From the NCBI GenBank assembly GCA_020054495.1, contig JAHWGK010000024.1:1-40209 (forward strand): a DNA stretch of 40,209 nucleotides. Direction: 5' to 3'. The stretch's first letter is position 1. Each line of letters begins with the position of its first letter. The DNA comes from Thermoplasmata archaeon. Its GTDB lineage: Archaea; Thermoplasmatota; E2; DHVEG-1. The translations under genes were made by a program, and so were the position numbers. The notes beneath the pieces were generated by a model that was not told the origin of the DNA, ran no database searches, and saw only the letters and a program-made list of their open reading frames with translations. Shown here one piece after another: positions 1 to 40,209 of this stretch.

Positions 1-543
1 AGCGAAGCTGGATGTATAATGTGGAATATTGGTTTTGACTCAATTTCACAAAAAGCTCTTAATAATGCAGGTAAAAAAATAAACAAAGTTAATGAGTATG
101 AATCTGTTGTAAAAAAAATCCATGATTATGGAGTCGCTGTAGTTGCTCAATTTATTTTTGGTTTTGATGCTGAAAATAAAGATATATTCCATAATACTAT
201 TGATACAATTAATAAAATTGGAATAGATATTCCTGCTTTTAATATTCTAACACCTTTTCCAGGAACACCATTATATGATAGATTAGATAATGAAGGAAGA
301 ATTCTAACAAGAGATTGGACAAAATATGATTTAACAAACGTGGTTTTTCAACCAAAAAATATGTCCATAAACGAACTTTATGAAGGAACAAGGAAAGTCG
401 CTAAAAAATTTTATTCTATGTCTAATATTCTTAAACGAACAATTAACACCTTGGAAAATACAAAAAATCTTTTCAATTCATATTACGTGTTACAAAGGAA
501 TTTAAAGTATAGAGAACGGTATAAAAACCAATTTAATTTTTAG
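1..543 (+). CDS. Radical SAM protein, B12-binding/BchE-like C-terminal part (5' truncated)
   Basis: The reading frame is open from base 1, so the gene begins before the window; an internal ATG at 19 is probably not the start. The visible part is the C-terminal half of a COG1032-type radical SAM enzyme: the stretch IGFDSIS, then FIFGFDAENKDIF, then LTPFPGTPLYDRL, which is the usual end of the radical SAM barrel in this family, followed by a basic helical tail. The CxxxCxxC cluster site would lie upstream and is not seen. The substrate cannot be read from this fragment. The family acts on lipids, cofactors or RNA, and assignment beyond radical SAM is not supported. It ends 40 bases before the next gene on the same strand. 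Confidence 0.8.
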   Translation, partial: SEAGCIMWNIGFDSISQKALNNAGKKINKVNEYESVVKKIHDYGVAVVAQFIFGFDAENKDIFHNTIDTINKIGIDIPAFNILTPFPGTPLYDRLDNEGRILTRDWTKYDLTNVVFQPKNMSINELYEGTRKVAKKFYSMSNILKRTINTLENTKNLFNSYYVLQRNLKYRERYKNQFNF

Positions 544-583
544 ATTATATTTAATAATAAAATAACGAAATATGCGTGGAAAA

Positions 584-1759
584 ATGAAAAAGAGAATATT
601 AATTTTAGGCGGAGGCTCTGGAGATGTTGGTCGTGATGTTTCCCGCATTTTATTATCTAATATGGATATAGTCGACAAATTAACAGTCACATCTCGAAAT
701 TTAGATGTTGCACAAGAATTTGTTAGGAAATTAAAAGACGATCGTGTTATTCCTATAAAACTCGATGTAACAGATATATCTCAATTGAAGAAAATTATGC
801 AGGAGCATGATTTAGTAGTAAACACAGTAGGTCCATTTTTTCGGTATGCAATCCCAATTATTAATGCAGCTATTGAAACTAAAGTAAATTATATTGATAT
901 TTGTGATGATATTGAGCCTACATGGGAAGCGCTACAGCTTGATCGATTTGCAAAAAATGCAGGAATTTTTATTCTCTTGTGTATGGGTTGGTTCCCGGGG
1001 ATATCAAATCTTAGAGCAAAAGCCTTAGCTAGTCAAATGGATAAAGTTGATGAGATTGTTACCGCTTGGGTATTGGGAAAAAAGACAATGGATGGTGAAC
1101 CTTCTTCAGGAATGGCCGGAACAGAACATTTTATCAATGCTCTAACTGGAAATATTATTACCTTTAGGAATGGACGAAGAGCAATTATCCCAGCTTTTCG
1201 AAAAGGAGTACAGCTCAAATTCCCAGAGCCACTTGGGTCATATACTTGTTACCAATTAGAACATCCTGAACCTGTAACTCTACCATATGTAATTCCTGGG
1301 ATTAGAACTGCATCTAACTTAGGAGCATTGTACCCTCATGATCGTAATAAATCAATACGTATGTTAACTAGAACTATTGATTATAAACTTCTCTCGCTAG
1401 GGTTTGTAAATAAGTTGTTAGCTTTGTTATCCAAAACTAAAAGTAAAACAAATTTACCTATTATGAATGGCACCTACGTAGCTTGCATAGGTATAAAAAA
1501 CGGAAAAAAAGGGCAATTGCGCTATAGTGCTACTAATACTAGTGTTACAACAGCTGAAGCTACAAGTCAACCATTGGCATGTGCAGTTCTTCATGCTATA
1601 ATTGGCGATAAAATCAAACCCGGTGTTTATCTTCCAGAAACAGCAATTGATATTGATGATCTAGTTCAACTAGGCAATAAGTTGAAGCTTTCATTTTTTA
1701 TAAATGCAAAAGAAGAAACTGTATGGACTGAAGAAATAGATTCTTTGGAAACAACATAA
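584..1759 (+). CDS. Saccharopine dehydrogenase-like NAD(P)-binding oxidoreductase
   Basis: A 391-residue protein if translation begins at ATG 584, which puts the Rossmann strand and glycine-rich loop (ILILGGGSGDVGR) at the very N-terminus as is usual; ATG 572 would add four residues. After the first strand come VVNTVGPFFRYA and NYIDICDDIEP, the signature of the saccharopine dehydrogenase NADP-binding domain (G-P-F, then Y-x-D). The C-terminal half is the family's alpha/beta domain. Members include lysine-pathway enzymes and many uncharacterised oxidoreductases acting on lipids or polyamines, so the substrate is unknown. It lies close behind the radical SAM gene and could share its transcript. 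It converges on the ArsR-type regulator, with only three bases between the two stops. Confidence 0.75.
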   Translation: MKKRILILGGGSGDVGRDVSRILLSNMDIVDKLTVTSRNLDVAQEFVRKLKDDRVIPIKLDVTDISQLKKIMQEHDLVVNTVGPFFRYAIPIINAAIETKVNYIDICDDIEPTWEALQLDRFAKNAGIFILLCMGWFPGISNLRAKALASQMDKVDEIVTAWVLGKKTMDGEPSSGMAGTEHFINALTGNIITFRNGRRAIIPAFRKGVQLKFPEPLGSYTCYQLEHPEPVTLPYVIPGIRTASNLGALYPHDRNKSIRMLTRTIDYKLLSLGFVNKLLALLSKTKSKTNLPIMNGTYVACIGIKNGKKGQLRYSATNTSVTTAEATSQPLACAVLHAIIGDKIKPGVYLPETAIDIDDLVQLGNKLKLSFFINAKEETVWTEEIDSLETT

Positions 1760-1762
1760 AGC

Positions 1763-2284
1763 TTAGCTCATTTTTTTATTTTTCACTTTCACTATAATTT
1801 TTTTCTTTTTTACTGAAACAAGTTTTTTTAAATCAAGAGTGACGCTTTTATTAATTGCATACTCTTCTATTGGTTTTTTTGGTAACTTTCCGTCTACCTC
1901 ATAAATATAATACCCATCCTCTCCGTCTATTGATCTAATATATTGGTGTTTTCCAACTTTTTTTACTTCAATACCAGGAACCTGTTTTAAGGCATCAAAT
2001 ATACTTTTTTTCTTATTTATTTCAATCAGAGATTCTTGAGTAAATGGTTCTAATGCAACTTCTAAATTTTTAATTTTTGCAGTTAATACATATGTATTTC
2101 CAAATATTCTCTTATTAATCAGGCCAACATGTTCAAGAATTTTGATATGTCTTGAAGTAACTGGGACAGATATATTTAGTTCTCTAGCTAATCCTGACAG
2201 GTGCATTTCTTTATGTATCAGTATCTTTAGAATCTTGATTCTAGTAGAGCTGCTTAGCGCCCGAAATATGTTATCGTTACTCAT
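1763..2284 (-). CDS. ArsR-type winged-helix regulator with DUF4430-like C-terminal domain
   Basis: 173 residues. Residues about 1-75 are an ArsR-like winged helix: FRALSSSTRIKILKIL, the recognition region ISVPVTSRHIKILEHVGLI, then a beta-wing. A linker helix follows. The last 60 residues (about 110-160) carry GYYIYEVDGKL...PIEEYAINKSVTLDLKKLV. I read this as resembling the YWxFYxNGxxA...GADxYxxxxxDxxxW core of DUF4430 (transcobalamin-like) domains; the resemblance is by eye and moderate. The gene is divergent from a DUF4430 membrane-anchored protein, so regulator and target may sense the same ligand. No cysteine metal site typical of ArsR or SmtB is seen. The HTH assignment is solid; the sensor domain is inference. 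Confidence 0.8.
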   Translation of the reverse strand: MSNDNIFRALSSSTRIKILKILIHKEMHLSGLARELNISVPVTSRHIKILEHVGLINKRIFGNTYVLTAKIKNLEVALEPFTQESLIEINKKKSIFDALKQVPGIEVKKVGKHQYIRSIDGEDGYYIYEVDGKLPKKPIEEYAINKSVTLDLKKLVSVKKKKIIVKVKNKKMS

Positions 2285-2345
2285 TTAGGTAAGAATCGTT
2301 ATCAAAAATGTTAGATTTTAATCTTTTGCAATAATTTACCTATTT
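2285..2345. promoter_or_regulatory. Divergent promoter with TAGGTAA/TTACCTA inverted repeat
   Basis: Sixty-one bases separate the regulator from the DUF4430 gene. TAGGTAA at 2286-2292 and TTACCTA at 2336-2342 are exact reverse complements, each lying just beside one start codon. They could be paired operator half-sites for the ArsR-type regulator. The distance between them (43 bases) makes a single dimer site unlikely, so looping or chance is possible. Confidence 0.35.
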
Positions 2346-2801
2346 ATGAATCAGAAAAAAAGAAGTAATATTATCTATACTTCAAAGATCCTTATACCGC
2401 TGATAATTGTAATAAGCTTATTCTTAGGCGGGATAAGCACTGGAATTATTACCTTTGAATCTCCTAATAAAATAATTAATACAGGAAAAGCATCAGCAAC
2501 TATAGAAATTGACTTTGGAGATGGAATAGCATACTCAAGTGTTTTCACCTTGGACAATTCAACAGTTTTTGAATTTCTACTTGAAGTTGAGAAAAATGGA
2601 GACATTAACATAGAAACAACCTATTGGGAACAATTTGATAGCTATATTGTTGATTCAATAACCTATCAAGGTACTAAATATGAAGCTGGTCTTAGCGCAT
2701 ACTGGGCATTTTATATAAATGGACAACCTGCCATGGAGGGTGCAGACAAGATATATGTACAAAATGATGATTTAATCGAATGGAAGTTTGAAAAATTTTA
2801 A
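2346..2801 (+). CDS. DUF4430 (transcobalamin-like) membrane-anchored protein
   Basis: 151 residues. A hydrophobic segment at about 16-35 acts as an uncleaved or cleaved signal, followed by an exported domain. The DUF4430 core is plain: ATIEIDFGDG, a central VFEFLLEVEKN (the position of the conserved LL in these domains), and at the C-terminus YWAFYINGQPAMEGADKIYVQNDD. In family terms this fold binds cobalamin or other small ligands and often accompanies ECF or BtuF-type uptake genes. Here the next gene, 36 bases downstream, is an ECF-like membrane component, so a role in capturing a vitamin-like substrate outside the cell is inferred. It is probably controlled by the divergent ArsR-type gene. 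Confidence 0.8.
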   Translation: MNQKKRSNIIYTSKILIPLIIVISLFLGGISTGIITFESPNKIINTGKASATIEIDFGDGIAYSSVFTLDNSTVFEFLLEVEKNGDINIETTYWEQFDSYIVDSITYQGTKYEAGLSAYWAFYINGQPAMEGADKIYVQNDDLIEWKFEKF

Positions 2802-2837
2802 GATAAAAAAAGAAAATATTTAAAGAGAATTGATATT

Positions 2838-3542
2838 ATGACGCAAGGGATTAAAATGATCGGAAAAATTTTTGAAAATAAAAATAGGTTAATGCTGGCC
2901 GTATTTCTAATCACAATTGGATCAATTATAAGGGTTTTTCTACATAATAATCTTCCAGGATCGCCATCGATTTACATCACAATAAATGGTGTTACTCAAC
3001 CAATGTTTATGTTGGATTTATTCTTTGTTATTGCACTAATTTCTATTATTAGCGGATTGCTTCTTGGAGGGTATTACATGTTTATTGTACCTATTTCAAT
3101 AATGGTAATAACTGATGCCATACTTGGTAACAACTGGATATTATTATTTACATGGTCAGGTTTTGCTATACTAGGGCTCATTGGATACATGCTAAAAACT
3201 AAAAAAAGTCTGACACTACGACATACACCTAGAATACTTGGAGCAGGAATCGGTGGTATTTTATTATATGACATTTGGACTAACTTTGGAACATGGCTAG
3301 GTGGATGGTATACTCATACATGGGAAGGTCTTGCACTTTGTTATACAAGAGCACTCCCGTTTATGTTCTGGCATCTACTATCAACGACAATAGCAATAAC
3401 ACTCGTAATAGTTCCAATTATATATCTGAAGGAACATAATGTGACTATCCCTGATTTCCAAATTAAACCATTAGAAAAGAAAATATCAATTGCCGCACCA
3501 GTGGTTTTAATGGTAATAGCACTTATAAGTCTAATAGTGTAA
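2838..3542 (+). CDS. ECF-type transporter substrate-binding (S) membrane protein, DUF6580-like
   Basis: 234 residues with about six hydrophobic segments. After the first segment comes a soluble stretch, then paired helices and the motifs VITDAILGNNWILLFTW and YTRALPFMFWHLLSTT, which resemble ECF S-component proteins (DUF6580 group). It has no ATPase domain, so energising A and T components would have to be encoded elsewhere. It follows the DUF4430 gene at 36 bases on the same strand and is likely co-transcribed. Together they look like a binding protein plus membrane importer for a vitamin or cofactor. The substrate (cobalamin or a precursor is the natural guess) is not shown by the sequence. 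Confidence 0.7.
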   Translation: MTQGIKMIGKIFENKNRLMLAVFLITIGSIIRVFLHNNLPGSPSIYITINGVTQPMFMLDLFFVIALISIISGLLLGGYYMFIVPISIMVITDAILGNNWILLFTWSGFAILGLIGYMLKTKKSLTLRHTPRILGAGIGGILLYDIWTNFGTWLGGWYTHTWEGLALCYTRALPFMFWHLLSTTIAITLVIVPIIYLKEHNVTIPDFQIKPLEKKISIAAPVVLMVIALISLIV

Positions 3543-3603
3543 AACCACTCTTTTTTTCTTTTTGTGCAAAACACTTTAAACATAGATATAATTTCAAGAG
3601 TGT

Positions 3604-5331
3604 ATGATTTATCCTTTAGATGACGCTAGAAAGGAAATAACATCCTTACTAAAGAAAGTTTTATCTCAACTAGAATATGATTGTAAAGTAAAACTGGAGA
3701 TTCCTCCAGGAGGTTTAGGTGATTTTGCTTTTCCATGTTTTTCGTTGGCACCTATAGCAAAAAAATCACCCAATGACATAGCAAAAGATATTGCAAAAAA
3801 GATAGAAAAAGGCAAATGGATTGAAAAAGTCGAAACGAATGGTGCCTATGTAAATTTCTTTATTGATAATAAAAATCTTAAAAATTCAACAATAAAATCT
3901 ATCCTTATAAATCAGAAAAATTATGGATATCTGGCAAAGAAAAATAAAAAAGTGATTGTTGAGCACACCTCAGCTAATCCAAATGGACCACTACATGTAG
4001 GAAGAGCAAGGAATCCTATTATTGGTGATACTATTGTTCGAATTTTCAAAGCAGCTGGTTATAACGTTGAGTCACAGTTTTATCTTGATGATATGGGTAA
4101 GCAGGTTGCAATTTTAGCTTGGGGGGTTAATAATCTAGAATTAAAAGATGTTCCAAAACCAGAATACAGCAAACCTGATCATCAAACAGTTGGATTTTAC
4201 CAATTAGCTAGCACTCTTATGGGAAAAGATGAAAAAGTTTCAAAACAAATTGGTGAAATAGTAAAAAAAAGTGAAGAAGGGGAACAAAAAGCAATAGATC
4301 TTGTACATGATGCATATGCTCCGGTTTTAAAGGGGATAAACGAAAGCCTGAATCATATTAATATAGCTGTTGACAAATATGTCCCTGAATCAAATTTTGT
4401 CAGAGATAAAAGCGTTGATTTTGTTGTTGAAAAATTAAAGCAATCAAAATATTGTGGCAAAGAAGAAGGCGCCTTTTATCTAGATATGGAACCTTTTGGA
4501 ATTCAGGGTAGAAATACAAAATTTGTATTTCTCCGTAAAGATGGAACAACCCTTTATGCAACCAGAGATATAGCTTATCATCTATGGAAAGCAAAACATG
4601 CCGATTTACTGGTAAATGTACTTGGTGAGGACCATAAACTTGAATCAAAACAAGTCGAAATAGCATTGAATCTAGTAGGTGCAAAGATGATTCCTAGAGT
4701 AATTTTCTATTCGTTTGTATCTCTTCCAGGTGGAAAAATGTCTACTAGACGCGGAAGAGTTGTATATATTGATGATCTCATCGACGAATGTGTAAAACGT
4801 GCATATGATGAAGTTAAAAAAAGACGGGGAAAAGAACTCTCAGAAAAAAAGATGAAAGAAATAGCAGAAAAGATAGGTATAGGTGCTTTGCGTTACAACA
4901 TCATAAAAGTTCAACCTGAAAAAGATATAGCTTTCAAATGGGAAGAAGCATTAAACTTTGAAGGAAACGCCTCACCGTTTATTCAATATTCTCATGCACG
5001 CGCCTGTAGTATCCTTTCAAAAAAGCAGGATGAAATAAAAGATGTTGATGCTACTTTATTAAACCATGATTCAGAAATAGATCTGATAAAAAAATTAGCC
5101 AGGTTTCCAATTGTTATTGATGATGCATGCGAAGGGTGCAAACCACATAGCATAACTAATTATTTATTCGAGGTTGCCTCTCAGTTTAACCAGTTTTACA
5201 GGGATTGTCCTGTTTTACCAGAAAAAAATAACAAACTCAGAATTGGAAGACTTGCATTGGTTGATTCAACAAGAATTGTAATACAAAACGGTTTAGACCT
5301 TCTTGGTATTGTTGCGCCTGAAGAAATGTAG
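3604..5331 (+). CDS. argS: Arginyl-tRNA synthetase
   Basis: 575 residues, full length for ArgS; charges tRNA-Arg with arginine in the cytoplasm. The N-terminal Add1 domain is followed by the class I HIGH-equivalent HVGR at 131-134 inside TSANPNGPLHVGRARN, which is characteristic of ArgS. The KMSK-equivalent is KMSTRRG at 378-384. The anticodon-binding DALR domain ends the protein (ASPFIQYSHARACSIL, then ALVDSTRIVIQNGLDLLGI). The start ATG at 3604 is supported because the Add1 domain begins directly. It is a single-gene unit between the ECF-like gene and a convergent coiled-coil gene. Confidence 0.97.
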   Translation: MIYPLDDARKEITSLLKKVLSQLEYDCKVKLEIPPGGLGDFAFPCFSLAPIAKKSPNDIAKDIAKKIEKGKWIEKVETNGAYVNFFIDNKNLKNSTIKSILINQKNYGYLAKKNKKVIVEHTSANPNGPLHVGRARNPIIGDTIVRIFKAAGYNVESQFYLDDMGKQVAILAWGVNNLELKDVPKPEYSKPDHQTVGFYQLASTLMGKDEKVSKQIGEIVKKSEEGEQKAIDLVHDAYAPVLKGINESLNHINIAVDKYVPESNFVRDKSVDFVVEKLKQSKYCGKEEGAFYLDMEPFGIQGRNTKFVFLRKDGTTLYATRDIAYHLWKAKHADLLVNVLGEDHKLESKQVEIALNLVGAKMIPRVIFYSFVSLPGGKMSTRRGRVVYIDDLIDECVKRAYDEVKKRRGKELSEKKMKEIAEKIGIGALRYNIIKVQPEKDIAFKWEEALNFEGNASPFIQYSHARACSILSKKQDEIKDVDATLLNHDSEIDLIKKLARFPIVIDDACEGCKPHSITNYLFEVASQFNQFYRDCPVLPEKNNKLRIGRLALVDSTRIVIQNGLDLLGIVAPEEM

Positions 5332-5374
5332 AATAAAATGCTATTATTCTGATTTTATATCAACAAAAACAAAT

Positions 5375-5860
5375 TCAATCCGATTTTTTAGAAGATCTGC
5401 TATGCAATTCAGTAACTTCTCTATCTGAGAGTGCACCTTTATTAACTAATTTCATCATAAGGAAATTATTGTGGTTCAATAGATAGTTAACTTTTTCATT
5501 TACTTGTGAAATCATTTCAGTCTGTTGAACAATTTCCTTTTCACGACTTTTTGTATAATTCAATATGTTTTCAATTTCTTTAGTCTTACTTTTTACTAAA
5601 GAATCAATATTTTTTTCAATTTTACTAGATATAGATTTTATTTCATCTGCAAGAAGTTTTTGATTATCCTCTTGAATTTGTTTTAAGATTTTATCTTTGA
5701 ATTCATCTAAATCCTGTAGCTTTTTTATTAGTTCTTTTGCGCCTCCTACTCTTTGTTGCAACAACTCAATTTTTGATTTCTCCATGGAAATCATCTGATC
5801 TATCTGTGTGCATTTATCATTTAATTCTGAAATTTTAAGTTGTAAATATCCTTCTTTCAT
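5375..5860 (-). CDS. Coiled-coil protein of unknown function
   Basis: 161 residues, almost wholly charged alpha-helix with leucine/isoleucine heptads from about residue 5 to 130 (for example KIELLQQRVGGAKELIKKLQDL, broken by a GG at about 39-40). There is no signal peptide, no cysteine pair and no recognisable enzyme motif. The final 25 residues are polar (LHSRSSKKSD). It could be a structural or scaffold protein acting as an oligomer. I do not recognise a family. It stands alone, convergent with argS and divergent from the radical SAM gene at 6049. Confidence 0.65.
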   Translation of the reverse strand: MKEGYLQLKISELNDKCTQIDQMISMEKSKIELLQQRVGGAKELIKKLQDLDEFKDKILKQIQEDNQKLLADEIKSISSKIEKNIDSLVKSKTKEIENILNYTKSREKEIVQQTEMISQVNEKVNYLLNHNNFLMMKLVNKGALSDREVTELHSRSSKKSD

Positions 5861-6048
5861 ATAACACCCTCAAAATTTTTTTAATACCTTTAAATAGAAT
5901 TTCTTTTAAAAATATAGCTCTCAATTTTAAAATTCTAATTTTCTAGTAATTAACCACAACTAATTTGTTACATCTCATCTCATTTCCATAATATGCTGTT
6001 ATACCAAACTGAAAAATATATCAAATTAAATATCCTGCTGACCATACA

Positions 6049-6840
6049 ATGCAATACAAACAAGTAAAAGTTGACTTTTTATTAAATAAAATAACAACAA
6101 AGGATAAACTATTTGGTGGAGACTACACAATTGATCCTTATCAAAACTGTGAATTTGGATGTTTATATTGTGACTCGTCGTTTGATAAAACAATTTATGT
6201 TAAAATAAATGCAGTGGAAACTCTTGAAAAAGAACTAGAAAAATCAAAAAAAGGTACAATAATAGTTGGCTCTGTTCATGATCCATATCAAAAAATTGAA
6301 GAAGAATTCCATATCACCAGAGATTTACTAAAAATCATTGAACAAAATGGTTTTCCTTGTCACATTCTAACAAAATCAGATTTGGTGATTAGAGATGTTG
6401 ATATTCTCTCCCAGATAGAAAATTGTTTTGTAACAATAAGTATAACATCTCTGAGAGAGTCTATTACAAAAATTTTTGAAAAAAATGTGCCTTCACCAAA
6501 AATAAGATTGCAAACTATTAAAAAGCTCACAAATGAAGGTATTAGATCAGGTCTAGCATTAATACCTGTTCTTCCATATATCGTTGAAAAAGAGTTTAAA
6601 GATATTTTTAATTCTGCAAAGATTCATAGCGCTCAGTATGTTCTACATAAACATCTGGAACTTAAAGGCGATCAAAAAACATTTTTCATTAACATTTTAA
6701 AAGAGTTCTATCCAAGTCTTGTTGAAAAATATAAAAAATTGTATGAAAACAACTACATGCCAGATGATAAATATATTCTAAAAATTAATAATCTTATTAA
6801 TGAACAGTGTAAAAATTTTGAATTAATGAATAAAATTTAG
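6049..6840 (+). CDS. Radical SAM protein of the SPL (spore photoproduct lyase-like) group
   Basis: 263 residues. The opening YTIDPYQNCEFGCLYCD holds the [4Fe-4S] motif with cysteines 34, 38 and 41, in the CxxxCxxC arrangement. The sequence preceding the first cysteine (NPYxGC-like) is typical of COG1533 SPL-like proteins. GSVHDPYQKIEEEF corresponds to the conserved TDPYQPxE region of that group, and the barrel continues with CHILTKSDLVIRDVDIL. The family includes DNA photoproduct lyases and many enzymes of unknown substrate; photolyase activity is not claimed. The downstream neighbour is another radical SAM enzyme (taw1), 56 bases away, with its own TATA-like sequence, so they may be separately transcribed. 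Confidence 0.85.
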   Translation: MQYKQVKVDFLLNKITTKDKLFGGDYTIDPYQNCEFGCLYCDSSFDKTIYVKINAVETLEKELEKSKKGTIIVGSVHDPYQKIEEEFHITRDLLKIIEQNGFPCHILTKSDLVIRDVDILSQIENCFVTISITSLRESITKIFEKNVPSPKIRLQTIKKLTNEGIRSGLALIPVLPYIVEKEFKDIFNSAKIHSAQYVLHKHLELKGDQKTFFINILKEFYPSLVEKYKKLYENNYMPDDKYILKINNLINEQCKNFELMNKI

Positions 6841-6896
6841 GTTATAAGAACGCAATTAATATATAAAGTAAATATTATGGCTGAATTTGTAATTGC

Positions 6897-7838
6897 ATGA
6901 ATATAGAATCACGTAAGATTCTTGAAAAACAACACTACGCTTTAGTTGGACATCATTCAGGTGTAAAACTTTGTCACTGGATGAGACAAAGCTTACTTTT
7001 TAAAAGAGAATGTTATAAGCAAACATTTTATGGAATAAAGTCGCATCGTTGTTTGCAAATAACTCCATCTATAAATCAATGTAATCAAATGTGTTTATTT
7101 TGTTGGAGGCATCAAGGCTTTACTGAAAAAGATTTCAAGGAAATTGATGATCCAAAATATATTTTAGATACTTCAATTGAGGCTCAGCGAAAACTTATAA
7201 CTGGTTTTAAAGGCGATGAACGCTGTGATCAGAAAAAATGGAAAGAAGCAAATGACCCTAACATGTTAGCATGTTCATTAACTGGCGAGCCTACATTATA
7301 TCCAAGACTTGGAGAATTTTTTGAAGAATGTCATCATCGTGATATTACAACCTTTTTGGTTACAAATGGGACAAATCCTGAGGCACTAGAAAAATTGCAT
7401 CCATTGCCTAAACAGCTTTATGTTTCAGTTGTCGCACCAAACAAAGAGGTTTATAAAAAAATCTGTGCCCCATTGATTTCTAATGGCTGGGAAAAGATAA
7501 ATCAAACATTAGAATTGCTTCCGTCATTGGATACAAGAACTGTAATACGCCATACTTTAGTTCAGAATTGGAATATGGATGAAAAACATGTCAAGGAATA
7601 TGCTAAACTTGATGAAAAAGCATCACCATTGTTTATTGAGCCTAAAGGCTATGTTTTTGTTGGATATTCTAGAAAAAGAATGAATATTTCCAATATGCCG
7701 TCTCATAATAGTGTGAATGCTTTTGGAAACGCTCTTGCAGAATGCTTAGGCTATGAGTTAGCAATGGAGAAACCAGACTCCAGGGTGGTATTGTTATCTA
7801 GAAATACAAAAACGACAAGGTTTGACAAACAAAGTTAA
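6897..7838 (+). CDS. taw1: 4-demethylwyosine synthase (TYW1 family)
   Basis: 313 residues. This radical SAM enzyme condenses pyruvate carbons onto N1-methylguanosine-37 of tRNA-Phe to give 4-demethylwyosine, the first tricyclic step of wyosine synthesis. The radical SAM cysteines are 62, 66 and 69 (CNQMCLFCWRHQG), and the second cluster cysteines are 26, 39 and 52. The spacing of all six matches the known archaeal TYW1 arrangement, which also confirms the ATG at 6897. A TATA-like ATATATAA at about 6859 would place transcription start only a few bases before the ATG, so the mRNA may be nearly leaderless. Confidence 0.95.
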   Translation: MNIESRKILEKQHYALVGHHSGVKLCHWMRQSLLFKRECYKQTFYGIKSHRCLQITPSINQCNQMCLFCWRHQGFTEKDFKEIDDPKYILDTSIEAQRKLITGFKGDERCDQKKWKEANDPNMLACSLTGEPTLYPRLGEFFEECHHRDITTFLVTNGTNPEALEKLHPLPKQLYVSVVAPNKEVYKKICAPLISNGWEKINQTLELLPSLDTRTVIRHTLVQNWNMDEKHVKEYAKLDEKASPLFIEPKGYVFVGYSRKRMNISNMPSHNSVNAFGNALAECLGYELAMEKPDSRVVLLSRNTKTTRFDKQS

Positions 7839-7866
7839 TAAATCATTAGTTTAACAATATAAATTA

Positions 7867-9513
7867 ATGAAAAGTAACAGAAGGGTATTTACAATATTAA
7901 TTATAGTTTTTCTATTAACTACGTTATTTAATATTAGCTCAGTTGCATTAAGTAATCAGACTTCCAATCCTGTTGATAAAACATCAGTTGATAATGAACC
8001 AGATTTTGAGGGATACATAATTCAGTTTAAAGAAGAGCCTGTTTTGAAATTTAAACAACGAATAAAGGAGAAAATAAAAACTTTTTTTTCACATATAACT
8101 GAAAAAGCTGCTGATGTTTTATTAAATCAAAATGTTCAAAACTATAAAGACAAACTTTTATCTATTCACAGAAAAGCAAAAGAAGATGTTTTAAAACTTA
8201 TGGGGGGCGATCTTGCATCTGAAAAGGTCTGCTCTAGAGAGTTTACAGATTTGTTTAACGGCATAAAAATAAAAGATACCTCTGTTGAAATTGTTGAGAA
8301 AATTAGGGATTTACCATATGTAAAAAAAGTTACTCCGGATTATAAGATTTCTATTTCTTTGGATGGATCTATCCCACGTATAGGTGCAGATGAAATTTGG
8401 AACTATCATGATACCGCTGGAAAGAGCATAACTGGAGAAGGCATATCTATAGCAGTTATAGATACCGGAGTAGATTATAATCATCTAGATTTAAAGGATA
8501 ATTATGTTAAAGGATATGATTTTGTTAATAATGATAATGATCCTAAAGATGACCATGGTCATGGTACTCATTGCGCTGGAATTGCACTAGGTAGCGGAAG
8601 ATCTTCTGATTATAATTATGTAGGTGTTGCACCGGAGGCTGATTTATATGCTTACAAAGTGCTTGATGAAACAGGTAGCGGGGTTGGATCATGGTTAATT
8701 GCAGCTATGGAACAGGCAATCCAAGATGATGTTGATATAATATCCCTAAGTCTTGGAGATAGTGATGATTCTGCAAATCCTGATGATGACCTTAGCGAGG
8801 CGGCGGATAATGCTGTAAATGAAGGTGTTGTCGTAATTGTAGCAGCTGGAAATAATGGAACTGCTGGACCTATCAGTTCACCGGGATGTGCAAGAAATGT
8901 AACTTGCGTTGGAGCATCTGATTATAATGACCAAGTTGCATATTTCAGTTCACGTGGACCTGTAGAATGGGATGGAAAAACTTTAATGAAACCTGATATC
9001 GTTGCTCCAGGTGTAGAAATTAAAAGTACTAGAAAGGGCGGTGGATATACGATAAAAAGTGGAACTTCTATGGCAACTCCTCATGTAGCTGGAGCAGCTG
9101 CTTTAATGCTCCAAGTAAATCCAGATTTAACACCTGAAGAAGTAAAAACAGCATTAAAAGAAAATGCTGTTGATCTTGGATATGAAGAAAACGCACAGGG
9201 TAGCGGAAGAATAAATGTATCTGCTTCCATTGAAATAGATCAAGAAATTATCATAAAATCACCATATAGAGTCACAGAAGGAAAAAATTTCTCAGTATCA
9301 ATTAGAGATAGTAATAATAATTCAATTGAAGCAATAATATTTGTAATTAATCCATTACACCTACCAAGATTGAAATATGGAGCTTCTGTTAGTTTTAAAG
9401 CACCGGCTATTATTAATCCATTGAAGCCTAGTTTGAATAGTAGAATTTTTGTAATAAATTTCAAAAAACAATTCACAAGAGAAATAGAACTAATTGTAAC
9501 AAATGGTCATTAA
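7867..9513 (+). CDS. Secreted subtilisin-like serine protease (peptidase S8)
   Basis: 548 residues. A signal peptide covers about 1-29, then an inhibitor I9-like propeptide (GYIIQFKEEPVL near 49-60). The catalytic domain shows Asp199 (AVIDTGVDYNH), His232 (HGHGTHCAG), oxyanion Asn329 (VAAGNNG) and Ser401 (SGTSMATPHVAGAAAL). A short beta-rich C-terminal domain of about 80 residues follows. Unlike several other exported proteins here, it has no PKD domain and no leucine-rich tail. It would degrade extracellular protein to peptides. It converges on the GPN-GTPase gene with two bases between stops. Confidence 0.95.
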   Translation: MKSNRRVFTILIIVFLLTTLFNISSVALSNQTSNPVDKTSVDNEPDFEGYIIQFKEEPVLKFKQRIKEKIKTFFSHITEKAADVLLNQNVQNYKDKLLSIHRKAKEDVLKLMGGDLASEKVCSREFTDLFNGIKIKDTSVEIVEKIRDLPYVKKVTPDYKISISLDGSIPRIGADEIWNYHDTAGKSITGEGISIAVIDTGVDYNHLDLKDNYVKGYDFVNNDNDPKDDHGHGTHCAGIALGSGRSSDYNYVGVAPEADLYAYKVLDETGSGVGSWLIAAMEQAIQDDVDIISLSLGDSDDSANPDDDLSEAADNAVNEGVVVIVAAGNNGTAGPISSPGCARNVTCVGASDYNDQVAYFSSRGPVEWDGKTLMKPDIVAPGVEIKSTRKGGGYTIKSGTSMATPHVAGAAALMLQVNPDLTPEEVKTALKENAVDLGYEENAQGSGRINVSASIEIDQEIIIKSPYRVTEGKNFSVSIRDSNNNSIEAIIFVINPLHLPRLKYGASVSFKAPAIINPLKPSLNSRIFVINFKKQFTREIELIVTNGH

Positions 9514-9515
9514 TC

Positions 9516-10289
9516 CTAATCGCTCATTAAGTCTTCTCCACCTTCAAATTGTAACTGTATTTGGGTATAGAGATCTTCAATTCCCTGGAAATTTTCGTTA
9601 CCTATCGGAAATATTTTACCATGAATATCAAATTCGTTTATTATGCGAAGTATTCCCTCACTCATTTCTCTATAGGCTGATGCCTCCTCGTTAATTATGG
9701 CGTTACCTAGTTTATCTGGGTCATTAGACCAAATTTCTACTTGTTGTAATTCATTATCTGATAACATATCTGCCTTACTAAGAATGTTTATTTGAGATTG
9801 ATTAAGTCTAAAATTAGTACTAATGGATAAAAGCAGTTGGGATATAAAGCCAGATGCTGTCTTTGCTAAAGCTGGATCTAAAATATAGGCTATAATTGAT
9901 CTCTCAGGATTAAGAAATTTAATTATGTATTTTCCTGCCTCTCTAAAAACAAAGAGCTCTAATTGTCCAGGAGTGTCCATAAGAATATAATCTGTTTTAA
10001 ATGACGCAATACTTTTCTTAATATCATCAGTGTTTAAAGCAAGCATATCTGCACAGGCTATTTGAGCACCATTTGGCCCAAGTCCATAAGAGTCCATTAT
10101 TTCTTTGAGCGAAATCCAATCACGTATGTCAACATCTGGTTTATAAGGAAGATTTTCAGCACCTGGATCAAGATTAACAGTGATTGCATCAAGCCCTCTA
10201 TGGTTCATCCATTGTTGAAAATTATATGTTAATGTGGATTTCCCAGAGCCTGCCGTGCCAATAAAGTAAACAAATATTTCTTCTTTCAT
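9516..10289 (-). CDS. GPN-loop GTPase
   Basis: 257 residues. The P-loop is GTAGSGKST at about 11-19, followed by VNLDPGAENLPY. The family-defining Gly-Pro-Asn loop appears in GLGPNGAQIA, G3 in DTPGQLELF and G4-like NILSKADML. GPN GTPases dimerise on nucleotide hydrolysis; the eukaryotic homologues assist RNA polymerase II assembly. Archaeal ones are conserved but their role is not settled. It lies two bases downstream of purD on the minus strand and is probably co-transcribed with it. A stray copy of its last residues is found on the minus strand at 35583-35639. Confidence 0.93.
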   Translation of the reverse strand: MKEEIFVYFIGTAGSGKSTLTYNFQQWMNHRGLDAITVNLDPGAENLPYKPDVDIRDWISLKEIMDSYGLGPNGAQIACADMLALNTDDIKKSIASFKTDYILMDTPGQLELFVFREAGKYIIKFLNPERSIIAYILDPALAKTASGFISQLLLSISTNFRLNQSQINILSKADMLSDNELQQVEIWSNDPDKLGNAIINEEASAYREMSEGILRIINEFDIHGKIFPIGNENFQGIEDLYTQIQLQFEGGEDLMSD

Positions 10290-10291
10290 GA

Positions 10292-12643
10292 TTACATACC
10301 ACGTAACTCATTCATATGGTTAATTCGTTTTTCAACGAGTTCTGTTGTACCAATATCATGTCTAATAAAAATATGATCTCCTTTTACATGTGTTAATGCA
10401 TTCTCACATATGTCCTCTGCGCTAAATAACGTATCAGATATTCCTACAACTGCAAGCGATCGTGAGGTTGTTGTTAAAACATAATTATTATCCTTGTTTA
10501 CGGATGCATAAAATAGTTGAGATCCAGTATTTTTTATGCTTTCTTCATCTACTATGACTTTTTCACCAACCATGCTTTTAACACCGTATCCTTCAGGAAC
10601 GACATATTTACAAACAGTTGATTTCTTTTTCATCTGCATTTTTTTACTGTTTAGACTACCATCAAGCATGCTTTTACAAATATCAATAAAATCAGTTTCT
10701 AAAAGAGGAAGTACATTCATAGCTTCAGGATCACCAAAACGAGCATTAATCTCAATTATTTTTGGACCATCCCTTGTTAACATAAACTGGCCATAAATAG
10801 GGCCAACATATGGACATTCTTCTTTGTTAAGTGATTCTACAATCTTTTGAAGGATAGCTGCTCCTTCTTCATAATCACTTCTTGTAAGAAATGGCAGTAG
10901 ACCATTTTCACATGAATATGATCCCATACCTCCAGTATTTCCACATATAGCAACCCTATTATTTCTTCTCACCATTAAAAAACCGGTGGAAACGGTTACA
11001 CAACCAATTAGGTCATTATAATTTATAGTATCTATATTGTATTTTCTAATAGACGTTTTGTTCCTTTTTTTCATTTCTATTGAATAAATTGGAGACGCTC
11101 TATATTTCTTCTTATTTATTGGATTTGTCATTGTTTTTCTTTTATCCATAGTTATTATTCCAGTATAGTCTGATTTAATTATCATTTCTTGTATGTCGTC
11201 TATTAATTTTTTTGAACTGCTACAAAACCTCATCTTGCCTTGATGTATATCACCATCACCTAAATTGAACGATTCAAGAAAACATAATATAATGTCAGCC
11301 TTTGCATTTTTTATATAATCTGGAATATATTTTTTATTTGAAGTTCCAAATTTTTCAAGATATGTAGCTAATTGTGTTGAATTAATTCTAAATTTATTAT
11401 GATGTTCTTCGTAAGTAAAATTGAACGGTAATTTATTAATTATGTCCTTCATCTTATTGAAATTCTTTGATTTTAATGTCTGGCAAATATAAACTCTCTT
11501 TGCCGATTTTTCTTTTGAAACACATCCTTCAGATAGGTAAATTCCTAAAAATTTGACCCAATCCTTAAAACTAATCTTTAAACTTTTAAACTTTCTATTA
11601 AATCCATAATCATACTCAGGTAAAATAAAAAAATCAGGGTTATTTCCATCCCAAATTGTAGATTGATAAAAATAATTTTCTCCCAAGTAATCTTTTGCTT
11701 TAACAATAAAATTTCTTTTATTTCTATTCCTTGGTTGAACTAACATTCTGTGATTAGGTGTCACAAGTAAGTCTATGTTTCTATTTTTAAAGTTAAACAT
11801 TTCTCCTTTATATTTCATCCAATATTTTTTAATAGGTTCCTCAAATGATAGTTCTCTACTTATTGGATTAACTACTGCTACCTTTTCATCTAAATGTACA
11901 CTATCAAAAGTCTTCCAACCATCTTCTGTTAGTAATTCTGTATCTTTGGAATAGCAATTAGGTCCTTGATCTCCAGGAAGTAATCGTTTATGGTCCTGCA
12001 CAGCATGGAGAGGCATTATAGTTGTTCCATCCGAAAAGGCTTGAAGTGTAAATTCTTCACCTATTGCTTTTTCCTCAACAAGAATCTTGGCTTGTCCTCC
12101 AATTTTTTGATCAATAACTTCTTGCACATACTCAAGTGCTTCATCAATACCGTTAAAATGATCACCAGAGACTCTTACGCCTTTTCCACCTGTTAGACCA
12201 ATAGGTTTGAGAGCTACTTTACTATTTAACTCTTCGATAAATCTCCTTGCTTTTTTTACATCGGTAAAGGTCTCACATTTAAGTTGGCCTGGAATTTTGT
12301 ATTTCTTAAGTAGATTTCTCATCCATTCTTTGTCTGTTTCAATTCTTGCTGCTTCCTTTGTAGGTGAGCATGCTTGTATACCAGCTTTATTCAACTCATT
12401 TACAATTCCAACTGCAAGTGGAGCTTCAGGTCCTACAATTACTAAATCAATCTCTTTTTCCTTTGCATATTCTACAACATTCTCAACATTTGTCTCTTTT
12501 TCTTTTAGAAAATCTTTTGACAATGCTCTAATACCTGGATTTAGATTGTTCATAACAGAAAAAAGTTCTACATCTTTTGAACGACATACTGCATCACAAA
12601 TAGCATGTTCTCTAGCGCCACCACCAACTACCAATACTTTCAA
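10292..12643 (-). CDS. purD: Phosphoribosylamine-glycine ligase (GARS) precursor interrupted by an intein
   Basis: Catalyses the second step of purine synthesis: ATP + 5-phosphoribosylamine + glycine to GAR. The precursor is about 783 residues. Removing the 340-residue intein leaves about 443, normal for PurD. Exteins show KVLVVGGGAREHAI at the N-terminus, the ATP-grasp region KPIGLTGGKGV, and after the intein TGGMGSYS and EINARFGDPEAMNVLPLL. The intein splits the invariant GPN-TGGMG active-site motif, so splicing is needed for activity. Start: TTG at 12643 gives the usual Met-Lys-Val start and lies ten bases after GGGAG; TTG at 12652 is possible but almost touches that site. The GPN GTPase follows two bases downstream. 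Confidence 0.95.
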   Translation of the reverse strand: MKVLVVGGGAREHAICDAVCRSKDVELFSVMNNLNPGIRALSKDFLKEKETNVENVVEYAKEKEIDLVIVGPEAPLAVGIVNELNKAGIQACSPTKEAARIETDKEWMRNLLKKYKIPGQLKCETFTDVKKARRFIEELNSKVALKPIGLTGGKGVRVSGDHFNGIDEALEYVQEVIDQKIGGQAKILVEEKAIGEEFTLQAFSDGTTIMPLHAVQDHKRLLPGDQGPNCYSKDTELLTEDGWKTFDSVHLDEKVAVVNPISRELSFEEPIKKYWMKYKGEMFNFKNRNIDLLVTPNHRMLVQPRNRNKRNFIVKAKDYLGENYFYQSTIWDGNNPDFFILPEYDYGFNRKFKSLKISFKDWVKFLGIYLSEGCVSKEKSAKRVYICQTLKSKNFNKMKDIINKLPFNFTYEEHHNKFRINSTQLATYLEKFGTSNKKYIPDYIKNAKADIILCFLESFNLGDGDIHQGKMRFCSSSKKLIDDIQEMIIKSDYTGIITMDKRKTMTNPINKKKYRASPIYSIEMKKRNKTSIRKYNIDTINYNDLIGCVTVSTGFLMVRRNNRVAICGNTGGMGSYSCENGLLPFLTRSDYEEGAAILQKIVESLNKEECPYVGPIYGQFMLTRDGPKIIEINARFGDPEAMNVLPLLETDFIDICKSMLDGSLNSKKMQMKKKSTVCKYVVPEGYGVKSMVGEKVIVDEESIKNTGSQLFYASVNKDNNYVLTTTSRSLAVVGISDTLFSAEDICENALTHVKGDHIFIRHDIGTTELVEKRINHMNELRGM
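10937..11956 (-). mobile_element. Intein with LAGLIDADG homing endonuclease inside PurD
   Basis: 340 residues in frame (precursor residues 233-572 counted from TTG 12652). Block A begins with the nucleophile cysteine: CYSKDTELLTEDGWKTF. Block B is LLVTPNHRMLV with the T-x-x-H residues. Two dodecapeptide endonuclease motifs follow, FLGIYLSEGCV and FLESFNLGDGD, each keeping an acidic residue (Glu and Asp), so the endonuclease may be active. The C-terminal splice region is CVTVSTGFLMVRRNNRVAIC ending in Gly-Asn. The usual penultimate His is replaced by Gly, and the first downstream residue is Thr. Both are seen in functional inteins but slow splicing is possible. Boundaries are exact because the uninterrupted PurD motif is invariant. 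Confidence 0.95.
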
Positions 12644-12652
12644 ATAAATCAA

Positions 12653-12952
12653 ACTCCCGGAGCTTTTCCGAATACAATTCGAATATTTAATCTAAACTAT
12701 TTTTTTAACTGTGTTATATTTTTTCTCCCTCAAGCTATATATCTTAAAGTAATAGTTAGAATTTAAACTTTTTTCAAAGGTTTTTTAACATATATAAAAT
12801 AGGTCTACCCAAAGGTTGAAAAAAAGAATTGTTATTTTTTTAAATTCTTTTTTAACTAGTAAATATATAAACTATGGTAGACAAATAATTGATTGTATTT
12901 ATAGTAATCTAATAATAGAGTTACTTTAGCATTGCTCTGATTGTTTTTTTTC
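12653..12952. other. AT-rich intergenic region between nosD-like gene and purD
   Basis: Three hundred bases with no supported gene. It should hold the purD promoter (minus strand) in its left part. A short inverted repeat CGAAT-ACA-ATTCG lies at about 12669-12681, beside the purD start. A strong U-rich hairpin lies at 12820-12853. I see nothing else in it. Confidence 0.5.
12820..12853 (-). terminator. Hairpin terminator downstream of the NosD-like gene
   Basis: AAAAAAGAATT at 12820-12830 and AATTCTTTTTT at 12843-12853 form a perfect 11-bp stem with a 12-base T-rich loop, about 100 bases after the NosD-like stop. Read on the minus strand, the stem and loop give a run of U, so it plausibly ends that transcript before purD. 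Confidence 0.5.
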
Positions 12953-14536
12953 TTATACAATTTGCTTAACTTCTTCATTATATAATTCCTCAAATTCTTC
13001 AACGTTTTCGATTTCAAATGGGTCCAGACTAGGGAATAGATCATTGTTGCGTAGTGGTAAAGGTGGGATATAATAGTAGTTTGGATAGCCTTGGTTATTT
13101 TCAAAGTCACACCAGTAATTACCTTTACTGCCTGTGAGTTTGGTTTTATACCAAGTGTTGGTACCAGTATCTCTAGCATTTTGATTGTTGTTAATGAAGT
13201 TGTTATAATAGACATGGTTGTCTAAAGTAAGATAATTTGAATAGATGCCATATTCTACGTTTTCTTCTATATTGTTAGCGATGATATCGTTTCCAAAAGG
13301 AATACGTGATTTGAAACCAGGGTCTGCATTTGGATCTATAAAACCAAGCAATTCAAGCCCATAATTATTATTTTTTATATTGTTCCTGGAAATGGTGTTG
13401 TCAAATATGCGCCCTTCGATTAATATGCCTCTATGGTTGTTATCTGTAATCTCATTTTTTTCAACAATGTTTTGATGTGATTCATATAACCAAATACCAA
13501 CGAAATTATTTTTGATAATGTTTTCAGTTATCTGATTGTTATTTGAAGCCATTGCAAAGATGCCACTAGCATAGTTATTTACAATACTGTTATCAGTAAT
13601 GATGATGTTATCATCATTGGAAAAATCAATACCGGTCTCATGATTATTTGTGATAGTGTTATAAGAGATTTCAATGTTCTTAGAATGACTTATATCGATG
13701 CCATGCCTATTATTATCTGTAATAATGTTGTGGGAGACAATTAAGTTTTCAGAGTGATCTATATCAATTCCTTTATCGTTGTTTGTAATAGTATTCCTAG
13801 TAACAGAACTATTTGACACAAAATCTAGAAGAATGCTATAATCGTTATTTGTAATAGTGTTATCATTAATGACAGTGTTATCAGCTTTATCTACATTGAT
13901 ACCATCCCAACCGCAATTTGTAATAATATTATTTGTTACGATGGTATTATTTGAATCGCCCTTTATTAAAATGCCATGGTCACTTGCACTACTAATATAG
14001 TTATTAGAAAGAATATTGCTCATCGAGTCGCTTTTAATAGTAATGCCATTATCAAGAGTTGGGGAGATAACGTTTTCAGAGACAACACTGTTCGAACAAT
14101 CACTCAGCTGGATTCCCCCATGATCTGAGAGAATGTTTTCACGGACTGTATGATGAGATGAATGCCATAAACGTATCCCTCCTAATTTTACCGTGAATCT
14201 ACATACAGTTATATAATCAGCATATTCAAACTCAAGTGTTGTATCAATAATTGTTGATTCTTGATTTTCACCGATCAACTTGATTGATTTGCTCACATAA
14301 AGATAATCTGAATATATACCATTGAAAACAAAAACAGTGTTTCCATTAGACGCAGCAGCTATTCCATCTACAATAGTTTGATAGGGATGTTCAAAAGTTC
14401 CATCCCATGGACCTTGTGTATTATCATCATCAACATAGATATAGATGGAGGGTTCACAGTTCACAGCATTAACAGTCACCATAGACGTTGTCAATAATAC
14501 GCCTATTACGATTATTGATAGTATTATATTTTTCAT
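12953..14536 (-). CDS. Exported NosD/CASH-type right-handed beta-helix protein
   Basis: 527 residues with a signal peptide at about 1-24 (IILSIIVIGVLLTTSMVTVNA region). The start of the mature part, VDDDNTQGPWDGTFEHPYQT, and NTVFVFNGIY are the classic NosD/CASH opening. From about residue 100 to 420 the protein is a run of about 22-residue rungs of the form N-T-I-T-N-N-x-x-G-I-x-I-x-x-S. Such beta-helices bind or cleave polysaccharides or line the cell surface; no catalytic site is visible. The C-terminus has the archaeal GNYWCDFENNQGYPNYYYIP block and an acidic tail. The promoter has a TATA box next to a palindrome (14598-14612). Confidence 0.88.
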   Translation of the reverse strand: MKNIILSIIVIGVLLTTSMVTVNAVNCEPSIYIYVDDDNTQGPWDGTFEHPYQTIVDGIAAASNGNTVFVFNGIYSDYLYVSKSIKLIGENQESTIIDTTLEFEYADYITVCRFTVKLGGIRLWHSSHHTVRENILSDHGGIQLSDCSNSVVSENVISPTLDNGITIKSDSMSNILSNNYISSASDHGILIKGDSNNTIVTNNIITNCGWDGINVDKADNTVINDNTITNNDYSILLDFVSNSSVTRNTITNNDKGIDIDHSENLIVSHNIITDNNRHGIDISHSKNIEISYNTITNNHETGIDFSNDDNIIITDNSIVNNYASGIFAMASNNNQITENIIKNNFVGIWLYESHQNIVEKNEITDNNHRGILIEGRIFDNTISRNNIKNNNYGLELLGFIDPNADPGFKSRIPFGNDIIANNIEENVEYGIYSNYLTLDNHVYYNNFINNNQNARDTGTNTWYKTKLTGSKGNYWCDFENNQGYPNYYYIPPLPLRNNDLFPSLDPFEIENVEEFEELYNEEVKQIV

Positions 14537-14597
14537 ATCTACCTCACCAGTTAATATAGCTTGATTACCACTATTTTTCTCTTTAAAGGTTTATAAA

Positions 14598-14612
14598 GAT
14601 TGTTTGACAATC
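14598..14612. promoter_or_regulatory. Palindromic operator next to the TATA box of the NosD-like gene
   Basis: GATTGTTTGACAATC is a 15-base palindrome (6-bp arms, 3-base centre). It abuts TTTATAAA at about 14590-14597, which reads as a TATA box on the minus strand about 55 bases before the start codon. A repressor here would block TBP/TFB. No cognate regulator is identified. Confidence 0.45.
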
Positions 14613-14646
14613 ATTATCAAAAAGCAAGTCTTACATTTATTTCATT

Positions 14647-15171
14647 TCAATATTTTTTCAAAATATTACTTACAGATAACAGAGGATTAAAACTTATTTC
14701 AAGATTCTGTAGTTTTTCTTCTGCTCCGCTTTCACGGTCAACCACTACTAAAACCTCGTCAACTATTCCCTGATTTTCGCGGATTATTTTTACTGTTTTG
14801 ACAACTGAATTTCCACTTGTTGTTACATCTTCAACAATCAGAACTCTTTTATCTTTTACTTCCCCACCCTCTATTTGTTTACCAGTTCCATGTTTTCTTT
14901 TTTCTTTTCTTATAATTACATATGGAATATTTGTCTCTAGTGATAATGCTACAACAAGGGGTACAGCGCCAAGTTCCATACCTGCAAGAAGATCGTATCC
15001 AACTGTGTATTCAGCCATAGCTTTAGCAATTTTTTTGAGAATATCTGGATTGGTGATCGCTTTTTTGATATCGATATAGTAATCACTAATTGCACCCGAT
15101 GTTAAAACAAATCGTCCAAACTGTATTGCCCCACATTCTTTAAGCAGCTGTATGAGATCTTCTTTATCCAT
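14647..15171 (-). CDS. pyrE: Orotate phosphoribosyltransferase
   Basis: 174 residues, normal for archaeal PyrE. It joins orotate and PRPP to give OMP in pyrimidine synthesis. The PRPP-binding motif is VLIVEDVTTSGNSVVKT, and RKEKRKHGTGKQIEGG is the mobile catalytic loop with its lysines. FVLTSGAISDYYIDIKKA near the N-terminus is the typical orotate-site region. It is a stand-alone gene on the minus strand with a TATA-like TTTTATAAAA near 15206-15218 and an imperfect palindrome upstream of it. Confidence 0.95.
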   Translation of the reverse strand: MDKEDLIQLLKECGAIQFGRFVLTSGAISDYYIDIKKAITNPDILKKIAKAMAEYTVGYDLLAGMELGAVPLVVALSLETNIPYVIIRKEKRKHGTGKQIEGGEVKDKRVLIVEDVTTSGNSVVKTVKIIRENQGIVDEVLVVVDRESGAEEKLQNLEISFNPLLSVSNILKKY

Positions 15172-15225
15172 ATAAAAAGATGTAATGACAGATTGTAATA
15201 AATAATTTTATAAAAAATTGGGTAA

Positions 15226-15247
15226 GGATACAATATACATTATATCC
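15226..15247. promoter_or_regulatory. Imperfect 22-bp palindrome upstream of the pyrE promoter
   Basis: The 22 bases from GGATA (15226) to TATCC (15247) are an inverted repeat with 9 of 11 pairs complementary. It lies just upstream of the AT-rich pyrE promoter and between pyrE and the end of the next minus-strand gene. A perfect small hairpin CTACAC-AA-GTGTAG follows at 15248-15261. These could be an operator and a weak terminator; the function is inferred only. Confidence 0.35.
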
Positions 15248-15262
15248 CTACACAAGTGTAGT

Positions 15263-15805
15263 TTAGCGTATTTGGTAAAAATTAGTTCCAGAATTATATA
15301 CGTCCCACTTTTGCTCGTCAACTTTTCCACGTTCTATATCCTCCCATGAATAAATTGGACGAGCACTAATGGTGAGTTCTCCTGTTATAACCAGTTTTCC
15401 ATTTTCAAATAATAACACATCGATTTTGTAGCTATTATTTGAGAGCGCAACAGGTATTTCAACTTCAGTAGTTGATTCTGCATTAATTATATCAATCTCA
15501 ACATCAGTTTTAAAGACAGCAAAATTATTTTTCGTTTCAATTACATATGCAATTGCTTTGATTTCCCCTGATTCTTTTTCCCAGGTATTTGTTATATATA
15601 GATTGCATGTTACATTTACTGTATCATTTGTTTCGTCTGTCTTTAAAAGATAAGTCTTATCAACAAATAGATGTTCATCTGGATAAATTTTTCCTGCAAT
15701 AGTTGATTCTAATAATCCAGGTAAAAATATCCCAAGTATAATAATTAGTATGACAAATATGCCTGTGAGTGCACCAGCCTTTTTTGTTTTTTTAGTAATT
15801 TTCAT
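15263..15805 (-). CDS. Membrane-anchored exported beta-sandwich protein (unknown function)
   Basis: 180 residues from ATG 15805, chosen because GGTGAT lies three bases before it and because it puts a basic KKTKKA followed by one hydrophobic segment (about 11-32) at the N-terminus. The rest is an exported beta-rich domain with alternating strands (VNVTCNLYITNTW, VEIDIINAESTTEVEIPVAL) similar to archaeal surface proteins of DUF7490 type; that comparison is by eye. It is divergent from a membrane-bound HTH regulator across a palindrome, so it is the likely regulated target. Confidence 0.65.
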   Translation of the reverse strand: MKITKKTKKAGALTGIFVILIIILGIFLPGLLESTIAGKIYPDEHLFVDKTYLLKTDETNDTVNVTCNLYITNTWEKESGEIKAIAYVIETKNNFAVFKTDVEIDIINAESTTEVEIPVALSNNSYKIDVLLFENGKLVITGELTISARPIYSWEDIERGKVDEQKWDVYNSGTNFYQIR

Positions 15806-15856
15806 ATAATCACCAATTTTAATATTGAACATGTGAAATATATAAAAGATCTGAAA

Positions 15857-15878
15857 ACGTTCGGAAATTTCCAAACGT
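15857..15878. promoter_or_regulatory. 22-bp palindromic operator between two divergent promoters
   Basis: The sequence from ACGTTCGGAAA to TTTCCAAACGT is a palindrome with 10 of 11 pairs complementary, centred at 15867/15868. It sits between a minus-strand TATA-like element (about 15838-15847) and a plus-strand one (TATTTAAATA, about 15889-15898). A dimeric regulator bound here would cover the BRE/TATA region of both promoters. The HTH gene at 15925 is the obvious candidate to bind it. Confidence 0.6.
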
Positions 15879-15924
15879 AAACAGACAGTATTTAAATAAG
15901 CTAGGAATAATTACTAATATAGAT

Positions 15925-16737
15925 ATGCCAAAAGTCACTCTTGATATGAATACCTTCAAAGCCCTTGCTTCGGATACTAGGTTAGATATCTTGAGAACTC
16001 TCGATGGTAAAAAGATGAGTTTGAATGATATCAGCAAGGCTACAAAACTTAACAAAGCAACTCTACATGAACATCTAGCAAAACTAAACGAAGTGGGCTT
16101 GGTAAAAAAAAAGGAGAGGGAAGGACATAAATGGGTATATTATAAACTTACTTGGAAAGGAGAAGGTTTATTACATCCTGAAAATACAAGGATTGTTGTA
16201 TTATTCACCACTACTTTTTTAACGCTATTTTTTGGGATTGTAATGTTAGTTAACTATGTAAAAGGATATGTCATTGGAAAGGCTGTAAATTATTTAGGAA
16301 CTGGCTCCACTTTATTATATGAAGCAGAACCTGCGGGAATTGGTGACATACTAATTCCGCAGGCTATGCAAAAGTTTTCTGATAGCGCACTTGTTAGTGT
16401 TCCACTTGCTAATCAGACTAACAGTCAACTTTCACAAGTTTTGGTTGATGAGCTAGAATTAAAAGGTACTGTTGGTAATACAATTTCACCGTTAGACATA
16501 AGCTGGGAGTCGGATTCGGTATATAGCTATATTGCAACAGAAGATGTCTTCGGTAAAGGTAACGCTGTTGCCGGCGATGAAATGGCTAATGCAGCATCAA
16601 ATGTTCCAGCATCAATGGTAGCTATTGTACATGATCCTGCGTTACAATATATTGCTATTGGGTGTATTGTGATCTTTTCAATCCTTCTTTCTATAGGCAT
16701 TTGGAAACTATGGAAAAACAGGAAACCAAAATTCTGA
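15925..16737 (+). CDS. Membrane-bound winged-helix transcriptional regulator
   Basis: 270 residues. Residues about 1-85 form an ArsR/MarR-like winged helix (FKALASDTRLDILRTL, KATLHEHLAKLNEVGLV, wing HKWVYYKLTWKGEGLL). Two membrane segments follow, at about 91-115 and 240-262, with an approximately 120-residue loop between them that would lie outside the cell and could act as a sensor. The short C-terminal WKNRKPKF is cytoplasmic. It is a one-component membrane regulator. It is divergent from a membrane-anchored exported protein, with a palindrome between them, so control of that gene and of itself is likely. The signal sensed is unknown. Confidence 0.82.
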   Translation: MPKVTLDMNTFKALASDTRLDILRTLDGKKMSLNDISKATKLNKATLHEHLAKLNEVGLVKKKEREGHKWVYYKLTWKGEGLLHPENTRIVVLFTTTFLTLFFGIVMLVNYVKGYVIGKAVNYLGTGSTLLYEAEPAGIGDILIPQAMQKFSDSALVSVPLANQTNSQLSQVLVDELELKGTVGNTISPLDISWESDSVYSYIATEDVFGKGNAVAGDEMANAASNVPASMVAIVHDPALQYIAIGCIVIFSILLSIGIWKLWKNRKPKF

Positions 16738-16785
16738 AACTTCCCCACCTACAATATAAACTATTTCGGTTATAAATTGCTTTTT

Positions 16786-16860
16786 TTAATGAATTTTGAT
16801 TTTATGAATTTCTTCTAAGTTTTCGCCTTCATCGAAAAAATCAAACAAAGTTTTTTGCAT
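16786..16860 (-). CDS. 24-residue ORF with an N-terminal PIP box (PCNA-binding motif)
   Basis: Read on the minus strand from ATG 16860: Met then QKTLFDFF, an exact match to the PCNA-interacting consensus Q-x-x-hydrophobic-x-x-aromatic-aromatic, then an acidic stretch DEGENLEEI and a basic end HKIKIH before TAA. GGTGATGAGG precedes the ATG; the GGTGAT part has a four-base spacer, similar to that before the gene at 15805. It starts 33 bases after the FKBP stop and is in the same frame, so it may be a coupled second cistron, or a former FKBP extension cut off by a stop. Coding status is unproven at this length. Confidence 0.45.
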   Translation of the reverse strand: MQKTLFDFFDEGENLEEIHKIKIH

Positions 16861-16893
16861 CCTCATCACCAAATGACCATATGTAAAATGAGG

Positions 16894-17343
16894 TTATATG
16901 TTTTTTGATTGTTCCATTATTACAGAAACAACAGTTACAGTAATTACTAAGCTCTTACCGGCTAAAGGATGATTAAAATCAACAGAAATATTTTCGCCTT
17001 TAATTTCCATAATTATTCCAACAAATTTCTTTTCCTCTGAGGAGTTTATAGAAACCTTTGAACCTACCTCTAAGCAAGCGTCAGAGCCAAACCCATCTTT
17101 AGGTAAATCAATTACAAGATTCTCAATACGAGGTCCAAATGCTTCCGTTGATTCAAGCGTCATCGTCTTTGATTCTCCTAATTTCATATCTATTAGAGCA
17201 TTTTCTATTGATTTTGGGAGGATTCCTTCACCAACAGTTACTTCCAGAGGTTTTTCTTCCTCTGTTTTTAAAACGATTTCACCAGTTTTTAATTTTGCTT
17301 CAAACAATATATTAACTTTATACCCTTCTTTTACAATGGTCAT
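16894..17343 (-). CDS. FKBP-type peptidyl-prolyl cis-trans isomerase (SlyD-like)
   Basis: 149 residues from ATG 17343, chosen over the upstream ATG 17388 because GAAGGCG lies just before it and the family begins with an M-x-I-V-K-E-G-x-K-V-like strand. It shows YKVNILFEAKLKTGE, EVTVGEGILPKSIENALIDM, ESTEAFGPR and the C-terminal VDFNHPLAGKSLVITVTVV, the standard SlyD/FKBP pattern with an insert-in-flap region. It catalyses proline isomerisation and acts as a chaperone in the cytoplasm. A 24-residue ORF with a PIP box follows on the same strand. Confidence 0.93.
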   Translation of the reverse strand: MTIVKEGYKVNILFEAKLKTGEIVLKTEEEKPLEVTVGEGILPKSIENALIDMKLGESKTMTLESTEAFGPRIENLVIDLPKDGFGSDACLEVGSKVSINSSEEKKFVGIIMEIKGENISVDFNHPLAGKSLVITVTVVSVIMEQSKNI

Positions 17344-17388
17344 TGTTTCGCCTTCTTTTAGTTTCCACCAATAAAAAAAGAAACACAT

Positions 17389-18170
17389 AATTCTAATAGT
17401 GCATCCATTTCAGTTGTGGGCTATATTGGTCTATTATCCATTCGTATTTAAATATTGTTACTTCTCTTTGGCTTAACTATAAGAATTTCACTATTTACAG
17501 AGTTAATTGGCATTTCACATGTATCTTAAGTTTCCATTAATATTTCATTGGTCTAATAGGCTGTCTGAAAAACTCATAATTATACTATAATGTTAAGATT
17601 TTTTCCAAAGTCCTAAACAAATTTGGAAATAATTCAAATAACCTATATTTCAATAGGCTTCGATCATGGTTTGTTGGCACATTTCCATTTTCATCTGTCT
17701 TTATTAACCACAGATCTCGATATTGAAACATTTTAGATTGGTCAGAGCCTGTTAATATATATCCTCCATCAGTGGTTTGTTGAACAGAAGATCCAACATC
17801 ATGTTTTTTATCGCCAAATGTTTTCATCCATTTATCACCATTTGTACGAGGATTACATCGTTTTCTTTATTAATTGAAGTAACTTTTAATTGTCATACAA
17901 CTGGTATAGCAGTAGCAATCAACAGCGTGCATACAAAAATACCTAATATTTTCTTTATTTCTTTTCTCCCTCAGTCATATTTTACAACAGTTAATTAAAT
18001 ATAAATTTTTTATTTAGAAAAGCTAGTTAAGTATCGGGAGAAATATCAGGCGGATTTGGTTACAATAATATAACTATAATTTAAGTTATTTTTAATTGTA
18101 GTATAAATTTGGAAAACGAAGTTTTTTATAGATGCAAAATATTAACATCCGTTAATAAGGGGGTTAAGAA
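17389..18170. other. Region between FKBP and M14 peptidase genes
   Basis: No intact gene. The left part (17389-17584) is AT-rich and holds GGCTGTCTGAAAAACT at 17559-17574, which looks like an insertion-sequence end but has no partner in view. 17585-17958 is the decayed exported gene. 17999-18170 is AT-rich, ends in AAGGGGG seven bases before the GTG of the M14 gene, and presumably carries that gene's promoter. Confidence 0.5.
17585..17958 (-). pseudogene. Decayed exported repeat protein (signal peptide, broken repeat, C-terminal tail)
   Basis: Reading the minus strand from 17958: a signal peptide KKILGIFVCTLLIATAIPVV preceded by a GGGAG ribosome site, but with ATA where ATG is expected, and ending in TGA. 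In another frame, NGDKWMKTFGDKKHDVGSS, QQTTDGGYILTGS and DLWLIKTDENGNV form one copy of the beta-propeller-like repeat usually found many times in archaeal secreted proteins. It then runs straight into a leucine/phenylalanine-rich tail (FELFPNLFRTLEKILTL) before the stop. The remains show both ends of an exported gene with most of the middle lost. Confidence 0.7.
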
Positions 18171-20186
18171 GTGAGAAAAAGAATTTTTTATATAATGATA
18201 GGAACAATTTTGTTGTTATTAACTATGAGCTTTAGCCAAGCTCTTGGATATTCTGACGAATATAGAAAAACAAATCCAATTATTGATTTAATTGAAGAAA
18301 AAAGCGGAGCTCCGTTAGCTCCAAATTGGTACAATAAACCAGCAAATTATGCACAACTTGTTAGTTGGTATCAAACATTGGAATCTAATTATCCAGATTA
18401 TATAGAAATTTTCAAAGCAAATGAATTGTATGAAACAGGAACAGTTTCAGGTGGTTACGATCTTTATTATGTGAGAATTACTAATGAAAACCTTGGATTA
18501 CATAAACCAGAGGTTCTTTTTTTAGGTGGTCCTCATGGTGATGAAACTGTTGGAACAGTTGGGCTTTTTTGGTTCACAGATTGGCTTATGAGAATGGCTT
18601 TTACTGATGAAGCCAATGAAGAGTTTTCACAAGATTATTTACAGTGGATTGTTGACAATAGAGAAATATACATTGAAGTTTCTCATAACCCATATGGTTT
18701 TGATTATGGTCCGCAGAGATATGATAATCATGGTTGGGATCTTAACCGTGAAGCAGACTATGATGGTCCAGGGAGTCCAACTGGTGGTATTTGGGGCAGT
18801 GTCCCTGGCCAAACACTTAGAGAATTTATTAATCATCATTTAATTCGTATTGGATGTGATTTTCATGGTGGAGTTCGATTGCTTATCTATCCATGGGCAG
18901 ATACTCATTCTACTGTTCAAGGTGTAAGCCCGATCAGTGGACGATCTTATAATCATGCTCCTCCTGATTTTTATTTCTACGATGTTAATGGATTAAGAGT
19001 TGGTGACTTTATGGGAGATTATGGTGGAGATCTTTATTCAGAAAATATTGGCCCGATTCGTGATTTACTCTATTATTCAATAAAAGGTGGATTAGCTCCT
19101 TGGGCATATGGAGCAGATGTTGAAAAAAACCCAGCTGAAGATCCTTATGTTCAGGATGAAATTTTTGGTAATTATCCTGGCGCCGGAGTTTTATGGTGGT
19201 CCCCTGAGATGTCAATTACAAAAAATCCATCTGAATCTTCCTTTGGAAATGATACTATTCACAGATATGGTGCTGAGGTTAGACGTTTTGTATTACATCA
19301 GACAGACCTTGCCCAACCATACATTCGATGGCAAGCTGGCACAGTTGAAAATGATATTGAAGTTGTACCTGGTACATCTGTCTCTTTTAATTGGCAGGTT
19401 AATGGTAGCTTAGTTGTTGATCATACGTATATCCAATGGGGGACAGATCCTGATCCAATTAATAATCCTGATTATCAAACAGTAGATTATGATAACCACA
19501 CTGGTGAATATTTTGGTGGAACTGGTTGGGACGATGCTGAAAGCGGTTCAACAAATGGAGTAACTTATACTGAAAATATATTACTTACTTCGCCTGGAGA
19601 TTATTATTTTGTAGCAAACGCTCAAGTTGATCAGGTTTATTCAAATGTACTTGAACCTGATGTTTATGGTGATAAACCATATCTTCGTCTTGTAAAAGAA
19701 AGAACAAATGATACTTATTATGAATTGCTGGAAGGTTCTGATGGAACTGAGGAAATATTTGGTCAGACTTGGTGGTACTCACCGATTATCCATATTTCTG
19801 TTACTAATGATCCACCAGATAAACCCCGTGAACCTGTTGGCCCTACAAGTGGAACACCTGATATAGAATATACATTTTCTTCAAAAACATCTGATGAAAA
19901 TGATGATGATGTTTATTATAAATGGGATTGGGACGATGAGACAGTTACTGATTGGGAAGGACCTTATGCATCTGATGAATATATTGAGTCAAAGCATATT
20001 TGGAACGAACAAGGCACTTATCAAGTAAAAGTAAAAGCAAAGGATGTTCATGGAGCTGAAAGTGATTGGTCTGACCCACTAGCAGTTACCATACCAAGAA
20101 ACAAGATGATTTCTCAGTCGGTGATACAGATTTTATTGGAAAAAATTCAATTTTTATTCCCAATTTTATGGAATATATTAAGTTAA
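18171..20186 (+). CDS. Secreted zinc carboxypeptidase (peptidase M14) with PKD domain and C-terminal tail
   Basis: 671 residues from GTG 18171, which follows AAGGGGG by seven bases. Signal peptide at about 1-25. The M14 domain keeps zinc ligands His122 and Glu125 (GGPHGDETVG) and His232 (CDFHGGVRL), substrate Arg193 (WDLNREAD) and a candidate catalytic Glu346 (WWSPEMS). A beta-domain covers about 390-540, then one PKD domain at about 545-640 (WDWDDETVTDW, HIWNEQGTYQVKVKAKDVHG). The last 30 residues (ILLEKIQFLFPILWNILS) are an amphipathic tail shared with other exported proteins here. It removes C-terminal residues from extracellular peptides. It is followed 74 bases later by a papain-like peptidase. 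Confidence 0.92.
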   Translation: MRKRIFYIMIGTILLLLTMSFSQALGYSDEYRKTNPIIDLIEEKSGAPLAPNWYNKPANYAQLVSWYQTLESNYPDYIEIFKANELYETGTVSGGYDLYYVRITNENLGLHKPEVLFLGGPHGDETVGTVGLFWFTDWLMRMAFTDEANEEFSQDYLQWIVDNREIYIEVSHNPYGFDYGPQRYDNHGWDLNREADYDGPGSPTGGIWGSVPGQTLREFINHHLIRIGCDFHGGVRLLIYPWADTHSTVQGVSPISGRSYNHAPPDFYFYDVNGLRVGDFMGDYGGDLYSENIGPIRDLLYYSIKGGLAPWAYGADVEKNPAEDPYVQDEIFGNYPGAGVLWWSPEMSITKNPSESSFGNDTIHRYGAEVRRFVLHQTDLAQPYIRWQAGTVENDIEVVPGTSVSFNWQVNGSLVVDHTYIQWGTDPDPINNPDYQTVDYDNHTGEYFGGTGWDDAESGSTNGVTYTENILLTSPGDYYFVANAQVDQVYSNVLEPDVYGDKPYLRLVKERTNDTYYELLEGSDGTEEIFGQTWWYSPIIHISVTNDPPDKPREPVGPTSGTPDIEYTFSSKTSDENDDDVYYKWDWDDETVTDWEGPYASDEYIESKHIWNEQGTYQVKVKAKDVHGAESDWSDPLAVTIPRNKMISQSVIQILLEKIQFLFPILWNILS

Positions 20187-20260
20187 TTATTAGAAATAAT
20201 AATATATACTGTGGGAAACTATAATAAATGTTAACTAAAAAATAATATGGGGGCAAAAAT

Positions 20261-21364
20261 ATGAAAAGATTTGTAACTTTTCTTATTCCAATACTTTTAA
20301 TTATACCTGTTATTAGTATCAGTGCTCAAAAGTTAGATTATGAATTAGAAAAATGTAATTCGCCTTCTTATTTTAGTTGGAAAGATATCGATGGAATTGA
20401 CTATACTACACCAATTAAAGATCAATCACCAGCACCAACCTGTGAAGCTTATGCACTTTGTGCATCTCTTGAAACGATTATGCAATACCAAATAGGAGAG
20501 TTATATGGCCCTGATTTATCTGAGAGTCATCTATATTTTTATCCTGGTGGAACAATTGAACAAGGTTATGTTAACATTATTGACGCTGCGGATTATCTAG
20601 TAGAATATGGAGTTCCTGATGAAGGATGTTTTCCTGACCCTCATAGAAATTTTGATTATCCTTTTGAAAGCCTTGAAGGCTGGGAGAATAGAACTGTTAA
20701 AATTACTGAGTGGGGATGGATAGATAAAGAAAATGTTGAAACTATGAAAAGTGCATTGATAAATTATGGGCCACTCATAATTTGCTTTCGATTTCCTCAA
20801 GATTTTTATAGCTATAGCGGAGGTGTCTATAGACCTTCAGGTGGCGACTATGTTGGTGGACATGTTGTAACAATTGTTGGTTATGATGATAGTAAGGAAT
20901 GCTGGATAGTAAAAAACAGTTGGGGGACAAAATGGGGAGAAGATGGCTGGTTTAATTTGGCATATGATGCAAATATGTTTGCAGAATGGTATGGACCGGA
21001 TACCGGTGTTATGTATATCGATGGGGTTTATGGAAATCTTCAGCCAGACGTTCCAAAAATTTCAATTGAAAAACCAACGATCAAGCACACATATTTTTTT
21101 GGCATTGAATTGCCAATTATTTTAAGATTTCTTAACATACAAGCCGCTGCTCCACGAATAATCGGAAGGCTGTATGTAAAGATACAAGCAGAAAACACAA
21201 ATAATGTCGAGTTTTATGTTGATAATGAACTTAAATTTACCGATGATGAAGCACCATTTGAATGGAGATTAAAAACCTCGTCTGGTTTACATACTATTGA
21301 AGTTTTGGCCTATAATAATGTGAATATATCAAAAGATATTGTTGATGTTTTTGTTTTCATATAG
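20261..21364 (+). CDS. Secreted papain-family cysteine peptidase (C1A) with C-terminal Ig-like domain
   Basis: 367 residues; signal peptide at about 1-22. The oxyanion Gln55 and nucleophile Cys61 are in PIKDQSPAPTCEAYALCASL, His201 in GGHVVTIVGYDD and Asn219 in WIVKNSWGTKWGEDGW, so all catalytic residues are present. There is no inhibitory propeptide between signal and mature domain, unlike most C1A enzymes. From about residue 265 a beta-domain contains VEFYVDNELKFTDDEAPFEW and GLHTIEVLAYN, which is closely repeated at the C-terminus of the caspase-like protein at 29515. A GGGGG ribosome site lies seven bases before the ATG. It probably acts with the upstream M14 enzyme. Confidence 0.93.
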   Translation: MKRFVTFLIPILLIIPVISISAQKLDYELEKCNSPSYFSWKDIDGIDYTTPIKDQSPAPTCEAYALCASLETIMQYQIGELYGPDLSESHLYFYPGGTIEQGYVNIIDAADYLVEYGVPDEGCFPDPHRNFDYPFESLEGWENRTVKITEWGWIDKENVETMKSALINYGPLIICFRFPQDFYSYSGGVYRPSGGDYVGGHVVTIVGYDDSKECWIVKNSWGTKWGEDGWFNLAYDANMFAEWYGPDTGVMYIDGVYGNLQPDVPKISIEKPTIKHTYFFGIELPIILRFLNIQAAAPRIIGRLYVKIQAENTNNVEFYVDNELKFTDDEAPFEWRLKTSSGLHTIEVLAYNNVNISKDIVDVFVFI

Positions 21365-21405
21365 TATTAGAAATGGACATAATTTCTCATTTAAAAAAAA
21401 TATTA

Positions 21406-22737
21406 CTAGTTAAAACCTGTTTCAAAAAGCTCATTTATGTTAAAATAATGCAATTTTGTTTTATGAGAATGACTTTCTGAATCTGCAAAAGAAATAACAA
21501 AATCACCTGTCTCTGGGCATACTGACCACTGATGAAAATCACAAAAAATACTGTTTTTGTTAATGCTAACAAAAACAAATAAAAACAAATCTGTTTCTCC
21601 AGTGTAAACTTTCCTTAAGAGGGAAATACTGGAATTTAAATTGATATCGCCCCAATTTTTCTCTATTTCCAGACTCATAGATTTATATTTCCTCCAAAGT
21701 AGAAAAAAGGAATCACCAATAAAAAGTCGTAAAAAACCAATTATCCCACTAGGGGAATAACGACTTCTCTGTGTGGATGCCATTGTTGGATCAATGAAAA
21801 AATTTGTACGTCTCACAACGTTTTTAATTTCCCAGAACGGATTTTTTCCCTCAATTGAATTATTCCAAGTGCCAACATATGTATGGTTCGCAGTTGTTTC
21901 AACAGCGTATCCAACACGTGTTTTTGCATCAGATACTATAAAGTTCCAACCAAGTGTTTTGTTTGAAGTCAAAATATCAATTGCATCATTTATATCATTA
22001 GCAGAATCCAAAATTTTTTGAACCCTAAACTGAGCAGGAATGCCTTTTAGTGTTTGATCAGAACTCCAGCAAACTTGAATGCCAACAGAAACCTGTTCTT
22101 CATTGATTCCTTCATAGAAGTTTATCCATCCTGCTACACTAGGGGCTATTGACTTTAAACCATCATCAGGTTTACGAACAATTAAAACAGAGTTTTCCTG
22201 AACATATTTACCAGTAACTGGATCTTTTTTAATTAACGAAAAATCAAGACTACGTATATGATAAAGTCTGTTATCTTCTGTAGCATCTGACCATGCAGCA
22301 TAACTAAAACACTGCATGTCCATATAAAGAATAGTCATATATGAAACCGCTAAATCTTCAATTGAAATATCTGCACCATCAGCAATACCTTGCAGTTCCT
22401 CAAGGTAACAAGAAGGGATATATTGTTTTGTAATGTTCCAAATATCAAGAAAAGTGTAATAGGAAGACACCTTTTCTGCATGGTCAATAAACGCACGTAC
22501 GTTCTCCTGGACTTCATCCTTTAAAAGATAACCATGTTGATATCCCAGCTCATAATAAGAACCATTTATAAATAGAACTTTGACTCCATCATACACCTCG
22601 AGATGCCCGCCATCCAATAAAGATGAAACATCAGATTTCTCACTAAATCTTTGACTTTTTACAGACAAACTCTGGCTATAGCTTGAAAACATCAAAAAAA
22701 CAATAGCACAAGCCAAGATTTTTTTAATTAATTTCAT
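21406..22737 (-). CDS. Exported Ntn-hydrolase of the C45/acyltransferase-like group
   Basis: 443 residues with signal peptide at about 1-24. YYELGYQHGYLLKDEVQEN near residue 61-79 is the typical N-terminal G-x-Q-x-G region of C45/phospholipase-B-like proteins. MDMQCFSYAAWSDATEDNRLYHIRSLDF places the expected autocatalytic Cys at 143, followed by the conserved R-x-x-D-F. NFIVSDAKTRVGYAVETT is also a family pattern. These enzymes self-cleave before the Cys and hydrolyse amide bonds in peptides or acyl amides; the substrate here is unknown. It lies among exported peptidases and is transcribed convergently with the papain-like gene. Confidence 0.8.
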   Translation of the reverse strand: MKLIKKILACAIVFLMFSSYSQSLSVKSQRFSEKSDVSSLLDGGHLEVYDGVKVLFINGSYYELGYQHGYLLKDEVQENVRAFIDHAEKVSSYYTFLDIWNITKQYIPSCYLEELQGIADGADISIEDLAVSYMTILYMDMQCFSYAAWSDATEDNRLYHIRSLDFSLIKKDPVTGKYVQENSVLIVRKPDDGLKSIAPSVAGWINFYEGINEEQVSVGIQVCWSSDQTLKGIPAQFRVQKILDSANDINDAIDILTSNKTLGWNFIVSDAKTRVGYAVETTANHTYVGTWNNSIEGKNPFWEIKNVVRRTNFFIDPTMASTQRSRYSPSGIIGFLRLFIGDSFFLLWRKYKSMSLEIEKNWGDINLNSSISLLRKVYTGETDLFLFVFVSINKNSIFCDFHQWSVCPETGDFVISFADSESHSHKTKLHYFNINELFETGFN

Positions 22738-22898
22738 TTTTGAAATGCCACCACCTTAATATAGTTTAAAGTGACTATAAATGTTTGTTTTATTATATAA
22801 AATCAATTAGAAAAATAGCTATAATATGACATAAAATCAAAGAATTTTTGTTCTGATTTCAATTTCAACAAAACTAAAAAAGGCGATTTTTTGTTAAT

Positions 22899-23405
22899 TT
22901 AAACAGCAAGAATTTTATTGAAAACTGGTAAACCTAGTAAGCGTGACAATAATGAAAATCTTTCAAGAAGCTGAAACAATAATGGTTTAATCATATGCCT
23001 ACTTTTCTCTGCCATATAAACCCACGCAGCCCAGGCAATCATCCACTGGCCAGATTCATTTTTTAGCATGATCTCTAGTAAATAAGAACCTGCATACCAT
23101 GTATGCGATGCACATATGTCTTCACCAGGACTATAAGGGCCAATCCACCCTGTGTCAGTTCCATCTCCCCAACTAAAGGAAGCATAAAGCCCCCCTGCTT
23201 CGAGATCTGCTGTCCCATGAATACAGTATGTATATTCAACACCTGCTTTTCCTTCTAGCGGTCCATCTACCCATGGCTCGACATTTTGATTCTTAAATTT
23301 CATCCAAATTGAATCACTCTCATTATTTCCACTAACAATGGATGTACTTGATAAAATTGTTAATAATAAACTTAGAATTATACCAATAACTAATAATTTC
23401 TTCAT
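22899..23405 (-). CDS. Small exported PKD-like domain protein with C-terminal tail
   Basis: 168 residues: signal peptide (about 1-26), one PKD-like beta-domain (VEPWVDGPLEGKAGVEYTYC, SFSWGDGTDTGWIGPY, SHTWYAGSYLLEIM) and a basic/leucine-rich C-terminal helix ending in LLGLPVFNKILAV. The tail resembles those of the M14 enzyme and the chimeric protein at 27646. There is no enzymatic domain, so it may be a cell-surface adaptor or a remnant of a longer protein. AGAGGTG precedes the ATG. It lies between a C45-like and a C25 peptidase gene on the same strand. Confidence 0.75.
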   Translation of the reverse strand: MKKLLVIGIILSLLLTILSSTSIVSGNNESDSIWMKFKNQNVEPWVDGPLEGKAGVEYTYCIHGTADLEAGGLYASFSWGDGTDTGWIGPYSPGEDICASHTWYAGSYLLEIMLKNESGQWMIAWAAWVYMAEKSRHMIKPLLFQLLERFSLLSRLLGLPVFNKILAV

Positions 23406-23555
23406 ATTTTCACCTCTTCCTGTTTTTCATAACACAATAATACATTATTTTTATCTTATTATATAAAATATTTATGGTATAAACATCCTGCAATGCATAA
23501 AAATCTCAATAAAGAAAAATAAAAGAAAAAAAAGAGAGTTATCAATGGAAAAAAC

Positions 23556-26105
23556 TTATTGATATCCACCGATTTTTAGACTCGGATCACCTAATAGTTG
23601 CCATTGCTGAACTGTTTTTTCATCAATTCCATCCCATCCATAGTCATTTCGCCAATAGTCAAGTTCAAATGTCTTATGATGGGTTATATAGCTAGCTATT
23701 GCCTGACTATATGCCATGCCTAAAAACTTCTGATCTTCTTCTCCATATTGTCTGAAAAACTCGGTGTTTATCCACCCATCTCCAGTTCCAATTGTACACA
23801 CATCGCCTTCTGATCCCCATCCGAATCCTGTATTGCCCATTGTTGCAATAGCACCAGTGTTAGGCATTTTTACCATATACCAGCCCCAACATTCAGAAAT
23901 TGGAGTTCCATAGGTAAACATATAGTTTTGTGTGTATCGGTTCATAATTGCAGGAAGCAAAGATACGCTGAACATGCTGTTATGACAGCCACCAACGCAA
24001 ACTACAGGGAGCTTATCGGTATTTGTTAATTTTTTCATTGGAAAGAGTGGAAAATTAAAAAATGGGAAGTATGGTGATATCATTGTAACCAAGAGTCCAG
24101 CTACTTGGCCATGAACTCTATTTCCAGGTATGCCTGGATAGTGATCTCCCCACCATCCCGGGCTTCCATGCCCCGAGAAATAGGCAAGGCCGTATCCTTT
24201 GCTAAACTCTTCAATTACATCTGCTTGATCAACCCATTTACCATTTGAGGTGAAAACACTGTTTGTATCCCAATCACTGGGCATATAAACTAGGGCTCCT
24301 CCTCTTCCACGTAGAATTTTTTCACCAACAATCCATTCTCCTTCATAGTATGTTTCTGTGTCTTCAAGGTTTACTGTAAATATTGTTGTTCCTTGGTCAT
24401 TTTTTATCCATACTGCTATGTCAGTTAGATTGCCATAGGGTTTTGGATCATAGGATTTACCTCGTATTGTAAGAACTTCATCTAAATATGAGATGTTTGC
24501 ATACCAGTAAAGGTCATTGCAGTATGCTTCTCCACCAGTTGGTATATAGGTATAGTCTGTATTGCCCAGTGTGTTACCATTTGATATAGTCATGATTTCT
24601 GCAATAGGTGGTGCAGGGTAACCGTTTTCTAGTTCGGGTTTAAGATGATCATCATGGTTGAAGGTTATGTCTGTTTCAACTGTTTTATCAAGAGTAATTT
24701 GAATTTCATCAATTGGTCCAGTTTCTTCTTCTGGATTTGAGCTTTGTGCATAAATGGTGTATTCTCCATCTGGTAGACCCTTGGTGTCCCATTGTATATT
24801 CCAATCTTCTTGATCAAGGAATCCGTCTCCAGATATCGCTATTATTCTTTTGAACCAGCTTGGGTCAACTAGTTGTGTTTCATATTTGATAATTTTATTA
24901 ATTACGTCTTTTGCTTCCTGGTTGTTTCTAACTGCAAGTCTTCCAAATGCTACATCGGGATATAGATCAAGTTCATCTCTAAGCTCGTCACCTGACCATT
25001 CAGCAAATATACCGTTTCCATTTGAATCCCAATCATCAAACGTATCATTTAAGCCAGTTTCCTCATTGTATTTGTAGATATCTGCATAGTAAAGATCAGA
25101 AATATAGCCAGGTTCTCCACTGGTAAAATTATAAGTTGGAGCACCATCCCATTGAAAATTAGAATATCTCACGGGGAGATGCCAGCCTGATGATCCATGG
25201 TTTTGATCATCCTTAGCTGGGGCATAAATTAATGATTTTAAACCGCCGAAAAGTAATACATATGTTATTCCCCAATTCAAACCATCGGGGTCAATAGCGT
25301 CATGGATGAATAATTTGATTTCTTCAGGATCATCACGACCAGAGTATTCACTATAAATTTCCTCAGTAGTTTTAAGTATAGTTTTTACTGGTGGGTCTAA
25401 ATTATTTTTATGTTCAACCAGTTCTTGAAGTTCAGTTGAGAATTTCGATGGACTGATGATTACGAGATCATATGTGCTCATCTGCGGGAAATAATTGAAA
25501 TCTAGTTTTTCATAGGTTATTTTTACATCAACTGTTTCAGCAATGATTATTTTTCCTGTTACAGGTTTATACCGCAAGGGGAAAATATTTACAGTAAGGT
25601 GTGTAACACGTTCTGCTTCACCATTCAATCCACAGCCTATATGAACGCTATACCAATCATGTGGGTATAATTCATCGCTATTATAGACCGTCTGATCCTT
25701 TTTAGATTGAATGATAGAATCAGGTCGTGGGGTTAGTGGTAATGGTGCAGATGAGGGTAAAATTTCTTTTGAAATATCTAGTTCTTGGATTCCTGATGGT
25801 TCTGCCTCAACCTTTATGTTGGATACTCCAAAGGGAAGCTCGAATGTTTTAAGCACTCTTGGAATCATTGGTTGCCCCGGGTTCATTAAATATAGTTCTT
25901 CATTTCCAAGGCTCACTTCAACGTAATTATAATCACTATCAACAATTTTTAGTGATGAGACATCAGTTTCTATTATCTCGCTTATGGTCATCTCAGTTGT
26001 GGTCTCTAAGTTTATATTATTCGTCTTTTTTATGTTTGTCGCTAGCGCCCCAAATCCACCTATAACTAATATTCCTACTACTAATATCGGTAGCAATTTC
26101 CTCAT
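23556..26105 (-). CDS. Secreted gingipain-like cysteine peptidase (C25), large form with pro-domain
   Basis: 849 residues. Signal peptide at about 1-23; N-terminal pro-domain to about 210 (LTVNIFPLRYKPVTGKIIIAE, a gingipain propeptide pattern). The C25 core starts at TYDLVIISPSKFSTELQELV. Catalytic His646 (YFSGHGSPGWW) and Cys707 (VVCVGGCHNS) are present. Compared with the second C25 gene in this window, about 190 extra residues are inserted between the RIIAISGDGF strand and the His-bearing region; they include PDGEYTIYAQSSNP and look like an Ig-like beta-domain. The protein ends exactly at GDPSLKIGGYQ, with no sorting or Ig domain after the catalytic fold. GGAGGT lies before the ATG. Confidence 0.92.
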   Translation of the reverse strand: MRKLLPILVVGILVIGGFGALATNIKKTNNINLETTTEMTISEIIETDVSSLKIVDSDYNYVEVSLGNEELYLMNPGQPMIPRVLKTFELPFGVSNIKVEAEPSGIQELDISKEILPSSAPLPLTPRPDSIIQSKKDQTVYNSDELYPHDWYSVHIGCGLNGEAERVTHLTVNIFPLRYKPVTGKIIIAETVDVKITYEKLDFNYFPQMSTYDLVIISPSKFSTELQELVEHKNNLDPPVKTILKTTEEIYSEYSGRDDPEEIKLFIHDAIDPDGLNWGITYVLLFGGLKSLIYAPAKDDQNHGSSGWHLPVRYSNFQWDGAPTYNFTSGEPGYISDLYYADIYKYNEETGLNDTFDDWDSNGNGIFAEWSGDELRDELDLYPDVAFGRLAVRNNQEAKDVINKIIKYETQLVDPSWFKRIIAISGDGFLDQEDWNIQWDTKGLPDGEYTIYAQSSNPEEETGPIDEIQITLDKTVETDITFNHDDHLKPELENGYPAPPIAEIMTISNGNTLGNTDYTYIPTGGEAYCNDLYWYANISYLDEVLTIRGKSYDPKPYGNLTDIAVWIKNDQGTTIFTVNLEDTETYYEGEWIVGEKILRGRGGALVYMPSDWDTNSVFTSNGKWVDQADVIEEFSKGYGLAYFSGHGSPGWWGDHYPGIPGNRVHGQVAGLLVTMISPYFPFFNFPLFPMKKLTNTDKLPVVCVGGCHNSMFSVSLLPAIMNRYTQNYMFTYGTPISECWGWYMVKMPNTGAIATMGNTGFGWGSEGDVCTIGTGDGWINTEFFRQYGEEDQKFLGMAYSQAIASYITHHKTFELDYWRNDYGWDGIDEKTVQQWQLLGDPSLKIGGYQ

Positions 26106-26252
26106 ATTTTATAACCTCCTTATTATAACTGTTATAGAATATTTAGTATTTAAATTCTCACGCTTAGAAGATTGAATTATATCTAAAACGAAATAAGTTT
26201 TACACTAATTTCATTATTTGTTGCTACCGGATACCAGCCCGTCCTATACTGC

Positions 26253-27029
26253 CTAACGATCCTTCCATTTTGGTTTACGCTTCTCTAAAAAAGCTTTCAT
26301 GCCTTCCTGAGCATCTTCGGCAAGGCAGTTTATTGCCATTGCCTCTTTTGCATATTTATAGGCTGATAATTCATCTTGATCGATTTGTCTGTAGAACGCT
26401 TTCTTCCCAAATTCCAGTGTAAAAAAGCTGTAATGAGCAATGTCCATAGCTAAAGTTTCAGTTTCTTCTGCAAGTTTATCCGGATCAGTAACCTTGTTTA
26501 TAAGCCCAAATTTTTCTGCTTCCTGTGCTGAAACATATCGGCCTGTCAGAAGCATTTCAAGTGCTCTTCTTCTCCCAATAATGCGACTGAGCGGTATCAT
26601 TGGAGTACAGCAGAAAAGACCAATTTTTACTCCAGGAGTGGAAAACTTTGTTAGACTATCTGCAATAGCAAGATCACATGCAGCCACCAGTTGGCATCCT
26701 GCTGCCAAGGCAACACCATGAACTTGGGCAATAACCGGCTGAGGCAATTTATGAAGGGTTAGCATCATTTTGGAACAAACCGAAAAGATCTTGCGGAAAT
26801 GGTCAATATCATAATTTTTCCCGACTAGCTCATTCATATTGTGCCCTACACAGAATGCAGGACCACTTCCTTTGATTACAACAACACGTATATCTCGGTT
26901 CTTTGCAACAAGGTCCAACTGTTTCTGTAGTTTGTCCATCAATTCTAAAGAAAGTGCATTGCGCTGTTCTGGACGGTTTAATGTAAACCACCCAACTGGA
27001 CCTTTTTTTTCAAATAATATGGGTTCCAT
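26253..27029 (-). CDS. Enoyl-CoA hydratase/isomerase family protein, ECHDC3-like
   Basis: 258 residues from ATG 27029, which has AGGAGG seven bases upstream; the ATG at 27050 overlaps that site and is rejected. Crotonase fold: GWFTLNRPEQRNALS, GSGPAFCVGHNMNEL, VHGVALAAGCQLVAACDLAIA, then FSTPGVKIGLFCCTPM, and a C-terminal FLEKRKPKW as in ECHDC3-type proteins. The two glutamates that activate water in classical enoyl-CoA hydratase appear absent: Gln in AGCQLVAACD and TPGVKIGL in place of QPE. CoA-thioester binding is likely but hydration is doubtful. No beta-oxidation neighbours are present, so its pathway is unclear. Confidence 0.85.
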   Translation of the reverse strand: MEPILFEKKGPVGWFTLNRPEQRNALSLELMDKLQKQLDLVAKNRDIRVVVIKGSGPAFCVGHNMNELVGKNYDIDHFRKIFSVCSKMMLTLHKLPQPVIAQVHGVALAAGCQLVAACDLAIADSLTKFSTPGVKIGLFCCTPMIPLSRIIGRRRALEMLLTGRYVSAQEAEKFGLINKVTDPDKLAEETETLAMDIAHYSFFTLEFGKKAFYRQIDQDELSAYKYAKEAMAINCLAEDAQEGMKAFLEKRKPKWKDR

Positions 27030-27128
27030 TCTGAAGCCTCCTAAGTTCAAGTGTTTTTAGAAGTATTCTATCTGTTATATAGTTTTCTTAGTTTCCAAAT
27101 TAATTGTTTGATTAAAAAAAGGGATTAA

Positions 27129-27201
27129 TGGGCCCGCTGAGATTTGAACTCAAGTCTATACCACCCCAAGGTACAAGGATGCCAAGCTACCCTACGGGCC
27201 C
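27129..27201 (-). tRNA. tRNA-Pro (anticodon GGG)
   Basis: The minus strand folds into a cloverleaf: acceptor GGGCCCG/CGGGCCC with discriminator A, D stem GGGT/ATCC, anticodon stem GTACC/GGTAT around loop TTGGGGT (anticodon GGG), four-base variable region and T stem TTGAG/CTCAG with loop TTCAAAT. No CCA is encoded and there is no intron. A T-rich stretch follows. Confidence 0.95.
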
Positions 27202-27295
27202 AAAAGTGGGATATGCAATAATATTTTCGTTCAAAAACTTATTCTTACATTTTTGGAAAGATTTAATATAATTCTCTAGATGAAGAATAAATCAT

Positions 27296-27553
27296 ATGGA
27301 CTCCACACTTGAATTATTTGGATTAATTGCAGGAGCTGTAACTTCAATAGGATTTATACCTCAACTGATAAGAGGTTATCAGACAAAAAAACTTGAAGAT
27401 GTTTCTTATTTTATGCCTATTGTTTTAGCAATTGGCATGACTATGTGGTTCATTTATGGATTTTTATTAGATGCAATAGCTATAATGGCTGCTAATACAT
27501 TTGGAGCAGCTTGTTGTATTATTCTAATAATTATGAAAAAAAAGTATTCTTAG
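27296..27553 (+). CDS. SemiSWEET sugar transporter (PQ-loop)
   Basis: 85 residues with three hydrophobic helices, the half-size form that dimerises into a sugar pore. The first helix carries the PQ motif in TSIGFIPQLIRGYQTKKLEDVS. The second is MPIVLAIGMTMWFIYGFLL with the conserved W-x-x-Y-G, and the third contains the ANTFGAACC asparagine of the family. Transport of mono- or disaccharides down the gradient is known for the family; the substrate here is unknown. It lies 95 bases from the tRNA on the opposite strand. Confidence 0.88.
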   Translation: MDSTLELFGLIAGAVTSIGFIPQLIRGYQTKKLEDVSYFMPIVLAIGMTMWFIYGFLLDAIAIMAANTFGAACCIILIIMKKKYS

Positions 27554-27572
27554 TTTCTTTGTAACTCAGCAC

Positions 27573-27625
27573 TTATGGATACTTTTAAGTTAAAATATTA
27601 TATTACAACTTTATAAAACATTTTT
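27573..27625 (+). promoter_or_regulatory. Promoter repeat, copy A (drives the chimeric exported gene)
   Basis: These 53 bases match 35674-35726 at 50 positions. Each copy contains ACAACTTTATAAA (BRE/TATA-like) near the right end, with 35 further conserved bases upstream (TTATGGATACTTTTAAGTTA). Copy A ends 20 bases before the ATG at 27646. Conservation beyond the TATA box suggests a shared regulator site or recent duplication. Confidence 0.7.
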
Positions 27626-27645
27626 ATGGGTTAGAGGAAAAAAAT

Positions 27646-29409
27646 ATGATAAAAAGAAGTTTTGTTTTTAGAAAAAGTTTGGTAATAGGGATAATAATCC
27701 TTTTTTTTGGATCAAGTCTTCTACCCGCTATTAGTGGGCTGAATACAGAAGCAAACAATTTAGATAGTCATAACACGGAATATACCGGATTTGATGACAG
27801 CGGACGGCTTGTAGACATGGGTTTTATCCAGGCTGAAGGAGTTTCCAGCAAAACCGATGGCACAAACGGTCCGCTGGGTGAATGGCCGGACTTTACCCCC
27901 ATCGGTTTCATCACGGCGCCCCATCCAGATTATCCCGAGTATCAGACACACCTTTACGGCGACTGGGGGGCCATCGTCGGTGAAGAGTTTCTTTTTCTGC
28001 AGGATGGCAAGATCAAGCTGCTGTACCACAGCTATCATGAAACCTATATGACTGAGCACCCGCACCAAGAAGAAGTGCTTAGCGATTGGGCCTTGGGCTA
28101 CGACCCGGTCACAAAGGTTAAATACATGCCCCTCGCCAGACCTGGAGGACCGAGTCCAGGCCCCGCGTGGGAACACACCGATACACCCAGCTATATTCAA
28201 CACCCGATCACCGGCGAGCATCTGCTCTACAACACTGTGCGGCCTGGCACGGTGTATCTGCATCCGGAGTGGGAGAATTTGCCAGGGTGGGAGGGTGCCA
28301 TCCAAGTGGCAACCAGCGAGATGCCACCCGCAATCGGCGTTCCATTTGAGCAGACCTATGAGAACATGCTGATCGCCGAGTACTGGTGGGAGCAGGGTTG
28401 GAATCAGAACGGCGTCATCAAGGGTGGTCTGTCCGAACCGACGCCGGTCTGGGTGCCCCACCTGGGCACGCAGGGCAAGGTACGGCTTTTCTACCGGGGG
28501 CTGCACGGCTCCCCAGGCTCCTACTGGAACTGGCGAATCTCTTATGCGGACAGCGAGGATGGCAAGACCGGCTGGACAAAGAACCCGGTGCCGACATTCG
28601 ACCCTTCGAATCCAAGCAATCCTGCCTATCAGTGGACGCTGCCATGGCCAGAGGGATTTTCCTTTCGCGGCGCCTGGCAGGCCCATTGCACGGGCGATGT
28701 GCGCGCCGACGGCGTCCACATGATCCTGATGGTCTCGAACCAGAACTACGCGGGCCTCGGACACATTGCCTACTACTGGTCACCCGACTGGGGTGACACC
28801 TGGATCGCCCATCCCGACAATCCGATCATCGCGCCGGGTCAGTTTCCCGAAGGTGTCCCGCCTGAGGGATTCCAGCGAACGCCGACCCTGCTCATCGATG
28901 AGGAATACGAACGATACATTCTCGCTTACAATGCAGGATACGATATCAACGAGAAATGGAAAAGGCGCACGTATCTCGCCACTGCTTCACGTCCGGTGAT
29001 TAATCATCCACCAGAGATACCTATAATTACTGGTCCAACAAATGGAAAAACAGGAACTGCATACGACTATGATTTTATAGCAGTAGATCCAGATGGAGGC
29101 AATGTTAGGTACTTTATTGACTGGGGCGATGAAATTACAGAATGGACTAGTTTTACCCCATCTAATACACCAGTAACAGTCAATCATACATGGACTGAAA
29201 AAGGAGCATATCTAATCAAAGTGAAAGCAGAGGATGTTTGTGGTGCAGAGAGTGATTGGTCCGATTCATTAACAATTACTATTACTAAAAATAAAAACAG
29301 AAATGTTAACACACAATTCCTAAACTTCCTGCAAAACTTCCTAACAGGTCACCCAAGTTTGCTCCCAATACTACAACAGTTACTATTACGACTGGGACTA
29401 CAAAATTAA
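27646..29409 (+). CDS. Chimeric exported protein: local signal peptide, GC-rich beta-propeller-like core, local PKD domain and tail
   Basis: 587 residues. Residues 1-31 are a signal peptide whose DNA is almost identical to that of the C25 gene at 34111. From about residue 46 to 448 the gene turns GC-rich: 42 of 60 bases are G/C at 28441-28500 against 15 of 60 at 27661-27720. This core has repeated aromatic/Asp-box-like strands (GHIAYYWSPDWGDTWIAHP, RISYADSEDGKTGWTKNP) as in sialidase or GH43-type five-bladed propellers; I cannot name the family. A PKD domain follows at about 453-546 (RYFIDWGDEITEW, HTWTEKGAYLIKVKAEDVCG), then a tail PSLLPILQQLLLRLGLQN, both in AT-rich DNA. It looks like a transferred domain captured in a native export frame. 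Confidence 0.85.
   Translation: MIKRSFVFRKSLVIGIIILFFGSSLLPAISGLNTEANNLDSHNTEYTGFDDSGRLVDMGFIQAEGVSSKTDGTNGPLGEWPDFTPIGFITAPHPDYPEYQTHLYGDWGAIVGEEFLFLQDGKIKLLYHSYHETYMTEHPHQEEVLSDWALGYDPVTKVKYMPLARPGGPSPGPAWEHTDTPSYIQHPITGEHLLYNTVRPGTVYLHPEWENLPGWEGAIQVATSEMPPAIGVPFEQTYENMLIAEYWWEQGWNQNGVIKGGLSEPTPVWVPHLGTQGKVRLFYRGLHGSPGSYWNWRISYADSEDGKTGWTKNPVPTFDPSNPSNPAYQWTLPWPEGFSFRGAWQAHCTGDVRADGVHMILMVSNQNYAGLGHIAYYWSPDWGDTWIAHPDNPIIAPGQFPEGVPPEGFQRTPTLLIDEEYERYILAYNAGYDINEKWKRRTYLATASRPVINHPPEIPIITGPTNGKTGTAYDYDFIAVDPDGGNVRYFIDWGDEITEWTSFTPSNTPVTVNHTWTEKGAYLIKVKAEDVCGAESDWSDSLTITITKNKNRNVNTQFLNFLQNFLTGHPSLLPILQQLLLRLGLQN
27685..27715 (+). repeat. Signal-peptide DNA repeat, copy A
   Basis: 31 bases encoding IGIIILFFGS of the signal peptide match 34144-34174 with one mismatch. 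The rest of the two genes is unrelated in sequence. Confidence 0.75.
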
Positions 29410-29514
29410 TAAATAAATCCTACCTTTCTTTTTTTCTTAATTTGGGAATAAATTGGGGAAAAATAATATAAATTATGTTCTTTATTTCTTGTGTGGATTT
29501 AGTGGAGGTTATTT

Positions 29515-31668
29515 ATGGGAAAAATATATGTAAATAAAGTTAAGGTTTTTGTAGTGATTTTATTATTTATTGGCATTTGTTTTTTACCAAGTAGCTTTGT
29601 ATCATCAACTGCAAATACTCAGTCAATAATCAATGATCAAGATACTCTAAATTTTGCAAGTGAAGGTACAGAATATTGGGCGTTACTTGTTGCTGTTGGT
29701 GTATATGCTGATGATCCTCAGCAGAATCGACCTCTTATGTTAGAAGAAGTGGATGATCTGTATGATGTGCTTCTTCAATCTGGAATTTGGTCTGAAGATC
29801 ACATTAAAGTTATTAAGGGTGAGGATGCAACAGTTTCAAATATTTTTTCTGGTTTAAGATGGTTGGATGAGATGGAAGATGAGGATGATTTTTCATTGGT
29901 GTTTTTTACATCACATGGTGCTCCTCTTAGTTATGATATGTTTCCATTGGATGAAGAAGATGGTGTCGATGAATTTCTTGTAAGTTATTGGGGTTTTGCA
30001 TATCCTGGTCTTTATATAATTGATGATCACTTAAATATCATGTTGAGTCGATTAGAATCTCAGGGGGTTTGTCTTATTGTTGATAGTTGTTACGCTGGAG
30101 GTTTCAATGATCCGCCGTTTTGGAGTAAAAACCACCTAGTTAATTTTCAACCGTTAAAAAAAGAGACAAAAGCTAAGGAATGGATTGAAGGTTTTGGAGG
30201 AGAACTTAGTGGACAGAAACGCGTGGTTTTGATGGCTTCCTGTGAGGATGAATTATCCTATTCTGGTGGTTTTGCTCCTTATTTAATCGATGGATTAAGA
30301 GGATATGCTGATAGCAATATGGATGGAATAATCACTGCAGAAGAAACATTTTATTATTCAGAACCTAGGACAAGCAGACAAAATCCAACTATGTATGATG
30401 GTTATGAAGGTGAACTTCCACTAGTTTATTTGGATGCTCCACGAGAGAATACTATAAATTCGAATAATCAATTGGGAATAACTTGGGAAAAAAATATTGG
30501 TTCGACTTTTAATACTGGATTCTCTCCTGAAAATTCGATTATAAAAGGATATGTAAAGGATGCCAATACAGATGATCCTATTGAAGATGCCTTGATTTAT
30601 ATTTGGGGGATTGGCAATGAATGGGAATTTTTTGAAAATGAAACAACTACAGATATAAATGGTTTTTATAGTATCAATGTTCCATCTTGCAGATGTCGTT
30701 TAACTGTTTATGCAGATGGATATTGTGGTAGTGAATCAGGATTTTTAGAAATTGGAGAAAATGAGCTTTTATGGGTTAACTTTTCTATGTATCCTCATCC
30801 TCCTGAAAATTCTATTGTTTGTGGCTATATTACTGATGAAGATACAGGTGAACCAATTGATGGTGCTAACATTAACCTCTTCTGGGAGGGAGATGCTGAT
30901 CAATTCTATATGAACGACACTGTTTCAGATATTACTGGATATTATTCTATTAATGTTGCGGCAGGTAAAATAAATCTTGAAGTTGAAGCAAATGATTATT
31001 TTCGAAAATATTTAGAGGAAATTAATATTGCAGATTATGAAACACTGTGGGTGAACTTCTCGTTACAACCTCGTCTGCCAGAAGATTCGGTATTAAAGGG
31101 TTATATAACTGATGAAGAAACAGGAAGTCCTATAGATAACGCTCGTGTTAGAATTGAATGGGTAGATATGAATTTAGGACATTCTTACCATAATGAAACC
31201 TATTCAGATTCTTCTGGTTTTTACAGTATTAATATTGCTTCTGGAGAATTATACCTTGATATCCGTAAACAAGGGTATGATTATTATGATCCCTATAGGC
31301 ATGATAACGATGAAACAAATATATTATGGTTCAATATATCTTTAGAAAAGCGAACAATTGAAGTTGATATACTAAAACCATTACGCGCATTTTACATCAA
31401 TAATAACCGATTAATGCCGTATCATAAGGCAAGAATAATTGGACCTATTGATATTGAAGCTGCTGTATATGAAGATTGGTGGGGACAGGGATCAGCAGAA
31501 AAAGTAGAATTTTATGTCGATAATGAGTTAAAAGCAACATTTAGTTCTGAACCTTATATTTGGACATGGAATGAAGTAAAATTTGGTAAACATACAATAA
31601 AAGTTATTGCTTATGACGATGAAGGAATAATTACTAGTAAAGAAATTGAAGTCAATAAATTCCTCTAG
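29515..31668 (+). CDS. Secreted caspase-like (clan CD, C13/C11-like) peptidase with three carboxypeptidase-regulatory-like repeats and Ig-like end
   Basis: 717 residues; signal peptide at about 1-32. The clan CD fold starts with EYWALLVAVGVYADDPQQNR. Catalytic His134 is in VFFTSHGAPLS and Cys192 in CLIVDSCYAGGF, with QKRVVLMASCEDELSYS after it, typical of C13/C14-like archaeal proteases. From about 343 come three about 85-residue CarboxypepD_reg-like beta-domains, each opening with G-Y-[IV]-x-D-x-x-T-x-x-P-I-x-x-A and holding GFYSIN or GYYSIN. The final 100 residues (KVEFYVDNELKATFSSEPYIW, GKHTIKVIAYDDEG) match the end of the papain-like protein at 20261. It likely cleaves extracellular or surface proteins. 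TGGAGGTT precedes the ATG. Confidence 0.88.
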   Translation: MGKIYVNKVKVFVVILLFIGICFLPSSFVSSTANTQSIINDQDTLNFASEGTEYWALLVAVGVYADDPQQNRPLMLEEVDDLYDVLLQSGIWSEDHIKVIKGEDATVSNIFSGLRWLDEMEDEDDFSLVFFTSHGAPLSYDMFPLDEEDGVDEFLVSYWGFAYPGLYIIDDHLNIMLSRLESQGVCLIVDSCYAGGFNDPPFWSKNHLVNFQPLKKETKAKEWIEGFGGELSGQKRVVLMASCEDELSYSGGFAPYLIDGLRGYADSNMDGIITAEETFYYSEPRTSRQNPTMYDGYEGELPLVYLDAPRENTINSNNQLGITWEKNIGSTFNTGFSPENSIIKGYVKDANTDDPIEDALIYIWGIGNEWEFFENETTTDINGFYSINVPSCRCRLTVYADGYCGSESGFLEIGENELLWVNFSMYPHPPENSIVCGYITDEDTGEPIDGANINLFWEGDADQFYMNDTVSDITGYYSINVAAGKINLEVEANDYFRKYLEEINIADYETLWVNFSLQPRLPEDSVLKGYITDEETGSPIDNARVRIEWVDMNLGHSYHNETYSDSSGFYSINIASGELYLDIRKQGYDYYDPYRHDNDETNILWFNISLEKRTIEVDILKPLRAFYINNNRLMPYHKARIIGPIDIEAAVYEDWWGQGSAEKVEFYVDNELKATFSSEPYIWTWNEVKFGKHTIKVIAYDDEGIITSKEIEVNKFL

Positions 31669-31783
31669 GACCTTACATTGTATATTGATTAAATTGACAA
31701 TTAACGATTCTCAGAAAATGTAAAAATTGCGGATTAATAAAATATTAAATAAAGACTAGTTGATTAATAGATGTTTTGATAAT

Positions 31784-31894
31784 ATGATGAAACCTGGATC
31801 AATTGAGGAAAAGAAATATATTGAATTTCTGTTAAAAAAAAAATTTGGTAAAAATGAAGAGAAATTGAGTAAAGAGCGAAACGTGTTATCCTAA
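31784..31894 (+). CDS. Small lysine-rich ORF (36 residues)
   Basis: Starts with two ATGs at 31784, then a charged helix (EEKKYIEFLLKKKFGKNEEK), and stops at 31892-31894. No ribosome site is evident; an AT-rich promoter-like stretch lies upstream. It may be non-coding: its 3' end overlaps the relic tail at 31890 in another frame. Low confidence. Confidence 0.25.
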   Translation: MMKPGSIEEKKYIEFLLKKKFGKNEEKLSKERNVLS

Positions 31895-31934
31895 CTTGTT
31901 CCCAATACTAAGACAAATACTAATGAGACTGTAA
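31890..31934 (+). pseudogene. Relic of an exported-protein C-terminal tail
   Basis: In frame, these bases read PNLFPILRQILMRL then stop, matching the leucine-rich tails ending the proteins at 18171, 27646 and the pseudogene at 17585. Eight codons further upstream the frame is closed by TGA and there is no start, so this looks like the last fragment of a deleted exported gene, just downstream of the caspase-like gene. Confidence 0.5.
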
Positions 31935-32004
31935 AAAACAATTTTTAATACTTTCAATGCTGTAATATTGAATTATTTAAACCAATAAAAACAAACAAAT
32001 AGTT

Positions 32005-32145
32005 ATGTTCGTTAAACACCGTATGAGATGTGGTATGAATAAAGGTATTAACTTTTTTTATCGCCAGGATGAAAAAGGTACACATAACATGTGCATTGAT
32101 TGTCGTAATACTCTTTTCTATAACAAGTCACCATATAAGAAATGA
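32005..32145 (+). CDS. Small cysteine-containing protein (46 residues)
   Basis: ATG 32005 to TGA 32143. The sequence has Cys9 in HRMRCGMN and a CxxC at 30-33 (MCIDCRN) followed by aromatic and lysine residues, so three cysteines plus a nearby His could form a small zinc site. I do not recognise a family. It lies in a stretch of several very small ORFs between the caspase-like gene and an Lrp-type regulator. Confidence 0.45.
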   Translation: MFVKHRMRCGMNKGINFFYRQDEKGTHNMCIDCRNTLFYNKSPYKK

Positions 32146-32249
32146 AAACAATCAATTTCTTAATATATTTTCAGCTACCTAAATAACCTCAAAAACCAAA
32201 TTTAATAACAAACATTTAATAACAATGTGTAAATATTATTTCTGATAAA

Positions 32250-32774
32250 ATGCTAAAAAGTAAAGGAAAAATAAGTTCCAATGATAAAAAAATACTAGAT
32301 GCATTAATAGAAAATGCACGGCAGTCCTTAATTGAGATTAGCGAAAAAACAGGTATGTCACGTCAGACAGTACAAAAAACAATCAACAGGTTAGAAAAAA
32401 ATGATATTATATGGGGTTACTGTCCAGTTGTTGACTTGAATAAAATTGGAAAAAAACGTTTCGTTATGCTTGTTAAAAGCACCCAAACTCTGACAAGAGA
32501 ACAGACAGTGAATGGTATAGCACAAATAAGAAAGATGATGGATGGAGGAAAAATTGGTGAACTTGTATACTCAGGTTATTATAATGGTCGTTTTGACTGG
32601 ATAATAAATTTTTATACAAAAGATATTGTTCAAGCAAAAAAAATTTTACGAGAATGGAAATTAAGTTTTGAAGATTTTATTGATGAAATTTACTTGCTTG
32701 AGGAATTGTTGACCACTCGTGAATGTAAAATTACGAATCCTGATTACGAACAAGCTATGGCTGAAATTCTATAA
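32250..32774 (+). CDS. Lrp/AsnC-type transcriptional regulator
   Basis: 174 residues. The N-terminal HTH is of AsnC type: SNDKKILDALIENARQSLIEISEKTGMSRQTVQKTINRLEKNDIIWGY. The C-terminal half (KRFVMLVKS, then GYYNGRFDWIINFYTKDIVQAKKILREW) matches the RAM-like effector fold, slightly longer than usual at the C-terminus. Such regulators bind amino acids and control amino-acid or peptide use, which would suit the surrounding protease genes, but the target is not visible. It stands alone with an AT-rich promoter. Confidence 0.85.
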   Translation: MLKSKGKISSNDKKILDALIENARQSLIEISEKTGMSRQTVQKTINRLEKNDIIWGYCPVVDLNKIGKKRFVMLVKSTQTLTREQTVNGIAQIRKMMDGGKIGELVYSGYYNGRFDWIINFYTKDIVQAKKILREWKLSFEDFIDEIYLLEELLTTRECKITNPDYEQAMAEIL

Positions 32775-32868
32775 TCTAATATAGCATTATTTTTCTTGTA
32801 ACTATAACAAAATAGTTTATATATTGTTATAAAACATTACATAACAAAACATAACAATACTATTTTTT

Positions 32869-32985
32869 ATGATCAACGAAGAACTTAAACAAATACTATG
32901 TGAAGAACTTGTTAGTTTTTATTTCGTTAGTAAGGATCGTATTGAAAAAATAGATAAACTATTGATAGAGTTAACAGGTTTTTAA
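32869..32985 (+). CDS. Small helical ORF (38 residues)
   Basis: ATG 32869 to TAA 32983. Predicted as one amphipathic helix pair (NEELKQILCEELVSFYFV, RIEKIDKLLIEL). Upstream lies a TATA-like TTTATATA (about 32816) and a run of ATAACA-type repeats (32840-32858). With no ribosome site, it would be leaderless. Function unknown and coding status uncertain. Confidence 0.35.
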   Translation: MINEELKQILCEELVSFYFVSKDRIEKIDKLLIELTGF

Positions 32986-33174
32986 GCATAGAACTCCTAG
33001 CATTTCAATAGAAAAAAGATACTTGTAACACTATTAATTATTATTTTTATTTATATTCTGGAGAAAATTGTATTTTCAATTCATTTTTGCATAATAAATG
33101 TAAAGATACCTGGTAACAGTTGTACAACAAGTCCTTTTTAAGATCACTCGCAAAGTAGGATGTAAGATAAAAAA

Positions 33175-33312
33175 ATGATAGATATAAAAAAAGAAGAAAA
33201 AGAGCTAAACAAAGATGCAATGTATTTTCGTCTAATACATAATGGATATTCATTTAACAAAGCTGAATTTATGGTAAAACGTATGTTTAGAGATAGAGGG
33301 AATATTATTTGA
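33175..33312 (+). CDS. Small charged ORF (45 residues)
   Basis: ATG 33175 to TGA 33310. A lysine/glutamate-rich start is followed by YFRLIHNGYSFNKAEFMVKRMF. GGATGTAAGAT lies just upstream. Both this ORF and the one at 32869 are followed by a TAACACT...TTATTTTTATTTAT stretch (33028 and 33335) that could be a common terminator. No family recognised. Confidence 0.35.
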   Translation: MIDIKKEEKELNKDAMYFRLIHNGYSFNKAEFMVKRMFRDRGNII

Positions 33313-33582
33313 TTAATAGTTAAAAAAATATAATTCTAACACTGTTATTTTTATTTATGGTTTATTTTAAAAAACGCTAAGCTGTTATCGTATGCAGGTT
33401 GGTGCAGGTATTGGCCATATGTGTTTGTTATTGTAACATTATGTTAAAAAACGATGGAACATGTTTGTTTGTATAGTTGGTGACTAATTTAAGTCTGAGG
33501 TTTTACTACGTTAAATTGAAATAAAAATGATATTTATAAACTAAAACTTGTTTTGAAAATATTGTGAGGTGAGGAGGAAACA

Positions 33583-33774
33583 ATGGTTTGTTCTAAATGT
33601 AGAAGAAAAATGTGGATTTGGGATAAAAAGAAGGTAAATGGAATAATTTTTTGCCCACGTTGTTATCAAGAAATAATTGTTGATGAAGAACAACAAAGGT
33701 ATCTTGAAGAATTAGGTCAACAAAGGTATCTTGAAGAATTAGAAAAACAAAAAAAACTTGAGGTTAAACCATAA
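33583..33774 (+). CDS. Small zinc-ribbon protein with a tandem repeat tail
   Basis: 63 residues with a very strong ribosome site (GAGGTGAGGAGG). CSKC at 3-6 and CPRC at 24-27 form a compact zinc ribbon, followed by an acidic link and a charged helix containing the 8-residue unit QQRYLEEL twice (DNA repeat of CAACAAAGGTATCTTGAAGA). It could bind nucleic acid or a protein partner. Function unknown. The first copy of the putative structured RNA cassette begins about 60 bases downstream. Confidence 0.75.
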   Translation: MVCSKCRRKMWIWDKKKVNGIIFCPRCYQEIIVDEEQQRYLEELGQQRYLEELEKQKKLEVKP

Positions 33775-33831
33775 ACCTCTCTCTTTCTTATTTTTTTAAA
33801 CGTAATGAATAAACAGAGAAGAAAACAAGGG

Positions 33832-33870
33832 TTCTGAGAGACCTTCGTGCAATAAGTTTATTTATAAAAA
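33832..33870 (+). promoter_or_regulatory. Promoter of RNA cassette, copy 1
   Basis: 25 bases at 33832-33856 (TTCTGAGAGACCTTCGTGCA and five more) are identical to 37690-37714, then a TATA-like TTTATAAA at 33861-33868. The TATA box lies about 25 bases before the G-run that opens the predicted RNA, the normal archaeal distance. Confidence 0.6.
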
Positions 33871-33887
33871 AATGTTATCCTTTTGAT

Positions 33888-33998
33888 TATGGGGGTCTAG
33901 TACTAGATAAAAGAATGAATTTTTAGTCTATCTAAATTGTCATTTTTTTTCTATCTTCCCAAAGAAAACAACTAGGCCCCTAAACTTTTATTATTTTG
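33888..33998 (+). ncRNA. Putative structured RNA, copy 1
   Basis: GGGGTCTAGT (33892-33901) pairs over ten positions with ACTAGGCCCC (33971-33980), including one G-U. Inside, TTTAG (33922-33926) pairs with CTAAA (33932-33936). A T-rich stretch follows the closing stem. Copy 2 at 37745 keeps both stems with changed bases: the outer stem's G-U becomes A-U and the inner hairpin becomes TAGGT/ACCTA. No ORF is conserved between copies. Ends are estimates from the promoter and T-run. Confidence 0.6.
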
Positions 33999-34110
33999 TT
34001 TTAAAATCTGTTTTGTATTTATTTGTTTTTTTGAATATTTTATAGTAATATTTAATTAATTATATGTAATATCAATTAATTGCAGAAAAAAACTGGGGGT
34101 AGAACTATAT

Positions 34111-35538
34111 ATGACAAATAAATTGTACAGCAAAATATTTTCAATAGGAATAATAATCCTTTTTTTTGGATCAATTATCATTCCAAATATCAATGGCTTT
34201 GTCCAAGACTCTACTATTCCTAATATAATAAATGAGAACTCAGTTGTTTTTTCATCTGGTGTATTTGATTTATTAATAATTGCTCCTTCAAAATTTTCAA
34301 GAGCTCTTAAACCACTTGTTCTTCATAAAAACAAATATGGGGTAAAAACAATTCAAATGGATGTAGAAGATGTTTATGAGCATATGTTTTGGCAAGGACG
34401 AGATAAAGCTGAAAAAATAAAATATTTTATTAAAAATGCCTATGATTATTGGGGGATAAAATATGTTTTACTTGTTGGTGGAAGAAAAAATCAAGGACCA
34501 ATAGAGACATATTGGATTCCAGTAAGATACAGTTATCTGAATAGAAATTATGATAACATGAAAGAAACAAGATTTCTCTGTGATTTATATTTTGCAGACA
34601 TCTATGATAATAATGGATTCTTTTCTAGTTGGGACAATAACAATAACGGCATTTTTGGTGAATGGCCAAAAAATGAGTCTGCACTTGATAAACCAGATTT
34701 ATATCCTGATGTTGCGGTGGGAAGACTTCCCTGTAGAAATATAATTGAAGTAAGAAGAGTTGTTAAAAAAATAATTAAATATGAAACCGGAAAATGTCCT
34801 GATTCTTGGTTTAAAAAAATGATTGTCGTCGCAGGTGATACTTACCCTGAAAAAACAGAATATATTGATGGAGAAGTCTACACACAAGCGGGTCTTGAAA
34901 TAATGAATGATTTCAAACCAGTAAAACTATGGACATCTGATGGGAGTTTAACAGATATTTCAGATGTTATGAAAGAGTTTAACAAAGGTTGTGGTTTTAT
35001 TTGGTTCTCAGGACATGGAAATCCAAGAGTATGGTCTACCCATCCGCCTTATAATTCATCTGTTTGGATAACTGGACTTAAAGTCCCATATATACGATTT
35101 CTTTCAAATAGAGAAAAACTACCAATTTGTATAACTGGAAGTGGATGCTTTAATAGTATGTTTAATATTAGTTTTTTATACGCTCCACGAGTTACTGTTT
35201 TTCCTATTTTACATTGTTTTAGTTGGGCTCTTGTGGTTCAAAAATATGGTGGGTCAATTGCTACAATTGGCTCGACTGCGTTTAGTTATGAAACACCAGA
35301 CATCAATACTGGTTATGGTGGGATAGAATGGCTTGATTTACATTTTTTTGAAGAGTATAAATTAAATGGAACAGATATTTTGGGGAAAACGTGGAGTAAT
35401 ACTATAACGTCATTTTTACAAAATTTTTCGATTGACTGGAATGATGATAGTGCAAGAGGTGCTGCTTTAGTTTGTAAAAATGTTGAACAATGGCTTCTTA
35501 TTGGTGATCCAAGTTTAAAAATTGGTGGTTATCCTTAG
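34111..35538 (+). CDS. Secreted gingipain-like cysteine peptidase (C25), compact form without pro-domain
   Basis: 475 residues; signal peptide at about 1-30 shared at DNA level with the protein at 27646. The mature part opens almost at once with FDLLIIAPSKFSRALKPLVLHKNKYGV, the start of the C25 core, so the roughly 200-residue pro-domain of the larger C25 is missing. Catalytic His302 (WFSGHGNPRVW) and Cys346 (CITGSGCFNS) are kept. It ends at GDPSLKIGGYP, like the other C25. Lack of a pro-domain raises the question of how activity is held back before export. GGGGG lies 11 bases before the ATG. The first RNA cassette lies upstream. Confidence 0.9.
   Translation: MTNKLYSKIFSIGIIILFFGSIIIPNINGFVQDSTIPNIINENSVVFSSGVFDLLIIAPSKFSRALKPLVLHKNKYGVKTIQMDVEDVYEHMFWQGRDKAEKIKYFIKNAYDYWGIKYVLLVGGRKNQGPIETYWIPVRYSYLNRNYDNMKETRFLCDLYFADIYDNNGFFSSWDNNNNGIFGEWPKNESALDKPDLYPDVAVGRLPCRNIIEVRRVVKKIIKYETGKCPDSWFKKMIVVAGDTYPEKTEYIDGEVYTQAGLEIMNDFKPVKLWTSDGSLTDISDVMKEFNKGCGFIWFSGHGNPRVWSTHPPYNSSVWITGLKVPYIRFLSNREKLPICITGSGCFNSMFNISFLYAPRVTVFPILHCFSWALVVQKYGGSIATIGSTAFSYETPDINTGYGGIEWLDLHFFEEYKLNGTDILGKTWSNTITSFLQNFSIDWNDDSARGAALVCKNVEQWLLIGDPSLKIGGYP
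34144..34174 (+). repeat. Signal-peptide DNA repeat, copy B
   Basis: 30 of 31 bases match 27685-27715; both encode the hydrophobic core of a signal peptide. Confidence 0.75.
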
Positions 35539-35582
35539 ATTATTTTTTTATAATAATAAAAGTTAACATGTATAAATAGAAT

Positions 35583-35639
35583 TTAATCACTCATTAAATC
35601 TTTGCGACCTTCAAACTGAAGTTGAATATGGTCATCCGT
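35583..35639 (-). pseudogene. Relic of the C-terminus of a GPN-loop GTPase
   Basis: The minus strand reads HIQLQFEGRKDLMSD then stop, against TQIQLQFEGGEDLMSD at the end of the GPN GTPase at 9516. Synonymous and non-synonymous changes are mixed, so the duplication is not recent. Nothing upstream on that strand continues the gene. It is a leftover of a second GPN gene or a partial duplication. Confidence 0.6.
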
Positions 35640-35673
35640 CTTTTTTTTATTATTTTATTCTAGTTAACAGTTG

Positions 35674-35726
35674 TTATGGATACTTTTAAGTTAAAATATA
35701 ATATTACAACTTTATAAAGCATTTTA
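35674..35726 (+). promoter_or_regulatory. Promoter repeat, copy B (drives a small basic protein)
   Basis: 50 of 53 bases match 27573-27625, including ACAACTTTATAAA. It is followed by AAGGAGG and the small basic ORF at 35747. Confidence 0.7.
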
Positions 35727-35746
35727 TATTTAAGGAGGAAGGTGAT

Positions 35747-35863
35747 CTGGGTAAAGCCAAGAGCAGGAAAGATATATCTCCGGGGAAGAAACCTGGGCCT
35801 TTAACAAAGAAGGAAAGAAAGGAACGTAAGAAGAAGAGAAAAGAAAAACATGTTTTGCGATGA
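35747..35863 (+). CDS. Small lysine/arginine-rich protein, possible CTG start
   Basis: 38 residues beginning at CTG 35747, eight bases after AAGGAGG; no ATG, GTG or TTG is available in this frame nearby. The product is very basic (PGKKPGPLTKKERKERKKKR). It has its own duplicated promoter. Its composition suggests RNA or DNA binding. It is one of a group of small basic genes in this stretch. The non-standard start keeps confidence modest. Confidence 0.4.
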   Translation: MGKAKSRKDISPGKKPGPLTKKERKERKKKRKEKHVLR

Positions 35864-35909
35864 ATGCATGCGGATACTATCCATATCAACCATAATTCAA
35901 CAATCCATG

Positions 35910-35954
35910 TTTTCAACACCTTTTTACACTCACTCTATTAAGGTTGGTTTTTTA
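35910..35954 (+). repeat. 3' element, copy 1
   Basis: TTTTCAACACCTTTTTACAC and a following AAGGTTGGTTTTTTA. Similar blocks follow at 36226 and 40038, each downstream of a gene, so it may be a shared terminator or 3'-UTR element. Confidence 0.45.
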
Positions 35955-36000
35955 AAGAAATAGATGTTATGATAATTGTAGATTGAGGGCAGGGGAAATA

Positions 36001-36162
36001 ATGGCCAGAAAAAAAGAAAAGGAGAGGCAAAAACGATATATTGGTAAAGGTATGAGTACAGATCTTCCTGATGAGGAATCAAAAAAGAAAGGTAAACGAC
36101 ATATACGGAAACCTAAAATGCCAGCTCGTATAAAAAGCACACCACGAGCGAGACAGAAATAA
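36001..36162 (+). CDS. Small basic protein (53 residues)
   Basis: ATG 36001 to TAA 36160, preceded by GGGCAGGGGAAATA. It is rich in Lys and Arg (MARKKEKERQKRYIGKG, then STDLPDEESKKKGKRH, then PARIKSTPRARQK). A broken relative at 37552-37671 keeps the central KxRQxRYIxxGxSxxxxDEExxKKK pattern, showing that this is a real conserved family and not chance. Probably disordered and nucleic-acid or ribosome associated; function unknown. Confidence 0.6.
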   Translation: MARKKEKERQKRYIGKGMSTDLPDEESKKKGKRHIRKPKMPARIKSTPRARQK

Positions 36163-36225
36163 TTCTTCTAACATGTTTTCTTTCATTTTAGGACAATATC
36201 GTTTGTGTGTGGCCTGTATGTCTTA

Positions 36226-36276
36226 TTTTTCAACATCTTTTTATCCTCCATAAAACAAAAAGGTTTGGTTTTTTAC
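36226..36276 (+). repeat. 3' element, copy 2
   Basis: TTTTTCAACATCTTTTTATC and a following AGGTTTGGTTTTTTA, downstream of the small basic gene at 36001. Confidence 0.45.
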
Positions 36277-36343
36277 TTGGTAGAAACTATTTTATCACTT
36301 ACATGGTATGTAGACGTAGGGGGTCTTAAATATAAAATATGAT

Positions 36344-37540
36344 GTGACTGTTGTTGGAGCGGGGCCTGCTGGTTCAACCGCTGCAAAATTTCTTTCTGAA
36401 AAAGGATTTAATGTCCTTTTACTAGATAAAGAGAAATTTCCACGGCCTAAACCCTGCGGTGGAGGGCTGCCTATTAGGGTTTTGAACAGATTTAAATATG
36501 TGAAAGATAAAGGTTTAATAGAATCTTATTCATTTGGTGGTTTCGCACATTCGCCGTCCTTAAAGCATAAAGTGGAATTACAAAGAAATGAGCCTATTGC
36601 TGCAATGATTCTCAGGAAAAAATTTGATTATGGATTAGTGAAACTGGCTATTGAAAGCGGCTCCACTTTTATGGATGAAAAATCTGCTAAGGATATTAAA
36701 ATACTAAAAGACAAAGCAAAGATTCTACTAAATGATGGAGCTAATGTCGAATCGCAAATAGTTATTGGTGCTGATGGTGTTTTGAGTAATATTGCAAAGA
36801 AATCTGGATTAAGTCAAAGACGTAAAAATGTTGGCGTATGCCTTTTCCAAGAATATCTTATGAGCAGTGAAATTCTAGATAGATTCTTCGGTGAAAAAAG
36901 ACTTTGTCATATTCACATGAAGTTACAAGGAATTGATGGTTATGGGTGGGTATTTCCGAAGAAAGAGCATTTGAACATCGGTATCGGCGAAGTTAAATCC
37001 GTGGTGAATCAATCAAAAAGTAAGACAAAGTTAAGTGAAGTCTATGAAAATTATATTAATATTCTTAAGGAGGGCAAAATAATACCCGATGATCTTAAGA
37101 TGGGGCGGGTAAAAGGAGGGACGTTACCGATTTTTCCACTTGAAAAAACCTATTCTGATAGAGTTATTCTTTGTGGGGATGCTGGTGGATTTATAAATCC
37201 AGTTAGTGGCGAAGGTATTTATTATGCCATGTCCTCTGGCGAAATCGCTGCAGGAGTTATAGCAGATGCGTTAGAAGAGGGTAAAACCGATGAGAGATTT
37301 TTATCTCGATATCAGAAAATTTGGGAAAACGATTTTGGTAAGGACATTAAACTACTTTTACGTTCCACTAAACAATGGACAAAAGATACTGAAAAATTTG
37401 TTAAACTTGCAAGTAGAGATGAAAAACTTGCAGATATTGCACTAGGCATATTACATGGAGAACTGAGTATCTATGAGTACAGGTGGAAACTAATGAGCCG
37501 CTATCTTTATGTCTATTTTAAGGAGCTGTTTAGTAAATAA
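36344..37540 (+). CDS. Geranylgeranyl reductase family FAD-dependent oxidoreductase
   Basis: About 398-402 residues. The dinucleotide site VVGAGPAGSTAAKFL opens the protein, followed by FPRPKPCGGGLPIRVL, the GGR-family CGG motif. QGIDGYGWVFPKKEHLNIGIG and CGDAGGFINPVSGEGIYYAM complete the FAD fold. The family saturates isoprenoid chains of archaeal lipids or of quinones. GTG 36344 is given as start but lies 20 bases from the GGGGG site; an ATA at 36332, eight bases from GGGGG, would add IKYD and give the usual family N-terminus. It lies between small basic genes and is followed by a broken relative of the one at 36001. Confidence 0.88.
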   Translation: MTVVGAGPAGSTAAKFLSEKGFNVLLLDKEKFPRPKPCGGGLPIRVLNRFKYVKDKGLIESYSFGGFAHSPSLKHKVELQRNEPIAAMILRKKFDYGLVKLAIESGSTFMDEKSAKDIKILKDKAKILLNDGANVESQIVIGADGVLSNIAKKSGLSQRRKNVGVCLFQEYLMSSEILDRFFGEKRLCHIHMKLQGIDGYGWVFPKKEHLNIGIGEVKSVVNQSKSKTKLSEVYENYINILKEGKIIPDDLKMGRVKGGTLPIFPLEKTYSDRVILCGDAGGFINPVSGEGIYYAMSSGEIAAGVIADALEEGKTDERFLSRYQKIWENDFGKDIKLLLRSTKQWTKDTEKFVKLASRDEKLADIALGILHGELSIYEYRWKLMSRYLYVYFKELFSK

Positions 37541-37551
37541 TTTTATCCTAG

Positions 37552-37671
37552 AGGTATTACTCTTTTACCGAAAAGCATCCTAAAACAAAAAAGAGGCAAG
37601 TACGCTATATTGAACCTGGGCTGTCAGATATTACTGATGATGAAAAAATTAAGAAGAAAGAAAGGAATTAA
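37552..37671 (+). pseudogene. Broken relative of the small basic protein at 36001
   Basis: The frame ends KKRQVRYIEPGLSDITDDEK-IKKKERN then TAA, aligning with KERQKRYIGKGMSTDLPDEE-SKKKGK of the 53-residue protein. No ATG, GTG or TTG occurs between the upstream TAG (37549) and the conserved region, and the basic C-terminal part is missing. It has probably lost its start and end, and is followed at once by RNA cassette copy 2. Confidence 0.55.
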
Positions 37672-37689
37672 CAAAGAAGGAAACAAGAG

Positions 37690-37726
37690 TTCTGAGAGAC
37701 CTTCGTGCAATAAGCTTATTTAAAAA
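37690..37726 (+). promoter_or_regulatory. Promoter of RNA cassette, copy 2
   Basis: Carries the 25-base block identical to 33832-33856 and a TATA-like TATTTAAA at 37717-37724, about 25 bases before the G-run at 37748. Confidence 0.6.
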
Positions 37727-37744
37727 AAATGTTAGTCTTGCGAT

Positions 37745-37858
37745 TATGGGGGTCTAATACTGGATAAAAGAATGAATTTTTAGGTTAAACCTACTTTTTC
37801 AATCTTTTTTCCGTCCTTTAAAAATTATTCTAGACCCCATAGGCTTCTATTTTTGTTT
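37745..37858 (+). ncRNA. Putative structured RNA, copy 2
   Basis: GGGGTCTA (37749-37756) pairs with TAGACCCC (37831-37838), and TAGGT (37781-37785) with ACCTA (37789-37793). The segment TGGATAAAAGAATGAATTTT just after the first strand is nearly identical to copy 1, while the stem bases differ in a pairing-preserving way. A T-rich run ends the element at about 37844-37858. Confidence 0.6.
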
Positions 37859-37962
37859 GAAATGAAAACAGTTAAAATTTTGGAAAACGTCACTAGCAAC
37901 CTATACAACATATGTTATCATACAAAAAAGTAAATATACTAAAGATAAATATGTAAATAAAA

Positions 37963-39063
37963 ATGAAGGACATAAAAATAATAGGTGGTGGGTTATCAGG
38001 CCTTAGTGCTGCAATAAATCTAGCAAAAGCAGGATACAATGTAGATGTATTTGAAAAAAGAGATGATTGTGGGAAACGTTTTAATGGTGATTTAGAAGGG
38101 TTAGAAAACTGGTCTTCGCATGTTGATATATTACAAGAATTTAAATCTATGAACATTAAAATAAATTTTGATTGCGATTCATTTAAAACAATGTGTATAA
38201 CAGATGGAAAAGAAATAATAGAAAATACATCTGAGCGCCCAGTGTTTTATTTAGTAAAACGGGGAAGTACTGAAAATTGCTTGGATCAAGGCCTTAAAAA
38301 ACAGGCTCTGGATTCAGGAGTAAATATTCATTTTAATTCAAAAGAAAGCAAAGAAAATATGGACATTATTTCTGTTGGAACCGGTGAGAATAAACCTGTT
38401 GGTATTGTAAGGGGAATACGCTTTGAAACAGAATCTGATGATATTGCCTTATCTCTCTTGAGCAATGAAGCATCAGACAGAGGGTATTCGTATCTGCTTA
38501 TAACTAAGGGTTATGGGTGTATATGTAGTGTAAACTACTATAGAGATAGTAGTATAATTAATAGATATTTCAAAAAAACATATGAAATCTTTACTAATTT
38601 AATGGATATTGACATAAAAAATGAGAAAAATGTTGGGGGCGTCGGTTGTTTTTTAATTAAACCAAAATATGTTATAAGAGGGCAAATATATACTGGAGAA
38701 GCTGCTGGACTGCAGGATCTTTTATGGGGATTTGGAATGAGATATGCGATCAACTCTGGTTTCTATGCAGCAAAAAGCATAATAGAAAACATCAGCTATA
38801 AGAAATTAGTCAAACAGAATATTGTACCCAGACTGAAAACATCGGTTTCAAACAGATTTATTGTAGATCGATTTGGTAATCGATTCAATGATCATCTACT
38901 AAAATGGGCTAAAGAGGACGATAACTGGTCGGAACTTCTTCATTGGGGATACAATCCTACTCTATATACACGTGCAATTTATCCTATTGGAAAATTATTG
39001 TTAATGGTAAAATATAGAGAACGTAGAGAACGTAGAGAGCGGCTATTAAAATTTAAAAGATAG
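37963..39063 (+). CDS. FAD-dependent oxidoreductase, geranylgeranyl-reductase superfamily
   Basis: 366 residues. KIIGGGLSGLSAAINLAKAGYNVDVFEKR is the FAD/NAD-binding start; GEAAGLQDLLWGFGMRYAINSGFYAAKS is the second conserved block (G-x-A-A-G-x-x-x-x-x-x-G-F-G) of GGR-like proteins. It lacks the CGG motif of the flavoprotein at 36344, so the substrate likely differs. Start ATG 37963 follows an AT-rich stretch with no ribosome site, probably leaderless. The cysteine synthase gene begins 19 bases downstream, so the two are likely co-transcribed. Confidence 0.82.
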   Translation: MKDIKIIGGGLSGLSAAINLAKAGYNVDVFEKRDDCGKRFNGDLEGLENWSSHVDILQEFKSMNIKINFDCDSFKTMCITDGKEIIENTSERPVFYLVKRGSTENCLDQGLKKQALDSGVNIHFNSKESKENMDIISVGTGENKPVGIVRGIRFETESDDIALSLLSNEASDRGYSYLLITKGYGCICSVNYYRDSSIINRYFKKTYEIFTNLMDIDIKNEKNVGGVGCFLIKPKYVIRGQIYTGEAAGLQDLLWGFGMRYAINSGFYAAKSIIENISYKKLVKQNIVPRLKTSVSNRFIVDRFGNRFNDHLLKWAKEDDNWSELLHWGYNPTLYTRAIYPIGKLLLMVKYRERRERRERLLKFKR

Positions 39064-39082
39064 ATGGACGCGGGAAGATACT

Positions 39083-39991
39083 GTGAGTATATTATCTGCT
39101 ATTGGAAATACACCGCTTGTAGAATTTGCTGCTCTGAATGATAACTCAAAAGTAAGAATTTTCGGTAAGCTTGAAGGCGCAAACCCTAGCGGCTCTGTTA
39201 AAGATAGACCCGCCTATTACATGATAAAAAAAGCAGAGGAATCAGGGGAGTTAACCTGTGATAAAATTATACTTGAGCCAACATCTGGGAATACTGGGAT
39301 TGCCCTTGCGATGATAGGGGCTGCGAAGGGATATAATGTTAAGTTAGTCATGCCAGATTGTGTTAGCATGGAAAGACGACGTATTTTAGACGCCTTTGGC
39401 GCAGAGGTCATGCTTACTCCAGGATGTGACGGTACTGATGGCGCAATTCGGAAAGCACACGAATTGCTGAAGAAGGAACCTAAAAGATATTTTATACCTA
39501 ATCAATTTGAAAATGAAAATAATGTTCTTGCACATTATGAAACTACAGGACCTGAGATTTTCACTCAAACCAATGGGGAGATAGAAGTTTTTGTTGCAGG
39601 TATGGGTACGACTGGAACGCTGGTGGGCGTAGGTAGGTATCTTAAAGAACAAAAACCTAGTATTAGAATTGTTGGCGTTGAACCTACAAAAGGTCATGCC
39701 ATTCAAGGGCTTAAAAATATGGATGAAGCCATCGTTCCGAAGATATATCGCCCAGAGTTGTTAGATGAAAAGATTATGATTGAAGATGAGGAGGCTTTTG
39801 AAACAACACGATTACTTGCAACTAAAGAGGGCGTCTTTGTTGGTATGTCTAGTGGAGCCGCAGTAGCAGGAGCTTTACAAATAGCGAAGAAGATAAGTTA
39901 TGGTGCAATCGTTGTGCTTCTGCCCGACCGAGGAGACCGTTACTTGAGTACCACACTATTCCGATCAATCTGTGCAAAATGCCCTCCATGA
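39083..39991 (+). CDS. Cysteine synthase (O-acetylserine/O-phosphoserine sulfhydrylase type)
   Basis: 302 residues from GTG 39083, with CGGGAAGA upstream. The PLP lysine is in GANPSGSVKDRPAYYM, the substrate loop is TSGNTGIALAMIGA, the phosphate-binding glycine loop GMGTTGTLVGVGR, and SGAAVAGALQIA lies near the C-terminus. It makes cysteine from an activated serine and sulfide; which activated serine is used cannot be told. It follows the flavoprotein gene by 19 bases. A 3' element similar to two others in the window lies 46 bases after the stop. Confidence 0.93.
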   Translation: MSILSAIGNTPLVEFAALNDNSKVRIFGKLEGANPSGSVKDRPAYYMIKKAEESGELTCDKIILEPTSGNTGIALAMIGAAKGYNVKLVMPDCVSMERRRILDAFGAEVMLTPGCDGTDGAIRKAHELLKKEPKRYFIPNQFENENNVLAHYETTGPEIFTQTNGEIEVFVAGMGTTGTLVGVGRYLKEQKPSIRIVGVEPTKGHAIQGLKNMDEAIVPKIYRPELLDEKIMIEDEEAFETTRLLATKEGVFVGMSSGAAVAGALQIAKKISYGAIVVLLPDRGDRYLSTTLFRSICAKCPP

Positions 39992-40037
39992 TCTTCATCA
40001 AATTTTTTGTTTAGTTTCCCCTTCCGCAAAATAACCA

Positions 40038-40085
40038 TTTTTCAACACCTTTTCATCCTATCTTTCTTAGAATTGATTTTTATCA
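40038..40085 (+). repeat. 3' element, copy 3
   Basis: TTTTTCAACACCTTTTCATC followed by TTCTTAGAATTGATTTTTA, downstream of the cysteine synthase gene; similar to 35910 and 36226. Confidence 0.4.
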
Positions 40086-40139
40086 CTATAATTAGATGAT
40101 ATTGAACAATTGTTACCCATATTTTCAATTAGAAGTGAA

Positions 40140-40209
40140 ATAAGGGCTGTGCCCTTATGATCCCCTGTTCCGCCTTCGCTTCCTCGGCAAGCCCTACACC
40201 ACTATGTGG
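40140..40209. other. GC-rich window end with perfect hairpin
   Basis: ATAAGGGC (40140-40147) and GCCCTTAT (40151-40158) form a perfect 8-bp stem with a three-base loop. After it the sequence becomes markedly GC-rich, unlike the preceding 150 bases. This could be the edge of an insertion element or of another gene; the minus strand is open from the window edge for 26 codons (SGVGLAEEAKAEQGIIRAQP region). It is cut by the window end. Confidence 0.35.

Follow-up and report, generated by a model that had tools for sequence, protein, structure and literature searches.

A family of putative antisense small RNAs complementary to the translation starts of secreted-protein genes in MBG-D-type Thermoplasmatota

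Introduction

Very few archaeal small RNAs (sRNAs) are reported to act as regulators (PMC5867862). The closest archaeal cases, sRNA162, sRNA154 and sRNA41 of Methanosarcina mazei, are intergenic RNAs that mask the ribosome-binding sites of trans-encoded mRNAs (PMC3510493; PMC5867862). In bacteria, the cuckoo or alpha-r14 sRNAs, for example NfeR1 of Sinorhizobium meliloti, silence many mRNAs at the translation start, mostly those of transport proteins (PMC7143759), and paralogous sRNAs with shared targets are described from Neisseria (PMC5362039). Here we describe an sRNA family of MBG-D-type Thermoplasmatota; archaea of the MBG-D group, which abound in marine sediment, are believed to degrade buried protein via secreted peptidases (PMC6461988).

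The family resembles the cuckoo sRNAs in its multi-copy siblings, conserved promoter elements, variable stems and anti-Shine-Dalgarno (anti-SD) motifs, a likeness of organisation and not of homology. The alphaproteobacterial RNAs have three hairpins with a short unpaired anti-SD motif in each loop (PMC7143759), whereas the archaeal RNA consists of one clamped hairpin with a single anti-SD, placed outside the loop and joined to an anti-start segment, and shows no sequence relation to them. Membership in the cuckoo/alpha-r14 group is ruled out by the absent three-hairpin architecture and the lack of homology. Archaeal host, intergenic position and predicted masking of ribosome-binding sites are shared with the M. 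mazei sRNAs, but those were described individually, have a few targets each and belong to hosts of another archaeal class, while the MBG-D-type RNA reaches 23 paralogues per genome with predicted secretome-wide targets. Like the Neisseria siblings, its paralogues have shared (here predicted) targets; the Neisseria RNAs, however, are bacterial, comprise two siblings rather than a large family, and are not homologous to the archaeal RNA.

Results

Two copies in the window

Two stretches of the window (the whole 40,209 nt of DNA analysed) had been noticed in the original prediction as copies of one promoter-RNA-terminator cassette, and they do align, in ungapped blocks over promoter and RNA (73 nt at 88% and 61 nt at 90%). 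The 192-nt span then assigned to the first copy contracts to a mature RNA of about 93 nt (33890-33982), with a predicted 5′ end near 33888-33891. A DNA search of related genomes returned six further copies in the source genome and others in relatives; covariance model R1 was built from six copies and model R2 from 73 matches, and their scores accompany the features below.

33831..33856, +: upstream block of copy 1, 26 nt, class a promoter element, identical to the block of copy 2
33857..33868, +: TATA box of copy 1 (TTTATTTATAAA), from sequence and positional enrichment over the family
33890..33982, +: copy 1, structured sRNA (R1 90.4 bits, R2 73.4 bits; MFE -31.8 kcal/mol, z -5.6)
33890..33901, +: copy 1 outer stem, 5′ strand (UGGGGGUCUAGU), from covariation and folds
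33937..33943, +: copy 1 anti-start segment UUGUCAU, complement of AUGACAA, from target pairing analysis
33951..33961, +: copy 1 anti-SD segment CUAUCUUCCCA (family consensus CUUCCUCCCUC), from family alignment and pairing
33971..33982, +: copy 1 outer stem, 3′ strand (ACUAGGCCCCUA), from covariation and folds
33987..34003, +: copy 1 T-rich tract, terminator-like, from T4+ run frequency over the family
34111..35538, +: secreted C25 (gingipain-type) peptidase 3′ of copy 1 (Pfam PF01364, 7e-54)
37689..37714, +: upstream block of copy 2, 26 nt, identical to the block of copy 1
37715..37725, +: TATA-like element of copy 2 (CTTATTTAAAA), from sequence
37747..37840, +: copy 2, diverged sibling sRNA (R1 50.2 bits, R2 54.9 bits; z -4.4), with weak target enrichment
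37749..37756, +: copy 2 outer stem, 5′ strand, from the fold
37831..37838, +: copy 2 outer stem, 3′ strand, from the fold

The upstream block common to both copies (GTTCTGAGAGACCTTCGTGCAATAAG) is identical, as had been predicted, and measures 26 nt rather than 25; related blocks also lie upstream of copies in genomes G001 and G010. The TATA box and the T-rich end were described correctly, the former lying 22-33 nt 5′ of the copy 1 RNA and the latter following it. The outer stem is indeed longer in copy 1 and has 8 bp in copy 2, although 12 bp are predicted for copy 1 instead of 10. Both base exchanges reported between the copies are present: a U-G pair of copy 1 is U-A in copy 2, and the inner hairpin changes from UUUAG/CUAAA to the AGGU/ACCU type with pairing kept. 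In copy 2, the anti-start CAU has become CAA, and the anti-SD has become CCGUCCUUU.

The window also carries a cluster of exported-protein genes (23556-26105, -; 29515-31668, +; 34111-35538, +), which encode a pair of C25 (gingipain-type) peptidases and, besides these, a protein of 717 aa in which the carboxypeptidase-regulatory repeat occurs three times. A tandem duplication of 27 nt (93% identical) occupies 33691-33744 within a 63-aa zinc-ribbon-like ORF (33583-33774), and a tRNA-Pro (ggg) is located at 27128-27202 (-).

Structure and covariation

Both window copies fold better than all of their dinucleotide shuffles (0 of 200 as good). Covariation had been claimed from these two copies, which alone are insufficient for it; the wider family displays it strongly. 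Both partners vary in 26 of the 28 pairs of the model-fitted alignment, and its covariation score of 0.291 compares with 0.147 for shuffled and at most 0.110 for slid controls. Since a model-fitted alignment leans towards the structure, the pair count was redone on a structure-blind MAFFT alignment, in which 90.4% of cells pair (at most 57.4% when slid) and double changes are found in 11 of 22 pairs. De novo RNAalifold on the blind alignment recovers the outer stem only. The outer stem is certain, because both this de novo fold and the structure-blind pair counts support it. The inner hairpin is well supported, if less independently: it is present in folds of single sequences and in the model-fitted alignment, and the pair counts from the blind alignment agree with it.

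Copy number and distribution

Instead of the two copies originally claimed, the covariance models find 14-15 in the source genome: 15 places at E<=0.01 when R2 is run on this genome alone, and 14 in the stricter family search. The richest relative has 23 copies (R2). Within one family of MBG-D-type Thermoplasmatota, R2 has matches in 30 of 45 genomes, representing 14 of 23 genera, and in a sample of 293 genomes from the phylum the 27 with matches at E<=0.001 all belong to that family, with no model matches outside it at this threshold. An exact-pattern scan of named genomes recovered mostly MAGs of Thermoplasmatales or Candidatus Thermoplasmatota, among them SG8-52-3, listed as MBG-D (Thermoprofundales) in PMC6461988. 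In viral contigs the pattern matched 13 times, and none of these chance matches was confirmed by the covariance model.

Rfam 15 has no match in the window (the permissive best hits on the locus, 18.5 and 15.4 bits, are far below gathering), and our literature search of open-licence papers found no paper on this RNA. Covariance-model searching of Thermoplasmatota genomes returned many further homologues with covarying stems, and the notion of an undescribed RNA family has held up.

Promoters, ends and neighbourhood

Over a set of 76 distinct copies, the best TATA-like 8-mer begins between -34 and -24 in 43.9 against an expected 13.5, an enrichment of about threefold. A T4+ run follows within 40 nt of the RNA in 53 of 61 distinct copies, compared with a frequency of 0.34-0.43 in intergenic 40-mers. 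Neighbouring genes differ from copy to copy and take either orientation; for several, the gene that follows is encoded on the opposite strand, unlike the constant position upstream of a co-oriented gene expected of a leader. The TATA box at a fixed distance, the T-rich end and the oppositely oriented neighbours of some copies support the proposal that the RNA has its own promoter, and, together with the Rfam result and the covarying homologues, the original interpretation of the element as a hitherto undescribed family of small RNAs in Thermoplasmatota. Each locus appears from these signals to be a free-standing sRNA transcription unit. Some loci have both flanking genes conserved between species. 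Most copies in genomes G000, G010, G028 and G034 have co-oriented genes on both sides, and a gene for a secreted protein often follows at a distance of 60-160 nt.

Three promoter types recur across the genomes: the AATAAGTTTATC type, to which the window belongs, the AGAAAATTATATATCATAG type, and a type with the palindrome TTAACNNNNGTTAA. The palindrome is found between TATA box and start in nine sRNA copies (G000, G010, G028, G034, G002), and also within 180 nt upstream of 31 of 332 secreted genes versus 7 of 464 others (p=3e-7); it is rare or absent in G007 and G023. It probably serves as operator for a single common regulator. Lrp/AsnC-like regulators, assigned from sequence only, are found repeatedly next to sRNA copies (window 32250-32774, +; C155 and C169 in G000; two loci in G007; C226 in G005) and are candidate regulators of the sRNA promoters.

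At the G010 loci L094-L111, the upstream secreted proteins end in a conserved tail, IPRxRATxxPLFxxFLERFPxLERLLxLLR, and in about ten loci the stop codon of the upstream gene lies almost exactly 35 nt before the sRNA. The tail looks like an undescribed C-terminal sorting signal adjoining the sRNA promoter.

Complementarity to translation starts

The 3′ half of the sRNA, UUUUUCAU-N8-9-CUUCCUCCCUCA, is the reverse complement of a translation start of the form UGAGGGAGG-spacer-AUGAAAA: in many copies the hairpin ends with CUUCCUCCCUCA, and the inner 3′ strand has UUUUUCAU 8-9 nt earlier. This anti-ribosome-binding-site half, which hints at function, had been missed in the original prediction together with the multi-copy nature of the element.

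Predicted duplexes from anti-SD to anti-AUG reach -25 to -31 kcal/mol. They include -30.7 kcal/mol for sRNA C226 with the start of a PKD-domain protein (547 aa, G000 C66; GUUGAGGGAGGUAGAAAAGUAUGGU), -27 to -28.5 kcal/mol for C178 and several AAUGGGAGGUAGGAAAAAAUGAA-type starts, and -27 kcal/mol for copy 1 with the start of a secreted phosphoesterase. The inner hairpin sequesters some of the pairing segment, and opening it costs 10-14 kcal/mol; strong pairs retain a net -10 to -17 kcal/mol after hairpin opening with the outer clamp intact. When C226 was scanned against 91,768 windows of a 390-kb genome sample, 11 of its 27 best non-self sites were translation starts, though starts make up 3.4% of the windows (p=6e-10); shuffled sequences gave 1-5 starts out of 30. 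C178, C66 and copy 1, variants special to the source genome, match translation starts in that genome better than they match the starts of G010. The complementarity to ribosome-binding sites of candidate targets that marks archaeal trans-acting sRNAs is present.

The anti-start UUGUCAU of copy 1 complements the AUGACAA that begins the next gene, and pairing with this C25 peptidase start (34111) is predicted at a moderate -18.1 kcal/mol, net -5.4 kcal/mol; the peptidase (34111..35538) is a possible weak target of copy 1. Across the family, RNAs match their own downstream gene no better than other RNAs do (G010, p=0.16). Copy 2, without the CAU and CCUCCC segments, has little target preference, and several other weaker copies match starts poorly.

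A possible Shine-Dalgarno dialect of secreted genes

The 16S rRNA of the source genome ends in GGAUCACCUCCU, which explains GGAGG and not the GA.G extension; ribosome pairing thus does not require the G and A that precede GGAGG. In samples of about 390-400 kb from each of three RNA-bearing genomes, GGGAGG sites precede genes with signal-peptide-like N-termini and other genes in a ratio of 71:9, as opposed to 38:37 for other GGAGG sites (p=1.9e-7); with one protein per single-linkage cluster the bias is weaker (16:9 versus 17:33, p=0.025). For GAGGGAGG sites the secreted-to-other ratio is 27:2 (p=0.003). The positional SD consensus in G010 and G034 is T-G/A-A-G-GGAGG. No GGGAGG bias towards secreted genes was seen in G007, whose RNAs read CCUCCU, or in a small sample of the RNA-less G023.

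Counted genome-wide with the antisense matches of the RNA itself removed, the ratio of GAGGGAGG..ATG to GAAGGAGG..ATG is 1.6-3.8 in genera g1 and g10 and in G005 and G002, and has a median of about 0.45 in RNA-less genomes. Genomes with two or more CCUCCC copies differ from RNA-less ones in the GAGGGAGG..ATG ratio (p=0.012), where the high-ratio genomes fall in about four lineages and amount to few independent points. In genera g7 and g4, which carry the RNA, GAGGGAGG is not in excess. Secreted genes have stronger SD sites in general, also as measured against the 16S tail itself, and shuffled C/U-rich sRNA segments mildly prefer secreted starts too, which makes the preference only partly sequence-specific. 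The statistics come from samples of roughly 55-400 kb per genome, in which signal peptides were recognised by a simple rule based on hydrophobicity and genes by one based on ORFs.

Discussion

The family, its structure and covariation, the promoter position, the complementarity and the enrichment at secreted-gene starts were established by computation. We class it as a new RNA family, probably of a known kind, the trans-acting antisense sRNA, unusual in its copy number, its host and its mirroring of whole translation starts. We consider it likely that these RNAs are siblings that repress translation of the secretome; copy 1 of the window fits this reading, and copy 2 is diverged. Every locus would then be an independent sRNA gene: transcription from its own TATA promoter would end at the T-rich tract and yield an RNA of about 80-93 nt. 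A stem of 9-12 bp (GGGGUCUAG/CUAGACCCC) clamps the ends and encloses a hairpin and, after it, a short single-stranded stretch, UCCCUCA. Together, this single strand and the 3′ side of the hairpin (UUUUUCAU-N8-9-CUUCCUCCCUCA) are antisense to the SD sequence UGAGGGAGG, the spacer, the AUG and the first Lys codons. With the single strand acting as a toehold, the inner hairpin could open into a duplex of about 20 bp over the ribosome-binding site and start codon, which would block translation of exported-protein mRNAs, those of extracellular peptidases included. Such transcription, duplex formation in the cell and repression are what we infer, the last because masking of the ribosome-binding site has this outcome in known archaeal sRNAs (sRNA162, PMC3510493; sRNA154 and sRNA41, PMC5867862). 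As the paralogues differ in promoter and pairing segment, siblings may act at different times and prefer different subsets of targets.

The frequent presence of a secreted gene shortly downstream in four genomes, and the fit of copy 1 to the AUGACAA of the gene that follows it, could instead indicate a cis-acting leader or attenuator, that is, a 5′ UTR controlling only the adjoining surface-protein gene. We hold this to be quite improbable: many copies have the next gene far away or on the opposite strand, most RNAs are followed by a T-rich tract, and the gene downstream is matched no better than others. An sRNA with another job, such as protein binding or mimicry of the 16S tail through CCUCC, would make the match to secreted starts a by-product of their strong SD sites. 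The CCUCC common to the RNA and the 16S tail, the mild preference of shuffled sequences for secreted starts and the persistence of the RNA in g7 and g4 without the extended-motif excess are in keeping with such a role. It is nevertheless unlikely, given that the complement extends to the UGAG upstream of GGAGG and to the AUG and A-rich codons downstream, which the 16S tail leaves unexplained, and that lineage-specific variants match lineage-specific starts.

Being short, intergenic, multi-copy and bounded by an inverted repeat, the element also recalls a mobile palindromic repeat of the MITE type, in which the outer stem would be a terminal inverted repeat and the RNA would have no function. 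This is highly implausible: copies are diverged within a genome, in nearly all pairs both partners vary, and the position of the TATA box is kept, as is the T tract. At some loci, moreover, different species have both flanking genes in common, which makes the insertions old and fixed, and no copies were recognised in viral contigs.

The reading as sibling antisense sRNAs can be taken one step further, to a proposal whose chances we judge to be even. A pool of up to about two dozen siblings mirroring whole translation starts, and tied to their targets by a shared operator, may form a dedicated control layer for exported enzymes, in which pairing segments and ribosome-binding sites co-evolve and secreted genes come to carry the SD dialect UGAGGGAGG. 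If true, such a secretome-wide sRNA layer would provide a concrete, testable mechanism for switching protein breakdown by secreted peptidases. It would also add a large family of anti-SD siblings to the archaeal sRNAs, and would be a natural example of an sRNA evolving jointly with its regulon's Shine-Dalgarno sequences.
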